A stretch of 64,000 nt of DNA. It comes from Natronosalvus rutilus. Lineage in GTDB: Archaea > Halobacteriota > Halobacteria > Halobacteriales > Natrialbaceae. Below the pieces are notes generated by a model. It did no database searches, had not been told where the DNA came from, and saw nothing but the letters and a program-made list of their open reading frames with translations. The position numbers and the translations under genes are program-made. The DNA is taken from contig NZ_CP100355.1 of assembly GCF_024204665.1 (NCBI RefSeq), positions 1 to 64,000 on the forward strand, written 5' to 3'. Every line of letters begins with the position of its first letter. Position 1 is the stretch's first letter. This document shows positions 1 through 64,000 of this stretch, one piece after another.

Positions 1-9
1 CCTCATGGT

Positions 10-17
10 TATTTAAC
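10..17 (+). promoter_or_regulatory. TATA-like box before pan
   Basis: An AT-rich stretch reading TATTTAAC lies about 60 bases before the chosen pan start. It would place transcription start near position 38 and give a leader of about 35 bases. The upstream flank is cut by the window edge, so BRE and neighbours cannot be judged. Confidence 0.45.
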
Positions 18-72
18 AGAGGGGGTGTATCTACCCGAAGTCTCTTATGATGGAATGCCCTACCAGTGCGTA

Positions 73-1290
73 ATGACCGATACTGTGGACGACGTCGAAG
101 TCCCGTACGACGAGGACGAGGCGTCTCAACAGGAGAAAATACGCGCCCTCGAGGAGCGCCTGGAACTCCTCGAGTCCCAGAACGAGGAGATGCGGGACAA
201 GCTCCTCGACGCGAACGCCGAGAACAACAAGTACCAGCAGAAACTCGAGCGTCTGACCCACGAGAACAAGAAGCTCAAGCAGTCGCCGCTGTTCGTCGCC
301 ACCGTCCAGGAGATGACCGACGAGGGCGTCATCATCAAGCAACACGGCAACAACCAGGAGGCGCTGACCGAGGTCACCGAGGAGATGCGCGGCGACCTCG
401 AACCCGACGCCCGCGTCGCCGTCAACAACTCGCTGTCGATCGTCAAGTCCCTCTCGAACGAGACCGACGTCCGGGCCCGCGTGATGGAAGTCACCGAGAG
501 TCCCAACGTGAGCTACGAGGACATCGGCGGCCTCGACGAGCAGATGCAGGAGGTCCGCGAGACCGTCGAGATGCCCCTGAAGAGCCCCGAGATGTTCGAC
601 GAGGTCGGCATCGATCCGCCGAGCGGCGTCCTGCTCTACGGGCCGCCGGGTACAGGGAAGACGATGCTCGCCAAAGCGGTCGCCAACCAGACCGACGCGA
701 CCTTCATCAAGATGGCCGGCTCCGAACTTGTCCACAAGTTCATCGGCGAGGGCGCGAAGCTGGTCCGGGACCTCTTCGACGTCGCTCGCGAGCACGAGCC
801 TGCGGTCATCTTCATCGACGAGATCGACGCCATCGCCGCCAAGCGTACCGAGTCGAAGACCTCCGGCGACGCCGAGGTCCAGCGGACGATGATGCAACTG
901 CTGAGCGAGATGGACGGCTTCGAGGAGCGCGGTGACATTCGCATCATCGCGGCCACGAACCGCTTCGACATGCTCGACCGTGCGATCCTCCGCCCCGGTC
1001 GGTTCGACCGCCTCATCGAGGTCCCGAAGCCGACCGAGGAGGGACGGGAGCTGATCTTCCAGATCCACACTCGGAACATGAACGTCGCCGACGACGTCGA
1101 CTTCGTCCAGCTGGCCGCCGAGACGCCCGAGGCCTCCGGGGCCGACGTCAAGGCCATCTGCACCGAGGCCGGGATGTTCGCCATCCGCGACGACCGCACG
1201 GAGATCCGGATGGAGGACTTCTACGCCGCCTGGGAGAAAGTCCAGGCAGAGTCCACCGAGGACCCCGAGGTCTCGAAGACGTTCGCCTGA
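73..1290 (+). CDS. pan: Proteasome-activating nucleotidase PAN (AAA+ ATPase)
   Basis: Hexameric AAA+ unfoldase that feeds substrates to the archaeal 20S proteasome in the cytoplasm. The 405-residue product starts with an acidic tail and a long coiled coil (about residues 13-60), then an OB-type domain, then the ATPase. Walker A GPPGTGKT is at 190-197, Walker B acidic pair at about 249-250 in FIDEID, and the arginine-finger region RPGRFDR follows. The reading frame is open upstream to 25, but the start at 73 (MTDTVDDVE) matches the usual length and N-terminus of haloarchaeal PAN. The protein ends TFA. The usual C-terminal HbYX motif that opens the 20S gate is therefore not present in canonical form, with Phe where Tyr is expected. 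Confidence 0.95.
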   Translation: MTDTVDDVEVPYDEDEASQQEKIRALEERLELLESQNEEMRDKLLDANAENNKYQQKLERLTHENKKLKQSPLFVATVQEMTDEGVIIKQHGNNQEALTEVTEEMRGDLEPDARVAVNNSLSIVKSLSNETDVRARVMEVTESPNVSYEDIGGLDEQMQEVRETVEMPLKSPEMFDEVGIDPPSGVLLYGPPGTGKTMLAKAVANQTDATFIKMAGSELVHKFIGEGAKLVRDLFDVAREHEPAVIFIDEIDAIAAKRTESKTSGDAEVQRTMMQLLSEMDGFEERGDIRIIAATNRFDMLDRAILRPGRFDRLIEVPKPTEEGRELIFQIHTRNMNVADDVDFVQLAAETPEASGADVKAICTEAGMFAIRDDRTEIRMEDFYAAWEKVQAESTEDPEVSKTFA

Positions 1291-1371
1291 GCCTCGAGCG
1301 AGACTCTTCTCGCGTTCGCGTTTAATCGATAGTTGAATCCGTGAGTACCCGCAGTGAAAGCGAACGGGAGC

Positions 1372-1509
1372 CTACAGCGTCGCGAAGAGGGCCCAGGGAA
1401 CAAGGAACAGCGCGACGGTCATCAGCCCGAGTATCGCCAGATAGCCCGCGCCCGTCCCGAGGGCCGTGAGCCACGTCGGATGCTCGTACGCCGAGAGATC
1501 GAGTGCCAT
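1372..1509 (-). CDS. Small membrane protein, 45 aa
   Basis: A 45-residue protein beginning MALDLSAYEHP, with one long hydrophobic stretch (about residues 16-43), so a single-pass membrane microprotein is likely. The frame stays open further upstream, but the ATG at 1509 gives a compact protein with no basic out-of-frame look. It lies between pan and the divergent guaA-type gene. Function is unknown; small membrane proteins of this kind are common in haloarchaea. Confidence 0.55.
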   Translation of the reverse strand: MALDLSAYEHPTWLTALGTGAGYLAILGLMTVALFLVPWALFATL

Positions 1510-1601
1510 ACCCGATTCTCCGCTGACACGGACATAAACGTACCGGGAACGCCAGCCATCGTTCGGACCGTTTTTATCACTCGAGTGGCTACCTCGCTCC
1601 A

Positions 1602-2171
1602 ATGACGACAATCGCCGTGGTGGACAATCACGGACAGTTCACCCACCTGGAACAGCGTGCGCTGCGCGACCTCGGCGTCGACTGCACGCTGGTCGACAAC
1701 GAGACGCCGCCCGAAGACGTCGAGGCCGACGGCATCGTGCTCTCGGGCGGCCCGGACATGGACCGCATCGGTCAAAGTCCGAAATACCTCGAGGACGGCC
1801 GCCCCGTCCTGGGCATCTGTCTCGGTATGCAACTCATGGCCGTCGAACTCGGCGGCGAGGTCGGGAGCGGCGACTACGGCGGCTACGCCGACGTCACCGT
1901 CGACGTACTCGAGGAGGATGACCCGCTCGTTGGCTCGCTGGCCCCCGAAACGCGCGTCTGGGCGAGTCACGCCGACGAGGTCAAAACGCTGCCCGAAGGA
2001 TTTACCTGCACGGCCTCGAGCGACGTCTGCGGCGTCGAAGCCATGAGCGACACGGACCGGGACCTCTATGGCGTCCAGTGGCACCCGGAGGTGGCCCACA
2101 CCGAAGAGGGCGAGGAAGTGTTCGGGAATTTCCTCGAGATCTGTCTGGCGTCGGCGGAGGCGACGCACTGA
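1602..2171 (+). CDS. guaAA: GMP synthase glutamine amidotransferase subunit (GuaAa)
   Basis: Class I glutamine amidotransferase of 189 residues. It releases ammonia from glutamine for the separate ATP-pyrophosphatase subunit that converts XMP to GMP; archaea split the two domains into two genes. The nucleophile elbow GICLGMQL carries the catalytic Cys (about residue 71), and the His-Glu pair lies in GVQWHPEV (about residue 162-167). The oxyanion region LSGGPDMD is also present. Length fits the split archaeal subunit. The synthetase subunit is not in the window. The start ATG follows a short AT-rich stretch (TTTTTATC near 1570), a likely promoter. Confidence 0.93.
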   Translation: MTTIAVVDNHGQFTHLEQRALRDLGVDCTLVDNETPPEDVEADGIVLSGGPDMDRIGQSPKYLEDGRPVLGICLGMQLMAVELGGEVGSGDYGGYADVTVDVLEEDDPLVGSLAPETRVWASHADEVKTLPEGFTCTASSDVCGVEAMSDTDRDLYGVQWHPEVAHTEEGEEVFGNFLEICLASAEATH

Positions 2172-2286
2172 CGGCCACCGCATCGTGTCTGCCGTTTCCT
2201 GCCGTCCCCTGACGGCTCGAGGCTACTCACGCTCCGGCTTATTCACTTCTCAGCCTATTTGATCCCCGATTCATTCACTCTCCGAC

Positions 2287-3312
2287 CTATTCGCTCTCCA
2301 ACTCGGATCGATCGCCGACCACCCGATACGTCCGCCCCCGCTTGCTGCCGACGGCCTCGATCAGGTCGTAGTGAACCATCTTCGTCAGATAGTTCCGGAG
2401 CGTCCGTGAGGTCTTGGGGTCGTCCACCCGTCGCTCGTACTCGGCGTAGAGCGCGCTCGGTTCGATCTCGCCCGCCTCGTCGACGACGTCGTAGAGCACC
2501 CGCTGGTGTTCGATCAGGCCGTCGATGGTCTCCCGACGAATCGCCTCCCTGGTGTCGGGAATCGCCTCCTCGAGCGCTTCATCGGAGAGCGTCCCACCGC
2601 CGCGGCGCGACTCGAGTCGAGCCGCCGAGCGCAGGATGCCGATGGCGACGCGAGCGTCACCGCCCGCCGCCTGCGCGATCCGATGAAGCTGGTCGTCCTC
2701 GACGGTACCCGGCTCGAGGCCCTGCTTCGCCCGTTCTCGAAGGATTGCGACCAGTTCCTCGGTCGAATAGCGATCGAACTGCACCCGCGTCCCGGCGCGC
2801 AGGCGAGAACGGACGCGGTCGTCGAACCCGGCAAAGAGTTCGGCCTCGCGGTTGGCGATCAACACCAGCGAGACGTGCCCGAGCCGGTGGAGGTCGTACA
2901 GGGCCGTCGTCTCCTCGAGCTGATCCACCTCGTCGAGGATGGCGACGACGGGCTGGTCGTTCGCCTCGGTGAGACGGTCGAACAGTTCGTCCTTCGGCGT
3001 CGAGCGGTGAACCTCGAGGGCGAGTCCGAGCGCGTCGAGGATCGCGTACAGCACGCGATATCGAGTGTGGTCCTGCCAACAGTTGACGTAGGCGACCTGC
3101 ACGTCGGGTCGCTTTTCCTGCAACCGGTCGAGCGTGTACCGCGCGATGCAGGTCTTGCCGACGCCCGTCGGACCCAGTAGAAAGGTCGTCTCCGGGCGAT
3201 CCCCGCGGAGAATCGGCTCGAGCGTCTCCGAGAGGTGGGAGACCTCGTCGTGGCGGTGGACCACCTCGCTCGGGACGAAGTCCTCCTGGAGGACGCGCGG
3301 ATCGACGATCAC
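2287..3312 (-). CDS. cdc6: Orc1/Cdc6-family replication initiator (AAA+ plus winged helix)
   Basis: 341-residue AAA+ protein of the archaeal Orc1/Cdc6 family, which binds origins and loads the replicative helicase. Walker A is GPTGVGKT and Walker B is LDEVDQ. A sensor region follows, and the C-terminus has a winged-helix fold with the phrase KTSRTLRNYLTKMVHYDLI. The start chosen is GTG 3312 (VIVDPRVLQEDFVP), because the family begins this way and a TATA box sits at 3338-3345, giving a leaderless message. The frame is open to 3573, but that upstream part looks non-coding. It is shorter than the approximately 400-residue origin-type paralogues. No ORB-like origin repeats are visible in the flanks, so this may be an accessory paralogue. 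Confidence 0.88.
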   Translation of the reverse strand: MIVDPRVLQEDFVPSEVVHRHDEVSHLSETLEPILRGDRPETTFLLGPTGVGKTCIARYTLDRLQEKRPDVQVAYVNCWQDHTRYRVLYAILDALGLALEVHRSTPKDELFDRLTEANDQPVVAILDEVDQLEETTALYDLHRLGHVSLVLIANREAELFAGFDDRVRSRLRAGTRVQFDRYSTEELVAILRERAKQGLEPGTVEDDQLHRIAQAAGGDARVAIGILRSAARLESRRGGGTLSDEALEEAIPDTREAIRRETIDGLIEHQRVLYDVVDEAGEIEPSALYAEYERRVDDPKTSRTLRNYLTKMVHYDLIEAVGSKRGRTYRVVGDRSELESE

Positions 3313-3337
3313 GATACGACGAGTGTGCGCTCGAGGA

Positions 3338-3345
3338 CTATAAAC
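3338..3345 (-). promoter_or_regulatory. TATA box of the cdc6 gene
   Basis: CTATAAAC read on the + strand (GTTTATAG on the gene strand) is centred 30 bases before GTG 3312. This spacing is typical of a leaderless archaeal transcript and decides the start codon. Confidence 0.6.
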
Positions 3346-3393
3346 GGTCGTGGCTCCGCATGCACTCTTGACGCCGGCGTCCGTACGCGACGT

Positions 3394-4143
3394 ATGCACA
3401 CCGCCGTTCAGCTGTACTCCTTGCGAAGGCTCGATCGATCGCTTTCCGAGAAACTCGAACTCGTGGCGCGAACTGGGCTCGAGGGCGTCGAGCTGGCGGG
3501 ACTCGGCGACGCTGATCCCACGGCCATCGGTGAAGTCCTCGAGCGGACAGCGCTCGAAGCGATGGCCGCCCACGTTTCAGTCGCGGATCTCGAGGCCGAC
3601 CTCGAAGCCGCCGTCCGTCCCTCCGAAACGGTCGGTTGCGAGCGGATCGTCGTTCCGTGGCTCGATGCCGATTCGTTTCGGTCTCGCCGTGTGGTCGAGG
3701 AGACGGCCCAACGGCTCGCGACGCTGGGCGAACGACTCGCCGACGAGGGGTATTCGTGCTCCTATCACAATCATACGCAGGAGTTCTTCGCGATCGAATC
3801 AGACGTGGACGACCAGCGCGACGCCTTCGATGTTCTCGCCGATGCCCTCGCGAAGACTCCCGTAACGCTCGAGCTAGACGTGGGGTGGGCTCACGCCGCT
3901 GGCCGTGACCCCGTGTCCCTCCTCGAGCGCTACGGCGAGCAGATTCCGCTGGTTCACCTGAAAGACGTCGACGGCGACGAGCCGTGCGCCCTCGGGGCGG
4001 GCTCGGTCCCGCTCGAGGCCTGCGTCGACGCCGCCCGGGAAGTGGGCGTGGAGTGGCTCGTCTACGAACACGACGATCCGTCGGATCCGGAACGAGCCCT
4101 CGAGCGCGACGCCGAAACTATGGTGGACTTGCTCGGCCGATAG
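3394..4143 (+). CDS. Sugar phosphate isomerase/epimerase (AP-endonuclease-2-like TIM barrel)
   Basis: A 249-residue protein of the xylose-isomerase-like TIM barrel superfamily, cytosolic. It starts MHTAVQLYSLR and contains typical metal-site phrases: EGVELAGL in strand two, SYHNHTQEF (His pair and Glu region), LELDVGW with the Asp ligand, and PLVHLKDVDG with the His/Asp pair. Substrate cannot be told from sequence; relatives act on inositol derivatives and other sugars. The gene is divergent from cdc6 with only 81 bases between the start codons. The frame is open upstream to 3235, but ATG 3394 fits the fold start. Confidence 0.85.
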   Translation: MHTAVQLYSLRRLDRSLSEKLELVARTGLEGVELAGLGDADPTAIGEVLERTALEAMAAHVSVADLEADLEAAVRPSETVGCERIVVPWLDADSFRSRRVVEETAQRLATLGERLADEGYSCSYHNHTQEFFAIESDVDDQRDAFDVLADALAKTPVTLELDVGWAHAAGRDPVSLLERYGEQIPLVHLKDVDGDEPCALGAGSVPLEACVDAAREVGVEWLVYEHDDPSDPERALERDAETMVDLLGR

Positions 4144-4956
4144 TACGGGACCCGTCCTCCCGGGCCAACCAGGACAAATTTATATACCGAAATACGATAT
4201 ATCGCGGCGGTGAATACCCGAGAAGCTGAGGAGAGGACAGGTAATCACCGTCGAGCGATAGTAGTGAAGAACGTTCGCGGACGGCGTCGATGGACCCCAC
4301 AATTGCAGGCTGACGCGATACTGGCGAGTATGCGTGCCTCGATCGGCGTACACGAACGTGAGAATGTACAATCATATACTCATAGCTGCGAACGTCGAAC
4401 CCGGTTTCGCGACCGCAACCCCCTGGGTCTCGAGGCAAACTCGCCCTTGCTCGAGGCCCTGTTTCGTCGCCGTGAGGGGGAGGGCAATAGCATCTCCGAA
4501 TCCGAGATACGGAGAATCGACAGACAGCCATCATATATCGCTCGAGAGACACCGTCGTCCGGGGTGTGCGAATATGACATCACTGGCCGACGACGGGACA
4601 CCCTCTCCCGGAGACGGTTCCGGCCTTCGGTCGCCGTTCGCGCCGTCGGGCCGCTACCGACACCGATTCGGCGTCACGGTCTCGAGAAGTTCTCGGTCCG
4701 GATCCCCTCTCGAGCCCGCTAATCAACTGGAACGCAACCAGCCAAAGGCACATTTTCGACCCCAGGTGGGGAGTCAACGAATCGATCCAGGGTCGGGAGC
4801 CGGCGCCGAAACGGGGCATCGACTCGACGAACCGTAGATGCACACTCGAGATCTAGTGGAGGAAGATCGCCGAACTGCAGGTGCCGCTACCGATCGTAGG
4901 CGTGTCTGAGTGGATTTCGCGTTCGATTTCGACGAATCGGGCAGGCCGGTGAGCGC
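4144..4956. other. Gene-poor interval of 0.8 kb
   Basis: Several short overlapping reading frames exist on both strands, but none shows acidic haloarchaeal composition or a recognisable domain. A strong AT-rich promoter-like stretch (ATTTATATACC) is at about 4177-4188 with nothing convincing behind it. CTCGAG hexamers are frequent. The interval may be the decayed flank of the broken amylase locus. Confidence 0.4.
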
Positions 4957-6051
4957 CTAATAAACCTCATCGTGGTATATCAAATTGGAGGCCGTGGACA
5001 CAGCTCGGGACTCGAGCGCGACCGAAAAAATAGCCGACTGCGGAGGGAAGTCAGTACGCGCGTAGAACACCCATCCCTCCGGAGGGACCCAGACTTCGAC
5101 CCAGCCGTCGCCGTTGACCTCGACGTCACCGGCGTTCCCGCTGTAGTCGTTGAGCGTCTCGTTGCGCCAGGTCGTGTACACCCACTGGCCCTTCCAGTCG
5201 TTCGTGTTGTTGTTCAACCCGACGAGCAGGTTGTTGTTCCGCTCGTGAACTACCCCACCCTACTCGCTCGCCACGACCGCCGTGGCTCGCTCCTTGAGGG
5301 AGGGGCTTCCCGTCTCTCGACTGGGACTTCCTGACTCGACGACACGACTTGCACTTACTACAAGCGGTTCAAAGGAACCACCGTTCGCAAGCGCAGCGGT
5401 CGCAGTCTCCGCAGGCGTTACTTCGGCCAGTCCATTGCCTAGATTCTCCGCTTCGAAACACCCAAACGACTCCGTATCCGCCTCGGCCTCATCCGAGTTC
5501 ACCAATTCAACGCCATCCTGTAGGATATTCCAACTGGCGTTCTGGTCGCGGTCGACCTCCAACCCACACGTTGGGCAGGAGTGTTCGCGAACGGCCATGT
5601 GGTTCATCACGCAGTCGACGTACACCTCGAGACCGTTGTCGTGGGCGGTGTCGATGAGCCGTTGCAAGTCGGCTTCGGTACCGAACTCGCTATCGAAGGA
5701 ACGGAAGTCGACGGGTTGGTAGCCGAGCGGTGGGTCGTTGCGTCCATCCTGGTCCGCCCAGGTCAGTTCGCTCTCCTGGGGCGCCTGGATCCAGATACCG
5801 TCGTACCCCCGGTCGGCGACCTTCCAAAGGTTGTCGGTGATGGTCGGCCACGTTTCGTGGAAGTACTGAAAGCACGCTCGTTCCCCGGCAGCCGACACCG
5901 TCGAGGCCGACCCGAGACCGGCGAGCGCTAACCCGGTCGTCGCTGCTCCACGAACGACGTTCCGCCTGCTGATCGTCAGTGATTCCTGTTCACGTTCGCC
6001 GTGAGTGTCTTTCTTAGATATACAAGTACGAGGCACTATTACACCCAACAC
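4957..6051 (-). pseudogene. Secreted alpha-amylase broken by a TnpB-element fragment
   Basis: The gene reads from 6051 (GTG; exact start uncertain). It has a twin-arginine signal (SRRNVVRG then a hydrophobic stretch, Tat export) followed by the N-terminal part of a GH13 alpha-amylase through DCVMNHMA, conserved region I. At about 5593-5597 the sequence switches to the C-terminal end of a TnpB (REHSCPTCGLEVDRD, the zinc-ribbon and third RuvC motif), which stops at TAG 5260-5262. Amylase sequence resumes at about 5247 (ERNNNLLVGLN) and runs to 4957 with WVPPEGWVFYA. The middle of the amylase, with the catalytic Asp/Glu/Asp residues, is gone, so no activity is expected. The two amylase parts are in the same frame, separated only by the TnpB tail and its single stop. 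Confidence 0.88.
5248..5597 (-). mobile_element. 3' remnant of an IS200/IS605-family tnpB element
   Basis: This holds about the last 110 codons of a TnpB, read on the minus strand, plus its right end. The zinc-ribbon CPTCGLEVDRDQNASWN is clear. Behind the stop the right end reads GGGTGGGGTAGTT, the same end as the complete element at 28-29.3 kb. An upstream partner strand (CCCCTCCCT) can pair with it. The left end and most of tnpB are absent, so the fragment cannot move by itself. Confidence 0.85.
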
Positions 6052-6243
6052 ATATATTTTGTAATTTTAGATTGCAATTAACGGCTACTTGGGAAGGAGT
6101 ATCGGCGACTTCACCATGTAGATTCGAGGAGAGCGTGTAAGCCGTGGGCGAACAGGATAGAAACCGGAACCTGTCGTCCAATCGCTGATTAAATTGGAAC
6201 GTATCCACCGTGGTTTCTTTACCACCGGCCGACACTCTCCGGT

Positions 6244-6630
6244 ATGGACGAGATCTCACTCGGCGTCCCGGAACCGGTGCTCGAGCGACTGCCCGACGAG
6301 AGCGGCGATGCGGCGATGGACATGCAACAGGCGGTCGCCGGTTGGGAGAGTCGATTGAATCGCATCATCGAAGACGCTGACGACGACGCGGAAGCTGCCG
6401 GCCACGTCCTCGACGCGATCGAACACTTCGAGGACCGCCTCGAGACCTACGACGCGTTCGTCCCCGAACTGCGGGCATGGGGGCAGTCACCGATTTACGC
6501 CATCGCGTGGCGAACGCTCTACGCGGACGTCATCGCGCAACTGTACGAACACGACGACCTGGCAACGTACCTCGACCGTGAGCGAAACTCCCGGCTGGTC
6601 CAGGACGGGATTCGCCTCCGAGATCTGTAG
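6244..6630 (+). CDS. Conserved haloarchaeal protein of unknown function, 128 aa
   Basis: Acidic, largely helical protein of 128 residues (MDEISLGVPEPVLERL). It has no membrane segment and no recognisable catalytic motif. Composition and codon use are those of a real haloarchaeal gene. It precedes another unknown gene on the same strand after 92 bases, so the two may be co-transcribed. Confidence 0.65.
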   Translation: MDEISLGVPEPVLERLPDESGDAAMDMQQAVAGWESRLNRIIEDADDDAEAAGHVLDAIEHFEDRLETYDAFVPELRAWGQSPIYAIAWRTLYADVIAQLYEHDDLATYLDRERNSRLVQDGIRLRDL

Positions 6631-6722
6631 TTCTGACAGCCGATCGTACTCTCTTCCGTTCGAAACGGTCGGTTGCGAATGCAGACGCAACGATTTTCTT
6701 CGCATCTACGGTAGAGAGGGGC

Positions 6723-7193
6723 GTGAACGTGAGGGACGAGGACGGCGCGGACCTGGACGCAACGACGCGGCTTCGCCGGCGCGTGCTCCCGACACTGCAC
6801 CGAATCAAAGAGCCGCTGGGCGGGTTCGCCACGTGCACCCAGCACCCGACGGAGTACGTCGGGACGATCGAACGCGACCTGCGAGCGTTTCGCCCGGACC
6901 TCGAGGCGATGGCGTTTTCACCCGAACCGATCGCCTCGCTGAAGGTCCACGAGGACGGCCGCTTTTCGGCTGGAAGCTGGGTGCGACGACGATCGCCGCT
7001 GGCCGACTGGCAGCTACACGTGACGCTGTTCCAGGACGGACGAGACGCCATCGAGGTCTTCGCCCACCGGGAATACTCCTGGCTTCGCCACCCGTACAAG
7101 CACTACGTCGGTGACGGCTGGGATACGACGAGCGGCGTCAAGCGAATGCGGTCGCTGTTGCGAGGTCACGGGATCGAGTTCGTCGTGGACTAG
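6723..7193 (+). CDS. Conserved haloarchaeal protein of unknown function, 156 aa
   Basis: A 156-residue protein starting with GTG (MNVRDEDGADLD). It contains a Trp/His-rich C-terminal half (ADWQLHVTLF, SWLRHPYKHYVG) that looks like a folded domain with beta strands. There is no signal peptide or membrane segment. No family is recognised. It lies directly upstream of a glycosyltransferase, but 160 bases separate them, so shared function is only possible. Confidence 0.65.
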   Translation: MNVRDEDGADLDATTRLRRRVLPTLHRIKEPLGGFATCTQHPTEYVGTIERDLRAFRPDLEAMAFSPEPIASLKVHEDGRFSAGSWVRRRSPLADWQLHVTLFQDGRDAIEVFAHREYSWLRHPYKHYVGDGWDTTSGVKRMRSLLRGHGIEFVVD

Positions 7194-7353
7194 ATCAGGC
7201 CAGCGGGGCGGTCCGCGCCTCGAGAGGTCTCGATATGCGTCTCGAGACCTTTCGTCCGTACCGTGCCTCGAGGCGTCCGTTGTGGGTCTCGAGACGAACC
7301 GAGAACGTATCGACAACGCAACCTATTCGACCCCGGCGTTCGAACCACGACCT

Positions 7354-8463
7354 ATGACCCGGACGGAGACGGTCGCCGCCTTCACGGATCTCTACCTCCC
7401 CACGGTCAACGGCGTCACCTACACGATCCAGCTCTGGCGCGAGCGCTGGCGCCAGCAACGGACGGCGATGCCCATCGTCTACCCGGAGATGGACGGCTAC
7501 GAGGCTGGCCCCAGCGAGTACCCGATTCGAAGCGTTCGCGCGCCGCTGTACCCGCAGTACCGCCTCGGGCTCCCCTCGATTCCGGACGGCCTCGAGACGC
7601 CGGAGGTCGTCCACGTCCACACACCGTTTACCATCGGCTTCGCCGGAATTCGCTTCGCCCGCAAGCGCGACGTGCCCGTCGTCGCCTCCTACCACACCCT
7701 CCTGGACGACCGGGCCAGCCAGCACGTCTCCGGCAACGTCCTCGACGGCGTCAAGCGGACCTGCCGGCTCTACGAACGCACGTTCTTCGAGCGCGTCGAC
7801 CACGTCACCGCGCCGACCTCCTTCGCCCGCGATCACCTGCTCGAGACCGTCGAGGCCGACGTCGACGTGACGGTGGTCTCGAACGGCATCGACACCGACT
7901 TCTTCCGACCGGTCGATCCGACTTCGTTTCGCAATCGATACGACCTCCCCGACGACCGGCCACTGCTCGGCTACACCGGGCGCCACGGCGAGGAGAAGAA
8001 CCTCGAGGAGGCGATCGACGCCGTGGACGGAACGCGGATGACGCTCGTCCTCGGCGGCGACGGACCCGCTCGCGAAGCCCTCGAGGAGCGTGCGGCCGAG
8101 ATGGATGCCGACGTCAGGTTCCTCGGCTTCCTCGAGCGCGAGGAGTTACCGGCGTTTTACGCCGCCCTCGACGTGTTCATCTTCCCGAGCCCGGTCGAAA
8201 CGCAGGGGCTCGTGGCCCTCGAGGCGACCGCCTGCGGGACGCCCGTCGTCGCCGTCGACGAGGGGGCCCTGACCGATTCGGTGATCCAGGGCGAAACCGG
8301 CTACCGCTACCGACGCGGGTCGATCGGGGACCTCCAGTGGGCGATTACGCGCTGTCTCGACGAACACGATCGCCTGGCCGACCTCTGTCGCAGACGACGG
8401 GCGATGCTCTCTGTCGACCACTCCATCGAGCAGCTGTCGGAGATATACGATGGGCTCGTCTGA
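7354..8463 (+). CDS. GT4-family glycosyltransferase
   Basis: A 369-residue GT-B glycosyltransferase of family 4. The N-terminal domain starts with TVAAFTDLYLPTVNGVTYT, the glycine-containing acceptor loop. The C-terminal nucleotide-sugar domain carries GYTGRHGEEKNLEEAI, LVLGGDGP and the EX7E-type motif around SPVETQGLVALEATACG. Relatives transfer mannose or glucose to lipids (for example diacylglycerol or phosphatidylinositol). The haloarchaeal role may be glycolipid or glycan synthesis at the inner membrane face. ATG 7354 is chosen because the fold begins there; the frame is open upstream to 7111. The acceptor is not determined. Confidence 0.88.
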   Translation: MTRTETVAAFTDLYLPTVNGVTYTIQLWRERWRQQRTAMPIVYPEMDGYEAGPSEYPIRSVRAPLYPQYRLGLPSIPDGLETPEVVHVHTPFTIGFAGIRFARKRDVPVVASYHTLLDDRASQHVSGNVLDGVKRTCRLYERTFFERVDHVTAPTSFARDHLLETVEADVDVTVVSNGIDTDFFRPVDPTSFRNRYDLPDDRPLLGYTGRHGEEKNLEEAIDAVDGTRMTLVLGGDGPAREALEERAAEMDADVRFLGFLEREELPAFYAALDVFIFPSPVETQGLVALEATACGTPVVAVDEGALTDSVIQGETGYRYRRGSIGDLQWAITRCLDEHDRLADLCRRRRAMLSVDHSIEQLSEIYDGLV

Positions 8464-8618
8464 GTGGTCTCGAGAAGTGGCCTCAGGGACGGCCTTCAGG
8501 AACGATCCCAAAAACGGTCTCAGCGGCAGTCACGGAAAGCGGCGAGCGTTCTGCTCGAGTCCGGTTATCAACAGACCCGACTGCGGGCACTTAAGTCTCG
8601 TCGCGTCAATTCGAGCGC

Positions 8619-8897
8619 ATGGAACTCGATCTTCGATTTTTCGCCACGTTTCGCGAAGCCGTCGGCCAGAAGGATCTCTCGAGGACGGTCGAGGACGGCG
8701 CGACCGTCGGCGACGTACTCGCGGGACTCGAGAAAGAGTACGCGGGCCTCGAGGGAGAACTGCTCCAGGACGGCGCGATTCGGCCGCAACTGAGCGTGTT
8801 GAAAAACGGCCGGGACGTCGTCCACATGGCGGGCGTCGACACCGACCTCGAGGAGGGCGACCGGGTCTCGGTGTTTCCACCCGTCGCGGGCGGCTGA
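8619..8897 (+). CDS. samp3: Ubiquitin-like small archaeal modifier protein, SAMP3/MoaD type
   Basis: A 92-residue beta-grasp protein ending in VAGG. The C-terminal diglycine is adenylated by an E1-like enzyme (UbaA), then either conjugated to lysines or used as a sulfur carrier. The sequence MELDLRFFATFREAVGQK and VLKNGRDVVHM agree with my memory of Haloferax SAMP3 better than SAMP1; this assignment is from memory, not a search. Two small unknown genes follow on the same strand with short gaps, suggesting a transcription unit. A promoter-like CACTTAAG lies just upstream at about 8589-8596. Confidence 0.85.
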   Translation: MELDLRFFATFREAVGQKDLSRTVEDGATVGDVLAGLEKEYAGLEGELLQDGAIRPQLSVLKNGRDVVHMAGVDTDLEEGDRVSVFPPVAGG

Positions 8898-8981
8898 TTC
8901 GCTCGAAAGGGTAAGTCGAGATCGGGCGAACACCCTGCCGCCGAACGCACGTTTATGGGCACTCTCCACGAAACTGATCCA

Positions 8982-9242
8982 ATGACCGCGCGCGTCGAAC
9001 GCTCCTTCCGGGGGATCTCCGAGCGACTCGCCGTCCGCTACCTCGAGAACCTGGGCGGCGAGCGAGTGGCAGACGACGTCGTCGAGGGAGACGGCTGGCG
9101 AGCCCAGTTCGACGCCGAGACGGTCGGCGTCGGACCGACGTTGACGCTGACCGAGGTGACCGTCGTCTTCGACGGCGAGGAGGAGACGCTCGAGGAACTC
9201 GTCCGGGCGTTCGCCCAGAAGGCGATGCGGGCCGGGGGGTGA
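8982..9242 (+). CDS. Small conserved protein downstream of SAMP, 86 aa
   Basis: An 86-residue protein from ATG 8982 (MTARVERSFRGIS); an upstream in-frame ATG at 8955 is less likely. It is built of alternating strands and helices (LTLTEVTVVFDGEE, then a helix ending QKAMRAGG). It ends in Gly-Gly, which invites comparison with the diglycine of the neighbouring SAMP, but the fold cannot be assigned. It sits 84 bases after the SAMP gene. Function is unknown. Confidence 0.65.
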   Translation: MTARVERSFRGISERLAVRYLENLGGERVADDVVEGDGWRAQFDAETVGVGPTLTLTEVTVVFDGEEETLEELVRAFAQKAMRAGG

Positions 9243-9250
9243 GATCAACG

Positions 9251-9643
9251 ATGACGGACGCCGGCGAGCCGATCGAAGGCCAGATTCTGTTGCTCGCGGC
9301 GGCGAAGGCGAGCGTGGCGCCGTCACAGCTTCCGGACCTCGTGGATCGGGTTCAGCACTACCTCGTGGCCGACATCGAACGACATCGTCGATCGGCAGAG
9401 TGTCCCTACGAGGACGACGACCGGATCGTGTTGCTGTTCGAAACCGGGTTCTGGGAGCGAATCGGGTCGACGCTCGCACTCGAGGAGCGCGAGTGGGACG
9501 CCGTCTCGCGCGCACACGCCGAACAGTTTCGACGAATCGGGCGCCGCCGCGACCGTGAGGCCGAGTTCGAGACGGCGCTGGAGATTCGTGAACCGGTCTG
9601 TATCGGCCGTCCCACCGCTGACGAGCGAGACAAGACTGGCTGA
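9251..9643 (+). CDS. Unknown protein downstream of SAMP cluster, 130 aa
   Basis: A 130-residue acidic protein from ATG 9251 (MTDAGEPIEGQILLLAAAKA), only 8 bases after the previous stop, so translationally close. A GTG at 9239 overlapping the previous stop is the alternative start. It is mostly helical with several Arg/Glu pairs and no known motif. The order SAMP, 86-aa protein, this protein suggests a shared process. Confidence 0.6.
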   Translation: MTDAGEPIEGQILLLAAAKASVAPSQLPDLVDRVQHYLVADIERHRRSAECPYEDDDRIVLLFETGFWERIGSTLALEEREWDAVSRAHAEQFRRIGRRRDREAEFETALEIREPVCIGRPTADERDKTG

Positions 9644-9739
9644 CGACGCGTCGAACGACCACCGAAGAGTACCGATAGTGCACCGTACGCGCTCGGATGC
9701 GCTCGAATGCACGCGAGAAAGACCAGCTCGAACCGGACG

Positions 9740-10204
9740 TTACCTCGAGCCCGGATTCTTTCGGGCGAGTTCGGCGCCACAGATCGGGCAGCGGTCCTTC
9801 TGTTCGTCGTACTCCCGTCCACAGCCCTGGCACTGGAAGGTCCACTCGCGCTCCTCCTCGATGCCCTCGCGCGCGATGGGTTCGACGGTGACGGTCAGGC
9901 GCTCGGCGACGTTTTGCATCGCGTAGTCGTCGGTCACGAGCACGGCGTCGAGTTCGAACGCGGCGGCGACCAGGCGAACGTCGGTGTCGGAGAGGACCTC
10001 GAGGTCGCCCGACTCCTTCGCGGCCCGGCGAACCTTCTCGGTGGTGTCGCCGTTGGGAATGTGAACGTGCATGCCCGACCCCTCCATGGCGTCGTAGCGG
10101 TAGACGCTCTCGCCCTCGAGTTCTTCGCGGACGAGCGGAATCGTGGCTGTCTGTTCGGTGGTGTGAAAGTCGTGAATAAAGGCCGACGAGTCGAGAATGT
10201 ACAT
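9740..10204 (-). CDS. nob1: Nob1 endonuclease (PIN domain plus zinc ribbon)
   Basis: A 154-residue protein with an N-terminal PIN nuclease (YILDSSAFIHDF with the first Asp; later Asp residues in SDTDVRL and VTDDYAM) and a C-terminal zinc ribbon (CQGCGREY ... CPICGAEL). This is the archaeal Nob1 arrangement. The enzyme trims the 3' end of the small-subunit rRNA precursor. It sits 4 bases after a PRC-barrel gene on the same strand. Length is normal for the archaeal family. Confidence 0.92.
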   Translation of the reverse strand: MYILDSSAFIHDFHTTEQTATIPLVREELEGESVYRYDAMEGSGMHVHIPNGDTTEKVRRAAKESGDLEVLSDTDVRLVAAAFELDAVLVTDDYAMQNVAERLTVTVEPIAREGIEEEREWTFQCQGCGREYDEQKDRCPICGAELARKNPGSR

Positions 10205-10208
10205 ACCG

Positions 10209-10454
10209 TTAGCGTTGGACGACGATGTAGTCTTTAACCGCCTTCACGCGGCTGACGGGGATGAGAAAGCGGCCGGCGTCGTTTCGGTCGAAGTCGACCG
10301 AGCGGGAGGGTAGTTGCTCGTCAGGGTCGACCACAAGGTCGTGGAGTTTGCCCGAGTTGATGTCCATCGTGATGTTGTAGAGCAGTCCAAGTTCAGTCCC
10401 GTCAGAGCCCATGACGGACTTCCCCGAGAGATTCTCGGCGAGTATCTCGCTCAT
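10209..10454 (-). CDS. PRC-barrel domain protein
   Basis: An 81-residue single PRC-barrel domain (ILAENLSGKSVMGSDGTELG ... DIVVQR-like end KDYIVVQR). PRC-barrels in archaea occur as small stand-alone proteins linked to RNA processing, cell division or electron transport. Haloarchaeal CdpB-type paralogues act in division. This copy precedes nob1 with 4 bases between, which favours a link to rRNA maturation, as in PRC-barrel/RimM. That link is inference. Confidence 0.85.
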   Translation of the reverse strand: MSEILAENLSGKSVMGSDGTELGLLYNITMDINSGKLHDLVVDPDEQLPSRSVDFDRNDAGRFLIPVSRVKAVKDYIVVQR

Positions 10455-10779
10455 ACCCCCTCGTACTGACTAGTGACTATTAAAGACATGGGAGCCGTCA
10501 GACGGACGTCGCCCCTCGAGCAGACGGGGCTCGTGGCCGAGGAACGGCGGCTCGTAGCCAGGAGACGAAGGATTGCGGCCGAGGCTGTGCAGGTTACGTA
10601 CGCGTGCCCTCGAGGGCTCAGTCGTGGAGGGGTCGAGAACCCGAGAACTCGAGAGCTACTACGGTTCGAAGACGGCCATCTCGTCCTCCTGAGCAACTGA
10701 CGTACGGAGAAGCCGGTGACGATGGGTTTAACTACCGGGCAACGGACGATACGGATAAGACCTTCTCGGGTGGTTCACT
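10455..10779. promoter_or_regulatory. Intergenic region with infB promoter
   Basis: No gene is seen in these 325 bases between the divergent PRC-barrel and infB genes. A TATA-like GGGTTTAACTACC at about 10725-10737 stands roughly 50 bases before infB and would leave a leader of about 20-25 bases. The rest is GC-rich without obvious repeats. Confidence 0.45.
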
Positions 10780-12585
10780 ATGTCGGACACTGACTCGGAT
10801 ACACACGATCCAGCGGCCCTCAGGACCCCGATCGTCGCGGTCCTAGGACACGTCGACCACGGCAAGACCAGTCTCCTCGACAAGATCCGCGGCTCCGCGG
10901 TCATCGAGGGCGAAGCAGGGGCGATTACCCAGCACATCGGCGCGACCGCCGTCCCGCTCGAGGTCGTCTCCTCGATCGCCGGCGAACTCGTCGATCCGGA
11001 CGACTTCGACCTCCCTGGCCTCCTCTTCATCGACACGCCCGGCCACCACTCGTTCACGACGCTTCGATCCCGCGGGGGCGCGCTCGCGGACATCGCCATC
11101 CTGGTCGTCGACGTCAACGACGGCTTCCAGCCCCAGACGCTCGAGGCGCTGGACATCCTCAAGCGCTCCCAGACGCCGTTCATCGTCGCCGCGAACAAGA
11201 TCGACACCGTCCCCGGCTGGAACGTCCACGAGGACGCCCCGATCACCCAGACCTACGAGTCTCAGTCCGATCGGACCCGCCAGCGCTTAGACGAGAGTCT
11301 CTATACGATCATCGGGAACCTCTCCGACCAGGACTTCTCGGCGGATCTGTACTGGCGCGTCCAGAACTTCCAGCGTAACGTCGGCGTCGTCCCCGTCTCC
11401 GCGCTCACCGGCGAGGGCGTCCCCGACTTACTCGCCGTCATGATGGGGCTCTCCCAGCGCTACATGAAAGAGGAGATGGAGATCGACGTCGCCGGCCCCG
11501 GCGTCGGCACGGTGCTGGAAGTCAAAGAAGAGAAAGGGTTCGGCACGACGATCGACACCGTCCTCTACGACGGGACCATTCGGAGCGACGACACCATCGT
11601 CGTCGGCGGCCTGAACGATCCCATCGTCACCGAGGTCCGCGCCCTGCTCCAGCCCCGGCCGCTCGCCGAGATTCGGACCGAGAGCCGCTTCGACAACGTC
11701 GAAGAGGTCGGCGCAGCCGCCGGGATCAAAGTCGCCGCCCCCGACCTCGAGGACGCGATGGCCGGCGCTCCCGTTCGAGTCGTCCGGGACCGCCCCCTCG
11801 AGGACGTCATCGCCGAAGTCGAGTCCGAGCTCGCGGACATCGCCGTCGACACCGAGGAGGAGGGCGTCGTCGTCAAAGCCGACACCCTGGGGAGCCTCGA
11901 GGCGATGGCCGACGCTCTCGGTGAGGCCGAGATTCCGATCGTCCGGGCCGAAGTCGGCGACGTCGCGCCGCGGGACATCTCGGTCGCCTCGACCGCGGAC
12001 GACGCGAAACAGCGCGCCGTCCTCGGTTTCAGCGTCGACGTCCTCGCCGACGCCAAGCGCCGGGCTGAAATCGACGACGTCAAACTGTTCACCGACGACG
12101 TGATCTACCAGCTCGTCGAGGGCTACACCGAACACGTCGAGGAGATCGAGCGCGCCCAGCAGGACACTATCCTCGACAACATCACCCGCCCATCCCGGTT
12201 CCGCGTGCTCGAGGACCACGTCTTCCGCCAGAACGACCCCGCCGTCGTCGGCGTCGAGATTTACTCGGGGACGCTCCAGAACAACTCCTTCGTCGCGAAG
12301 TGGGAGGACAACGAGCCGACGCGCGTTGGACAGGTCAAGGGCATTCAAGAGCAGGGCGAGGACGTCGACGAGGCCCGCGCGGGCGAGCGCGTCTCGGTGG
12401 CCATCGACGGACCGACCATCGGTCGGCAAGTCAAGGAAGGCGACCTCCTGTGGACGGAAGTCCCCGAGAAACACGCCAAGATCCTCGAGCAAGAACTCGC
12501 CAGCGAGATTCCCGCCGACGAACTCGAGGCGCTAAACATGTACCTCGAGAAACACCGCAAGCGAGATCCGTTCTGGGGCAAGTAG
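10780..12585 (+). CDS. infB: Translation initiation factor aIF5B (IF-2 homologue)
   Basis: A 601-residue translational GTPase that promotes subunit joining at initiation. The G1 motif GHVDHGKT is at residues 23-30, followed by switch [10 protein letters not shown] and the AANKID G4 motif. Domain II, domain III ([12 protein letters not shown]) and the C-terminal domain IV barrel plus terminal helix follow. Length fits the archaeal family, and no intein is present although some haloarchaeal relatives carry one. The start ATG is supported by the promoter just upstream. Confidence 0.96.
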
Positions 12586-12702
12586 CAACCCCGCTCGACG
12601 GCTCGAGACGGCCCTGATCCTCCCCGTAACCGGTCGTGATACCAGTTGTCACGAAGGGAACGTTTTTTAGGCGCCATCCCCAATCGGAAGTAGCGAGTTC
12701 TC

Positions 12703-13095
12703 ATGAACGGAAATACGCCGTACGGTGGGTTGCCGGGAGTTACACAGGCCGGACAGCGGGCCGCGGCGGACGTTCCCGAACTGTCACTCGAGCAAAAGCG
12801 AACGCTCCAGCGGACGGTCAGTCAGATCGCCGCCAGGACGCGGGATTTCCTCCCCGACGAGTACGTCGTCGACGCGGACGTCGCCGACGGTGTCTCCGGC
12901 CCACAGGCGCTCGTGGCCGTCCAGCCACCCATCGGTCACCCGGTCAGCGCCGGATTCACGCCCGACCTGGAGAACACGCCCGAGGACCTCATCAGTGCCG
13001 ACGACCGCGACGAGGTCGCCCGAGGGCTGGCTGCGAGCGCCGCCTTACAGGTGAAACAGGCCGTGAGCGACGACGTGACGCCGACGGCACGCTAG
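12703..13095 (+). CDS. Haloarchaeal conserved protein (DUF5811-like), 130 aa
   Basis: A 130-residue protein starting MNGNTPYGGLPGVTQAGQ. I recall this N-terminus as typical of the haloarchaea-specific family DUF5811; no search was made. It has a helical first half and a strand-rich middle (ALVAVQPPIGHPVSAGF), without signal peptide or membrane segment. It follows infB after 117 bases on the same strand and has its own TTTTTTAGGC promoter-like stretch at about 12663-12672. Function unknown. Confidence 0.7.
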   Translation: MNGNTPYGGLPGVTQAGQRAAADVPELSLEQKRTLQRTVSQIAARTRDFLPDEYVVDADVADGVSGPQALVAVQPPIGHPVSAGFTPDLENTPEDLISADDRDEVARGLAASAALQVKQAVSDDVTPTAR

Positions 13096-13221
13096 CCGTC
13101 GAACCTGGTTTCTGCCGTCTTCGGCCCGTCAGTCCTCTCGAGACCAGCGAGTTGATCCTTCCGAGTGCAGCGAATCGAACACCTCGAGCGCAGCGTCACT
13201 CCTCTCGATCTAGCGATCCGA

Positions 13222-13866
13222 TCACTCAATGTCGCGAGCCAGTCCCGCCCGAAGATCGCGACCGAAGTAGTAGCCGATCACGCTCGCGAGGAGGCCAGCG
13301 CCCGCACCGATGGCGAGCAAGTACCGACCCGAATCCGTCGGCAGAAAGAGGGCGAAATCGAGGAGGACAGCAAGCGCGCCGATGCCGGCACCGCTGAACC
13401 CGACCTCGAGGTAGCGACGCCTCGATGCCGCGACGCCGATCACGAACGCCATCGCGAACAGGCCGAGCAGGCGGCCGATGCCGGAAAACGGCAAGACGAT
13501 CCCCCCAGCCACCATGCCGAATCCGAGTGTGAGGACGGTGGCGAGGAGACTTCTCGGGGAGAGGTACCGCGACGGCGAGAGACGGTCGCGGATCGAGCCG
13601 CCGAACCGTGGGCGCGAGAGCGGGTTCCACTTTCGCTTCCAACTCGAGTCCGTCGTCGATTCGCTCGGTGGCGTCGACCGCGTTTCGGCGTCGGCGCTCA
13701 CGCCGGCGTCGGTGCTCGCGCCGGAGCCGCCTTCCAGGAGCCGTTCAGTTTCGGCCAGCAGGTCGTCGGTGTCGGCGCCGGACCCGCCCCTTTCGGTCGG
13801 CTCTCGCTGGCCGGACGACTGCGCCTCGTCGTCGTCTACCGATACCTCGTCGGAACGCTCGCTCAT
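13222..13866 (-). CDS. Membrane protein with acidic Ser-rich cytosolic N-terminus
   Basis: A 214-residue protein from ATG 13866 (MSERSDEVSVDDDE). The first about 85 residues are acidic, Ser/Gly-rich and probably disordered. Then come basic residues (WKRKWNPLSRPRF) and four hydrophobic segments (TVLTLGFGMVAGGIVLPFSG, LLGLFAMAFVIGVAA, GAGIGALAVLLDFALFL, LLAIGAGAGLLASVIGYYFG). An upstream in-frame start at 13932 is less likely. No family is recognised beyond a DUF456-like look. Confidence 0.68.
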   Translation of the reverse strand: MSERSDEVSVDDDEAQSSGQREPTERGGSGADTDDLLAETERLLEGGSGASTDAGVSADAETRSTPPSESTTDSSWKRKWNPLSRPRFGGSIRDRLSPSRYLSPRSLLATVLTLGFGMVAGGIVLPFSGIGRLLGLFAMAFVIGVAASRRRYLEVGFSGAGIGALAVLLDFALFLPTDSGRYLLAIGAGAGLLASVIGYYFGRDLRAGLARDIE

Positions 13867-13994
13867 ACCGTCCTCGAGGGGCGACGACGGGATAGTTCCT
13901 TCGCTGACACGAGACCGAGGGGCGAGTGGCACATGTGGAACGCGGAAAAACGAAAAAGCGGGAGACTAAGTATGATCCGCCCCGAATCGGGGAT

Positions 13995-14489
13995 ATGAGC
14001 CTGGGACAGCGGGTCTCGAGCGACCACCAGCTCACCCGACTGCTACAGATCGGGATCGTCCTGGAAGAGGTCGTCGAGTCGCGTGCCGCCCACCACCTCG
14101 AGTCGTTGCCCGAGGCCGAACGCGAGGCAATCGACGAGGAGGTACGGGAATTACTCGCCGAGGCGGCCGAAGAGTCAGCCGAGCACCGCCAGCGCCTCGA
14201 GGCGCTCGTCGACGAACTCGAGGCCGAGACGGTCTCCTACGAGGAGATCAACACGCTGGTCGACGCCCGATACGGGCCACCCGAGGACACCGACGGCGTC
14301 CTCTACGACCAGCTGTGTAACGAGGAAACGGCCTACAAGTTCTACGACGACCTCATCGCGGCGATCGAGGCCTCCGAGACGGACTTCAGCGTCGACCGCG
14401 AGCGCGTCCTCGACACCCTCGAGGCGATCCGCGCGGAGGAAACCGAGGGCGTCGAAGCGGTAACGGATATTATGGAGCGACGAGCATGA
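13995..14489 (+). CDS. Ferritin/rubrerythrin-like four-helix protein
   Basis: A 164-residue, strongly acidic helical protein (MSLGQRVSSDHQLTRLLQIG). The pattern LEEVVESRAAHHLESL ... EEESAEHRQRLEALVDELE ... DQLCNEETAYKFYDDL resembles a ferritin-like bundle with Glu/His metal ligands. The next gene, 103 bases on, encodes a DtxR-type metal-dependent repressor, so iron or manganese handling is a reasonable guess. The start is ATG 13995, behind an AT-rich AAGTATGATC element. Confidence 0.65.
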   Translation: MSLGQRVSSDHQLTRLLQIGIVLEEVVESRAAHHLESLPEAEREAIDEEVRELLAEAAEESAEHRQRLEALVDELEAETVSYEEINTLVDARYGPPEDTDGVLYDQLCNEETAYKFYDDLIAAIEASETDFSVDRERVLDTLEAIRAEETEGVEAVTDIMERRA

Positions 14490-14592
14490 GCGGAGAGCCG
14501 AACGGGACGCGCACATTTCACACATCGCGCGGATCGCGCACATCGCAGACGTCGCGTACGTCGCACACGATGCGGACGCGAGGTGGCAATCG

Positions 14593-15021
14593 ATGAATAC
14601 GGCAGATCAATACCTGAAGGCGGTCTACCTGGCACAGCGTCTCGAAGACGGCCCGGCCTCCACCGGCACCCTCGCGGAGTTACTCGAGGTCAGCCCGGCG
14701 AGCGTCAACGAGATGATTGGGAAACTCGAGGAGCGAGAACTCGTCGAACACGAGAAGTACAAGGGAGCGACGCTCACCGACGAAGGACTCGAGCGCGCAC
14801 ACAACGCCCTCCAGACGTACTGTATCATCGAGCGATTTCTCACGAACGTCCTGGAGGTCGAGGAGTTCCGCGAGGAGGCCCGCGCCCTCGAGAGCGTCAT
14901 CGACGAGACCGTCGCGGACCGATTGGACACGATTATCGACCGCCGGGAGGAGTGCCCGGACTGTTTCGACGCCGAGGAGGACTGCTGTGCCTACCTCGAG
15001 GCGGGGTCGCTCGCGGAGTGA
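14593..15021 (+). CDS. DtxR/SirR-family metal-dependent repressor
   Basis: A 142-residue regulator with an N-terminal winged helix (MNTADQYLKAVYLAQRLEDG, then VSPASVNEMIGKLEERELV as recognition region) and the DtxR dimerisation domain (CIIERFLTNVLEV). The C-terminus has a Cys-rich stretch (ECPDCFDAEEDCC) not needed in DtxR itself, which might be a metal or redox sensor. The protein lacks the SH3-like third domain, as usual for SirR/IdeR-short types in haloarchaea. It probably represses iron or manganese uptake and may control the ferritin-like gene in front of it. Confidence 0.86.
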   Translation: MNTADQYLKAVYLAQRLEDGPASTGTLAELLEVSPASVNEMIGKLEERELVEHEKYKGATLTDEGLERAHNALQTYCIIERFLTNVLEVEEFREEARALESVIDETVADRLDTIIDRREECPDCFDAEEDCCAYLEAGSLAE

Positions 15022-15072
15022 CGGCGTGTCGGTGTGACGGCGCGTCGACATCGGTCGCGGACGGCACGGGAG

Positions 15073-15080
15073 TTTATATA
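15073..15080 (+). promoter_or_regulatory. TATA box of HNH gene
   Basis: TTTATATA ends 22 bases before GTG 15103 (centre about 27 before it), the spacing of a leaderless archaeal promoter. This supports the GTG start. Confidence 0.6.
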
Positions 15081-15102
15081 GAATCGGGCGGCCACACCCG
15101 GC

Positions 15103-15839
15103 GTGCATTGTCCCACCTGCGGAAAATCCCTCCGGACCGAGAAGGGAACCCGTCAACACCACACGAAAGTCCACGGAGAACCACTGCCGAACCGGATATG
15201 TAAGGAGTGTGGGCTCGAGTTCTATGATCCAAAGTCGAGACGTGCGTACTGTGACGACTGCAATCCGAACGGCGGTTCGAACAACGGCAACTGGAAGGAC
15301 GCCATGGAGGAGGCCTCGTGCGCGCGTTGTGACTTCGAGTACTATCCTTCGAAAAAGGAGGGCGTGTACTGTCCGTCGTGCGTCGCCGACGGCCTGTTCC
15401 CAGACAATCCGTCGATGCCCGGTGAACGGGTGTCGACCACGTGTGCGTACTGCGAGAGCGGTCTCGAGGTCTATCCGTCTCGAGCCGAAGCGAACGAGCG
15501 TGGCGTGTTCTGTAATCGGACGTGTTACGGAGACTGGCTCTCGGAGACGGTCGTCGGCGAGAACCACCACCAGTGGGCCGGTGGCCCGATATCGTACGGG
15601 CGAGCGTGGTGGAAATACGCCGACGGGTGCTCGAGCGGGACGAGTATCGGTGTCAGTCGTGTGGCCGTGGACGTCAGGAAATCGGACGAAATCCCGACGT
15701 CCATCACGTCATACCCGTCCGAACGTTCGACGACCCCGAAGACGCCCACACGCTGGACAACGTCGTTTCGCTCTTTCGTCGCTGTCATCGACTGGCAGAG
15801 GAGGGGTCGATTGCCATTTCACCTGACGGAAAAAGGTAA
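15103..15839 (+). pseudogene. Zinc-finger HNH endonuclease with a -1 frameshift
   Basis: The frame from GTG 15103 begins with a C2H2-type finger (CPTCGKSLRTEKGTRQHH) followed by four further CxxC pairs, and reaches GENHHQWAGGPISYGRAWWK. At AAA 15613-15615 the frame must change: the other frame continues IRRRVLERDEYRCQSCGR ... DVHHVIPVRTF ... HTLDNVVSLFRRCH, a classic HNH nuclease ending at 15839. Adding one A at the A-run would restore a single frame of about 245 residues. Either the gene is inactivated, or the base is missing through sequencing error. Haloarchaeal homologues of this type are often viral or mobile-linked. Without the shift, the first frame runs on to 15888 with meaningless sequence. 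Confidence 0.85.
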
Positions 15840-15911
15840 CACTATTACTTTTCGACCGACTACGACTGGATACCCACTGTCAAGCTAACGGCTGGCCGTG
15901 GAGACGCGTAC

Positions 15912-16015
15912 AGTCCCGTGGTGTAGTGGCCAATCATAATGGCCTTTGGACGCAATCGGAACCCACCTATTGCGGGAGACAGCCATTGACGGCGGTTCGA
16001 ATCCGCCCGGGACTA
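15912..16015 (+). tRNA. trnQ: tRNA-Gln (UUG) with a 31-base intron
   Basis: Acceptor AGTCCCG (15912-15918) pairs with CGGGACT (16008-16014), discriminator A at 16015. Anticodon stem ATGGC (15939-15943) pairs with GCCAT (15982-15986). Loop gives anticodon TTG at 15946-15948. The T arm is GGCGG-TTCGAAT-CCGCC. Bases 15950-15980 do not fit the cloverleaf and form an intron after position 37, the canonical site cut by the splicing endonuclease at a bulge-helix-bulge. An intron-bearing tRNA-Gln is known in Haloferax. Confidence 0.92.
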
Positions 16016-16106
16016 TGACAGATATTTTACATCAACTCATCAAGCCAGGTCACCACGCTCGAGCACGAACCGTAACGACTGTAGCCTCGTCCACACCACG
16101 TCCGGT

Positions 16107-16415
16107 ATGGCGAGATGGCTTCAGAGCGGGCGGCGACGCGACATCTGTTTTCTCCTCGCAGCGATGGAGGCGGCACGCGGCCAGGAACTCAAGTCGGCTC
16201 TCGAGTCCCACTACGACGAGCGCCTCGAGCCGAAGGCGTTCTACGGCTCCCTGTCGGCGCTCGTCGACGCGGGATTCGTCGAGAAGGACGTCGAGGGGCT
16301 CCACGACGTCTATCGCCTGACCGGCGCCGGCGAGGCTCGCGTTCGCGAACACGGGTCCTGGGTGTGTGAGTGTCTCGAGGCCGAGGGCGAGAGCGAGAGT
16401 AAGTCGTCGGAGTGA
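16107..16415 (+). CDS. PadR-like winged-helix regulator
   Basis: A 102-residue protein with a PadR-type winged helix: DICFLLAAMEAARGQELKSALESHY, then PKAFYGSLSALVDAGFVEKD and the wing HDVYRLTGAGEARV. It lacks the C-terminal dimer helices of full PadR proteins and ends in an acidic tail (GESESKSSE). The likely role is a DNA-binding repressor; its target is not visible. It follows tRNA-Gln by about 90 bases and is convergent with the acyl-CoA dehydrogenase gene. Confidence 0.78.
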   Translation: MARWLQSGRRRDICFLLAAMEAARGQELKSALESHYDERLEPKAFYGSLSALVDAGFVEKDVEGLHDVYRLTGAGEARVREHGSWVCECLEAEGESESKSSE

Positions 16416-16446
16416 CGGCGCCACTCGCGGCCTCGAGCGCGATGGC

Positions 16447-17589
16447 CTACTCGAGCAGCCGATCCCCGATCGTATTTCGCAGAATCTCGCTCGTGCCCTC
16501 GTAAATCTCGTTGAGTTTGGCGTCGCGGTAGAAGCGCTCGGCGGGGAAGTCTTTGGTGTAGCCGTAGCCGCCGTGAATCTGGATGCCTTCGTTGGCGACC
16601 TCGCGGGAGACCTCGCTGGCGTAGAGCTTCGCCTGGGCGGCCTCGGTGATGTAGTCCTCGCCACGGATCTTGTTGTCGGCGGCCTTGTGCATCAGCAGTT
16701 TCGCGGCCTGTATCTTCGTGTCCATGTCCGCAAGTTTGTGCTTGATCGCCTGGAACTCGCCGATGGGCTGGCCGAACTGCTCGCGCTCGCCGGCGTACGA
16801 CCGGGCCTCCTCGAAGGCGGCACGGGCGATGCCGACGCCGCGGGCCGCGATGGTGATGCGGCCGCCGTTGAGCGTCTTGAGCGCCTGGACGAAGCCGTCG
16901 CCCTCCTCGCCGAGTCGGCGGTCGGCGGGGATCCGGAGGTCGTCGAACCGGAGTTCGGCGGTGGGACAGCCCTTGTCACCGAGTTTCTCCTCCGTACCCT
17001 CGACGTAGAAGCCGTCGTCCTCCTCGGGGCGAACGACGAATGAGGAGATGCCGCGGTTGCCGGCGTCGGGATCGGTCTTCGCGAAGAGGGTGACGGTATC
17101 GGCGACCGAGCCGTTCGAGATCCAGAGCTTGCCGCCGTTGACGACGTACTCGTCTCCGTCGCGTTCGGCCGTCGTCGTCATCGAGGGGACGTCGCTGCCG
17201 GCTCCGGCCTCCGAAAGGGCGAACGCGCCGACATCTTTCCCCTCGGCGAGCGGCGTCAGGTACGTCTCCTTCTGGGACTCGTCGCCGAACTCGTAGAGCA
17301 TGTTCCCCGCCAGCGAGATGTGTGCGGCGACGACGGTCCCCAGTCCGCCCGAGCCTCGGGAAATCTCCTCGATCCCGATCGCGTAGGAGTGGTAGTCGAG
17401 GCCGGCACCGCCGTATTCCTCGGGGAACGGCATCCCCATCAGGCCCAGGTCGGCCATCTGGTCGACGAGATCCTGTGGGAACTCGTCCTCGTGGTCGATC
17501 TCGCTCGCGACGGGAACGATCTCCTCGTCGACGAACTCCGCGACCATGTCCCGAATCTGTGCCTGCTCCGGCGAGAGGCTGAAGTCCAT
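16447..17589 (-). CDS. acd: Acyl-CoA dehydrogenase
   Basis: A 380-residue FAD enzyme that introduces the alpha-beta double bond into acyl-CoA during fatty-acid or branched-chain acid degradation. It opens with MDFSLSPEQAQIRDMV and has the signature ALSEAGAGSDVPSM. The C-terminal helical domain carries QIHGGYGYTKDFPAERFYRD, with the catalytic-base region NEIYEGTSEI. Electrons would pass to electron-transfer flavoprotein. Length is typical. It lies about 2 kb from a 3-hydroxyacyl-CoA dehydrogenase gene also on the minus strand, though they do not form an operon. Confidence 0.93.
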   Translation of the reverse strand: MDFSLSPEQAQIRDMVAEFVDEEIVPVASEIDHEDEFPQDLVDQMADLGLMGMPFPEEYGGAGLDYHSYAIGIEEISRGSGGLGTVVAAHISLAGNMLYEFGDESQKETYLTPLAEGKDVGAFALSEAGAGSDVPSMTTTAERDGDEYVVNGGKLWISNGSVADTVTLFAKTDPDAGNRGISSFVVRPEEDDGFYVEGTEEKLGDKGCPTAELRFDDLRIPADRRLGEEGDGFVQALKTLNGGRITIAARGVGIARAAFEEARSYAGEREQFGQPIGEFQAIKHKLADMDTKIQAAKLLMHKAADNKIRGEDYITEAAQAKLYASEVSREVANEGIQIHGGYGYTKDFPAERFYRDAKLNEIYEGTSEILRNTIGDRLLE

Positions 17590-17782
17590 GATCGATCCAT
17601 CGAGAGGCCCCCGCTTTATTGTTGTTGTACGCTCGTCCCGTTGATTCGCGTGTATTCGACCACCCTTCGAGACCCGGTGTGTCGGCCCCGTCGAGACTGA
17701 ACCGGCCGGTTCGGTTCCTGTATTCCCAGGATCGTCCGCGACCGGGGTGCTTTTCCGGAACGACGACCAATAGGGGGTCTAG

Positions 17783-18829
17783 ATGACTACGGGCTACTCC
17801 CCTCCCGCCACCGAATCCGACATCGAGTGGTGCTACGACGCCGTCCACGGCGTTTCGCGCACCTTCTCGATCACCATCGACCGACTCGAGGAGCCGATGG
17901 CGCGTCACATCTGCCTGGGGTACCTCCTGTGTCGAATAGCCGACACGATCGAGGACGCCGGTCACATCCCACCGGCCGAGCAGACCACCCTGCTCGAGGA
18001 GTTCGACCGGGTACTCGATCCGGACGCCGACACGACGGCGGAAGACTTCCGCGAGGCTGTCGAGCCCTGGATCCCGGAGGAGCGATCCAGCGACTGGGAC
18101 GTCGTCGCTCACACCCCGCGAGTCGTCAGGTCCTTCGAATCCCTCGAGGACGAACCTCGCGAGATCATGCGCGAACCCGTCCGCGAACTCGTCGACGGGA
18201 TGGCGATGTTCACCAGCCGGTACGCCGACCAGGGCGGCCTCCGCCTCCAGACCCTCGAGGAACTCGAGGAGTACTGCTGGTACGCCGCCGGAACCGTCGG
18301 GACGCTCATCACGGGGCTCGTCGCCCGCGGCACCTCGCCCGAGCGCGCAGAGGTGCTCCGCGACAACGCCCGGTCGTTCGCCCTGCTCTTGCAGTTGGTC
18401 AACATCGCGAAGGACGTCGAGACCGACTACCACGAGGAAAACAACGTCTACCTGCCGGCCGAGTGGCTCGCAGAAGAGGACGTCGCCGTCGAACGCGTCA
18501 CCGACGAAGCCCACCACGGCGGCGTCACGAACGTCATCCGCCGGGTGACCGGGCGAGCGGAGGGATACCTCGACGGTGCCCAGCGCTACCTCGAGGTGCT
18601 GCCCGAACGCCACGGCAACACGCTGTCGGCCTGGGCGATTCCGTACCTCCTGGCCGTGGGCACCCTGCGCGAACTCCGCGAACGGCCCGAGGACGTCATT
18701 CGGGAGGGGAACGTCAAGATTTCGCGCGCAGAAGTCTTCGCTGTGATGCAACAGTTCGAACAGGACCTCTCAAGGTCGGCACTCGAGGAGTTGCGAAGCG
18801 AGATGTCCGAGAAGCCACTCCACCAGTAA
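17783..18829 (+). CDS. crtB: Phytoene/squalene synthase
   Basis: A 348-residue trans-isoprenyl diphosphate synthase. The two Asp-rich metal-binding motifs are visible: RIADTIED (about residue 51-58) and NIAKDVETDYHEENNVYLP. The N-terminal SRTFSIT motif appears here as SRTFSITIDRL. It condenses two C20 (phytoene) or two C15 (squalene) units. The longer form with this active-site wording could be a squalene synthase or a phytoene synthase; sequence alone does not decide. Both products exist in haloarchaea (bacterioruberin, squalene, menaquinone-related membranes). Confidence 0.88.
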   Translation: MTTGYSPPATESDIEWCYDAVHGVSRTFSITIDRLEEPMARHICLGYLLCRIADTIEDAGHIPPAEQTTLLEEFDRVLDPDADTTAEDFREAVEPWIPEERSSDWDVVAHTPRVVRSFESLEDEPREIMREPVRELVDGMAMFTSRYADQGGLRLQTLEELEEYCWYAAGTVGTLITGLVARGTSPERAEVLRDNARSFALLLQLVNIAKDVETDYHEENNVYLPAEWLAEEDVAVERVTDEAHHGGVTNVIRRVTGRAEGYLDGAQRYLEVLPERHGNTLSAWAIPYLLAVGTLRELRERPEDVIREGNVKISRAEVFAVMQQFEQDLSRSALEELRSEMSEKPLHQ

Positions 18830-19147
18830 CGGGTTCACGTCCGGCGGTAGCGGGCCCGTGTCTACCGGTGTGGGTTCGTGTTCGCCCGTAGCGGGTTCGT
18901 GTCTGCTAGTTGTAGGTACGGGAGTTTCGGAAGAGGGGAGATACTCAACAGCCTGAATTTTATTACAGGAATTATATCTTATTGCTATTGGTCCTATAGT
19001 GCTGGAATAGGTCGGCACGAACGACTCGAGTATCTATAACTCGTCGGCAATTACAGGACTTCGGACCGAGCAGCCTCGAGGCCCGGAGGAAGTCCGGGTA
19101 AGGAAATACAGAACAGACGATACAGAGCGGACACTCCTGAGCAAACG
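18830..19147. repeat. Intergenic region with degenerate short repeats
   Basis: No gene is seen. From 18829 to about 18912 a unit like TAGCGGGTTCGTGTCTGCC recurs about four times imperfectly (units near 18829, 18849, 18873, 18892). An AT-rich stretch (ATTTTATTACAGGAATTATA, about 18957-18976) follows. The repeats resemble drifted tandem copies of the crtB tail, not a CRISPR array, since spacers and exact repeats are absent. Confidence 0.45.
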
Positions 19148-19600
19148 TTACTCGAGCGCGAAGACGTTCGCCTCGAGCCGACGGTCGGGGGTTACGGTGA
19201 TCGTCACGTGGGCCTCCGTGACGCCCCAGCCGTCCTCGAGCTGGTTGGCGATTTCCTCGCTCGAGAGGCGAATCGACTCCTCGCCGAGGCGCGAACGAAT
19301 GCCGTAGGGGCGGGCGGTCTCGTCCCACGGGCCCCGGACGGCCTGGCGGTCGTGGCCGCTCTCGTGGCCTGCAGGGTCGAGCCAGCGAGTGGTCTCGCGG
19401 GCGGTCTCGAGGTCGGTGCCGACGGCAATCTCGACCGTGGCGCGCTCGCTCGAGTCGTTCGCGACGTGGAGGGAGGCGATCCGAAAAGTACCGGGATCGG
19501 ACCGCTGGCCCCAGGCGACGGCGGCGGTCAGGGTCGTGCCGAGCCCGCCGAGTCCGAGGCCGAGGACTGTCCGGCGGGAGTACGTTGGAGTGGAGGGCAT
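19148..19600 (-). CDS. Tat-exported protein of unknown function
   Basis: A 150-residue protein with a twin-arginine signal (SRRTVLGLGLGGLGTTLTAA). The mature part begins with a beta strand region (FRIASLHVANDSSERATVEI), then a Trp-containing loop and LSSEEIANQLEDGWGVTEAH. It looks like a small beta-sandwich secreted by Tat in the folded state. No lipobox Cys is seen, so it may be free or anchored by uncleaved signal. No function can be named. Confidence 0.7.
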   Translation of the reverse strand: MPSTPTYSRRTVLGLGLGGLGTTLTAAVAWGQRSDPGTFRIASLHVANDSSERATVEIAVGTDLETARETTRWLDPAGHESGHDRQAVRGPWDETARPYGIRSRLGEESIRLSSEEIANQLEDGWGVTEAHVTITVTPDRRLEANVFALE

Positions 19601-19664
19601 CGCTATCCAACACTTCAGCGGCGCTACTGATATACCTGTTGACTCGCCAAGAGGTGTGCGAGTG

Positions 19665-20519
19665 CTAGTCGTACTCGTAGAAGCCCCGTCCGGTCTTTTT
19701 GCCGAGGTCGCCTGCCTCGACCTTGCGCTTGAGGAGGTACGCAGGCTTGTACCGATCCCCGAGTTCCTCGTACATCGTCTCGGAGGCGTGCAGGCAGACG
19801 TCGAGGCCGATGTGGTCGGCCAGTTTCAGCGGCCCCATCGGGACGTTCGTCCCGAGTTCCATCCCCGCGTCGATGTCTTCCTTGGTCGCGACGCCCTCGT
19901 CGTAGATCCTGATGCCCTCGTTGAGCCAGGGCATCAGGATACGGTTCGTGACGAAGCCGGGCTTGTCGTCCGATTCCCAGGTCGTCTTCCCGAGGGCTTC
20001 GGCGACCTCGTGAGCCAGGTCGGTGACGGCGGCGGTCGTCTTCTCGCCGACGACGATTTCGACCCCCTCCATGATCGGGACGGGGTTCATGAAGTGCAGA
20101 CCGACGACGCGCTCGGGGTGCTCGAGCGGCGCCGCGATCGAGGTGATCGAGAGCGTGCTCGTGTTGGTCGCGAGCATCACGTCCGCGTCGCAGTGGGTCT
20201 CGAGATCACGGAAGATGTCCCGCTTGATATCCATATTTTCGACGGCGGCCTCGACGACCAGGTCGCAGTCGGCGAGGTCCGCGAGGTCGGTCGTCCCGGC
20301 GATGCGCTCCCGGATCGTTTCGGGATCGTCGGGGAGGGCGTCCTTCCCGTCGAGGCGCTCGAGGCTGTCGGCAATCGCGTCAAATCCGCCCTCGACGTAT
20401 TCGGATTCGATGTCTCGCATGACCACGTCGTAGCCGGTTGTGGCGGCGACCTGGGCGATGCCGCTCCCCATCGTCCCCGCGCCGACGACGCCGATTCGCT
20501 CGATGTCCTGGCGTACCAT
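19665..20519 (-). CDS. hbd: 3-hydroxyacyl-CoA dehydrogenase
   Basis: A 284-residue NAD-dependent enzyme of beta-oxidation or hydroxybutyryl-CoA metabolism. Rossmann motif GVVGAGTMGSGIAQ is at the N-terminus. The catalytic His lies in VVGLHFMNPVP, with the partner Glu in the following strand. The C-terminal dimer domain (GFVTNRILMPWLNEG, then GPLKLADHIGLDVC) is complete. ATG 20519 is chosen; an upstream frame to 20594 lacks the fold. It lacks a fused enoyl-CoA hydratase domain. Confidence 0.93.
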   Translation of the reverse strand: MVRQDIERIGVVGAGTMGSGIAQVAATTGYDVVMRDIESEYVEGGFDAIADSLERLDGKDALPDDPETIRERIAGTTDLADLADCDLVVEAAVENMDIKRDIFRDLETHCDADVMLATNTSTLSITSIAAPLEHPERVVGLHFMNPVPIMEGVEIVVGEKTTAAVTDLAHEVAEALGKTTWESDDKPGFVTNRILMPWLNEGIRIYDEGVATKEDIDAGMELGTNVPMGPLKLADHIGLDVCLHASETMYEELGDRYKPAYLLKRKVEAGDLGKKTGRGFYEYD

Positions 20520-20710
20520 GGCGTGCAATACTTGCGATTCGCTGGTAAGTGTAGCGATACGTCGGGACGAGAGGGCAGTCGAGTCCCCCTCCACTTGCCG
20601 AGTTCGGGGACAAAAACAGCCGACGGCCGCGGCGTCAGACGTCGCGACTGCTGGCGATTTTCTCGAGGGGAAGGTTCAAGTTCCGGGCGTGTGAGGTATC
20701 GATAGTTCCG

Positions 20711-21277
20711 GTGAATCGCGTGAGCAAGGAAAACGTGGCCGAAACGAGAGACGGCGCTGCACGGCTCCTCGAGCCGGGCCACCGCGAGGCCCTCGAGGAT
20801 GCGGGTATCGAACCGGCAATCGTCTCGAGACAGAGTTGCTCCTATCGGATGCTGCTCGACGCCGGCCTCGACGAAGGCGTCGCCGACGCGCTCCGCCGAC
20901 AGTTCTCCCTGCCGTGGTCGTTCGAGACCGATGGCGACCTGGATCGTCGCTCGAGCGAGGTTCGCGGGCTGGGAGAGGCCGAACGCGCCTGGGTCGCCGC
21001 GAGCGCCGACGAGGGCTGGCAGGCGTTCGAACCCGTCTCCTCGAGCGGGGCCGAAGCCGGGGCCGAGGACGCGGACGACCGTCCCTGGCCCCGACCCACG
21101 CCGGTGACGGCGGTAACCGGCGTCAGTCCCGAAAACGCCGCGAGGCTAGCCGAAGCGGGGATCAACTCCGCGGAACGGCTGGCGACGGTTCACGCGACCG
21201 AAGTCGCGAAGGTCCTCGAATTGAGCGTCCTCCACGTTCGAACGTGGCGTCACAACGCCCGCGAGTTGGTCGACTAG
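20711..21277 (+). CDS. Helix-hairpin-helix domain protein
   Basis: A 188-residue protein starting with GTG (alternative GTG three codons on). The C-terminal 55 residues form a helix-hairpin-helix pair: VTAVTGVSPENAARLAEAGI, then SAERLATVHATEVAKVLEL. This resembles non-specific DNA-binding HhH domains of recombination or repair proteins. The N-terminal half has a further HhH-like unit (HREALEDAGIEPAIVS) and a Ser/acidic linker. Haloarchaea encode many such small HhH proteins of unknown role. Confidence 0.72.
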   Translation: MNRVSKENVAETRDGAARLLEPGHREALEDAGIEPAIVSRQSCSYRMLLDAGLDEGVADALRRQFSLPWSFETDGDLDRRSSEVRGLGEAERAWVAASADEGWQAFEPVSSSGAEAGAEDADDRPWPRPTPVTAVTGVSPENAARLAEAGINSAERLATVHATEVAKVLELSVLHVRTWRHNARELVD

Positions 21278-21333
21278 GGGAGTTCGGGCTCGAGGAGGCA
21301 ACGGAGACCGTAGGACGGAAACACCGAAAGTAA

Positions 21334-22026
21334 TCAATCCGCTACGGAAACCGCGCCAAAGGCGGCGAAGCCGGTAACGACGAGGTCGACTTCTTCGTGC
21401 TGTCTCTCTCGACGGGGACGGTCGTCGGAAGCCCCGCCGAGCACGGGCAGGACGTCCAGTTCTACGTTCCAGTCGCGGGGGACGATGATCTCGACGCCCC
21501 CGAACATGGCGACCGCATTGACCCGCGCCGGGCGCTCGGCGGGTCTGGCGTCCCGAAGGTCGAGTTCGGTGCCGCCGAACAGCGCCGTCAGGTCTGCCCC
21601 CGTAAACGCCGTCGACGTGTTGCGCTTCTCGACGCCGCCGAACGCGGCGAACGCCGAGGTAAAGGCGTCGTCGGTGGCTCGAACGCGCGAGCGGTACTGG
21701 CCCAACACGACCGAGAGACCGAACGCGATGACGAGCAGCGGCCAGAAGACGACGACCTGGTCGACGGCCGCGTACCCGAGCGCGACCAACTGCCACGCAC
21801 TGGCGATGCCGATCAGGACCAGCGGACCGACGACGTTTCGGAAGCGACTCCGGACAAGCGCCCAGACGCCCACGGCGACGACGACCATCGGTGCGAGCGA
21901 CAGGATGCGGTCGGTCGAAACCAGACCGGTCGTCTCGAGCAGGAGCAACAGGCCGACAAGGATCACGACCGCCCCGAAGAGGAGTTGGCTGGTCGGGAGT
22001 CGGGTGGTGGTCGTTCGAATGCCCAT
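21334..22026 (-). CDS. LiaF-like membrane protein
   Basis: A 230-residue protein from ATG 22026. Four hydrophobic helices form the N-terminal half (QLLFGAVVILVGLLLLLE, LSLAPMVVVAVGVWALV, VGPLVLIGIASAWQLVALG, VVVFWPLLVIAFGLSVVLG). A C-terminal beta-helical domain follows with AAFGGVEKRN, ALFGGTELDL and AMFGGVEIIVP repeats, the hallmark of LiaF/DUF2154-type domains. In bacteria LiaF restrains envelope-stress signalling; the archaeal partner is not visible here. The frame is open upstream to 22167, but ATG 22026 fits the fold. Confidence 0.8.
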   Translation of the reverse strand: MGIRTTTTRLPTSQLLFGAVVILVGLLLLLETTGLVSTDRILSLAPMVVVAVGVWALVRSRFRNVVGPLVLIGIASAWQLVALGYAAVDQVVVFWPLLVIAFGLSVVLGQYRSRVRATDDAFTSAFAAFGGVEKRNTSTAFTGADLTALFGGTELDLRDARPAERPARVNAVAMFGGVEIIVPRDWNVELDVLPVLGGASDDRPRRERQHEEVDLVVTGFAAFGAVSVAD

Positions 22027-22236
22027 GCTAATGGTACGCTCTCGAGGTGCAAATAGCCCGAGCGTGGTTCCACGGGGTCGAGAACGATCGATATCGACCG
22101 ACCCCACTAAATAGACAGATGTTAAATATGTGAACCAGAGGATAATTTTGGAGCGGGCGCTATTCATGCGTTCGAATCCAATCTCGACCCGATTTACTAC
22201 TCGAGAAAGTATTTTTCAGCTGAGAGGACCGCCAAC

Positions 22237-22244
22237 GATATATG
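22237..22244 (+). promoter_or_regulatory. TATA box of aldolase-fbp unit
   Basis: GATATATG is centred about 29 bases before ATG 22269. It fits a leaderless promoter and favours this start over the in-frame codon at 22242, which would overlap the box. Confidence 0.6.
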
Positions 22245-22268
22245 GGTCGATGGTGGAGTTGCAGGCAG

Positions 22269-23057
22269 ATGCGACCCATCGACGACTCACCGATCGTTCG
22301 CGACGGAAACGCCTGCATTCTCGCGATGGACCACGGCCTCGAGCACGGGCCGGTCGACTTCGAGGAGGTGCCCGAGAAGCTCGACCCCGCGACCGTGTTC
22401 GAGACGGCGACCCACGACGCGGTGACGTGCATCGCCGTCCAGAAGGGAATCGCCGAGGGCTACTACCCGAGCTACGAGGACGACGTCAACCTCCTGGTGA
22501 AACTCAACGGCACGTCGAACCTCTGGATGGGCGAACCGGACTCCTCGCTCAACTGTTCGGTGGAGTACGCTGCCGAGATCGGGGCCGACGCGGTCGGGTT
22601 CACCCTCTACGGCGGGTCGAACAACGAAGTCGAGATGGCCGAGGAATTCCGCGAAATCCACGAGGCCGCCCGCGAGTACGACCTCCCCGTCGTCATGTGG
22701 TCGTACCCGCGCGGCCAGGGGCTGAAAAACGACACGAAACCGGGGACGATCTCCTACGCGACCCGACTGGCTCTCGAACTGGGCGCCGACATCGCGAAGG
22801 TCAAGTACCCCGGCAGTGCCGACGCCATGGAACACGCCGTCCAGTGTGCCGGCGACATGAAGGTCGTCATGAGTGGCGGCTCGAAGACCGACGACCTCGA
22901 CTTCCTCTCGACAGTCGAGGCCGTGATCGCCGCCGGCGGCAACGGTCTCGCCGTGGGCCGGAACGTCTGGCAGCGCGAGAACCCCGAACGGCTACTCGAC
23001 GCCCTCGAGAAGGTCATCTACGAGGAAGAGACGGCCGACGCCGCCCTCGAGGCGTGA
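22269..23057 (+). CDS. Class I fructose-1,6-bisphosphate aldolase (archaeal DhnA type)
   Basis: A 262-residue TIM-barrel Schiff-base aldolase of the archaeal DhnA family. The lysine that binds the substrate is in AKVKYPG, and GLEHGPVDF and MSGGSKTDD are family signatures of the phosphate site. It splits or forms fructose-1,6-bisphosphate in glycolysis or gluconeogenesis. A paralogous subgroup makes the aromatic precursor ADH (AroA'), but the direct coupling with fructose-bisphosphatase, two bases downstream, favours the sugar role. The pair is probably the gluconeogenic unit. Confidence 0.88.
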   Translation: MRPIDDSPIVRDGNACILAMDHGLEHGPVDFEEVPEKLDPATVFETATHDAVTCIAVQKGIAEGYYPSYEDDVNLLVKLNGTSNLWMGEPDSSLNCSVEYAAEIGADAVGFTLYGGSNNEVEMAEEFREIHEAAREYDLPVVMWSYPRGQGLKNDTKPGTISYATRLALELGADIAKVKYPGSADAMEHAVQCAGDMKVVMSGGSKTDDLDFLSTVEAVIAAGGNGLAVGRNVWQRENPERLLDALEKVIYEEETADAALEA

Positions 23058-23059
23058 CG

Positions 23060-23947
23060 ATGGCGACGGCGCTCAACGGCGCGGTCGAGCCGGTCGATTC
23101 GATTATTCGGACAGTCGCCCGATCGGCGACCGAGATCCGCCAGGGCCTCATCGGCCGCCGGAGCAGCGCCGCCGAGGAGAACCCCAGTGGCGAGACCCAG
23201 CTCGAGGCCGACGTGTGGGCCGACGACCTCCTCTACGATCGCCTCTCGCGACTCGAGGGCGTCGCCCAGTACGCGAGCGAGGAGCGCGAGGAGGTTCTCG
23301 ACTGTGGTGACGACGTCGACGTAGACGACGGCGTCGCCGTCGCCCTCGACCCACTCGACGGCTCCTCGAACCTGAAGTCGAACAACACGATGGGGACCAT
23401 CGTCGGGATCTACGACGAGCCACTCCCGGCGCCAGGCGAGGCCCTCCTGGGGGCGTGTTACGTCCTCTACGGACCGATCACCACGATGGTCGTCGCCACC
23501 GAGGACGGCGTCTCGGAGTACGAACTGGGCGGTGGCGAGGCGACGGTCGTCCAGGCCAACGTGACCCTCCCCGACGACCCGGTCGTCTACGGCGTCGGCG
23601 GGCGCGTCCCCGACTGGCCGCCCGCGATCGAAGCCTACGTGAGCCGTCTCGAGAGCGAACTCAAACTCCGATACGGCGGCGCGATGATCGGCGACATCAA
23701 CCAGGTGCTGACCTACGGCGGCCTCTTCGCGTACCCAACCCTCGAGTCGAGTCCCGAGGGGAAACTGCGCGTCCAGTTTGAGGGCAACCCCATCGGCTAC
23801 ATCCTCGAGCGAGCAGGGGGCCGCTCGAGCGACGGACACGGCTCCCTGCTCGCCGTCGAACCGACCGAACTCCACCAGCGGACGCCGCTGTACGTCGGGA
23901 ACAAGGCGTACGTCGATCTGATCGAGGACATTCTAGCGGACGCGTAG
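23060..23947 (+). CDS. fbp: Fructose-1,6-bisphosphatase class I
   Basis: A 295-residue phosphatase of the FBPase/inositol-phosphatase superfamily. The metal-binding signature DPLDGSSN is clear, with the preceding E-E metal region (YASEEREE). The C-terminal sugar-binding part has [19 protein letters not shown] and [24 protein letters not shown] 23060 stands two bases after the aldolase stop, so both are co-translated. It dephosphorylates fructose-1,6-bisphosphate in gluconeogenesis. Confidence 0.94.
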
Positions 23948-24032
23948 CTCGTCAGCGGCGAGTGGCACCTGGCTCCGTCAGCGGTCAGAGAAACCCGACA
24001 CCCCTTTACTCGCGCCCCGAAAACGGGGTGGT

Positions 24033-25805
24033 ATGTTCCGTTCACTCCGTACGGAGGTCGAGGCCGCCCTCGAGCGGGCGCTCTCTACGCTCGACCTCCC
24101 GACCGACGACCTCGGCATCGAAGAGCCGCCGGAAGACGTCCCGGCCGTCCTAGCCTCGAGCGTCGCCTTCCGACTGGCCGGCGAGATGGGGGCGGCCCCG
24201 CCGCAGGTCGCGGCCCAGCTAGCCGAGGAAATCGACGTCGACGACCTCGAGTACGTCGGTCGGATCGACACCCAGGGGCCGTACCTCAACTTCCTGCCGA
24301 GCGACGCCTACTTCGCCGATACCCTCGCGGCGGGCACCGACGAGGCCTACGGCCACTTGCCCGACCGCGACACCTCGGTCATCGTCGAACACACGAGTGC
24401 CAACCCGACCGGTCCAGTCCACGTCGGCCGCGCTCGCAATCCAATCGTCGGCGACGCCGTCGCGAACGTCCTCGACACCGCGGGATATGACGTCGAACGC
24501 CACTACTACGTCAACGACGCCGGCCGCCAGATGGCCGTCTTCACCTGGGCCTACGAGACCTTCGACGAGAGCGACCTCGAGACCGAACCCGAGCGCGACC
24601 GCGTCGAGTACGACCTCGTGCGCTACTACCAGAAGGGCAACGCCTACCTCGAAGCGGCTGACGAGGACGCCGTCGAGGCGGCCGAAGCCGAGATTCAGGG
24701 GATCCTGCAGGGGCTCGAAGAAGGCGACGAGGAGACCTACGAGCGCGTCCAGACAGTCGTCGATCAGGTTCTGGGCGGCATGCGCGAGTGTCTGGCCCGC
24801 CTCCCCGCTGAGTTCGACGAGTTCGTCAAGGAGACCCGGTTCATGCGCGACGGAAGCACGCAGGAAATCGCCGACCGCCTCCAGGACACCGAGTACGCCG
24901 TCCTCGAGGAGGGGGCCTGGCAACTCAACCTCGAGGAGTGGGATATCGAGAAGAAACTCGTCTTCCTGCGCTCGGACGGCACCTCGCTGTACACGACGCG
25001 GGACCTCGCCCACCACGAGTGGAAGTTCGACAACTACGACCGCGCCGTGACCGTTCTCGGCGAGGATCACAAGCTCCAGGCGAATCAGCTCGAGGCGGCC
25101 CTGGAACTGCTCGGGAACGACACCGACGCGCTGGACTCGATCCACTTCTCATGGGTCAATCTCCCTGGCGGCGAGGGCATGTCGACCCGCCGCGGGACGG
25201 GGGTCATGCTCGACGATTTGCTCGACGAGGCCATCAATCGTGCTCGCGAAGAGGTCGAGAGTCGCCTCGACGACCGTATCCGCGACGACGACCTCGAGGA
25301 AGCGGACGTCGAGCGGATCGCCCACCAGGTCGGCATCGGCGCGGTCCGCTATGACATCGTCTCCAAACAGCCGACGAAGGGGATCACCTTCGAGTGGGAC
25401 CAGGCGCTCGACTTCGAGGCACAGTCGGCCCCCTACGTGCAGTACGTCCACGCGCGCTGTTGTGGGATCCTGGACGAGGCAGGTGTCGGCGTCGACGGTA
25501 CCATCGAAACTGACGTGGACGACGACTTGCTCACCACGGACGCCGAACACGACCTCCTCGAGACCATCGCCCGCTTCCCAGCCGTCATCGAGGAAGCCGC
25601 CGACGACCTCGAGCCCCACCAGGTGGCGACTTTCACCCGCGAGTTCGCGGAGGCGTTCAACGCGTTCTACCGCGAGTGCCCGGTGCTCGCCGACGACGTC
25701 GATCCCGACGTGCGCGAGGCGCGCCTGGCCGTAGTCACCGCCTCGAGGCATACGATCGCGAACGCGCTGGCCGTGCTCGGGGTCGAGGCGCCGGAGTCGA
25801 TGTGA
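24033..25805 (+). CDS. argS: Arginyl-tRNA synthetase
   Basis: A 590-residue class I synthetase that charges tRNA-Arg. It has an N-terminal Add-1 domain, then the HIGH-like motif in [17 protein letters not shown], the catalytic Rossmann fold with insertions, a degenerate KMSKS loop ([12 protein letters not shown]) and the C-terminal anticodon-binding helical domain ending in [10 protein letters not shown]. The length is normal for archaeal ArgRS. The start ATG 24033 follows a short gap after fbp. It is functionally linked to the tRNA-Arg gene at 54.9 kb only through its substrate. Confidence 0.95.
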
Positions 25806-25915
25806 GTCGGACGCGTTCTCGCCGACTGGAGGCGGCGTGATCCCGGCCGTCCGGGGTGTGTGAGGTTACATCACACGACGGCGACGTTGAAGTACCTAGT
25901 CCGTGAGTAAAGCGT

Positions 25916-26449
25916 ATGCCCGGAGCCGTATTTCTCGAGGGAGAGCGCGTCGAACTGCGAACCGTCGAACTAGAAGACGCCGAATTCTTGCAGGAACTGA
26001 TCAACGACCCGGTCGTCCGGACGAGCCTGTTCGCCCACCGTCCCATTGCCGGCCACCAGGAGCAAGAGTGGATCGAATCGATCGGCGAGGACGACGCCGT
26101 CAAACTATTGATCTGCGTCGACGGCGAGGCCGTCGGCATCGTCACCCTCGAGCCCCCGAACGACGTCTGGGGTTGTGCCGAAATCGCTTACATGGTCGCG
26201 CCGGCCGAGTGGGGCAACGGCCACGCCACCGACGCGGTCGAGGCTCTCTGCGGGTACGCGTTCACCGAGCGGCGGCTCAACAAGGTGTACGCGAGCGTCT
26301 ACGCGACGAACGGGGCCTCGGCGCGCGTGCTCGAGAAGGCGGGGTTCCAGAAGGAAGGCGAGTTTCGTCGGGAGGCGTTCGTCGAGGGCGAGTACGTGGA
26401 CCTCCTTCGGTACGGGTTGCTGGCCGAGGAGTGGACGGACGGCAGGTAG
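25916..26449 (+). CDS. GNAT acetyltransferase, RimJ/RimL type
   Basis: A 177-residue acetyltransferase. The acetyl-CoA binding region is AEIAYMVAPAEWGNGHATDA, with the family R/Q-x-x-G-x-A-like loop as EWGNGHAT. It then has KVYASVYATNGASARVLEKAGF, typical for RimJ/RimL proteins that acetylate protein N-termini or small amines. It starts at ATG 25916 with a TTGAAGTACC promoter-like stretch before it. Substrate unknown. Confidence 0.85.
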   Translation: MPGAVFLEGERVELRTVELEDAEFLQELINDPVVRTSLFAHRPIAGHQEQEWIESIGEDDAVKLLICVDGEAVGIVTLEPPNDVWGCAEIAYMVAPAEWGNGHATDAVEALCGYAFTERRLNKVYASVYATNGASARVLEKAGFQKEGEFRREAFVEGEYVDLLRYGLLAEEWTDGR

Positions 26450-26470
26450 GTATCGGTTCGGGACTCAGAT

Positions 26471-27679
26471 TCAGGCTCGAGCCAGGTCCTCGAACGCCGA
26501 CGCCGACGTCCTGGTCCCCTTCGCGATCAGCACGTCGCCCGCCTGGAGGCTCGCGTCGGCGTCCCCGACGAGCAACCAGCCGTCCTCGGGTCGGCGGATG
26601 GCGATGATCGACATGGTCGACTCGGTGTCGGGCATTCCGTCGACGATCGACTGCCCGTCTAACTGGCTCCCCGGCTCGACCTCGAGGCGGGTGATGATCT
26701 CGTCGCTCTCCTCGACGGCCATCTGCACGACCGGGTGGACGTCGATCTCGCGAAAGACGCCCTCGGTGATGTCGACGGCGGCGTCGCTGATGATCTCCGT
26801 CGCCTTGCTCAAGTGGATCAGCCCACGCAGTCGCACCGGATCCGGGGCGTCGGCGGCCGCCCGCAGTGCCCACGCTTCGAAGCGTGACTCGAGCGCGTCG
26901 ACTTCTACCTCGAGGTTCTGGACCTCCTCGGCCAGCCCGTCGCTGTCGAAGAGGACGCTGCTGTAGGCCAGGTCGACGGCCAGTTCAGAGAGGTTCTTCA
27001 TGTGGACAATGGCGTCGACGGCCCGCTCGAGGTCCGCCAGGTCGGGCGTCGCGGCGACCGGGGGTTCGTGGGGCGAGCCAGTCATGGTCTCACAGACCTC
27101 CTCGATTCCGGCGTCGGGCCCGCGCATGAACGCCACGTCCGCGGCTTCGACCGCCGTCTGGGGACCGGGGTTGAGGATCCACTCGTCGCCACGTCGGAGA
27201 GCGATGATCCGGACGCCCGTCTCGGACTCGAGGTTGATGTCCTCGAGAGTTCGCCCGGCGTAGGCCGAGTCGTCGGCGACGACCTCACGGACGAGCGTCT
27301 CGACGGCCTCGGGGAGCGCCGCACGCATCGCTTCCGGGAGGCCGATGTCCTCGAGGACGACCTTCGCGATGTCGCCGGCGGCGTCGCTGATCTGGTCGGC
27401 CGCGACGACGATACCCAGCACCGGCGCGAGCTGTTCGGCGTCGTCCGGGTTCCGGGCTGCCATCATGAGGCTCATCCGCCCGCGCATCTCGAGGCGGTCC
27501 ATGCGCGACTCGAGGCGAAGAACCTCGCGTGCGAGGTCCTCGTTCCGGTGGAGCACGGCGGAGTAAGCGAGGTCGATCAGCAGTTCGGCCGTGTCTTTCA
27601 TCTCGACCAACACGTCCTTGACGCTGATCGGCTCGTACTCGATGGGCGTCGACGGCGCCTCGTCCGCGAGCGGGTCCAT
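26471..27679 (-). CDS. Tandem PhoU-TrkA_C regulatory protein
   Basis: A 402-residue soluble protein with two copies of the same unit: a PhoU-type helical bundle (MKDTAELLIDLAYSAVLHRN; second copy MKNLSELAVDLAYSSVLFDS) followed by a TrkA_C (RCK-C) domain (GVRIIALRRGDEWILNPGPQ; second copy SIIAIRRPEDGWLLVGDADA). The two units match each other across the whole length, pointing to an internal duplication. Such proteins are thought to bind nucleotide ligands and control ion channels or transporters. The partner transporter is not next to it. ATG 27679 is taken; an upstream in-frame ATG at 27742 adds non-acidic sequence. Confidence 0.87.
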   Translation of the reverse strand: MDPLADEAPSTPIEYEPISVKDVLVEMKDTAELLIDLAYSAVLHRNEDLAREVLRLESRMDRLEMRGRMSLMMAARNPDDAEQLAPVLGIVVAADQISDAAGDIAKVVLEDIGLPEAMRAALPEAVETLVREVVADDSAYAGRTLEDINLESETGVRIIALRRGDEWILNPGPQTAVEAADVAFMRGPDAGIEEVCETMTGSPHEPPVAATPDLADLERAVDAIVHMKNLSELAVDLAYSSVLFDSDGLAEEVQNLEVEVDALESRFEAWALRAAADAPDPVRLRGLIHLSKATEIISDAAVDITEGVFREIDVHPVVQMAVEESDEIITRLEVEPGSQLDGQSIVDGMPDTESTMSIIAIRRPEDGWLLVGDADASLQAGDVLIAKGTRTSASAFEDLARA

Positions 27680-27881
27680 GTCCGAACACACCCACCGCGT
27701 GGAAAAAAGCGTTTCCCGCCCGCTGTCCCGGAGGTCGCGCATCGACCGGGACGCGTTCGATGGCTCGAGCGTCCGACCGTTTGATTGCGACGACCCGCGA
27801 CGAACGGAGCGGAGCGGCCTGAACGCAACTGCCGCTCGTTCGGGTCCTATCTACCGGGGTGACTTTCAACTGATGCGGTAG

Positions 27882-27995
27882 CGCGGAGTCCCCGTCCTCA
27901 AGGAACGAGCGAAGTCGTTCGAAAGACCGTGGGTCTTTCGTGATGACGAAAATTTTCGATTTTCGAACCACGAGTGAGTAGGGAGGGGAGGTGCG
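27882..27995 (+). mobile_element. Relict 3' tail of a tnpB element
   Basis: Read on the + strand, codons 27885-27977 give GVPVLKERAKSFERP and end NHE followed by TGA, the typical C-terminus of haloarchaeal TnpB. AGTAGGGAGGGGAGG behind it resembles the right end GAGTAGGGTGGGGTAG of the amylase fragment. CCCCGTCCT upstream could pair with it. The left part of that older element is missing. Confidence 0.7.
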
Positions 27996-28019
27996 CGTTC
28001 GTATAGGGCACAAGCACTA

Positions 28020-28033
28020 GCCTATAAATAGGC
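28020..28033 (+). promoter_or_regulatory. Left-end palindrome with TATA box of tnpB
   Basis: GCCTA-TAAA-TAGGC is a perfect 5-base stem hairpin whose loop region is also the TATA box centred about 27 bases before ATG 28053. This is a likely left-end structure of the IS and a leaderless tnpB promoter at the same time. Confidence 0.6.
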
Positions 28034-28052
28034 ACTTAGCTACATTGAATAC

Positions 28053-29306
28053 ATGGCGGACGACTACGTGCGTCGGACGGCAATCACCCGCCTCTCGGTA
28101 GACAGTGAGCAGCGCGAGTTGCTTGAGGAAACTATCTCCGAGTGGAAGCGTGGTTGCCAACTTGCCACGGACATGGCGTGGGGCAAGTGTAACACAAAAA
28201 GCGACGTACAGCCCCTGGCCTACGACGACGTGCGCGAACACACCGACCTCGGGAGTCAGCACGCAATTCTCGCCACTCACCAAGCTGCACAAGCCATCAC
28301 CGGCTGTATCGAGCGCCGGTCCAAAGGCAAGATAGTCAGCAAGCCCACGTTCACTGCACCCACGGTGAAGTACGACACTCGGACCATGACGCTGTTCGAT
28401 GACGGTACAGTCTCTCTCTCCACAACGGAGAGTCGTGTCCGGTGTGAACTTGCTCTGCCCGACGCCGACGATGGCTACCAACGGCAGTACCTCGACTCGA
28501 ACACGTGGAGCGTCACGGAAAGTACGCTCACCGCCCGTGACGGCGACTACTTCTTGCATATCGGCTTCCGCCGGCCCAAGAACGACACCGAGCGGAACAC
28601 CGTCGAGGACGGAACGGTCCTCGGGATTGACCTCGGTATCGAAAATCTCGCCGTCACGAGCACCGCACACTTCGTCAGCGGGCGGGAGTTAACACACAAC
28701 CTCCGCGAGTTCGAAAAGGTACGCGCCAGCCTCCAACAGACCGGGACGCGAAGCGCCCACCGGACACTCGAACAGTCGAGTGGCCGGGAACTTCGATACA
28801 TTCGTGACGTGCTCCACCGGGCGTCGAACGCGATCGTGGATGAAGCACTCCGATACGAGTGTGACGTGATAGCGTTCGAGGACTTAACCCATATCCGCGA
28901 CCGCACGGGAGCGTCGTGGGGTCACAAGTGGGCGTTCCGAACACTGTACGAACAGGTGGAGTATAAGGCCGAAGTGGAAGGTATCTCAGTGAAGCAAGTC
29001 GGGTCGGCGTACACATCGAAGCGGTGCGCCGAATGTGGATTCACAGCTGACGAGAATCGCCCGACTCGCAACGACTTCCGATGTGTGAAGTGCGAGTCGG
29101 AAGCGAATGCGGACTACAACGCAGCGAAGAACATCGGGATGCGGTATGTCCGTCGGGGCCAACAGTCGTCTCGGCGGGCGGGCAACAGTCAGCTTGCCCT
29201 GAAGTCTGGGACTGTGACGCCGAGCGGCGGATTCACCGCCCACCCGGAAGGGTTTGACGCCGAGTCCACGGACAAGCCCCACCCTCAACGCGCCGAAGGC
29301 GCGTAG
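28053..29306 (+). CDS. tnpB: TnpB, RNA-guided nuclease of an IS200/IS605-family element
   Basis: A 417-residue TnpB with an intact RuvC triad: D193 in GIDLGIENLAV, E276 in IAFEDLTHI, D354 in ANADYNAAKN. The zinc ribbon CAECGFTADENRP ... CVKCES lies between the last two. TnpB makes double-strand breaks guided by omega RNA and keeps the element at its locus. No tnpA transposase is adjacent, so the element depends on a transposase in trans. The C-terminal tail (about residues 370-417) is low in motifs and overlaps the omega-RNA scaffold. The stop TAG is inside the right-end hairpin. Confidence 0.93.
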   Translation: MADDYVRRTAITRLSVDSEQRELLEETISEWKRGCQLATDMAWGKCNTKSDVQPLAYDDVREHTDLGSQHAILATHQAAQAITGCIERRSKGKIVSKPTFTAPTVKYDTRTMTLFDDGTVSLSTTESRVRCELALPDADDGYQRQYLDSNTWSVTESTLTARDGDYFLHIGFRRPKNDTERNTVEDGTVLGIDLGIENLAVTSTAHFVSGRELTHNLREFEKVRASLQQTGTRSAHRTLEQSSGRELRYIRDVLHRASNAIVDEALRYECDVIAFEDLTHIRDRTGASWGHKWAFRTLYEQVEYKAEVEGISVKQVGSAYTSKRCAECGFTADENRPTRNDFRCVKCESEANADYNAAKNIGMRYVRRGQQSSRRAGNSQLALKSGTVTPSGGFTAHPEGFDAESTDKPHPQRAEGA

Positions 29307-29319
29307 GGTGGGGTAGTTG
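29277..29319 (+). ncRNA. Right-end hairpin, predicted omega-RNA 3' scaffold
   Basis: CCCCACCCT (29277-29285) pairs with AGGGTGGGG (29305-29313) around an inner perfect stem ACGCGCC-GAA-GGCGCGT. The end continues GTAGTT as in the amylase fragment. The RNA guide would begin right behind, at about 29320 (GACTGGCTGGCACTTG). The hairpin covers the last codons of tnpB. That it acts as omega RNA is inferred from the TnpB family. Confidence 0.65.
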
Positions 29320-29366
29320 ACTGGCTGGCACTTGAAAGCGGTTCGCTATTCAGTCAGGACGCGTGA

Positions 29367-29747
29367 GTGTCGTACATGCGAGGAAGACAAACGTCAGTCC
29401 GTGCCGAAGACGAATCGAGAACCTGGCTCGATCGAGTACGGCGGCGGTCGGCGGAGGAGCCACCGGATGAATCGAGCGGTCGGTCCGGCTGGCGACGGTG
29501 GAACTCCATGCGGCCAGGGCAGGACGAGCGAGGAAGCTGGTTCGGCCGGTCGAGTGCGGATTCGGAGACAGTCGACGACGAGTCGGGCAGCTGGTTGAGT
29601 CGGGCGAGGGCGAAGTACGGTCTCGGCACGCTGTTCGTCGCCGCCGGGATCGTCCTCGTTCTCTTCCCGGAACCCATCACCTCGGCGACGGGCATGATAA
29701 TGGTCGGGGCCGGTGTCCTCCTGTGGCTGGCCGGCCTGGTCCGGTGA
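29367..29747 (+). CDS. Protein with Arg/Ser-rich N-terminus and two C-terminal membrane helices
   Basis: A 126-residue product from GTG 29367 (ATG three codons later is an alternative). The first 80 residues are charged and Ser-rich with three similar W-containing blocks (SRTWLDRVRR, GSWFGRSS, GSWLSRARA). Two hydrophobic stretches follow (TLFVAAGIVLVLFPEPITSA, GMIMVGAGVLLWLAGLV). It lies about 45 bases behind the right end of the tnpB element. Unknown function. Confidence 0.6.
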   Translation: MSYMRGRQTSVRAEDESRTWLDRVRRRSAEEPPDESSGRSGWRRWNSMRPGQDERGSWFGRSSADSETVDDESGSWLSRARAKYGLGTLFVAAGIVLVLFPEPITSATGMIMVGAGVLLWLAGLVR

Positions 29748-30064
29748 GCTGATCGCTAACCCAAGACTCGCGGGGAACGGCCCTCGAGTGACGTCGCGAC
29801 CGTCAGTTCTTTCGAACGACAGCGGTACCGATCAGATCTTTCGAACGACGGACAGTGTCCGGGCGATGTCGGCCGGAGAGCCTCAGATTCGAGATAGACT
29901 GTCCTCCGCGGGCAATTCGAGGCGGCCAAAGCTCGAGACGACTGAAACTCGAAACGGCCGAAAGCTCGAGTCGGCCCGCGCGTAGACAGGAGATGGGGAA
30001 TCGACTGTCTCACCGTCACACACATCCGACACGGTTTTTGCCGGGGGGCGGGAATCGACGCCCA

Positions 30065-31444
30065 ATGCTCGACCGGACGATCCTGCGCGAGGACCCCGAG
30101 GCGGTCCGCACGGCCCTCGAGAACCGGGGGACCGACGTCGACCTCGAGGCGATCCTGGAAGCCGACGAGGAGTGGCGCGACCTGAAAGCCCGCGGCGACG
30201 ACCTTCGCCACCAGCGAAACGAGGTGAGCTCGAAGATCGGCGAACTGAAACAGGCCGGCGAGGACGAGGCGGCCGAGGAGGCCATCGAGCGCTCGCAGTC
30301 GCTCAAAGCCGAGATCGAGGAGGTCGAGAACCGGGCGACCGAACTCGAGACCGACCTCGAGGAGCGTATGCTCGAGTTGCCCCAGATTCCCGACGAGAGC
30401 GTTCCAGTCGGCGCGGACGAGGACGAGAATGTCGAGCGCCGCCGGTGGGGCTTCGACGACATGCGCGACCTGCCCGCGGATGTGACGCCCCACTACGACC
30501 TGGGCGAGGACCTGGACGTCATCGACGAAGCCCGGGCAGCCAAGACCACCGGCGCCGGCTTTTACTTCCTCAAGGGCGACGGTGCCCGCCTCGAGCACGC
30601 GCTGATCCAGTTCATGCTCGAGATCCACCGCGAGCAAGGGTACGTCGACCTCCTGCCGCCGGTCCCGGTCAATAGTGCGTCGATGCGCGGGACGGGCCAG
30701 TTCCCAAAGTTCGTCGACGACGCCTACCGACTCGGCGGGAGCAACGAGGACGCGTACGACGACGAGGACCTCTGGCTCTGTCCCACCGCGGAGGTCCCCG
30801 TTACCAACATGTACGCCGACGAGATTCTCCTGAAGGACGACCTGCCGCTGAAACACCAGGCGGTCACCCCCAACTTCCGGCGGGAAGCCGGCGAACACGG
30901 CACCGAGACCCGCGGCATCGTTCGCGTTCACCAGTTCAACAAGGTCGAGTTGGTCAACTTCGTCGAACCCGAGACGAGTTACGACCGCCTCGAGGACCTC
31001 GTAGGCGAGGCCGCGGCCGTGCTCGAGCGACTGGGACTCCCCTACCGCATCCTCGAACTCTGTACCGGCGACCTGACGTTCGCGAGCGCGAAGACCTACG
31101 ACATCGAGGTCTGGGCGCCCGGCGACGACATGGACGACGGCCCCGAGGAAGGCGGACGCTGGCTCGAGGTCTCGAGCGCGTCGAACTTCGAGGACTTCCA
31201 GGCCCGCCGGGCTGGCCTGCGCTACCGGCCCGAGCGTCACGAGTCGGCCGAATATCTCCACACGCTCAACGCTTCGGGGCTGGCGCTGCCCCGGGTCGTG
31301 GTGGCGATCCTCGAGTACTACCAGAACGAGGACGGCACCGTCACCGTCCCGGAGGCGCTCCGGCCGTACATGGACGGCCAGGAAGTCATCGAGGGCCACG
31401 AGAAAGTGGGCGAGAGCGCGCTGGGTGCGGGCGAGCGGGAGTAG
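30065..31444 (+). CDS. serS: Seryl-tRNA synthetase
   Basis: A 459-residue class II synthetase charging tRNA-Ser, also the first step toward selenocysteinyl-tRNA where used. The N-terminal long coiled-coil arm (about residues 30-100) is typical. Motif 2 is NFRREAGEHGTETRGIVRVH, and motif 3 contains LNASGLALPRVVVAILEYYQ. It is the bacterial/eukaryal SerRS type, not the rare methanogen type. ATG 30065 is the family start, though the frame stays open from 29855. Confidence 0.95.
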   Translation: MLDRTILREDPEAVRTALENRGTDVDLEAILEADEEWRDLKARGDDLRHQRNEVSSKIGELKQAGEDEAAEEAIERSQSLKAEIEEVENRATELETDLEERMLELPQIPDESVPVGADEDENVERRRWGFDDMRDLPADVTPHYDLGEDLDVIDEARAAKTTGAGFYFLKGDGARLEHALIQFMLEIHREQGYVDLLPPVPVNSASMRGTGQFPKFVDDAYRLGGSNEDAYDDEDLWLCPTAEVPVTNMYADEILLKDDLPLKHQAVTPNFRREAGEHGTETRGIVRVHQFNKVELVNFVEPETSYDRLEDLVGEAAAVLERLGLPYRILELCTGDLTFASAKTYDIEVWAPGDDMDDGPEEGGRWLEVSSASNFEDFQARRAGLRYRPERHESAEYLHTLNASGLALPRVVVAILEYYQNEDGTVTVPEALRPYMDGQEVIEGHEKVGESALGAGERE

Positions 31445-31485
31445 GCGGGTAGTCGTTCGGTTGCGAGAAAGCGGCAATCTCTCTT

Positions 31486-32391
31486 TCAGCAGGACCGCGA
31501 GTCGACGCTCGTCTCGAGCACGTCCAGGTCGTCGTCCAGTCGGACGGTCATCACGTCCTCGCCGGCAGGCATCCGGACCTCGAGTCGGTACGGGTCGCGA
31601 GCCACGACGCGGGTGAACTCGTCGCTGACACACCACGGGAGCGTCCAGTAAGGGCGCTCGTCGAGCCTGATCCCGCGTTCGCGGTGGAAGGTCACGACCG
31701 CAGAGTGATCGAGTAGGCGGAGGCCGGCGGCCGAACAGAGGGTGTGCCCGCACTGGACGCACTCGTGGTCGACGCGAACGTCGACGCCGAGACAGCACGC
31801 GCCCTCCTCGACGACGTGAGTTTCCATCCGACCGCTGCACTCCGGGCAGACGCCGTCGGCGGCCAAACAGTGGAGGTGGCGCACCCGGTTGTCGAACGCC
31901 TCGGCGACCTCCTCGTGGGTTCGGTCGGCGAGGCCACCCGGTGGGAACGAGTACTCGCCGTGGCGCTGGCCGCAGTCGGCGCACTCGATGGCCAGTCGCT
32001 CGTCCTCGTAGACGCCCTGGAGCGGGCCGCCGCAGGTGACACAACCGCCCTGGACGGGAAACGGCTCGAGGTCGGGGTGTTCGTTGAACGTCCCCGCGAT
32101 CACGGATCTGACGACCTTCTCGCCGGCGTGTTTGAAGTCGTAGCCTCCTTCTCGCTGGACCACGAACTGACCCGAGAGCTTCTGGAGGTGGTAGTTGAAC
32201 TGCGCCGAGTCGCGCATGTCGACGGCCCGGCGGAGGTCCGAAAACGCCACCGGGCGCTCGTCGGCGGCCCACAGCGCCTCGAGGATCGAGAGGCGCGTCT
32301 CGTTGCCGATGAGGGCGAACGCCTCCGCCGGTCCGAGACAGTCCGTACACTCGAGGATCGTGGAGTCGCTCGAGACGTCGGGTTTGCTCAT
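31486..32391 (-). CDS. ArsR-like winged-helix protein with zinc ribbons (DUF7351-like)
   Basis: A 301-residue haloarchaeal regulator. Residues about 20-100 form an ArsR-type winged helix (LIGNETRLSILEALWAADER, then QFNYHLQKLSGQFVVQ). The rest carries zinc-binding pairs: CVTCGGPL with CADCGQ, CPECSGRM, CVQCGHTLC. The last quarter is a beta domain (PYWTLPWCVSDEFTRVVARD). The family is haloarchaea-specific as far as I recall. Likely a DNA-binding transcription regulator; the target is unknown. ATG 32391 fits the wHTH start. Confidence 0.82.
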   Translation of the reverse strand: MSKPDVSSDSTILECTDCLGPAEAFALIGNETRLSILEALWAADERPVAFSDLRRAVDMRDSAQFNYHLQKLSGQFVVQREGGYDFKHAGEKVVRSVIAGTFNEHPDLEPFPVQGGCVTCGGPLQGVYEDERLAIECADCGQRHGEYSFPPGGLADRTHEEVAEAFDNRVRHLHCLAADGVCPECSGRMETHVVEEGACCLGVDVRVDHECVQCGHTLCSAAGLRLLDHSAVVTFHRERGIRLDERPYWTLPWCVSDEFTRVVARDPYRLEVRMPAGEDVMTVRLDDDLDVLETSVDSRSC

Positions 32392-32717
32392 ATCGGATAA
32401 TCGACCACGAACGACTAAAGCGTTCGCTGAATCTGTTTTTTGTAAGAGATCGGAAAACTCTCGCCGCCGTGCCCGTCCTCCCGCTATGCCCATCGCGTCT
32501 GTCGCGCCCGCCACTCTCGCCCCCACCCGTCGCTCCCGATTGCGCCTCCCTCGAGCAGTCGACCCGAACGCAAATCACTCGAGCGGTGTCGAAATCCCGC
32601 CCGCGCAATAGCCATCGCTCGAGGGGACGAGGCTGGCAGGGACTGGCGCACGCACCTGCAGAACAGTAGGTTTATCAATCGCAGGGCGGAAGCCCTAGTA
32701 GAATTACTTACCGTCTT

Positions 32718-33950
32718 ATGGCAGGAAATGGACAACCGGAGGTGAACATCGGACTCGTCGGCCACGTTGACCACGGCAAGACGACGCTGGTGCAGGCCCT
32801 GAGCGGCTCGTGGACCGACCAGCACTCAGAGGAGATGAAACGCGGCATCTCCATCAGGCTGGGCTACGCGGACGCGACGTTCCGTCGCTGTCCCGGGGTC
32901 GACGAACCCGAGTGTTTCACCGTCGAAGAGGAGTGTCCGGACGGCTCGGAGAGCGAGCCCGTCCGGACCGTGTCGTTCGTCGACGCCCCGGGGCACGAGA
33001 CCCTGATGGCGACGATGCTGTCGGGAGCCTCGCTGATGGACGGTGCCGTGCTCGTCGTCTCGGCTTCCGAGCCCGTGCCACAGCCCCAGACCGAGGAGCA
33101 CCTGATGGCGCTGGACATCATCGGCATCGAGAATATCGTCATCGCCCAGAACAAGGTCGACCTGGTCGACGCCGAAACCGCCCGCGACAACTACCAGCAG
33201 ATCAAGGATTTCGTCGCGGGAACGGTCGCAGAGGACGCACCCATCGTCCCCATCTCCGCTGGCCAGGAGGTCAACATCGACTACCTCATCGGCGCCATCG
33301 AGGAGGAGATTCCGACGCCCGAGCGCGACCCCGACGTCGACCCCCGGATGCACGTCGCCCGGAGCTTCGACATCAACAAACCCGGGACGACCTACGAGAA
33401 CATCACCGGCGGCGTCCTCGGCGGCAGCCTCGTCGCTGGACAGCTCGACGTCGGCGACGAACTCGAGGTCCGTCCTGGCCGACAGGTCGAAGAGGGCGGC
33501 CAGTCCGAGTACGTCCCGATCGAAACGACGGTCCGCTCGCTACAGGCGGCGGGCCAGTCGGTCGACACGGCCACACCGGGCGGCCTACTCGGCGTCGGCA
33601 CCGGACTGGATCCGTCGCTGACGAAGGGCGACGCCCTCGCGGGCCGCATCGCCGGTCCGCCGGGGTCGCTCCCGCCGACCTGGGAGCAGTTCACCATGAG
33701 CGTCGACCTGCTCGAGCGCGTCGTGGGCGCCGAGGGAAGCGAGACTATCGACCCAATCAGCACGGGCGAACCGCTGATGATGACCGTCGGCACCTCGACG
33801 ACCGTCGGCGCCGTCACCAGCGCTCGCGAGGGCGAGTGCGAGGTCAACCTCCAGCGGCCCGTCTGTGCCGAACCCGGTGCCAAGATCGCCATCAATCGCC
33901 GAATTGGCGCTCGCTGGCGCCTGATCGGCCTCGGCACGCTCCAGGAATAG
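32718..33950 (+). CDS. eif2g: Translation initiation factor aIF2 gamma subunit
   Basis: A 410-residue GTPase, the core subunit of aIF2 that brings initiator Met-tRNA to the ribosome. G1 is [12 protein letters not shown]; switch [13 protein letters not shown]4 AQNKVDLV. Between them is the zinc-knuckle region with four Cys ([21 protein letters not shown] shows three of them). The C-terminal barrel ends [13 protein letters not shown] promoter (GTAGGTTTATCA, about 32665-32676) precedes. It leads a run of five genes with short gaps. Confidence 0.95.
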
Positions 33951-33959
33951 TCCGGAGAG

Positions 33960-34346
33960 ATGACCACGACGGTAGTCCTCGACACGAGCGCGCTCATGAT
34001 GCCGGTCGAACTCGACGTGCGACTGTTCGACGAACTCGACCGGGTCGTCGGATCGTACGAACCGACGACGCCCCAGCCGGTCCTCGAGGAACTCCGGCGG
34101 CTGTCCGAGCGAGGCGGTGAGGAGGGCACCGCGGCGACGGTCGGCCACGACCTCGCGACCGAGCGCTGTCTCGTGGTCGACACCGAGGAATCGTACGCCG
34201 ACGACGCATTGGTCGAACTCGCCCGCGAGGGCGTCGCCGACTACGTCGTCACGAACGACCTCGCGCTTCGCGACCGGGTCCTCGAGGCAGGGATACCGGT
34301 AATTGCATTACGCGGGAGAAACAAGTTAGCAACCACTCAACCATAG
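33960..34346 (+). CDS. PIN-domain nuclease, Fcf1/Utp24-like
   Basis: A 128-residue single PIN domain with first Asp in VVLDTSALMMPVE, then EEL, and the later Asp residues in YADDAL and VTNDLALRDR. Archaeal relatives are compared with Fcf1/Utp24, a pre-rRNA endonuclease, and occur next to aIF2 gamma. ATG stands 9 bases after the eif2g stop, and its own stop meets the rpoE' start. A role in RNA processing together with translation genes is plausible. Confidence 0.88.
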   Translation: MTTTVVLDTSALMMPVELDVRLFDELDRVVGSYEPTTPQPVLEELRRLSERGGEEGTAATVGHDLATERCLVVDTEESYADDALVELAREGVADYVVTNDLALRDRVLEAGIPVIALRGRNKLATTQP

Positions 34347-34919
34347 ATGTACAAACGGGTCAAACTAAAGGATACAGTAGAAGTGCCCCCGGAAGCCCTC
34401 GGCGACGTCTCGCCGGGGCTCGTGAAGCAACTGCTCCAGGACAAACTCGAGGGACGCATGGACGAGGAAGTCGGCAGCGTCGTCTCCATCACCGAGGTCC
34501 ACGACATCGGCGAGGGGACGGTCCTGCCCAACCGACCCGGCGTCTACTACGAGGCGGAGTTCGACGCGGTCACCTTCGACCCGCAGATGCAGGAGGTCGT
34601 CGACGGGACCATCGTCGAGGTCGTCGAGTTCGGCGCCTTCGTCGGCATCGGCCCCGTGGACGGACTGCTCCACGTCTCCCAGATCTCCGACGAGTACCTC
34701 GCGTTCGATCGGGAGAACCAGCGCCTCGCCTCGAGCGAGTCCGACCGGGCCATCGGCGTCGACGACGCCGTCCGGGCGCGCATCGTGACGAAGAGCATCG
34801 ACGAACGCAACCCGCGCGACTCGAAGATCGGTCTCACGGCCAAACAGCCCGGCCTGGGCAAACACGGCTGGCTGACCGAGGAGTTCGAGCAGCGCGAAGA
34901 AGTCACGGCGGGTGAATAA
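34347..34919 (+). CDS. rpoE1: RNA polymerase subunit E' (Rpo7)
   Basis: A 190-residue homologue of eukaryal Rpb7. The N-terminal RNP-like domain starts MYKRVKLKDTVEVPPEALG. The C-terminal S1/OB domain includes GTIVEVVEFGAFVGIGPVDG and HVSQISDEYLAF. With Rpo4 it forms the polymerase stalk and binds nascent RNA. It begins immediately after the PIN gene stop, so co-transcription and coupling are likely. Confidence 0.95.
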   Translation: MYKRVKLKDTVEVPPEALGDVSPGLVKQLLQDKLEGRMDEEVGSVVSITEVHDIGEGTVLPNRPGVYYEAEFDAVTFDPQMQEVVDGTIVEVVEFGAFVGIGPVDGLLHVSQISDEYLAFDRENQRLASSESDRAIGVDDAVRARIVTKSIDERNPRDSKIGLTAKQPGLGKHGWLTEEFEQREEVTAGE

Positions 34920-34921
34920 TC

Positions 34922-35119
34922 GTGGCGTCGAACCGCCTCGTCTGTCGCGAGTGCCACCTCGTCAATCCGGCTGACGCCACCACCTGCAAGTCCTGTGCCT
35001 CCTCCTCGCTCACCGAGGACTGGGCCGGCTACGTCGTCATCGCCCACCCCGAACAGAGCGAGATTGCGACGGAGATGCAGGTCACCGAACCGGGCTCGTA
35101 CGCCCTCAAGGTTCGATAG
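34922..35119 (+). CDS. spt4: Transcription elongation factor Spt4 (RpoE'')
   Basis: A 65-residue zinc protein from GTG 34922. The two CxxC pairs are CREC and CKSC, and SLTEDWAGYVVIAHPEQSEI is the classical Spt4 face for Spt5. It forms the Spt4/5 processivity clamp on RNA polymerase. Two bases separate it from the rpoE' stop. Length and motif fit the family well. Confidence 0.94.
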   Translation: MASNRLVCRECHLVNPADATTCKSCASSSLTEDWAGYVVIAHPEQSEIATEMQVTEPGSYALKVR

Positions 35120-35176
35120 TCGATTTCGTGAGTGTGAACGTGATCGTGAGCGGGCCAGGAGCGTGACTCGACAACC

Positions 35177-35794
35177 GTGACTCGAGACGACGCGAACGTG
35201 GACGGAGACGTCGATTCCGACGACGATGGCGATGGCAATGACAACCAGCCCCTGCTCTCGCTTCCCAACTCGCTTCGCCACGAACTCAAAGACCCGATGG
35301 GGCCGGTCGAAACCGATCCCGGAATCTTGCTCGAGGCCGTCGACGGACCATTGATCGCCGTCGGCGACGTCGTGACCTACCACCTCCTAGAGGCTGGACG
35401 CGCGCCGGACGTCGCCCTGATCGACGGCTACACCAAGCGGGAGACCGTCGACGCGGAGGTCGAACGCGTCGTCAACGACGAACGCCCCGAGGGCGACCAC
35501 ACCACCCTCGAGGTCGCGAACCCGCCCGCCGTGCTGACCCGACCCCTGCTCGAGGCGTTAGTCGAGGGCCTCGAGCGACCGGAATCGGTGACCATCGTGG
35601 TCGACGGCGAGGAGGATCTGGCCGTCCTCCCGGCCCTGCTTGCGGCGCCCGAGGGCGCGAGCATCGTCTACGGCCAGCCCGACGTGGGGATGGTTCACGT
35701 CACCGTCGACGCGGAGACGCGAGCGAGCGCGCGAGGCCTGCTCGAGCGATTCGACGGCGACGTCGACCGAGCACTGGCGTTGCTCGAAGGATAG
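35177..35794 (+). CDS. GTP-dependent dephospho-CoA kinase (DUF359)
   Basis: A 205-residue protein from GTG 35177. After an acidic Asp-rich tail (about 24 residues) comes the DUF359 domain, with LIAVGDVVTYHLLEAGRAPD, IDGYTKRE and TVDAETRASARGLLERF. In Thermococcus this family was shown to phosphorylate dephospho-CoA with GTP, the final step of coenzyme A synthesis in archaea. It follows spt4 in the same transcription order, an arrangement also common elsewhere in archaea. Confidence 0.88.
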   Translation: MTRDDANVDGDVDSDDDGDGNDNQPLLSLPNSLRHELKDPMGPVETDPGILLEAVDGPLIAVGDVVTYHLLEAGRAPDVALIDGYTKRETVDAEVERVVNDERPEGDHTTLEVANPPAVLTRPLLEALVEGLERPESVTIVVDGEEDLAVLPALLAAPEGASIVYGQPDVGMVHVTVDAETRASARGLLERFDGDVDRALALLEG

Positions 35795-35818
35795 TCGGGG
35801 TTCCGTTGGATCGCCGAC

Positions 35819-36238
35819 TCAGGAGTCGACGAACGGATTGTTTCCGTCGACCATATTCGTCTTGTACACGCCTCGAGTCGTCGCGAGCGTTCGATCGTCC
35901 GCATCGACGATTTCGGCCTCGACGACGCCAGTTTCGGCACCGTATCGTACCACTTCGGCAGAGCCGTAGATGTCCCCGGTCGCCGGTCGAAGGTAGTCGA
36001 TTCGCACGTCCAGCGTCGGACCGGGGGCGCCTTCCACCGACGCGAGGGCGGCCGCCGACAGGGAATCAGCCAGTCCAAAGGGGACGGCTCCGTGGGCGAG
36101 CAGCGTCGACTCCGAGAGCGAGTGGTGAGCCTCGAGTTCGATCTTCCCTTCCACGTACCCCTCCTCGACGCGGGTGACCTCGAGCCCGAGGTGCTCGCCG
36201 AACGGGTACGTTTCGTTGAATCGTTCGTGAACGTCCAT
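35819..36238 (-). CDS. PaaI-type hotdog-fold thioesterase
   Basis: A 139-residue hotdog protein (MDVHERFNETYPFGEHLGLE). The strand-helix core LLAHGAVPFGLADSLSAAAL corresponds to the hotdog helix with the family G-x-x-x-x-L-x-D motif, and TLDVRIDYLRPATG follows. Such enzymes hydrolyse aryl- or acyl-CoA thioesters in the cytosol. Substrate not known. It is convergent with the DUF359 gene. Confidence 0.88.
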   Translation of the reverse strand: MDVHERFNETYPFGEHLGLEVTRVEEGYVEGKIELEAHHSLSESTLLAHGAVPFGLADSLSAAALASVEGAPGPTLDVRIDYLRPATGDIYGSAEVVRYGAETGVVEAEIVDADDRTLATTRGVYKTNMVDGNNPFVDS

Positions 36239-36359
36239 GTACCCGATAGCTCGCGGGAGGAGGATATCACTGTTTCTACGCCGCGGATGGCAGGGTTCCC
36301 GGAACCCGTGCTACCGCGCTTCGTGAAGCTATTTACCGTCGGCTGAGTACGTCCCGGGT

Positions 36360-37466
36360 ATGTACGACTTCGCCATCGTCGGCGTCGGCCCGGCGGGCGC
36401 GCGCTTTGCCCGGCGCGCCGCCGAATCGGGATACGACGTCGTCGCCTTCGAGCAGGGTCGGATCGGCGAGCCACTCGCGTGTTCCGGACACGTCAGCACC
36501 GACGTCTGGTCGTTCACCGGCGACGACGCACGCGAGGAACTCCTCCAGAACGAGGTGTACGGCGCCCGATTTCACGTCGGGGGCCCCCACGAAGTCGACG
36601 GTGCCGGACGCGACAGCTACCAGTTCTACAAGCGCGAGGTCGTCTCGAACGTGATCGATCGGGTCGGCCTCGACCGCCACCTCGCCAACCTCGCTCGCAA
36701 GGCCGGGGCCGACGTTCGAGACGGGCACACCGTGACGGCCGTCGACGAGCGCGAGGAGTCAGTCGAGGTGACGGTCAAAGGCCCCGACGGCACCGACACC
36801 GTCGAGGCGAAGATGGTCGCCGGCTGTGACGGTCCTCGCTCGCGAGTCCGAGAGGCGCTCTCGCTTCCCGAACCCGACGAGTTGCTCCACGGCGTGCTCG
36901 CCTTCTCCGCGGAGGACGACCCCGGCGACTTCGTCGACGTCCACCTTACGGCGCCGAAATTCTTCGCCTGGCGCATTCCGCGCGCCGACGCCGGCGTCGA
37001 GTACGGCCTGGCCGCGCCACCGGGTGCCCACGTCAACCGCCACTTCGAGGACCTGATCGACGGCTTTGACGTCGAGGTCTCACACCGGTGCTCGGGGTTA
37101 ATTCCCATCGGTCCGCCGGATCGAGTCACGAGTCGTCGCGGCTTTCTCGTCGGCGACGCGGCGGCCCAGACCAAGCCCTTTACCGGCGGCGGCATCCTCT
37201 ATGGAATGACCTGCGCAGATCACGCTGCCGACCGGATCGATCCCGACCGCCCGGCGAGCCTCGCCGCCTACGAACACGCCTGGCGGGACGACCTCGAGCG
37301 AGAGATCGGACTCGGCCACTGGCTCCGGCGGGCGTACTCGCTCCCCGAACCAGTTCAGCGCCTCGGCCTGGCGGCGACGGCCGGCGAGATCGGCGTCCAC
37401 ATGGACCGACCGACGTCGGTCGCCAGCCTCGAGCACCTGAAGGCGATGCTCTCCGGGAGTCGGTAA
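36360..37466 (+). CDS. Geranylgeranyl reductase family FAD protein
   Basis: A 368-residue flavoprotein: N-terminal FAD Rossmann motif GVGPAGARFARRAAESGYDV, then the ribose-binding acidic residue region, a middle substrate domain, and the second FAD motif GFLVGDAAAQTKPFTGGGI. Family members reduce geranylgeranyl chains of archaeal membrane lipids or menaquinone side chains. Which of the several haloarchaeal paralogues this is cannot be told. A promoter-like CTATTTACC lies about 30 bases ahead (36327-36335), supporting ATG 36360 as a near-leaderless start. Confidence 0.88.
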   Translation: MYDFAIVGVGPAGARFARRAAESGYDVVAFEQGRIGEPLACSGHVSTDVWSFTGDDAREELLQNEVYGARFHVGGPHEVDGAGRDSYQFYKREVVSNVIDRVGLDRHLANLARKAGADVRDGHTVTAVDEREESVEVTVKGPDGTDTVEAKMVAGCDGPRSRVREALSLPEPDELLHGVLAFSAEDDPGDFVDVHLTAPKFFAWRIPRADAGVEYGLAAPPGAHVNRHFEDLIDGFDVEVSHRCSGLIPIGPPDRVTSRRGFLVGDAAAQTKPFTGGGILYGMTCADHAADRIDPDRPASLAAYEHAWRDDLEREIGLGHWLRRAYSLPEPVQRLGLAATAGEIGVHMDRPTSVASLEHLKAMLSGSR

Positions 37467-37521
37467 CGCACGTCGACCGTCGGCGACAGGCAAAGAGGAG
37501 GGCGCGGATGAAAACGAGGGG

Positions 37522-38028
37522 TTACTCGACGACGACGGCGCCTTTCATGCCCATGCTGACGTGGGGCGAGCAGTGGTAGGTGAAGGTACCGGTCTCCTCG
37601 AAGGTGTGTTCGAAGGTTTCCCCCTCGTCGCTCAGCATCTCGCTCTCGAAGCTTCCGTCCTCGGCGATGACGTCGTGTGGGCTGCCGGCGCCGGTCCACT
37701 CCCAGACGACGGTCGTGCCCGAGTCGACGACGATGGCCGCAGGCCCGTACGCGAAGCCGTCCGAGCCAGCACCGACGTCGACGGTGACCTCGGACTCGCC
37801 GGTGTGGTCCTCGACGCCGTCGTAGTTGTTGGCGTCGTCGAGGTAGCCGTCGAAGTCGTAGTCGGCACTACTGTTTCCGTTGCCATTGCCGTTGCCGTTG
37901 CCATTTCCGTTCCCGCTGTTGTCGCTACTGGGCTCGTCTTCCTCGACGCAACCGGCCACGAGAGCCAGCGCCAGTGTTCCGCCCGATACCTGCAAGAACG
38001 TCCGTCGACTGCTAGTGTGTGAAGTCAT
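37522..38028 (-). CDS. hcy: Halocyanin (blue-copper lipoprotein)
   Basis: A 168-residue secreted copper protein. The Tat signal SRRTFLQVSGG leads to a lipobox LVAGC, so the Cys is probably lipidated. A linker with six Gly-Asn pairs (encoded by hexanucleotide repeats near 37875-37915) follows, a place for length change by slippage. The plastocyanin domain has copper ligands His in SPHDVIAED and Cys-His-Met in YHCSPHVSMGM. It carries electrons on the outer membrane face. Confidence 0.95.
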   Translation of the reverse strand: MTSHTSSRRTFLQVSGGTLALALVAGCVEEDEPSSDNSGNGNGNGNGNGNGNSSADYDFDGYLDDANNYDGVEDHTGESEVTVDVGAGSDGFAYGPAAIVVDSGTTVVWEWTGAGSPHDVIAEDGSFESEMLSDEGETFEHTFEETGTFTYHCSPHVSMGMKGAVVVE

Positions 38029-38228
38029 TGTTCGTCGCTATCAGAGCGTATGTCCGGGTAATGGGTCAGTTGCTCGGTCATTACCAGTCGGCGGGAATAT
38101 CGTCGAACATGTTCGTGTTATATACTTGTAGCCTTCCATCGACGGCTGATGGGCCAGCAACCGAACGAGCGGTGGACCGCACCGATCGAGAGTAAAGGGT
38201 TTTCACCCTCGAGCGGCTATCTCGAGTA

Positions 38229-38861
38229 ATGCTTCGGTGGATCCTCGCGCTGTTGCTCATTCCGTTTCTCGACGCCGTGTTGCTCGCCGTCGTCGTGAGC
38301 CAGACGACGTACATCGGCTGGATCGGGATGGTCGCCCTCGTCGTCCTCACCGGCCTGGTCGGCATGTTGCTCGTGCGCGCCGAAGGCCGCAGAACCCTTC
38401 GGAAGACCCAGCGGTCGCTCGCGGAGGGCAAGCCGCCGACCAACCAGCTCCTCGACGGCGCCCTGCTGATCGCCGCCGGCGCGTTCTTGCTCACCCCTGG
38501 GCTGGTGACCGACCTCATCGGCTTCCTGTTCGTGATTCCGCTCACGCGGGTGCCGATTCGCGCCGCGCTCAAGCGGTTCGTCATCGTCCCCTACCTCGAC
38601 ACGAAAAGCGACGGATTCGCCAGCGGCGTCGCCTGGACGGGCGGGTTCCCCGGAGAGGGGGCGACTGGCATCTCGTGGTCCAGTGGCTCTGGGGCGGACA
38701 CGGGAGTTGGGACCGGAACCGAAACTCGAAGCGACGACGCCACGACAGTCGACCTCGACGAGGACGACTACTCGGTCGATACTGGCTCGAGCGGTCGCCA
38801 CGTAGGGTTCGACGACGAGGGAGATGGCCGGGGTGATCACGACGACCCCTCCGCTCGCTAG
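38229..38861 (+). CDS. fxsA: FxsA-family membrane protein
   Basis: A 210-residue protein. The FxsA domain has membrane helices (LRWILALLLIPFLDAVLLAV, YIGWIGMVALVVLTGLVGML, LLIAAGAFLLTPGLVTDLIG) with the conserved LTPGLVTD segment, then IPLTRVPIRAALKRF. A hydrophilic tail rich in Gly, Ser and acidic residues takes up the last 80 residues. In E. coli FxsA counters T7 exclusion by the F-plasmid protein PifA; the native role is unknown. Confidence 0.88.
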   Translation: MLRWILALLLIPFLDAVLLAVVVSQTTYIGWIGMVALVVLTGLVGMLLVRAEGRRTLRKTQRSLAEGKPPTNQLLDGALLIAAGAFLLTPGLVTDLIGFLFVIPLTRVPIRAALKRFVIVPYLDTKSDGFASGVAWTGGFPGEGATGISWSSGSGADTGVGTGTETRSDDATTVDLDEDDYSVDTGSSGRHVGFDDEGDGRGDHDDPSAR

Positions 38862-38928
38862 CGGTTCTCACGGCCCCCAGAGAAAGAAACGTTTAAACGT
38901 CCCTCCGCGCAATTCACAGATGCGACGC

Positions 38929-39002
38929 GGGCCAATAGCTCAATCAGGTTGAGCGCCACTCTGATAAGGTGGAGGCTCTCGGTTCAAATCCGAGTTGGCC
39001 CA
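38929..39002 (+). tRNA. trnI: tRNA-Ile (GAU)
   Basis: Acceptor GGGCCAA (38929-38935) pairs with TTGGCCC (38995-39001) with discriminator A. The anticodon loop CTGATAA gives anticodon GAT, and the T loop is TTCAAAT. No intron. A TATA-like GTTTAAACGT at 38891-38900 sits about 35 bases upstream as promoter. Confidence 0.94.
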
Positions 39003-39430
39003 TGTTCTCTCCGCGAGCAATTTCGTGAGCCGAGAGTACGGGCTGCCGTGGGGAGTTTTTCTTGGGCATCAGCGACCAGGTGATAGCCCAGCGAGTGGTT
39101 TCCGTCGTTCGCAACTGGGCATTACTCGAGGAGAAGTTTCAGAGTTCGTGGCGGAGGTCGAAGAATTTCACCCACCTTTTTTCGGTCCCACCGTGCGAGC
39201 TGAAGCGGTCGCAGTCGACTACTCGAGGCGCTGGTGTAACGGAACGCACGGTTACCGGCTCGAGCCGTCGGGGAACGATGGACCCCGTTTTTATCGCACA
39301 GCGGTCTGGATAGGGAGATGATTCCGAACCTCCACGCCTGGTGCACGGCATCACATGAAAGCCCCACAAATCTCGCTTCACCGTCTAACGAGGCAGCGTT
39401 CGATTCACGGCACGGGGGTCGCTTCGAGCG
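39003..39430. other. Intergenic region before the giant repeat protein
   Basis: No gene is seen in 428 bases. A promoter-like GTTTTTATCGC is at about 39285-39295, about 140 bases ahead of the giant ORF, so a leadered message is possible. Small reading frames here lack haloarchaeal composition. Confidence 0.4.
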
Positions 39431-42400
39431 ATGAAGCGACTCCTGACGGCGCTTCTCGTCGGCACGGTCGTGGCCGGACTGATCGTCGGCGCTTCCGGAT
39501 TGACGCTCGGGGGCGCTCCGTTCGCCGGTCCGGGAGACGGCGAGACGCGACCCGAATCCTCCGCTGGTGGCGAAGTTATCGGCGGGGTAAGCAACGTCTC
39601 GGAGAACGGTGTCGAGCTCGTCGAGTTCGACGAGACGCACTCGAGCGCACGACAGAACGGGGTAATTGCCCAGTCGAAGCGAGAGGCGGCCGAAGAGGGT
39701 GCCGACCGAGGGATCGAACTCGCCCAGGCACAGGGCGTAAACGTCACCCAGGAGCAGCGAGAGGCCGCGACGTCCGCCGCCGTCGATGCCGTCGAACAAC
39801 ATCAGGAGGCGACCGTCGAACAGATTCAGCGCGCCGCAACGGGGGCGGTTCACGGCGCGTTGCTTCAGCACCAGGCGGTCAACGTTACGCAGTTACAGTC
39901 GGCCGTGACCGGCAGCGCGGACGGTGCACTGAGCCAGCACCAGTCGGCCAACGTCACGCAGATGCAGAACGCGGCGTGGGGTGGCGCCCACGGTGCGCTC
40001 GACCAGCACCAGGTGGTGACGGTCGAGCAGATCCAATACGCGGCCCGCGGCGCCGCTGCAGGCGCCGCCCGTGAGGCCGGCGAGAAGGGAGTCGGTCACG
40101 TCGGCGTGATCCAGGAGGCGGCCCAGGGTGCGGCCCACGGGGCGCTCGAGGCCGTGAAGAAGCAGAAGCACCCCTCTCGACAGCACGTCGTCCAGCGCCA
40201 GGAGATAACCGTCGAGCAAATTCAACACGCGGCAGCAGGGGCGGCAGCGGGGGTCGTCGACGGGCACCAGGAACAGCGCGTCCGGGTCGAGCAGCGACAG
40301 CACGTGACGATCAAACAGGCCCAGACGGCTGCGATGGGCGCCGCGAAGGGGGCGCTCGTCCAGAAGCAACGGGTCACCGTCGAGCAGACGCAGGTCGCCG
40401 CACGTGGTGCCGCGAAGGGCGTGCTATCGGTTACGCAAATCCAGAGGGTAGAGATCACGCAGATCCAGGCGGCGGCGACTGGCGCCGCGACGGGCGCAAT
40501 CTACCAGAGTCAGGAGGCGACGATCGAACAGATCCAGGCAGCGGCGATCGGCGCGGCGAAGGGAACGATCGTCCAGAAACAGGAGATACACGTGACGCAG
40601 GTCCAGTACGCCGCTCGCGGCGCCGCGATGGGTGCCGTCGAATCCGCGATCCAGTACCAGGCCGTCACCGTTACGCAGATCCAGGCCGCGTCGATGGGCG
40701 CCGGAAAGGGCGCCGTCGAACAGACGCAGACGGTGCGCGTACAGCAGGTACAGACCATCGCCCGCGGCGCGGCGAAGGGCGTCCTGTCGGTCGCCCAGGA
40801 ACAGCGCGTGACGATCCTCCAGATACAGAAGGTGGCCGAAGTAACGTGCCAGTCGGTCTCGGAGGCGGTTCAGGACCAGCGAGTCACCGTCGAGCAAGTT
40901 CAGCGGATCAGCGAACGCACCGCTGCGGACACGACCCAGCAGACGGTCGATGATGATCTCGGCCGCGAGGTCGACATCCGCGAGCGCGCGAAGGCGAGTG
41001 CAGTCGATAGAACCGCCGAGGAAGAGCCTGCGGAGGGGGAGGCGACGGTGAGCACCGTCGGTCAGACGATCGACGGAGAGACGGTCACAGTCGACGACGT
41101 GACGCTCTCGGAGGGCGGGTTCGTCGCCGTCCACGACGGGAGGTGGCTAGAAGGCGAACGCACCGACAGCGTGATCGGCGTCTCCGAGTACCTCGAGCCC
41201 GGCGAACACGAATCGGTGACCGTTACCCTGTTCGAGGACGTTCCAGGGGCCGAGTACGAAGTCGACGCGCTCGAGGCCGGCGAGCACTCGCTCTTCGTCG
41301 TCCCGTATCGCGACGGCGACGACGACCAGGAATTCGATCGCATCGACACCGACGGCGGGGCAGATCCGCCGTACGTCCGGCAGGGCGGCGAACTGGTGAT
41401 GGCATCGCTCGAGGCGACGGTCGCCGAGGAACGGTCCGCCGACCTCGAGGTCGCCGATCAGACCGGAAACGGAGAAACGGTGACCGTCGAACGCGCGACG
41501 GCGAACGTCGAATTCTACGTCGAAGCGAGTGACGGCGATCGGGTCGTCCAGAGCGAAGGATTCGGGGCGAACGAGACCGCTGGCAATCTGACGCTCGACC
41601 TGGACCCGCCGCTCGAGGAGGCTACCGACCTCGAGGTGACGATCCGTGCCGTCGAGGACGGTGAGGGACTCGAGTCGGCGGAGGTCGCGTACGACGTCGA
41701 CGCTGCCGGTGCCGACGAACCAGCGGACGAACCGGCGGAGGCGACGGCGAACCTGAACGTTTCGGACCAGACCGGCGACGGCGAGACGCTGTCCGTCGAC
41801 CGGGCGAGCGCGGACGAGGAGTTCGCGGTCGAAGTGCGCTACGATGGCGAGGTGGTGAGAACCGACGCTATCGACGCCGACGAGGTGGTCGAGAACCTGA
41901 CCCTCGAACTCGATCCGCCCATCGAGGCGGATGCAGAGGTTGAGATTGCCGTCGTCGCGATCGAAGACGACGAGGACCTGGTCGTCGAAGCGATCGAGTA
42001 CGCTGTCGATGCGGAACCGGTCGAGCCGACAGCCGATCTCGAGGTGACGGACCAGACCGGCGACGGGAGGACCCTCACCGTCGAAAACGCCACCGCGACT
42101 GTCGACTTCGTCGTCGAGGCTCGTTACGACGATGAGGCGGTGCAAAGCGAATCGTTCGACGCGGACGAGGTCGTCGAGAACCTGACGCTCGAACTTGATC
42201 CACCCCTCGAGGAGACCAGCGACGTCGAAATCGCCGTCAGGGCCAACGACGACGATTCGGAACTGGCGGTTCAGACGATCGAGTACGCCGTCGAGGCTCC
42301 GGTGATGTTCCTCAATTGTACCGCGCTCGAGGTCCGGGACGCGGCCGAAATCGATCGCCTCTCGCTAAGCGTCTCGTACCTGGAGGGCCCTCTGGCGGGT

Positions 42401-43702
42401 AACGAGACGGAACTCGAGGAGGAAGTGCTCGCGGAAACGGTCGACGGCCCGATCGAAGACGGGACCGTCCTCTCGACGGCTGATCTGTACCCCTTCATCG
42501 AGTTCACCCACTACGTCGAGTTCGCGTCCCTCTCCGAAGCCGACGACGAGAACGTGGTCGAGAATCCGCATCCGGCAACCGTCGAGGACTGTCAGGAACT
42601 CGGCTTCGGCGAGCGCCCGACCGCCGACGTCGCGTTCGGCGACCAGGAGACCGACGGGACGAGCGCGACCGTCGACGCCGTTTCCCTCTCGGAAGGCGGC
42701 TTCGTCGCCCTCTACGAGGCGGAAGCGCCGGTCGAGAACGAGACCGTCCTCGGCGTCTCCGAGTACCTCGAACCCGGCGAGCACGAGAACGTCACCGTCG
42801 ACCTCGCGGAATCGATCGACGAGGACCGAACGCTCGTCGCGATCGTCCACCGCGATCTGACCGGCGACGGCCAGTTTACGTTCGAGAGCGTCGACGAAAT
42901 CGGCGTCCACGACGGCCCGTACCTCGACGCGGACGGCGACCCCGTCGCCGACGAGGCCGAACTCCTCCTCTCGGCCGAGTTCGCCGTCTCTATCGTCGAC
43001 GCGCCTGAAACCGTCGAGTCCGACCAGCCGATCGAACTATCCATCGAGGTGGAGAACCGCGGCGCCGGTCCCGGCGAGGCGCCCGTGGTGATCGACGTCG
43101 GTGCGCAGGAGGCGGTCGTCGGAGAGTTCGTCACGCTTTCACCCGGCGAGACGACGACGCTCACGGTGGCCGTCGACCCGCCGACGGACGCCGTCGGCGA
43201 ACTCGAGGTGACAGTTCGCGTCGACGACCCAGACGTGGCCACGCCCGAGGAGGGAAGCGATTCGGTGACCGTCACCGTCGAGGAGGCCGGCGAACCGGCG
43301 TTCGAGGTGACGGCCCTCGACGCACCCGAAACCGTCGAGGCGGGCGAGTTCATCGAGGTCGCCGCGGAGGTGACGAATGTCGGTGAGGCTCCCGGTGAAG
43401 CCGAAGTAGTGTTCGACATCGACGGCTTCGACGCCGCTACCGATTTAGTCTCGCTCTCTCCCGACGAAACGGCGACGCTCGTCGTCACCGTCGAGACCGG
43501 CCCGGGTGACGTCCGCGACCTCGAGATCGGAGTTCGCACGGCCAACGACCGGACGTCGACGACCGTCGAGGTGATCGGGTCTTCGGATGGAGGCGACCAG
43601 CAGGACGCTCGAGCGGGACCGACGGCTGGGACGGACCCGGCAGTCTCGGCGTCCGCGTACGTACCGAGCTATTTGATCTCGGTCGATCGGGTAGACTCGT
43701 AG
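39431..43702 (+). CDS. Giant exported protein with about 14 Q/A/G-rich repeats and surface beta domains
   Basis: A 1423-residue protein, likely Sec-exported (MKRLLTALLVGTVVAGLIVG). Residues about 126-505 hold some 14 copies of a 23-25 residue repeat of the form x-V-T-V-E-Q-I-Q-x-A-A-x-G-A-A-x-G-A-L-x-x-x-Q: a short beta-type VTVEQIQ followed by a small-residue helix-type GAAxGA. NVTQ sequons in the first copies could be N-glycosylated. Then come a DUF7282-like domain (TVDDVTLSEGGFVAVHDG), three copies of an about 95-residue beta domain (each starting ADLEVxDQTGDGxTL), a further DUF7282-like domain (about residue 1070 on) and two CARDB-like domains (APETVESDQPIELSIEVENR, APETVEAGEFIEVAAEVTN). 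No C-terminal PGF-CTERM or membrane anchor is seen. Function unknown; adhesion or a filament is a guess. Confidence 0.85.
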   Translation: MKRLLTALLVGTVVAGLIVGASGLTLGGAPFAGPGDGETRPESSAGGEVIGGVSNVSENGVELVEFDETHSSARQNGVIAQSKREAAEEGADRGIELAQAQGVNVTQEQREAATSAAVDAVEQHQEATVEQIQRAATGAVHGALLQHQAVNVTQLQSAVTGSADGALSQHQSANVTQMQNAAWGGAHGALDQHQVVTVEQIQYAARGAAAGAAREAGEKGVGHVGVIQEAAQGAAHGALEAVKKQKHPSRQHVVQRQEITVEQIQHAAAGAAAGVVDGHQEQRVRVEQRQHVTIKQAQTAAMGAAKGALVQKQRVTVEQTQVAARGAAKGVLSVTQIQRVEITQIQAAATGAATGAIYQSQEATIEQIQAAAIGAAKGTIVQKQEIHVTQVQYAARGAAMGAVESAIQYQAVTVTQIQAASMGAGKGAVEQTQTVRVQQVQTIARGAAKGVLSVAQEQRVTILQIQKVAEVTCQSVSEAVQDQRVTVEQVQRISERTAADTTQQTVDDDLGREVDIRERAKASAVDRTAEEEPAEGEATVSTVGQTIDGETVTVDDVTLSEGGFVAVHDGRWLEGERTDSVIGVSEYLEPGEHESVTVTLFEDVPGAEYEVDALEAGEHSLFVVPYRDGDDDQEFDRIDTDGGADPPYVRQGGELVMASLEATVAEERSADLEVADQTGNGETVTVERATANVEFYVEASDGDRVVQSEGFGANETAGNLTLDLDPPLEEATDLEVTIRAVEDGEGLESAEVAYDVDAAGADEPADEPAEATANLNVSDQTGDGETLSVDRASADEEFAVEVRYDGEVVRTDAIDADEVVENLTLELDPPIEADAEVEIAVVAIEDDEDLVVEAIEYAVDAEPVEPTADLEVTDQTGDGRTLTVENATATVDFVVEARYDDEAVQSESFDADEVVENLTLELDPPLEETSDVEIAVRANDDDSELAVQTIEYAVEAPVMFLNCTALEVRDAAEIDRLSLSVSYLEGPLAGNETELEEEVLAETVDGPIEDGTVLSTADLYPFIEFTHYVEFASLSEADDENVVENPHPATVEDCQELGFGERPTADVAFGDQETDGTSATVDAVSLSEGGFVALYEAEAPVENETVLGVSEYLEPGEHENVTVDLAESIDEDRTLVAIVHRDLTGDGQFTFESVDEIGVHDGPYLDADGDPVADEAELLLSAEFAVSIVDAPETVESDQPIELSIEVENRGAGPGEAPVVIDVGAQEAVVGEFVTLSPGETTTLTVAVDPPTDAVGELEVTVRVDDPDVATPEEGSDSVTVTVEEAGEPAFEVTALDAPETVEAGEFIEVAAEVTNVGEAPGEAEVVFDIDGFDAATDLVSLSPDETATLVVTVETGPGDVRDLEIGVRTANDRTSTTVEVIGSSDGGDQQDARAGPTAGTDPAVSASAYVPSYLISVDRVDS
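39806..40945 (+). repeat. Degenerate tandem repeat coding for the Q/A/G-rich units
   Basis: About 14 in-frame units of 69-75 bases each, one with a longer insertion (near 40060-40200). DNA identity between units is low while the amino acid pattern is kept, so this is an old protein repeat under selection, not a recent DNA expansion. Confidence 0.75.
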
Positions 43703-43937
43703 CCGCCCGAAACCACCGGTCGTAGCGCTCGAAGGGCGTCAAAACTCGATCCCCCTCGTGATTTCACCGGATTGTGCAAAAACAGCGACCGTCGCGTCCG
43801 CTTACAGAGGGTCGAGGAGAAAGCCCACAACTTCAGTCGTGAGATGAATACGACAACTCGTGAACACTCCACATTCGATAGCAAGCCCGAGTCTCCAACG
43901 CGAATACATAGGTTTACAATCACTTGCCTCGTAGCGA
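43703..43937 (+). mobile_element. Left end of the second tnpB element, with right-end-like hairpin
   Basis: Around 43828-43845 the sequence CACAACTTCAGTCGTG forms a hairpin with one mismatch, nearly the same as the right-end hairpin of this element at 45298-45316. The preceding codons can be read as VRLQRVEEKAHNFSRE, similar to TnpB tails. It is either the left end of the element or the relic right end of an older copy. An AT-rich ATACATAGGTTTACAATC before the ATG is the likely promoter. Confidence 0.5.
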
Positions 43938-45278
43938 ATGACGATGAAGCGAGCCAACCAGTTCAGCGTTCGCCCAAACTCTACGCGAGAGCGTGAGGCG
44001 TTCGTTCGCTGGTTGGACGCTTCAGCCAGTCTCTGGAACGAGACTAACTACGCTCGCCGCCAGGCCTTCCTCTCAGACGGTGAGAGCATCTGGGACGCCG
44101 ATACCGGCACACTCGAAGGTAAATACAAAGGCGTCCTCAGCAGTTCGGTCGCTCAACAAATCATTCGGAGGAACTCCGAATCGTGGCGATCCTTCTTCTC
44201 ACTCAATGAGAAGTACCACGCGGGTAAACTCAGCGAGAAACCGTCGCCACCGGGGTACTGGGGAAACGAGGAAGACGGGCGTGTACTTCGCACCTACGTC
44301 CGCAACGACCAGTACACCCTCGAGTTCGGAGAACGATCACGCCTCGAAGTGCCGATTGGCTCCGACCTCAAGGACAAACTGGGATTGAACCGAAATCAAC
44401 GCCTTCGCCTCGAGATTTCAGGCAATTCGAAGTGGAGCGGCGAGCCGGGTCGGTTAGAGATCGTGTACGACGAACTCGCAGACACGTTCAGGGCTTTCCA
44501 ACCAGTCACCATCGACACTTCTCGACTGGATTCACCACTGGCTTCGGAAGAAGCCGCTCTGGACGTTGGCGCGAACACCCTCGTCGCCTGCACAACCACA
44601 ACTGGCTCACAATACCTGTTCAGCGGCCGCGATGAGTTCGAGCGATTCCGCGAGACCACTGAGCGAATCGCAGACCTGCAAGCACTCCTCGAAGACCAGC
44701 GCACGTCGAGCAAGCGCATCGACCGCCTGTATTGCAAGCGTACGAACCGACGCAACCACGCGCAAGATGCACTCGTCCGAGACCTCGTGGAGCGTCTATA
44801 CTCCGAAGGTGTATCCACGCTGTACGTTGGCGACCTCACGGGCATCCTTTCCAGGCACTGGTCGGCATGGGTGAACGAGAAGATACACACCTTCTGGGCG
44901 TACCGGCGGTTCATCAACCGTCTCGAATGCGTCTGTGAAGAGTATGGAATCGCGGTCGACGAGAGGTCCGAGGCGTGGACGAGTCAAGAGTGCCCCCAGT
45001 GTGGCGAGCGTGACGAGACCGTTCGTCACGAGGATACGCTGACGTGTCCGTGTGGGTTCGAGGGGCACGCTGATCTCGTTGCATCGGAGTCGTTCCTGAG
45101 ACGGCAGAACAACACAGCCGGGTCGATGGCACGGCCCGTGTACCTCAAGTGGAACAAACACAGTTGGCGGGAACACCATAGCCCGCCCTCCCTCGCGGAG
45201 ACAACGGCCAACGAGGCGTACACAAACCAGAGTACCGCGTCGAGCGGGAATCTCGCTCTCGGGGACTCAGACGACTGA
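43938..45278 (+). CDS. tnpB: TnpB-like protein with altered RuvC motif II
   Basis: A 446-residue TnpB of the IS1341-type group. RuvC D209 is in [10 protein letters not shown], and the last Asp D379 is in [10 protein letters not shown]. The place of the catalytic Glu reads LYVGDLTGI, with Gly298-Asp299 instead of Glu-Asp. The zinc region is CPQCGERDE ... CPCGFEG. I recall the same VGDL wording in many haloarchaeal TnpBs, so it is a clade trait and not a fresh mutation. The enzyme may use another acidic residue, or cut poorly. No tnpA is adjacent. It runs toward the cupin gene. Confidence 0.88.
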
Positions 45279-45297
45279 GACTCCCACGAGAGGAATT

Positions 45298-45326
45298 CCA
45301 CGACCTTCAGTCGTGGGTGGATGTCA
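45298..45326 (+). ncRNA. Right end of second tnpB element (hairpin plus GGATGTCA)
   Basis: CCACGAC-CTTCA-GTCGTGG is a perfect 7-base stem at 45298-45316, followed by GTGGATGTCA ending at 45326. The same end occurs at 45644-45672 and 51337-51365. By analogy with omega RNA, the guide would start at 45327, inside the cupin gene on its antisense strand. Confidence 0.65.
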
Positions 45327-45680
45327 AGGCGCGCCCGTGACGACCATCAGCGAGTCGTCCGCCGTAAACCGTAGTTCGCGCGTCGTCTCCGGGTCGACCC
45401 GCACGGCGTCACCGGGCGCGAGGTCGACCTGGTCGCCGTCAAGCTGGATGGTCGCCTCGCCCTCGAGCAACAGGTACACTCCCTCCTGGCCATCGTCTTC
45501 GTGGTCGTGTTCTAGTCCGTCCCAGCCCTCGTCGGCTTCGATGACGGTTAGCCCGTGGGTCTCGCAGTCGAGGGCGTCCCGAAGGAAGGACATACCCGGC
45601 GCGCGCGGTTCGACATCCTCGTACGAGGTTGCGTCGTACCCCGTGACATCCTCCTCGCCGTTGACGGCGAGGCTTCCCAC
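45324..45680 (-). CDS. Cupin-domain protein trapped between two TnpB right ends
   Basis: A 118-residue reading frame from GTG 45680. The cupin core lies in GLTVIEADEG, EHDHEDDGQEGVYLLLEGEA and LAPGDAVRVDP, with the metal ligands His/His/Glu in HDHEDDGQE. The first 12 residues (MGSLAVNGEEDV) are encoded by the right-end hairpin of the tnpB element behind it, and the stop codon TGA comes from the right end of the other element. Only about 45327-45643 is native cupin DNA. Whether it is expressed and stable is unknown; transcripts of the upstream tnpB could run into it. Confidence 0.8.
   Translation of the reverse strand: MGSLAVNGEEDVTGYDATSYEDVEPRAPGMSFLRDALDCETHGLTVIEADEGWDGLEHDHEDDGQEGVYLLLEGEATIQLDGDQVDLAPGDAVRVDPETTRELRFTADDSLMVVTGAP
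45644..45672 (-). ncRNA. Right end of third tnpB element (hairpin plus GGATGTCA)
   Basis: On the minus strand CCTCGCC-GTCAAC-GGCGAGG is a perfect 7-base stem (45653-45672), followed by AGGATGTCA ending at 45644. The guide of its omega RNA would start at 45643 with the sense strand of the cupin 5' part. Confidence 0.65.
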
Positions 45681-45696
45681 GCATGGGGAATACCAA

Positions 45697-47007
45697 TTAG
45701 TCGTCGTCTCCAGAACCTTCGGTTCTGGCGGGCTGCACGAGACTCTTAGTCTCGTGAACGCTGGCAGAGGGTTTCGACTCTTCGCAGGCCGTGAGCGTCA
45801 TCTGTGCTGGTACGCTCTGCTCACGGTGAGTCGTGGCGGTGTCACAACCGCGCCCATCCCGAGGCGAGTCATCGCGCTCCGCCTTGTCAAGCGGGACGCT
45901 CTCTCCCCACGGGTCAATCCGTCGTGCAATATTCGCGGAAGCGTTTATGTCGGCCTGAAACGTCGAAACGTGACAGTCGTTGTTCGGACACCGGAACTCA
46001 GCCTGGGAGTTCCGCCGCCCGATACGGTGGCACGAGTGGCACGTCTGCGACGTGTACGCCGGGTTCACGTACTCGACCGGGATGCCTGCTTCCGTCGCCT
46101 TGTCCTCGATGCGACCTTGGAGTCGGGCGAACGCCCACGAGTGAAGCCGACGGTTCATGTACTTCCCGTAGTCGAGACGCTCACGGATGTACGTCAAGTC
46201 CTCCATCACCAACACCGGGTTCTCGAACTGTTTGGCGTACTCAACGGCCTGCCGAGACGCCTTCTCCACGAAGTCGGTGAGTGCGTTCTGGTAGTGCGAG
46301 AAGTGGTCTTCAATCCGCCACTCGGATACGTCACGCTCTTGGAGTCGTTTCAGGGTCGTGTGCATCTCTTTACGGAGATGCTTCGCTCTGCTTCCGCTAC
46401 ACACGAACGGGTCAGTCGGAGAACCGTCCTTGAGGGCACAGCCCGTGATGAGGGCAGTCTCTCCGATGTCTAAGCCGATGTGCGTGGTGTCACCGTCCGT
46501 TGCTGGTTCTTCGACCAGGTACTCGACGGTGACATGCAGTACCCAGTTCTTCCGGTGCTTCTGAAGCCGTATCTCGCCCGCCTTCGCGTCCTCTGATACG
46601 AGGGCGTGCCAGAGGTCTTCCTGTTCAGGGTTGATGCGGAGCGGAATCCAAAAGTTCGTTCCCCGACCGGGACGGGGAATCCACCACGTGAACTCGTAGT
46701 GACGTTCTTCGGAGTGGTCGAACGTCGCAGCTTGATTCGTGAGGCGTATCGGGTGTTCGTCGTCCAATTCTTTCGCGTTGTACGTCTTGTGGAGTTTCGG
46801 GACGTAGTTGCAGAGGGCGGCTTTGGCCTGATACGGCAGGTCGTAGGGCGTCACGATGTCACTCACTGCCGACATAGTACTCGCCCCAGCGTCGAACGCT
46901 TCTTGCAGACCGTCACGGTAGGTTTCGAGCAGGTCGTTGAGTTTCGACTGCTCGTGCGCGGTCGGTGGGGCAAACGTCGCTTGAAGCGTCTTAGTTATCG
47001 TCGTCAC
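45697..47007 (-). CDS. tnpB: TnpB of IS1341-type element with intact RuvC site
   Basis: A 436-residue TnpB with D180 in IGLDIGETAL, E269 in LVMEDLTYI, D353 in QADINASANI, and the zinc ligands C323, C326, C340, C345. The set looks catalytically complete. The N-terminal part (KTLQATFAPPTAHEQSKLND) is typical for the subgroup. It overlaps by 17 bases a small ORF upstream that probably belongs to the same unit. No TnpA is present. It ends 17 bases before the GTG that opens the cupin frame on the same strand. Confidence 0.93.
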   Translation of the reverse strand: MTTITKTLQATFAPPTAHEQSKLNDLLETYRDGLQEAFDAGASTMSAVSDIVTPYDLPYQAKAALCNYVPKLHKTYNAKELDDEHPIRLTNQAATFDHSEERHYEFTWWIPRPGRGTNFWIPLRINPEQEDLWHALVSEDAKAGEIRLQKHRKNWVLHVTVEYLVEEPATDGDTTHIGLDIGETALITGCALKDGSPTDPFVCSGSRAKHLRKEMHTTLKRLQERDVSEWRIEDHFSHYQNALTDFVEKASRQAVEYAKQFENPVLVMEDLTYIRERLDYGKYMNRRLHSWAFARLQGRIEDKATEAGIPVEYVNPAYTSQTCHSCHRIGRRNSQAEFRCPNNDCHVSTFQADINASANIARRIDPWGESVPLDKAERDDSPRDGRGCDTATTHREQSVPAQMTLTACEESKPSASVHETKSLVQPARTEGSGDDD

Positions 47008-47134
47008 TGGCGTCTAATCCTTTCTCGATTAGTTCGGCGTAGGCGCGAGGATGTCGGATGCCATTGTCGCGGGCGTACTCTTTCACCCGCTCGTGGAGGT
47101 CGCTCCCTCGCTCCATATCGATTTCAGTTCGCAC
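46991..47134 (-). CDS. Small ribbon-helix-helix-like protein co-encoded with tnpB
   Basis: A 47-residue ORF from GTG 47134 (ATG at 47116 is the alternative) that overlaps the tnpB start by 17 bases. It begins VRTEIDMERG, a possible DNA-binding beta strand, followed by two predicted helices (SDLHERVKEYARDNG and RHPRAYAELIEKGL) and an acidic end. This is the layout of ribbon-helix-helix repressors. I infer a regulator of the element. The coupling by overlap suggests that both are translated from one message. Confidence 0.6.
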   Translation of the reverse strand: MRTEIDMERGSDLHERVKEYARDNGIRHPRAYAELIEKGLDASDDDN

Positions 47135-47458
47135 AACTCTTTGAACGTTTTCTTGGTGCTAATAACTTCTGTTTGGCATTCAGACTGCTGTAGACGGTGG
47201 GTTGCGTAGTCAAGTGACGCGATTCACGCCCGCCGTGAACGGCGGGATTCTCTCGCTGTTCAAAGATAGGAGATTTCTCGCACTCGTCGCCTATGAAACC
47301 ACGCGAAGCGGAAATTGACTGTGAACGTGCTTCGATCCGTTGTGGCCGAGAGACACAAACCTACTACGGCCCGAAACGCGGACATCGGTCGGAGGCCCCG
47401 ATGAACGCGATTCACGTGAGGACGAATCGCCACGGTTTTGTGATGTGGACCCAATATC
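47135..47458. mobile_element. Left end of third tnpB element and flank
   Basis: CCCGCC-GTGAAC-GGCGGG at 47229-47246 is a perfect 6-base stem hairpin with the same loop as the hairpin at 51812-51831, and marks the left end of the minus-strand element. From about 47260 to 47458 no gene is seen; the rhodanese promoter (CCAATATCATG) lies at the end. Confidence 0.55.
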
Positions 47459-47833
47459 ATGTTAATGAGTACGATCCGTCCGGACGAACTGGACGACCGA
47501 CTCGAGTCGGGGGAGGGGCCGTTTTTACTCGACATCCGTCCGAGGCCGGACTTCGAGTCACAGGCGATCGAGCACAGCCACAACGTGCCGGTCTACGACG
47601 AGTTACGCCGAGGTGACGAGTCCGCACTCCAGGATCGGCTCGAGGAGATCCCGTCCGACGGGGAAGTGGTCGTCGTGTGCAAGATGGGCGTCGTCGCCAA
47701 GCGCGCGACCGACGTACTCACCGAGGAAGGATACGACGCGGCGACGCTCGCAGGCGGTATGAGTGGGTGGAACGGCTACCAGAAGGGGTCGCTAGGGTAC
47801 AAACTTCGGTCGTTGCTCTGGAAACTCCGGTAG
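47459..47833 (+). CDS. Single-domain rhodanese sulfurtransferase
   Basis: A 124-residue rhodanese domain. The active-site loop VVVCKMGVVAKRATDVL has the persulfide Cys. LLDIRPRPDFESQAIEHSHN is the CH2A motif, and GGMSGWNGY is the C-terminal CH2B motif. It transfers sulfane sulfur to cyanide or to cellular acceptors. ATG 47465 (two codons later) may be the real start. Confidence 0.9.
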   Translation: MLMSTIRPDELDDRLESGEGPFLLDIRPRPDFESQAIEHSHNVPVYDELRRGDESALQDRLEEIPSDGEVVVVCKMGVVAKRATDVLTEEGYDAATLAGGMSGWNGYQKGSLGYKLRSLLWKLR

Positions 47834-47961
47834 GAACTGACGATTCTCGAGGGCTGTACGGTTTGACGTGAAGGCTGTAACAGTCGGGCGTGAAGGCTGT
47901 ACAGTAAGACTCGAGGGCTACACGGTCGGATGCCGCGCCTCGCTAGTCGCGCCGACGATCG

Positions 47962-49284
47962 TTATTCTGGGGACGGAGCGACGAACTGCCCGTCGTCGAA
48001 CTCGAGCGCTGTCGGTTCCGAGACGACGCGAAGGTCCTCGCGTTCCCGCGCGGCTTCCACGAGCGGACTCGAGGCGTAACACCGCTTCAGACGCATCGTG
48101 TCCGTCACTCTGAGGACGCGAGCGTCTTCACCTGAAACGGGGCCGATGGTACCGAGGGCGGCGAGGAGTCCCGCGCGGTCGGTCTCGACCACTGGCGGGA
48201 GGCGGACCCCGCGCACCGTGCTCGCGGTGATGGCGTTGATGAGGGATTTCGACCAGTCGAGTTCGGCGAGCACGTCGCGATGGGCGACATCCGCCTGGCC
48301 CATCCCCATCGCGTTCCCCTTCGTCTTCGCGGTGAGGCCGCGAGCGAAGACGCGCTTGATCTCGGGCGAGTCCGGTTCAGGTTCGTTGATCGTGAAGTGG
48401 CGCCGACCCGTGACGTTTGGGTCCATCCCCTGCCCGCTGACGTCCTTGCCGATCCGATCGACGACGAGAACGTCCAGGTCGTCGAACGGCAGCGTCGGCA
48501 TGCGCTCGCGAGCGAGGTCGAGGAGGTCGGCCTCTCGAGTCAGAAACCCCTCCGGTGGGACGCCCTCGACGAGGCTGGTGTCGTCGTGCTGGTCCTCGAC
48601 GATTGCAACGCCGCCAGCGACCGGCAACGTCCGGAGCAACTGGTCGGCGATCTCGGGAATCATGTTGCTGAGGCTCCACTCGACCGCCCAGTCGTGGGCG
48701 AGTTTCGCGCCGCGCTGTTTCCCCATCCCGATGACGAGCATCTTCGAGAGGCCGCTCTCGACGTCGCCGCTGAAGCCGGTGTGGGGCTTGATCCGGTTTA
48801 TCGGCACGATGGCGTCCGCCTCGACCGCGTACGCGTCGGCGTACACTGGCACTCCGCGATCCGGCGTCTCGCCGACCTGCACGACGTCCATGGTCGCCCG
48901 GATCGCACAGCCGATCGACGCTTCGGTGACACCGAGAGTCTCGAGTTTATCGCGCTGGCCGGAAGCGGTCGCCCCGCCGTGGCTCCCCATCGCGGGAACG
49001 ACGAAGGGCTCGTACCCACGGTCACTGAGTGCGCCGACGACGCCGCGAACGATCTCGGGGAGGTTGTCGATGCCGCGGCTGCCGACGCCGACGGCTACCT
49101 CGCCGCCCGCGGGGACGTCCGCGAACTCGAGGGCGGCCACCGCCTCGGCTGCCTCGGCCGCGACGTCTCCGGGCGGGATGGGGTCGGTCTCCCACCGCTG
49201 TTCGATGACGCCCATCCGCGGAAGCACGACGTCTCCGCAGGCGTCCCGGACGGTCGACTCGCCGATCGCGAGTTCGTCGATCAT
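47962..49284 (-). CDS. LarA-like (DUF2088/DUF362) protein
   Basis: A 440-residue protein from ATG 49284. VPAMGSHGGATASGQ, AIVPINRIKPHTGFSG and GMGKQRGAKLAHD are signatures of the lactate racemase (LarA) superfamily; true LarA carries a nickel-pincer cofactor made by LarB/C/E. The genes for that cofactor are not nearby, so the protein may use another chemistry, for example dehydration or racemisation of sugar acids. The open frame continues upstream to a TTG at 49311. Confidence 0.8.
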   Translation of the reverse strand: MIDELAIGESTVRDACGDVVLPRMGVIEQRWETDPIPPGDVAAEAAEAVAALEFADVPAGGEVAVGVGSRGIDNLPEIVRGVVGALSDRGYEPFVVPAMGSHGGATASGQRDKLETLGVTEASIGCAIRATMDVVQVGETPDRGVPVYADAYAVEADAIVPINRIKPHTGFSGDVESGLSKMLVIGMGKQRGAKLAHDWAVEWSLSNMIPEIADQLLRTLPVAGGVAIVEDQHDDTSLVEGVPPEGFLTREADLLDLARERMPTLPFDDLDVLVVDRIGKDVSGQGMDPNVTGRRHFTINEPEPDSPEIKRVFARGLTAKTKGNAMGMGQADVAHRDVLAELDWSKSLINAITASTVRGVRLPPVVETDRAGLLAALGTIGPVSGEDARVLRVTDTMRLKRCYASSPLVEAAREREDLRVVSEPTALEFDDGQFVAPSPE

Positions 49285-49378
49285 GGGCGCGTAGACGGTG
49301 GTGACCGTCAAAAGCGTGTGGGCGAGGTGATCGCCGCTTCCTCAGGGCTTTTTTCTCCTGACCGCGAACGACCGGTGC

Positions 49379-50392
49379 ATGACTGACTCGTTCGACGACG
49401 TCGACCTCGAGTTCGTTTCGCTCGGTCGAACCGGCATCCAGACCAGCGAACTCCAGTTCGGGACCTGGCGCTTCGGCCGTACGACGGAGGAGGGGAACCT
49501 CGAGATTACCGAAGAACGCGCCCACGAATTGCTCGACGCCTACGCCGAGGCCGGCGGTCGGTACATCGACACGGCCGACGTCTACGGCGGCGGCGACAGC
49601 GAGCGCTGGATCGGCGACTGGCTCGCCGACCGCGACCGCGAGCGCTACACTATCGCCTCGAAGATTTACTGGCAAATCCGCGACGGCGACCCGAACAGCA
49701 AGGGGACGAACCGGAAGACCGTCCGGAATCGCATCGACGCTCTCCTGGATCGCCTCGACACCGACTACGTCGACGTCCTCTACATCCACCGCTGGGACGA
49801 CGCGACCTCGACCCGCGAGCTGATGAAGACGCTGAACGGCCTCGTCGAGGACGGGAAGGTCCACTACCTCGGCGCGTCGACCATGCGGCCGAACGCCTGG
49901 AAAGTCGCTCGTGCGAACGCTATCGCCGACGCACAGGGCTGGGAGCCCTTCACCGTCCTCCAGCCGCGATACAACCTCGTCGACCGGGAGATTGAGGGCG
50001 ACTACCTAGAGTTCGCTCGCCAGCGCGATCTCGCGGTCTGTCCGTGGAGCCCGCTCGGACAGGGCTTTTTGACCGGGAAGTACTCCCGAGAGGAGGACGT
50101 CCCGGAGGACTCGAAGTCCGCCGAGTCGAGCCGGTTCAGGGAGAATTACCTCACCGAGAAGAACTTCGACCTGCACGACGAACTCGACGCGGTCGCCGAG
50201 GAGGTCGACGCGTCGCCGGCCCAGGTCGCGCTGGCGTGGCTTTCCCACCGAGAGGGGGTCAGCGCACCCATCGTCGGCGCCCGGACGGTCGAGCAACTCG
50301 AGGAGAATCTCGCGGCCGCGACGGTCGACCTCTCCGAGGAGCAGATGGATCGGTTGACGACTGCGAAGGCAGGCCCCTACGAGGGACTGTAG
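49379..50392 (+). CDS. Aldo/keto reductase
   Basis: A 337-residue NAD(P)H oxidoreductase with a TIM barrel. The catalytic tetrad is present: Asp and Tyr in YIDTADVYGGGDSE, Lys in IASKIYWQ, His in VLYIHRWDD. The C-terminal cofactor-binding part is APIVGARTVEQLEENL. The best description is an AKR of the voltage-gated-channel-beta/YhdN-like type; substrate unknown. It is divergent from the LarA-like gene with 94 bases between the chosen starts. Confidence 0.9.
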   Translation: MTDSFDDVDLEFVSLGRTGIQTSELQFGTWRFGRTTEEGNLEITEERAHELLDAYAEAGGRYIDTADVYGGGDSERWIGDWLADRDRERYTIASKIYWQIRDGDPNSKGTNRKTVRNRIDALLDRLDTDYVDVLYIHRWDDATSTRELMKTLNGLVEDGKVHYLGASTMRPNAWKVARANAIADAQGWEPFTVLQPRYNLVDREIEGDYLEFARQRDLAVCPWSPLGQGFLTGKYSREEDVPEDSKSAESSRFRENYLTEKNFDLHDELDAVAEEVDASPAQVALAWLSHREGVSAPIVGARTVEQLEENLAAATVDLSEEQMDRLTTAKAGPYEGL

Positions 50393-50641
50393 CAATCCGG
50401 AGGCGCTCGCCGACTCGAGTTCGAGTACCGATTCTTCGTTCTTCAGTGTGGATCGTTCGACTTTACCGGAGAGGTCGGCGACCGAGGTCCGCGAAGGCAG
50501 CGAACGGTGGTGCCGGGAAGAGCGACCCAAAGACGAACGTGACGTAGACGCAGACACGAACGCGGACACTGACACGAACGTGGATACGAACTCGAGGCGG
50601 TCGACGGATTCATACTGTCGTGTCCCCTCATAAACGACAAA

Positions 50642-51292
50642 ATGATGTTGCCGACCCACGCGTTCGCGGGAATGGTGATTGCCCTCCCGTACGCACTCGC
50701 GTTCCCCGAATTCGGCCCTGTGGCCCTGCTCGCCGGATTTCTCGGCGGGATCGTTCCCGATTTGGACCTGTACGCCGGTCACCGGAAGACACTGCACTAC
50801 CCAGTGTACTACTCGGGAGTCGCCACGCTCGTCGTCCCAATCGCCCTCTTGCAGCCAACCCTCCTCGCGGTCGCCGCCGCGTGGTTCCTGGTCGGCGCCG
50901 CCCTCCACAGCGTCGGCGACGTCTTCGGCGGCGGGCTGGAGCTTCGCCCCTGGGAGGCGACATCGAACCGGGCCGTCTACGACCACCACAACCGTCGGTG
51001 GATCACCCCACGGCGCTGGGTGCGCTACGACGGGGCGCCGGAGGACCTGGCACTGTCAGTCGCCCTCGCCGTGCCGCTCGTGGTCGCCCTCGAGGGCGCA
51101 CTCGAGTGGCTCGTGATCGCGTTCCTGGCTATCGCGGTCGCGTACGCGGTCGTTCGACGGATCCTGCCCGCAGTCGCCAGTCGACTGGTCGGCGACCTCG
51201 TGGTCCCGAACGCCTCGAGTCGCGTCCTGGCGTACGTACCAGCCCGTTATCTGGAAGCCAGCGCCGAACGCGGTTCGACGCAGTCTCGATAG
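50642..51292 (+). CDS. Membrane-bound metal-dependent hydrolase-like protein (DUF457/YdjM)
   Basis: A 216-residue polytopic protein. MMLPTHAFAGMVIALPYALA begins with the His of the YdjM family, then FLGGIVPDLDLYAGHRKTLHY gives D-x-D and HRKTLHY, the second metal motif. Further helices follow, and HSVGDVF is the third motif. The family is linked to LexA-regulated or membrane roles; activity is unproven. Before it, 250 bases without gene hold short CACGAACGTGG-like repeats. Confidence 0.82.
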   Translation: MMLPTHAFAGMVIALPYALAFPEFGPVALLAGFLGGIVPDLDLYAGHRKTLHYPVYYSGVATLVVPIALLQPTLLAVAAAWFLVGAALHSVGDVFGGGLELRPWEATSNRAVYDHHNRRWITPRRWVRYDGAPEDLALSVALAVPLVVALEGALEWLVIAFLAIAVAYAVVRRILPAVASRLVGDLVVPNASSRVLAYVPARYLEASAERGSTQSR

Positions 51293-51902
51293 ACTCGAGC
51301 ACGCAATCGACGGTTTCGCTATAGAAGGTATAGTATTGACATCCTCCTCCGCGTGAACGCGGAGGAATCCTGAGCGTTGGAGATTTCAGGTTTGCAGTTC
51401 CACCGAACCCCGACACGGTAAGAACCCCTGTGGGGTTCACGGACTGTGGCGGGTGGGACTGCGGGGAGTGCCAAGCCCCCGGTACTCCTATCCTCCACTG
51501 CGTTCGACCCTCGTGGTTGTTTTTGCCCGGCGAGGGTTGGGCCAGCGTCGACGGACTCAGAGTTACGTTGCGTCTGCGTACAGCAGTCAACTCCAGTCGT
51601 ACCCTGTGAGGATACGCCGGTCAGTGACTGGTTCCGATTATTGCTTGGTTGCTTGGGGCGGGCAGGCCGCCATCGTCGGACTAAGCGGGAATCGCTCCGT
51701 TCCCAGCCTGATTCCTGTTTCACCAGTATGCGGCCTGCCCACTTGAATGTCCACGTTAAAACCTCGAGTCTGTTGAAGTGTGTGGAGGGATTCCCCAGTA
51801 ACGGCGCGTATCCACGCCGTGAACGGCGTGGTATTACGCCTACTCCGCGTATAACGACCAAAGAATCATATCAACTCGGCGTCAGTCATCAGCAAGGCGT
51901 TC
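51293..51902 (-). mobile_element. TnpB-derived miniature element (PATE-like) between two hairpins
   Basis: On the minus strand the unit has a hairpin CCACGCC-GTTCAC-GGCGTGG at 51812-51831 as left end and a right end at 51337-51365: hairpin CCTCCGCG-TTCA-CGCGGAGG plus AGGATGTCA. Between them a 180-codon frame (51861-51319) keeps TnpB tail wording (EDRSTGGLALPAV, VRWNCKPEIS) but no RuvC or zinc motifs. It looks like an internally deleted IS200/605-type element that could be moved in trans. Such palindrome-associated elements are known in haloarchaea. Confidence 0.6.
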
Positions 51903-52589
51903 GTGATGACTGGATGGATGACAGTTGCACTCGCTTCGTTCCAGGTCGGAATTCTCGTCATCTTACTGGAGGCGCTTCGTCGCCGAGACGCCGCCGCTGC
52001 CACGAACGCGCTCGTGTCGTTCGCCGTCACGCTGCTTCCGGCAGCCGTCGAGTACATCGCAGAATCCGGCTTCGGCACATCGATCGCGTTCGGTACGGAC
52101 TTGCCCCTCTGGATCGCTGTTGCGGGATTCTTACACGCCGTCGGGATGCTGGGTCCGTACGATTCGGTCTGGTGGTGGGATCACCTCACTCACCTGGTGT
52201 CCGCGGCGCTCGTCGCAGCGCTGGTCTACGCCGGGTTCCTGGTACTGACTACCACTCTCGGATTGTGGCAAATCGGGCTCCTGACCATCGGCGTCACGTT
52301 CGTCATCGGGATATTGTGGGAACTGCTCGAGATTCTCGCACGTCGAGTGGGGATCCGGTACGACGTCGAACCCGTCCTCGTCCACTACGGCTGGCGCGAC
52401 ACGGCGTTCGACTTGGTCTTCGACGTGCTCGGGGCGCTCCTGGTCGTGCTTTTCGACCTGCAGCTGTTCGTTCCGGCCGCCGACCGATCGCTCGAGCCCC
52501 GTGGCGTGACGGTGATAGGAGCCAGCGTACTGGTTTTCGCCGTCGCGCTCGTCGTTCTCGCCCTCGATGCCCGAAGCGGGGAGTCGTGA
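51903..52589 (+). CDS. Polytopic membrane protein of unknown function
   Basis: A 228-residue protein with about six membrane helices (for example VALASFQVGILVILLEALRR, HLVSAALVAALVYAGFLVLT, IGLLTIGVTFVIGILWELLE). A conserved-looking polar block VWWWDHLTHLVS sits at a helix start, and GWRDTAFDLVFDVLGALLV repeats the D-x-x-x-D theme. It resembles DUF2238-type membrane proteins, which keep such D/H residues in helices. It starts close behind the miniature element. Confidence 0.72.
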   Translation: MMTGWMTVALASFQVGILVILLEALRRRDAAAATNALVSFAVTLLPAAVEYIAESGFGTSIAFGTDLPLWIAVAGFLHAVGMLGPYDSVWWWDHLTHLVSAALVAALVYAGFLVLTTTLGLWQIGLLTIGVTFVIGILWELLEILARRVGIRYDVEPVLVHYGWRDTAFDLVFDVLGALLVVLFDLQLFVPAADRSLEPRGVTVIGASVLVFAVALVVLALDARSGES

Positions 52590-52725
52590 TCGGGCACCGG
52601 GATGCCCGCCTCCAGTGCCCGAAACTGGCAACTCCCAACGGCCGGGCTCCTGACGTTTTCGCACGATCCGCTGAAACGAGAAAATCGCCACGTGAGGAGC
52701 ACGTGATCGGACGTGCGTCAGCAGA

Positions 52726-53121
52726 CTACAACTCGTCCTTGAGGTAGACGCCGAGGTAGCCACCGACTGCGCTCAGGCCGACAGTGTACAGCGCACCGAG
52801 CGTGAGTACGAAAAACCCCATCAGACCGAACGCGACAGGCGCGCCTCTAGCGCCTAATCCGAGGAAGAACAGAACGAAAAACAGACCCATAAACACGAAC
52901 GGGATCAGCATTATGAGCCCCGCGATGGCCCCCACTTTCATCCCGTCCGTCGGCTCGCCGTCCTCGAGATACCCCGCAACCGCGCCACCGAGGAGCGTCG
53001 AGAGCGGAATGAACGTCAGGATGATTCCGGCTGCCGCCCCAATCAATGCGTTAATCAGGGTGCTCGAACCGTCGGTAGCGGGCGTGTCGGCGGGTCTTCT
53101 CGAGGACGTGTCGGCAGTCAT
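52726..53121 (-). CDS. DUF5518-like membrane protein
   Basis: A 131-residue protein with a Ser/Thr-rich cytosolic start followed by about four glycine-rich membrane helices (ALIGAAAGIILTFIPLSTLL, GAVAGYLEDG, IAGLIMLIPFVFMGLFFVLF, GLSAVGGYLGVYLKDEL). GGAVAGYLEDGEPTDGMKVG is the family hallmark I associate with DUF5518, common in haloarchaea. Function unknown. Confidence 0.75.
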   Translation of the reverse strand: MTADTSSRRPADTPATDGSSTLINALIGAAAGIILTFIPLSTLLGGAVAGYLEDGEPTDGMKVGAIAGLIMLIPFVFMGLFFVLFFLGLGARGAPVAFGLMGFFVLTLGALYTVGLSAVGGYLGVYLKDEL

Positions 53122-53205
53122 ACCAGAGGCGTACCGAACCCGCGGTTAAAAGCGTTAGCGTGTGAGCGGCCGGAATCAGCCGAAGCCGTCCCGGCTACCC
53201 GTCCG

Positions 53206-54573
53206 TTAGAGTGATGAGTCGGGTATCGAGCCCTGTTCGACGCTCCTCGAGAATGCGTCGATCCGATCGCCGGACGTCCCACCCCGCTGTTCGGAAACGA
53301 CGAACTGGACCTCGACGACGACCGGTTCGTCCGTGTGCGCTGCGACCCCCTCGTGTATTCGCTCGGACAACGCCGGAATCTGGCCGGGATCGTCTCCGGA
53401 GACGGTGACAACCACCTGGTCGACCGACCGAACGGGGTAGTCGTCGTCGAGCGTTACCTCGACCGAATCGACCTCGAGACCGTCGAATTGCGGTTCCTCG
53501 AGCGCGGCGTCGACCTCGTCGGTCGCGCTCGACCGCAATTCCGTCGTGTGAAAGTCGAGCAGGGTAATACTCACGAGGGGCGCGGCCAGCACGAGCAACG
53601 CGACCCCGAAAACCACCGCGTACGCGTAGGTTGGCCGTCGGGTCGGCGACACCTCGAACAGCCCCTGCGGACGGTAGCCGGCGATCCACAGTGTGGTCAG
53701 CGCGGCGAGATTGATCGAGAGCACGTTGACGGTCACGAGCACGGCGGCACCGAGTGCCGCACCGTACATTCCCCAGGCGACCGTGATCCCGACCGCGGCC
53801 GCCGGTGGGATGAGTGCGGCGGCGATCATCACGCCGACGATGGCCTCCGAAAAGCCCCGCGTGAGGCTCAGAATGCCGGCGACGCCGGCCCCCAGCGCGA
53901 CGGCGAGCGAGAGCAGGTTCGGGGACACCCGCTCTTGCAGTTCGGCGACGACGACGATGTCGACGCCCGCGGGCTCGAGACCGGCGACCCGAGCGAGCGT
54001 CGCGAGGCCGATCGACGCGGCGACGACGATCGCGACGCCGACGACCTGGTAGCGAAATCCCGTCGACGTAAGTTTGTCGTCGCCGGTGACGATACCGACG
54101 TTCGCGGCCAGCGCGGGACCGATCAGCGGTGCGATGACCATCGATCCGACGACGACCGCCGGCGAGTCCGCCAGGAGGCCGGCGGTCGCGACGACGGCAC
54201 TGATGAGCAACATCACCACGTAGATGGAAAACGACGGCGTGAGTTCGTCGGCCCTGGTCCGGAGCACCTGTCTCGACGTTCGCTCTCCTTTCGTGCCGCC
54301 GTGGCTGTACTGGTCCAGCAGGGCGTCGAAACTCCGTGAGATGACGGTCTCGGCGTTGATCACGACGACGCGCGCCTCGTCGTCTATGCCGGCCCGATTC
54401 AATCGGTCGAGGAGCGGTTCGACGGCTCGCGTCGGGAGCGGAAACCGGACGACGGCCGCGTACCCTCGCCCGCTCGTTTCGTCGCCGACGACGTAGTCGA
54501 TTCCCTCGTCCTCGAGGATGTCGAGTACTGCCTGGCGACGGCCCTTCGGAATAGCGATTTCGAGGTACCGCAT
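53206..54573 (-). CDS. DUF389/TIGR00341-family membrane protein
   Basis: A 455-residue protein from ATG 54573. An N-terminal ACT-like domain (MRYLEIAIPKGRRQAVLDIL) precedes a set of membrane helices with the DUF389 core: SPAVVVGSMVIAPLIGPALA and a long helical array (VGVMIAAALIPPAAAVGITV). The C-terminal about 110 residues are soluble with beta strands (VDSVEVTLDDDYPVRSVDQV). The frame stays open to 54744, but that start adds basic, poorly coding sequence. The family is widespread; a transport role is presumed. Confidence 0.86.
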   Translation of the reverse strand: MRYLEIAIPKGRRQAVLDILEDEGIDYVVGDETSGRGYAAVVRFPLPTRAVEPLLDRLNRAGIDDEARVVVINAETVISRSFDALLDQYSHGGTKGERTSRQVLRTRADELTPSFSIYVVMLLISAVVATAGLLADSPAVVVGSMVIAPLIGPALAANVGIVTGDDKLTSTGFRYQVVGVAIVVAASIGLATLARVAGLEPAGVDIVVVAELQERVSPNLLSLAVALGAGVAGILSLTRGFSEAIVGVMIAAALIPPAAAVGITVAWGMYGAALGAAVLVTVNVLSINLAALTTLWIAGYRPQGLFEVSPTRRPTYAYAVVFGVALLVLAAPLVSITLLDFHTTELRSSATDEVDAALEEPQFDGLEVDSVEVTLDDDYPVRSVDQVVVTVSGDDPGQIPALSERIHEGVAAHTDEPVVVEVQFVVSEQRGGTSGDRIDAFSRSVEQGSIPDSSL

Positions 54574-54902
54574 GGAGACTTCGACCACGGACAGCGACGT
54601 ATAGGCCGCAGGGTCAAGACGGACAGGGCAGCCGGCGGGTAAGCGGTGGGTTGGGCCGTCTCGAGGGGTGACGAAGCGGGGAATTGGGATCTTCAGGGTA
54701 TAACTCGAGGTACTCACAAAATCTGGCGAACTCGGTTTGAGCACACTCCCGGGTTTGCGACGTTCGACAGGCCACGAGTAATCAACGGAGCGAGACGGGA
54801 TTCAAACCACGCCTGAGAACCTGCTCACTCCGTTCGCAGAACCTCAGTTTGATTCGAATCCTGCTGTGCCGTTTTCACTGCTCGCTGACGCTCGCAGGAA
54901 AA
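54574..54902. repeat. Intergenic region with copy of the tRNA-Arg 3' end
   Basis: No gene is seen. GCGAGACGGGATTCAAACC at 54790-54808 repeats the tRNA-Arg 3' part GCGAGACGGGATTCGAACC at 54906-54924, with one mismatch (18 of 19). Such duplicates arise when an element integrates into a tRNA gene, but nothing else of an element remains in the 97 bases between them. Confidence 0.5.
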
Positions 54903-54975
54903 CGGGCGAGACGGGATTCGAACCCGCGATCAGAAGGTTAGGAACCTCCTGCCCTCTCCGCTAGGCCACTCGCCC
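54903..54975 (-). tRNA. trnR: tRNA-Arg (CCU)
   Basis: On the minus strand the acceptor GGGCGAG pairs with CTCGCCC, discriminator G. The anticodon loop TTCCTAA gives anticodon CCT, with stem GGAGG/CCTTC (one G-U). T loop TTCGAAT. No intron. Confidence 0.93.
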
Positions 54976-54986
54976 CGAGAAAAATG

Positions 54987-55289
54987 TTAGTTGGCTTCCG
55001 TTTCCGTCTGGGTTTCGGTTTCCGTCTCCTCGTCTTCAGCCGTGACGGGCTCCGTGTCAACGAACTCCTCTTCCTCGTCGTCGTAGTTCCCCGTCTCGCG
55101 CATCTCCTCGAGTTCTTTCTCGACCTTTTCCTGACCCTTCTTGAACTCCCCCATGGCCTCTCCGGTCGACCGTGCCAGTTTGGGGATCTTGTTCGCCCCA
55201 AAGAGCAAAATGGCGATGAAGAGGATGATCAGGAGTTCTGGACCCCCGGGGACGCCGGGGATGACAAGCGGTGCGATTTCGGCTACCAT
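54987..55289 (-). CDS. tatA: Twin-arginine translocase subunit TatA
   Basis: A 100-residue protein: short periplasmic-side start, one membrane helix (GPELLIILFIAILLFG), the conserved FG hinge, then the amphipathic helix ANKIPKLARSTGEAMGEFKK, and an acidic, Thr/Glu-rich tail. This is a TatA/TatB-type protein. Haloarchaea send most secreted proteins through Tat, including the halocyanin and the amylase relic in this window. ATG 55289 is chosen over an upstream ATG at 55316. Confidence 0.93.
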   Translation of the reverse strand: MVAEIAPLVIPGVPGGPELLIILFIAILLFGANKIPKLARSTGEAMGEFKKGQEKVEKELEEMRETGNYDDEEEEFVDTEPVTAEDEETETETQTETEAN

Positions 55290-55637
55290 CTCTGTCCGCA
55301 GATTACCCGCTGGCAATTATAACCTTTTTGGACCGGCAAGTGAAGCCACAGGAAGCCACAGAAGGGGTCGAGAGGCGCTGTACGCCCAGTTCAGCGAGCA
55401 CAGATGGGACATCTCCACCATTGACTCGCCCGTAGTTGGTATGACCGGTTAATTCCGTCACCTCGGCTCCAGCGACGACCGTCGGTCAGGCCGAACGATT
55501 CTCACCATCGAGACCACCTCTGTGGGAGCGACATGATGCACCGCCGCCGGGACGTCCGTGAGTCAGCGACGACCACGAGTCGACCCGTACACGCCGCTGG
55601 CGGAGGGCTTTTTTGCTTGCCCGACGACGGCTAGGCT
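55290..55637. other. Intergenic region between tatA and HD gene
   Basis: No gene is seen in 348 bases. AT-rich stretches at about 55315-55330 (TTATAACCTTTTTGG) serve the divergent tatA promoter. GGCTTTTTTGC at about 55607-55617 probably precedes the HD gene. Confidence 0.4.
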
Positions 55638-56459
55638 ATGAGCGACAGCGAACGCGTCGAGAGCCCCTCCGCCGGCCGCGTCTACGAGCCCGACGCAGAC
55701 CACCACTTTCCCGACGAGAAACTGCACGCGGTACTCGAGTTCGTCGAGTCCGACGAGGAGATCCAGACCTACCTCGAGGCCCAGAACGTCAACGCAGTCG
55801 ATCGCAAGCGGTACAACGACCACGGGACGAAACACATCGAGATCGTTCGCCACCGGGCGCTCTGTCTCTACGACCTGCTGAAAGCGGGCGACGTCGACTT
55901 CAACGGGGCCAGACAGCAGGGCCTCGAGGAGGCCGACGAAGCGGTGATCATCGCGCTGGCAGCCACGCTCCACGACGTCGGTCACATCGTCCACCGCGAT
56001 CAGCACGCTTACTACTCGATCCCGCTGGCCGCCGACATTCTCGATCGGATCCTGCCGGAGTTCTACGACGTTGCCGACCGCGTCCGCGTGAAGGGCGAGG
56101 TCCTGCACGCGATTCTCTGTCACCACACGGCCGAAAAGCCCCTGACGACCGAGGCTGGCGTCATCCGGGTTTCGGACGCGCTCGACATGGAACGCGGGCG
56201 CTCGCGGATCCCGTACGAACAGGGTGGCCGCGGGATCAACACGCTCTCGAGTCAGGCGATCAGCCGCGTCTCGCTTCACGAGGGCGAATCCAGCCCCGTG
56301 ATGGTCGAGATCGCGATGACCAACGCCGCCGGCGTCTACCAGGTCGACAACCTGCTGAAGGCCAAGCTCAAGGGATCGGGCCTCGAGGACGATATTCGAA
56401 TCGTCGCCGTCAACACGAACGAGAACCGCGAACAGCTGGTCGAACGTATCGAACTGTGA
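55638..56459 (+). CDS. HD-domain metal-dependent phosphohydrolase
   Basis: A 273-residue protein with the HD motif in ATLHDVGHIVHR and upstream His in HIEIVRHRALCLYDL. Further metal residues are LHAILCHHTAEKP and VIRVSDALDMERGRSR. The C-terminal region MVEIAMTNAAGVYQVDNLL is a beta domain unique to this archaeal HD group. Such enzymes hydrolyse nucleotides or cyclic nucleotides. Substrate unknown. Confidence 0.87.
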   Translation: MSDSERVESPSAGRVYEPDADHHFPDEKLHAVLEFVESDEEIQTYLEAQNVNAVDRKRYNDHGTKHIEIVRHRALCLYDLLKAGDVDFNGARQQGLEEADEAVIIALAATLHDVGHIVHRDQHAYYSIPLAADILDRILPEFYDVADRVRVKGEVLHAILCHHTAEKPLTTEAGVIRVSDALDMERGRSRIPYEQGGRGINTLSSQAISRVSLHEGESSPVMVEIAMTNAAGVYQVDNLLKAKLKGSGLEDDIRIVAVNTNENREQLVERIEL

Positions 56460-56716
56460 GACGGCCCGCTGCGAGGCGGGATAGCCCGGAAACGTACTGA
56501 TCGTCCAGGGTGTCGTTTCGCGGGAGTTGCTCGAGGCCTCGAACGCTCGTCACCGCTGACGGGGCCGATCGGTCGGTCCTCGAGACTTGTTGTCCTGTAC
56601 CTAGCCGGGTACACGGGAGCCCTGTTTTCGACTGACGAGTTGGTGGCCTCCCCGTCCAGTATCGGCGGTCGTCGAGGTGATACGACGGCGTTTAATTGCT
56701 CCGAGAACAGGAACCT

Positions 56717-56941
56717 TCAGCAGACGCGATATCGACCGTCGAGGCGTTCGACGTGGCCGCGCTCCCTGAGCGTTCCGAGGATCGAGAGCGCGGCGCCTTT
56801 CTCGACGTCGAGTTCTGTACAGAGGTCGTCGACGGACGTTCCCTCCCAGACGGCGAGCGAGAGGTAGATGAGTTTCGCCTGTGCCGATTCGATATCCGGT
56901 GGGACCGCCACCAGGGGCTGCTGTCGAACGTCGGTTTGCAT
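56717..56941 (-). CDS. Small winged-helix protein
   Basis: A 74-residue winged-helix (MarR/TrmB-like): QAKLIYLSLAVWEGTSVDDL, then CTELDVEKGAALSILGTLRERGHVERLDGRYRV as recognition helix and wing. It consists of the DNA-binding domain alone. It is divergent from the XapX gene, and AT-rich ATATTAAAACC between them (56967-56977) could serve either. Confidence 0.75.
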   Translation of the reverse strand: MQTDVRQQPLVAVPPDIESAQAKLIYLSLAVWEGTSVDDLCTELDVEKGAALSILGTLRERGHVERLDGRYRVC

Positions 56942-57049
56942 ACTACAGGCTCGAGTGTTCGACGATATTAAAACCTCGTGTCGACAATTGACGAAACTTT
57001 CCGGAACGGACTCAGAGCCCTTTTTGGTACCGCCGACCCGGTGTTCGGT

Positions 57050-57244
57050 ATGACAGTCAAGCTCATCGCGCTGGGGCTGCTGACGGGATTCCTGACCGGA
57101 GCGTTCTTCGCGCTGGTCGACGTGCCGATTCCGGCCCCGCCCGAACTCCCCGGGCTACTGGGCATCGTGGGAATCTACCTCGGCTACAAGTTCGTGGAGA
57201 CGGCCGGACTCGGCGCAACTGTGCTCGAAACGCTCGGATTGTAA
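57050..57244 (+). CDS. XapX-domain membrane microprotein
   Basis: A 64-residue protein with two membrane helices: KLIALGLLTGFLTGAFFALV and LLGIVGIYLGYKFVETAGLG, joined by the proline-rich DVPIPAPPELPG. This is the XapX family pattern. In bacteria some members sit near xanthosine transport genes, but there is no proof of function. ATG 57050 is preferred; the frame is open from 56978. Confidence 0.85.
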   Translation: MTVKLIALGLLTGFLTGAFFALVDVPIPAPPELPGLLGIVGIYLGYKFVETAGLGATVLETLGL

Positions 57245-57370
57245 GCGCGACAGAGTTCGAGTCCGTGCTCGCACCGACACGTGACGGTGGGTCCGGATGC
57301 TGTCGGACGCCTCGTCACCGAGCGCGAGCGGAGCGGACGCAGTTCTAGGGAGTGATCGACGTCCGGCCCG

Positions 57371-58675
57371 CTACGGCGCCGCCTCGAGTCCCGACGCGAT
57401 TTCGGCCGCGCGGGCACGAAGCCGTTCGGCGTCGATACCGACCGCCTCCCCGTCTCGCAACCGGACCTCCCCGTCGACCATCGTGAACGTCACGTCGTCG
57501 CCGTGGGCGGCGAACACGAGGTGCGAGAGCACGTCGTGAATCGGCGTTGCCCGCGTCAGATCCGTCCGCAGGCCGATTATGTCTGCTTTCCACCCCTCGC
57601 GAAGTTTGCCGACGCGGTCGAACCCCGCGGCCGTCGCGCCGTTCACTGTCGCCATCTCGAAGACCGTCTCCGCGGGGAGTGCCCGTGGCTCGAGGGCCTC
57701 GACCTTCTGGAGCAGGGACGCCTGTCGCATCTCGGTGAACGGATCGAGCGTGTTGTTACACGGCGGCCCGTCGTTGCCCAGCGCGACGTTGATCCCGCGC
57801 TCGAGGTAGTCGACGATGGGCGCGATGCCGCTCGCCAGCTTCATGTTCGACGACGGGCAGTAGGTGACGTTGGTCCCCGTCTCGGCCAGCACCTCGCGTT
57901 CGGAGTCGTCGGTCCAGACGCAGTGGGCCAGGACAACGTCCTCGCCGGTGAGGCCGACCTCGTCCAGCCAGTGGACGTTTCGCAATCCGGTCCGCTCCTC
58001 GACCGCGGCGATTTCGCCCCGGTTCTCGCTCGCGTGGGTGTGGATGCGAACGCCGTCGTAGCTGTCGGCCAGTCGCCTCGCCCCCCGCAGGCACTCCTCG
58101 GTGCAGCTGACGGCGAATCGGGGGGTGACCGCGTACTGGATTCGACCGTCGTCGACACCGTGGTAGCGCCTGATGAGGCGTTCGCTCTCGGCCAGCGCCT
58201 CGTCAGTGTCCTCGAGCAGGCCGGACGGGGACTCGGTATCCATCATGACCTTGCCGAGACGCGCTCGGATGCCCATGTCGCGTGCGGCCTCGAAGGCCTC
58301 CTCGGCGTGACGGACCGAGAGGTGATCGATGCAGGTCGTCGTCCCGCTCTCGATCAGTTCGAGGTAGCCGAGTTCGGCGGCGACGCGCATCGCCTCCGGG
58401 TCCAGTTCGGCTTCCATGGGGAGCACGTACTCGAAGAGCCACTCCAGCAGTTCCGTGTCGTCCGCGATGCCGCGGCCGAGGCTCTGGACGGAGTGGACGT
58501 GCGCACCGACGGTCCCCGGAGCCACGATGTCACAGGCGTGGCGCTCGTGGTCGGGGTACAGTTCGAGACACTCAGTTCGAGGGCCGACGGAGACGATTCG
58601 GTCGCCCTCGACGACGACGGCTCCGTCCTGGATTACCGTCTCGGCGTCGATGACGACCGTTCCCGCGATCAACAT
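57371..58675 (-). CDS. Amidohydrolase (nucleoside/SAH deaminase-like)
   Basis: A 434-residue zinc amidohydrolase of the ATZ/TRZ family, to which MTA/SAH deaminases belong. The first metal motif appears as VAPGTVGAHVHSVQSLGRG (H-x-H). Next come HTHASENRGE, LAHCVWTDD, and the Asp in LGNDGPPCNN. It probably deaminates a nucleoside or a related purine. The start ATG 58675 fits MLIAGTVVIDAETV; the frame is open to 58957 without coding look. Confidence 0.88.
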   Translation of the reverse strand: MLIAGTVVIDAETVIQDGAVVVEGDRIVSVGPRTECLELYPDHERHACDIVAPGTVGAHVHSVQSLGRGIADDTELLEWLFEYVLPMEAELDPEAMRVAAELGYLELIESGTTTCIDHLSVRHAEEAFEAARDMGIRARLGKVMMDTESPSGLLEDTDEALAESERLIRRYHGVDDGRIQYAVTPRFAVSCTEECLRGARRLADSYDGVRIHTHASENRGEIAAVEERTGLRNVHWLDEVGLTGEDVVLAHCVWTDDSEREVLAETGTNVTYCPSSNMKLASGIAPIVDYLERGINVALGNDGPPCNNTLDPFTEMRQASLLQKVEALEPRALPAETVFEMATVNGATAAGFDRVGKLREGWKADIIGLRTDLTRATPIHDVLSHLVFAAHGDDVTFTMVDGEVRLRDGEAVGIDAERLRARAAEIASGLEAAP

Positions 58676-59112
58676 ACCGACACCGGGTAGCGTCGCCGCC
58701 GCCTTAGCTATGGCGTTCTCTCTCGAGGAGCGGCGATAGCGCCTGGGGTGGGCAAAGGTGACGTCGGCGAGGAGTACGCGAATTGCGACGAAAGGTGACC
58801 CGTCTCGAGGGACTCTCGAATCATTCGACCCGAAAACTTTGGCACAGTCGGAAAAGCCTGACTGCTCGAAGAATTTCTGTGCCCCAAGTATCGTTGAATT
58901 TCTCGAATAGTGATAGGATTTAGCGACTGTGCTGAATACAGAGCGCGATTGGGACACAGACTGCAGATTTCTATTTAGAGGTGCTGGTTATTCAGTCCAG
59001 ACAAAGTACTGTGACAGGTAACTAACATTCACCCATATTGGTGACTTTTGTAACGATTCCTAATAGAGTAGGGTCTCGACTTTTAGATACAGAACACCAT
59101 CAACGAATCAAC
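58676..59112. other. AT-rich intergenic region, possible IS remnant
   Basis: No gene is seen in 437 bases. From about 58840 the base composition drops to AT-rich. GTGCTGAATACAGAGCGCG (near 58929-58947) and GGTTATTCAGTCCAGAC (near 58986-59002) contain the inverted pair CTGAATA/TATTCAG. This wording recalls end sequences of haloarchaeal IS elements, but I cannot name the family. Confidence 0.35.
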
Positions 59113-59448
59113 ATGAATACGCAGGATGTCCACGAGATCCTGGCTAATGTTGATCGGCGCCACATCCTCAACGAACTTTTCAAAAACGATGGAATTACCA
59201 CAATTTCTGATCTCGCTAGACGACTAGCCGACCACTCGGAGACTCGCGTAGAAACCAACAGGGCGCTCGAAAACGCAAAAATCAGATTAGTGCATAACCA
59301 CCTACCACGGCTGGAAGATTACGGAATAATCGAGTACGATAGCAGAAGTGGAGATGTAGTACTTACCGCCTCTGAGGCGAGAAAGTCTCTACTTGAAAGT
59401 GCAGAGGAGCTAGAAGCCATGACTCCTGAAACAGCGGAACCTTTCTGA
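59113..59448 (+). CDS. Winged-helix protein (DUF7344-like)
   Basis: A 111-residue protein from ATG 59113 (MNTQDVHEILANVDRRHILN). The winged helix includes TTISDLARRLADHSETR and VHNHLPRLEDYGIIEYDSRS. I associate this layout with DUF7344-type haloarchaeal regulators. The local composition is more AT-rich than the neighbours, pointing to transfer. The frame is open upstream to 59038. Confidence 0.72.
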   Translation: MNTQDVHEILANVDRRHILNELFKNDGITTISDLARRLADHSETRVETNRALENAKIRLVHNHLPRLEDYGIIEYDSRSGDVVLTASEARKSLLESAEELEAMTPETAEPF

Positions 59449-59592
59449 CCGATATTTCAGTGGCGGATAATCCCATCCTGAGGGAGGGAAATAAACACAG
59501 TCGCCATGTTCTATCCACCCTCTATATTACACAGCGCGAACCTTGTAATCCATATCGTGCTGAAACCGTCAGTAATGACACCAGTTTCGTTT

Positions 59593-59763
59593 TCAGTCCC
59601 CTGTCAGTTCATCCATACACTTGGTGCAAACTTTCAGATCACCCTCCCCGGCAAAATCTTCTTCGCCGTAATCGATTGAGTCGATTAGTTCTTTCGTGAT
59701 AACATCTGGCGAGATGTTTTGAAGATCATCCACATTACGGCCGCATCGAGCACATTTGATCAT
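59593..59763 (-). CDS. Small zinc-ribbon protein, 56 aa
   Basis: A 56-residue protein from ATG 59763 (MIKCARCGRNVDD) with two CxxC pairs, CARC and CTKC, that can bind one zinc. The middle is acidic (DSIDYGEEDFAGEG). It is AT-richer than average and converges with the DUF7344-like gene. Possibly a regulatory or viral-type microprotein; no function can be assigned. Confidence 0.6.
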   Translation of the reverse strand: MIKCARCGRNVDDLQNISPDVITKELIDSIDYGEEDFAGEGDLKVCTKCMDELTGD

Positions 59764-59784
59764 GGGGTACATTAACAAGGTCAC

Positions 59785-61069
59785 AGCCTATTATTGTTGG
59801 CCACGAATCCTACCGTTAACGCTGTACCCTATCGTTACCCGTCTGCTGAACTCATTCTCTGTATGCAGCAGACAACTCTTGTTATCTACTGAGGATTACA
59901 ACAAAACGTACTAATCGCGTTTCAGATACCTCATAATCGGGTTCTCTGTCCGGAAGAGTAGGTATGGTCTCTGTTTCGAGGGCCGATTATGAAGATAGTC
60001 TAGGAACGGTTGCACGATGAGGATCTTCCTCGAGAGCATGAGTTGTGTCCCAATCGTCGAGTAGGAGGCTTCTCGAGGGGATTAGGATACTTTCGCGTGT
60101 GTCTCGATGATTTCCGAGACTGATGGGCGAGCGAGATCAGTTTCGTAATCGGTACTCGCTGCGTAGATGCACGTCTCGAGGCGTCAAACGTGCATAACCG
60201 GTTCGAGACGAGCTCTATGGTATGTTTCCCTTCTCGAAAAGTGTCTCAACCTGTTCGGAATTTCGAGCGTCGTCTGGTACCCCTAAACCGATAGCAGGGA
60301 ACCGATTATGAGCTTTTGAATCGGGTCCTGGACGGACCTACGCTCGACTCGAGTGGGTGAGTGAGATCCCTGTATAGAAGGCTCTAAACCAGCGAATCCG
60401 ATTTTGTGAGATTGGGGTGAGGCTCTCTTCGTAGCATTTCTCTTCCTAGTTACCGCCAACCCGGAAAACGCAAGACTGAAACCGATTATGAACTTTTGAG
60501 AGCGTAATTTCCCCCTCTTTTCGGGCCACTCTCTTTGTCCTGCTCACGCCTAGGTCCATCCTGGACGCCATCTCGAGCGATAATCGCCCTACTCCATGAT
60601 TACTTCCTAGATTCGTCTATAGACCACCTCCACACACATCTTCCGGACAGCTGTCGTGGTTATGACCATCGAGTGTTCTGGCCCATACGATCATAGAAGC
60701 GCTCATCCCTCTGTGAATTCCTCCATTCGCACCTGGCCGACAGCGACCCGAACCCCGCCGACGCACTGGCGACGGTGGGAGCCGATATCGCGGCCCTCGG
60801 ACCGTGATAGAAGTGCTACGTCATCTACCAGTCGAATCTCCGGCTTCGGTCAACAACCCCGACCTCAAGGGTCGGGGTATCTGCCTCAACCGCTGATGAA
60901 CTCCGCAGAAGTCCGTACAAACCACGCGCTGCTTACCGCTATTCGACGGACAGATCTTCTCAAATACTGAGGAGTTCAGCAAGGTCGTCCCGCACTGTTC
61001 ACGCCGGCAAGGGCGCCGTGTGTCGTCGAGACGGCCTATACGACTACCGACCCGAACCCGCAGCTGTGA
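59785..61069. other. 1.3 kb without convincing genes; dispersed motif and one IS-type hairpin
   Basis: CCGATTATGA occurs near 59983, 60302 and 60482, and once inverted at 59931-59940. The copies at 60301 and 60481 share ACCGATTATGA(A/G)CTTTTGA and lie exactly 180 bases apart. At 60857-60877 a perfect hairpin CCCCGACC-TCAAG-GGTCGGGG resembles TnpB-element right ends. Short frames in this stretch do not look coding. The region is AT-richer than the window average. Confidence 0.45.
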
Positions 61070-63289
<2,220 letters not shown>

Positions 63290-63542
63290 CTAAACCGATA
63301 ACGAAGTCTTCGCTGCAGCCAAAGCAATATTTCGAATTTGCAAATCCGCCCGTCGGCGATGGATCCGCGCTGGACGTCCACTACGGCCATCGAGACACGT
63401 TAGTAATCCCGGTTTACCAGACCCGGTCGTGTCTTAGCTGATCCAGTAAGGAAGAATTGTATCCCAACCGCGCCCAAGAGTCGGCAACGCCGAACGAGAC
63501 GGGAGCGCTTTTGATGGTGCCCCGAGGAGAATCACCGACGTG

Positions 63543-64000
63543 GTGTCTCCGGGGGCCGACGATAGCGACGACGTGCTCGAGTCCGACTCGTCGACGAGCG
63601 GCGGCGAAACGGACTCGCTCGAGGCCGGGCCCGGTTCCCGATCCGGCGATGTCGATGTCGAGGCACGAAAAGGAATCGACATGACGACCGGGTCGATTCC
63701 GCCGAAACTCGCGCAACTGGCCTGGCCGCTGGTCCTCGGCAACCTCCTGCAGACCGTCTACAACCTCGCGGACATGTTCTGGGTCGGCCGCGTCAGTTCG
63801 GAGGCGGTCGCGGCCGTCTCGCTCATGTTCCCGCTCTCGTGGATGTTCGTCTCGACGGCGATGGGGTTGACGGCGGCGACCATCGCCCTCGTCTCCCAGC
63901 ACGTCGGAGCCGGCGACCAGCGCGCGGCCGACCGGGTCGTCGGCCAGACCATCCTCCTCGCGTTGGTCGTCTCCGGCCTCCTGGCGACGGTCGGCCTGAC
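63543..64000 (+). CDS. MATE-family exporter, N-terminal part (cut by the window edge)
   Basis: An open frame from GTG 63543 (or 63540) runs to the last base without a stop. After an acidic, Ser-rich tail of about 48 residues comes TTGSIPPKLAQLAWPLVLGN, then LLQTVYNLADMFWVGRVSSE, VAAVSLMFPLSWMFVSTAMG and HVGAGDQRAADRVVGQTILL. This is the MATE (NorM/DinF) start with the first helices. These antiporters export drugs or organic cations using Na+ or H+. The remainder lies outside. Confidence 0.88.
   Translation, partial: MSPGADDSDDVLESDSSTSGGETDSLEAGPGSRSGDVDVEARKGIDMTTGSIPPKLAQLAWPLVLGNLLQTVYNLADMFWVGRVSSEAVAAVSLMFPLSWMFVSTAMGLTAATIALVSQHVGAGDQRAADRVVGQTILLALVVSGLLATVGL

Follow-up and report, generated by a model that had tools for sequence, protein, structure and literature searches.

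Why should one small gene of a haloarchaeon begin and end inside the termini of two different mobile elements, and is such a gene under the watch of the RNA-guided nucleases that these elements encode? The question is raised by the first 64,000 nucleotides of contig NZ_CP100355.1 (the window, that is, the whole stretch of DNA analysed) in the 4.3 Mb haloarchaeal genome of Natronosalvus rutilus (G000). In this window, a minus-strand gene encoding a Cupin_2 domain (Pfam, E 4e-9) lies between two convergent tnpB genes, each of which is followed by a hairpin and by GGATGTCA at the right end of its element (Table 1). Our analysis makes it highly probable that two independent and survivable insertions of IS200/IS605-family tnpB elements hit both ends of this single cupin gene. 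The insertions are considered independent because the minus-strand element is common to three congeneric species and the plus-strand element is absent from both sister species.

The limits of the elements were set by the hairpins, by homologous copies and by empty sites. The GGATGTCA octamer was not used as evidence, its 3 matches against 1.55 expected not being significant alone. An earlier note on this DNA had recognized that both elements end with the hairpin and GGATGTCA, and that the DNA between them codes for the cupin. Both statements hold, with the ends corrected from 45326 and 45644 to 45327 and 45643, and with 315 native bases instead of 317. A repetitive ORF of 1423 amino acids with many VTQIQxAAxGAAxGA-like repeats (39431-43702, plus strand) adjoins the insertion site.

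Table 1. Features of the cupin locus and of the two tnpB elements, with positions numbered along the window.
Feature	Position	Strand	Remarks
TTAC target of plus element	43802..43805	+	reverse complement GTAA contained the native cupin stop TAA
Plus tnpB element, IS200/IS605-type, 1522 bp, no tnpA	43806..45327	+	block missing from both sister species
Plus TnpB, 446 aa	43938..45278	+	DVG at RuvC-I; RuvC-II Glu at alternative place
Plus right end: hairpin and GGATGTCAA	45298..45327	+	TCA gives the cupin its TGA stop
Cupin ORF as present, 118 aa	45324..45680	-	GTG start in minus element, TGA stop from plus element
Predicted guide of plus element, GGCGCGCCCGTGACGACCAT	45328..45347	+	antisense, at the 3' end of the cupin; follows from the guide rule of TnpB
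Remaining native cupin coding, 315 bp	45328..45642	-	from base 3 of the ATG to base 2 of the final sense codon
Predicted guide of minus element, GGGGTACGACGCAACCTCGT	45623..45642	-	sense, at the 5' end of the cupin; follows from the guide rule of TnpB
Minus right end: GTG, hairpin and GGATGTCAC	45643..45680	-	12 in-frame codons (VGSLAVNGEEDV) and AC of ACG
Minus tnpB element, IS200/IS605-type, 1623 bp, no tnpA	45643..47265	-	common to three congeneric species
Minus TnpB, 436 aa	45697..47007	-	canonical D-E-D motifs
CTAT target of minus element	47266..47269	-	AT forms bases 1 and 2 of the native ATG of the cupin

The history of the 3' end is recorded in related genomes. The cupin has counterparts in two congeneric genomes, at 96% identity in G006 and at 93% in G007, and the DNA of both aligns at 92-96% on either side of the plus element, with a gap only at 43806-45327. 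In these two sister species (L002 and L003) the empty site reads GTCCGCTTAC joined to GGTGCGCC, with the junction at TTAC/GG. This empty sequence establishes that the element sits 3' of TTAC and ends with GGATGTCAA; the insertion occurred 3' of a fixed tetranucleotide without duplication, and other plus-type copies of the family likewise lie 3' of TTAC. A single gain in the G000 lineage is the simplest history. The native end of the gene, CCG TAA in the sister species, became CCT TGA here and the protein ends with the same ...VVTGAP. Since the cupin of the sister species ends identically via TAA, the TGA stop changed nothing in the protein. The junction sequence bears out the proposal that this stop is formed by the right end of the plus element. 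The earlier note had also named, as grounds for refutation, a strain with the same cupin termini and no elements; for the plus element two species of this kind exist, with the same C-terminus, and to describe the cupin as trapped was an overstatement as regards its 3' side. Elsewhere, a tiny palindrome made of a left end and a right end without tnpB (L056:422-475), preceded by TTAC and ending in GTCAA, seems to derive from the plus element as a minimal form.

At the other end of the gene, comparison revealed a minus right junction that is identical in all three species. Aligned copies of the family fix the ends of minus-type elements, which begin with C immediately after [C/T]TAT and finish with the last base of GGATGTCAC, a final C common to about 70 other copies. 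Subterminal hairpin ends were conserved and the target was fixed (72 distinct right ends). When the flanks of the element are joined, ATCTCCTAT to GGGGTACGACGC, they read ATG GGG TAC GAC, and homologues agree with this reconstruction in starting with ATGGG(A/C)TACGA (in L005, ATGGGATACGAC, MGYD). We infer that the minus element split the cupin start codon as AT/G, the codon now being ACG, and an unoccupied 5' end would read CTAT followed directly by GGGGTACGAC. The AT/G junction at the cupin is reconstructed rather than read, because no genome in the genus has this cupin without the minus element: the other five genomes of the genus in which the empty site was sought have distant cupins only, and a GTDB scan for cupin relatives recovered only homologues at 48-49%, in Haloplanus and Halomicrobium. 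The GTG start and the 12 N-terminal codons do come from the minus right end, as had been proposed. Two further observations concern other copies. In L073:1192-1290 the CTAT-type left-end motif occurs twice in tandem before tnpB, and L099 and L120, from different genomes, have the right flank ACCAGCGGGG in common but not the left one, a pattern that would fit recombination at one end.

Start codons are split by other copies as well. The ACG of the element copy at L089 (within GTC ACG AGC CAG) stands precisely where ten orthologues from the genus have an ATG, and orthologues of a Tat-signal protein have ATG at the element junction of L097. L074 is probably a further split of this kind, its genus providing no close orthologue from which an empty site could be read. 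L110 has a G at the junction and was left uncounted, the gene probably starting further in. In the start-split Tat-signal gene (L097 / L176) the leader supplied by the element has no in-frame start and the gene is possibly silenced, in contrast to the cupin.

Taken as a sequence of events, these junctions point to two steps, the order of which is shown. A CTAT-target element would have inserted between AT and G of the cupin start before the three species split, cutting the gene from its promoter and start while its right end supplied GTG and 12 in-frame codons. Later, and in the G000 lineage only, a TTAC-target element inserted antisense at the TAA stop, where its terminal TCA rebuilt a TGA stop and left the protein end unchanged. 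Both insertions would have survived because the reading frame was left unbroken. No tnpA was found inside either element, which sets them apart from IS605 proper, and the G000 genome encodes four Y1 TnpA genes elsewhere; the elements were presumably mobilised in trans by TnpA.

It is important to establish whether the interrupted cupin is still a gene. The three species diverged only after the minus insertion, so that the dN/dS of the cupin measures selection since that event. Values across 106 codons in the three species were 0.088, 0.128 and 0.152 (Fisher p 4e-6, 3e-7 and 6e-5), and this codon record indicates that the cupin is under purifying selection since the minus insertion. The 12 element-derived codons are invariant among the three species (0/36 nucleotides changed); other copies, too, keep the minus right end, where conservation presumably acts on the RNA. 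Upstream of the cupin, the GTG at 45680 offers the only in-frame start; each of the three species has it, and no clear ribosome site precedes it. One could take the cupin to be dying, a fragment still to decay after destruction of its start codon, and in this respect the change of ATG to ACG, the missing ribosome site before GTG and the element leader of L097, which offers that other start-split gene no in-frame start, are all as such a reading would have them. We nevertheless regard decay as quite improbable, given post-insertion dN/dS values of 0.09-0.15 and 106 codons without a stop or an indel in any of the three species. The cupin is instead very probably kept and translated from the GTG of the element, with MGSLAVNGEEDVTGYD as its predicted N-terminus, and its dependence on this GTG and on upstream transcription is plausible. 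With its native promoter now on the far side of the minus element, the cupin is likely to be transcribed through tnpB, an internal promoter being a possible alternative.

Both elements encode recognizable TnpB proteins. The plus TnpB matches OrfB_IS605 (PF01385, E 3e-24) and Cas12f1-like_TNB (PF07282, E 5e-15), and the minus TnpB matches PF07282 (E 2e-17). The RuvC D-E-D triad is canonical in the minus protein. In the plus protein, the alignment places a G at the canonical RuvC-II position and an E six residues ahead of the first cysteine of the zinc finger, which is the ExxxxxxCxxC motif of the E_alt arrangement of the RuvC-II Glu (PMC10711439). Judged by these motifs, neither protein looks dead. 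The plus TnpB resembles the TldR proteins, which are nuclease-dead TnpB-like repressors, in having no canonical RuvC-II Glu. However, this Glu was relocated rather than lost and does not indicate nuclease death, and assignment to TldR was ruled out. The minus-type tnpB of this locus decays in the sister species, with a frameshift near codon 140-145 in G007 and an early TAG near codon 402 in G006.

In studied systems, the guide of TnpB is taken from the bases that follow the right end of the element (PMC8612924). Flank sequences at this locus fit the expectation of the earlier note that the two guides would match the two ends of the cupin, one sense and one antisense (predicted guides in Table 1). 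That note went further and envisaged two nucleases watching one locus; in its full form, both TnpB/omega RNA complexes would act on the cupin and couple its expression to tnpB read-through. The predicted guide geometry is right for such a guard, both proteins have the full RuvC acidic set (one Glu at the alternative place), and purifying selection acts on the cupin, whose leader is invariant. However, the resident protospacers are preceded by TCAC (minus) and TCAA (plus), not by CTAT or TTAC, and without these TAMs they are, by the known TnpB rule, not targets. Furthermore, both sister species have the same end of the cupin without the plus element, and the cupin was kept where tnpB is frameshifted (G007) or shortened (G006). 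A match between guide and flank occurs at every TnpB element, so that a match to a neighbouring gene is no evidence of function; it is ordinary TnpB homing logic, valid for any such element beside a gene. We therefore find the idea of a two-guide guard very improbable, and the watching of one locus by two nucleases unsupported, since both protospacers are without a TAM and the insertions are independent and of different ages. By that rule, only element-less alleles would be targets, and under the two-insertion account the guides would be used against such alleles alone, that is, for homing. The TTAC is present at the empty site of G006, where 2/20 positions deviate from the plus guide; the minus guide has no other match at 0-2 mismatches in its own genome.

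The locus can be compared with known systems. Subterminal hairpins and the lack of target duplication are shared with IS200/IS605 elements (IS608, ISDra2) and with tnpB-only elements of the IS1341 type, as is a tnpB whose 3' RNA is expected to reach the flank. Insertion of the plus element 3' of a fixed short target, TTAC, recalls IS608. In contrast with IS608 and ISDra2 (targets TTAC and TTGAT), the minus element pairs CTAT with TCAC, and tnpA lies inside neither element. TnpB domains, catalytic residues and right-end hairpin are as in the TnpB/omega RNA (OMEGA) nucleases, from which a flank guide and a target-site TAM are expected here as predictions from sequence (PMC8612924); the alternative RuvC-II Glu of the plus TnpB is a difference (E_alt, PMC10711439). 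Similarly, an RNA over the tnpB 3' end would have the position of the haloarchaeal sotRNAs/omega RNAs (PMC12558985, RF02656, RF02657), but no Rfam sotRNA match (RF02656/RF02657) was found at E up to 1 in 43500-47600. The region offers only a weak match to HgcC (RF00062, E 0.015) at 45630-45729 on the minus strand, clearest at the right-end hairpin and at GGAGGA-GUCA; possibly the HgcC family is itself a right-end RNA of TnpB. Finally, IS605 stem loops at the 3' ends of Borrelia lipoprotein genes (PMC2775950) are similar in that IS605 ends overlap the 3' ends of coding sequences. In the portions of that report considered here, the Borrelia ends are free-standing remnants with no exact stop-codon replacement described, whereas the elements of the present locus are complete.

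The junctions at the cupin are not isolated. Across the family we surveyed right ends of three terminal types, 161 distinct ones in all, and in 29 of them an antisense gene runs into the element. The frame in which the terminal TCA provides a TGA stop was used by 23 of these 29 genes, the other frames by 5 and 1 (p 5e-7). In the background, which consisted of 400 kb of one genome (G000) processed with a simple home-made gene caller, this frame was the rarest (33 vs 112; CTAT 11 vs 38, TTAC 22 vs 74). The excess was robust to thresholds (Fisher p 1e-6 or lower). The 23 stop-rebuilt genes have no similarity to one another, and the nine for which both ends were resolved all had TAA or TAG as their native stop, with a synonymous change in the last codon. 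The third terminal type, represented by 28 right ends with GGATGTCAT (e.g., L257, L259, L290), rebuilds an antisense stop in 7/28. Both ends are known for 33 CTAT-type copies. Of these, 22 lie between genes and 3 within them; a start codon is split by another 3 and an antisense stop replaced by 5. Background CTAT sites (n=756) comprised 18 start codons, 14 antisense stops and 309 sites inside genes, and background TTAC sites (n=859) comprised 39 antisense stops and 424 sites inside genes. Start splitting was not enriched (4/72 CTAT-type sites, p 0.09 and 0.33), and a preference for start codons was rejected accordingly.

These patterns invite the explanation that insertion at gene ends is favoured, an antisense stop target being a harmless site that also yields a guide against conserved coding DNA, with better homing or persistence. 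The stop-rebuilding phase of 23 of the 29 antisense-coding right flanks speaks for it, threshold-robust and spread over unrelated genes, as does the share, by full gene calls, of start and antisense-stop sites together, 8/33 among CTAT-type copies against 32/756 among CTAT sites or 32/447 outside genes. Read antisense, the targets are stop codons (TAA in TTAC, TAG in CTAT) and the right end is TGA in the same register, and many CTAT-type right ends carry a GTG that is in frame after an AT/G split. However, intragenic copies are strongly depleted (3/33 vs 309/756), so that purging of gene-breaking insertions alone gives most of the excess at gene ends; the start-splitting component is not significant by itself, and the background is that of one genome. 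On balance, we consider favoured insertion possible but rather unlikely, and hold with similar reserve the related proposal that the termini of TnpB elements are suited to gene ends and make these elements persist there preferentially. The literature searched, in which subscription journals were thinly covered, provided no description of stop-rebuilding or start-splitting insertions.

The cupin therefore constitutes a datable case of a start codon lost to a mobile element in a gene that survives with its start inside the right end of that element, and also a case of a stop codon swapped with the protein unchanged. The survey turns a single odd locus into a countable rule on where tnpB elements are tolerated, and its stop-rebuilding right ends are a generalisation worth following. 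It raises the question of whether the targets and ends of tnpB elements lend themselves to harmless insertion at the ends of genes, with guides directed against conserved sequence. If this were true, insertions would leave the protein nearly intact while the element would gain a guide against conserved coding DNA, helping its homing into related strains.
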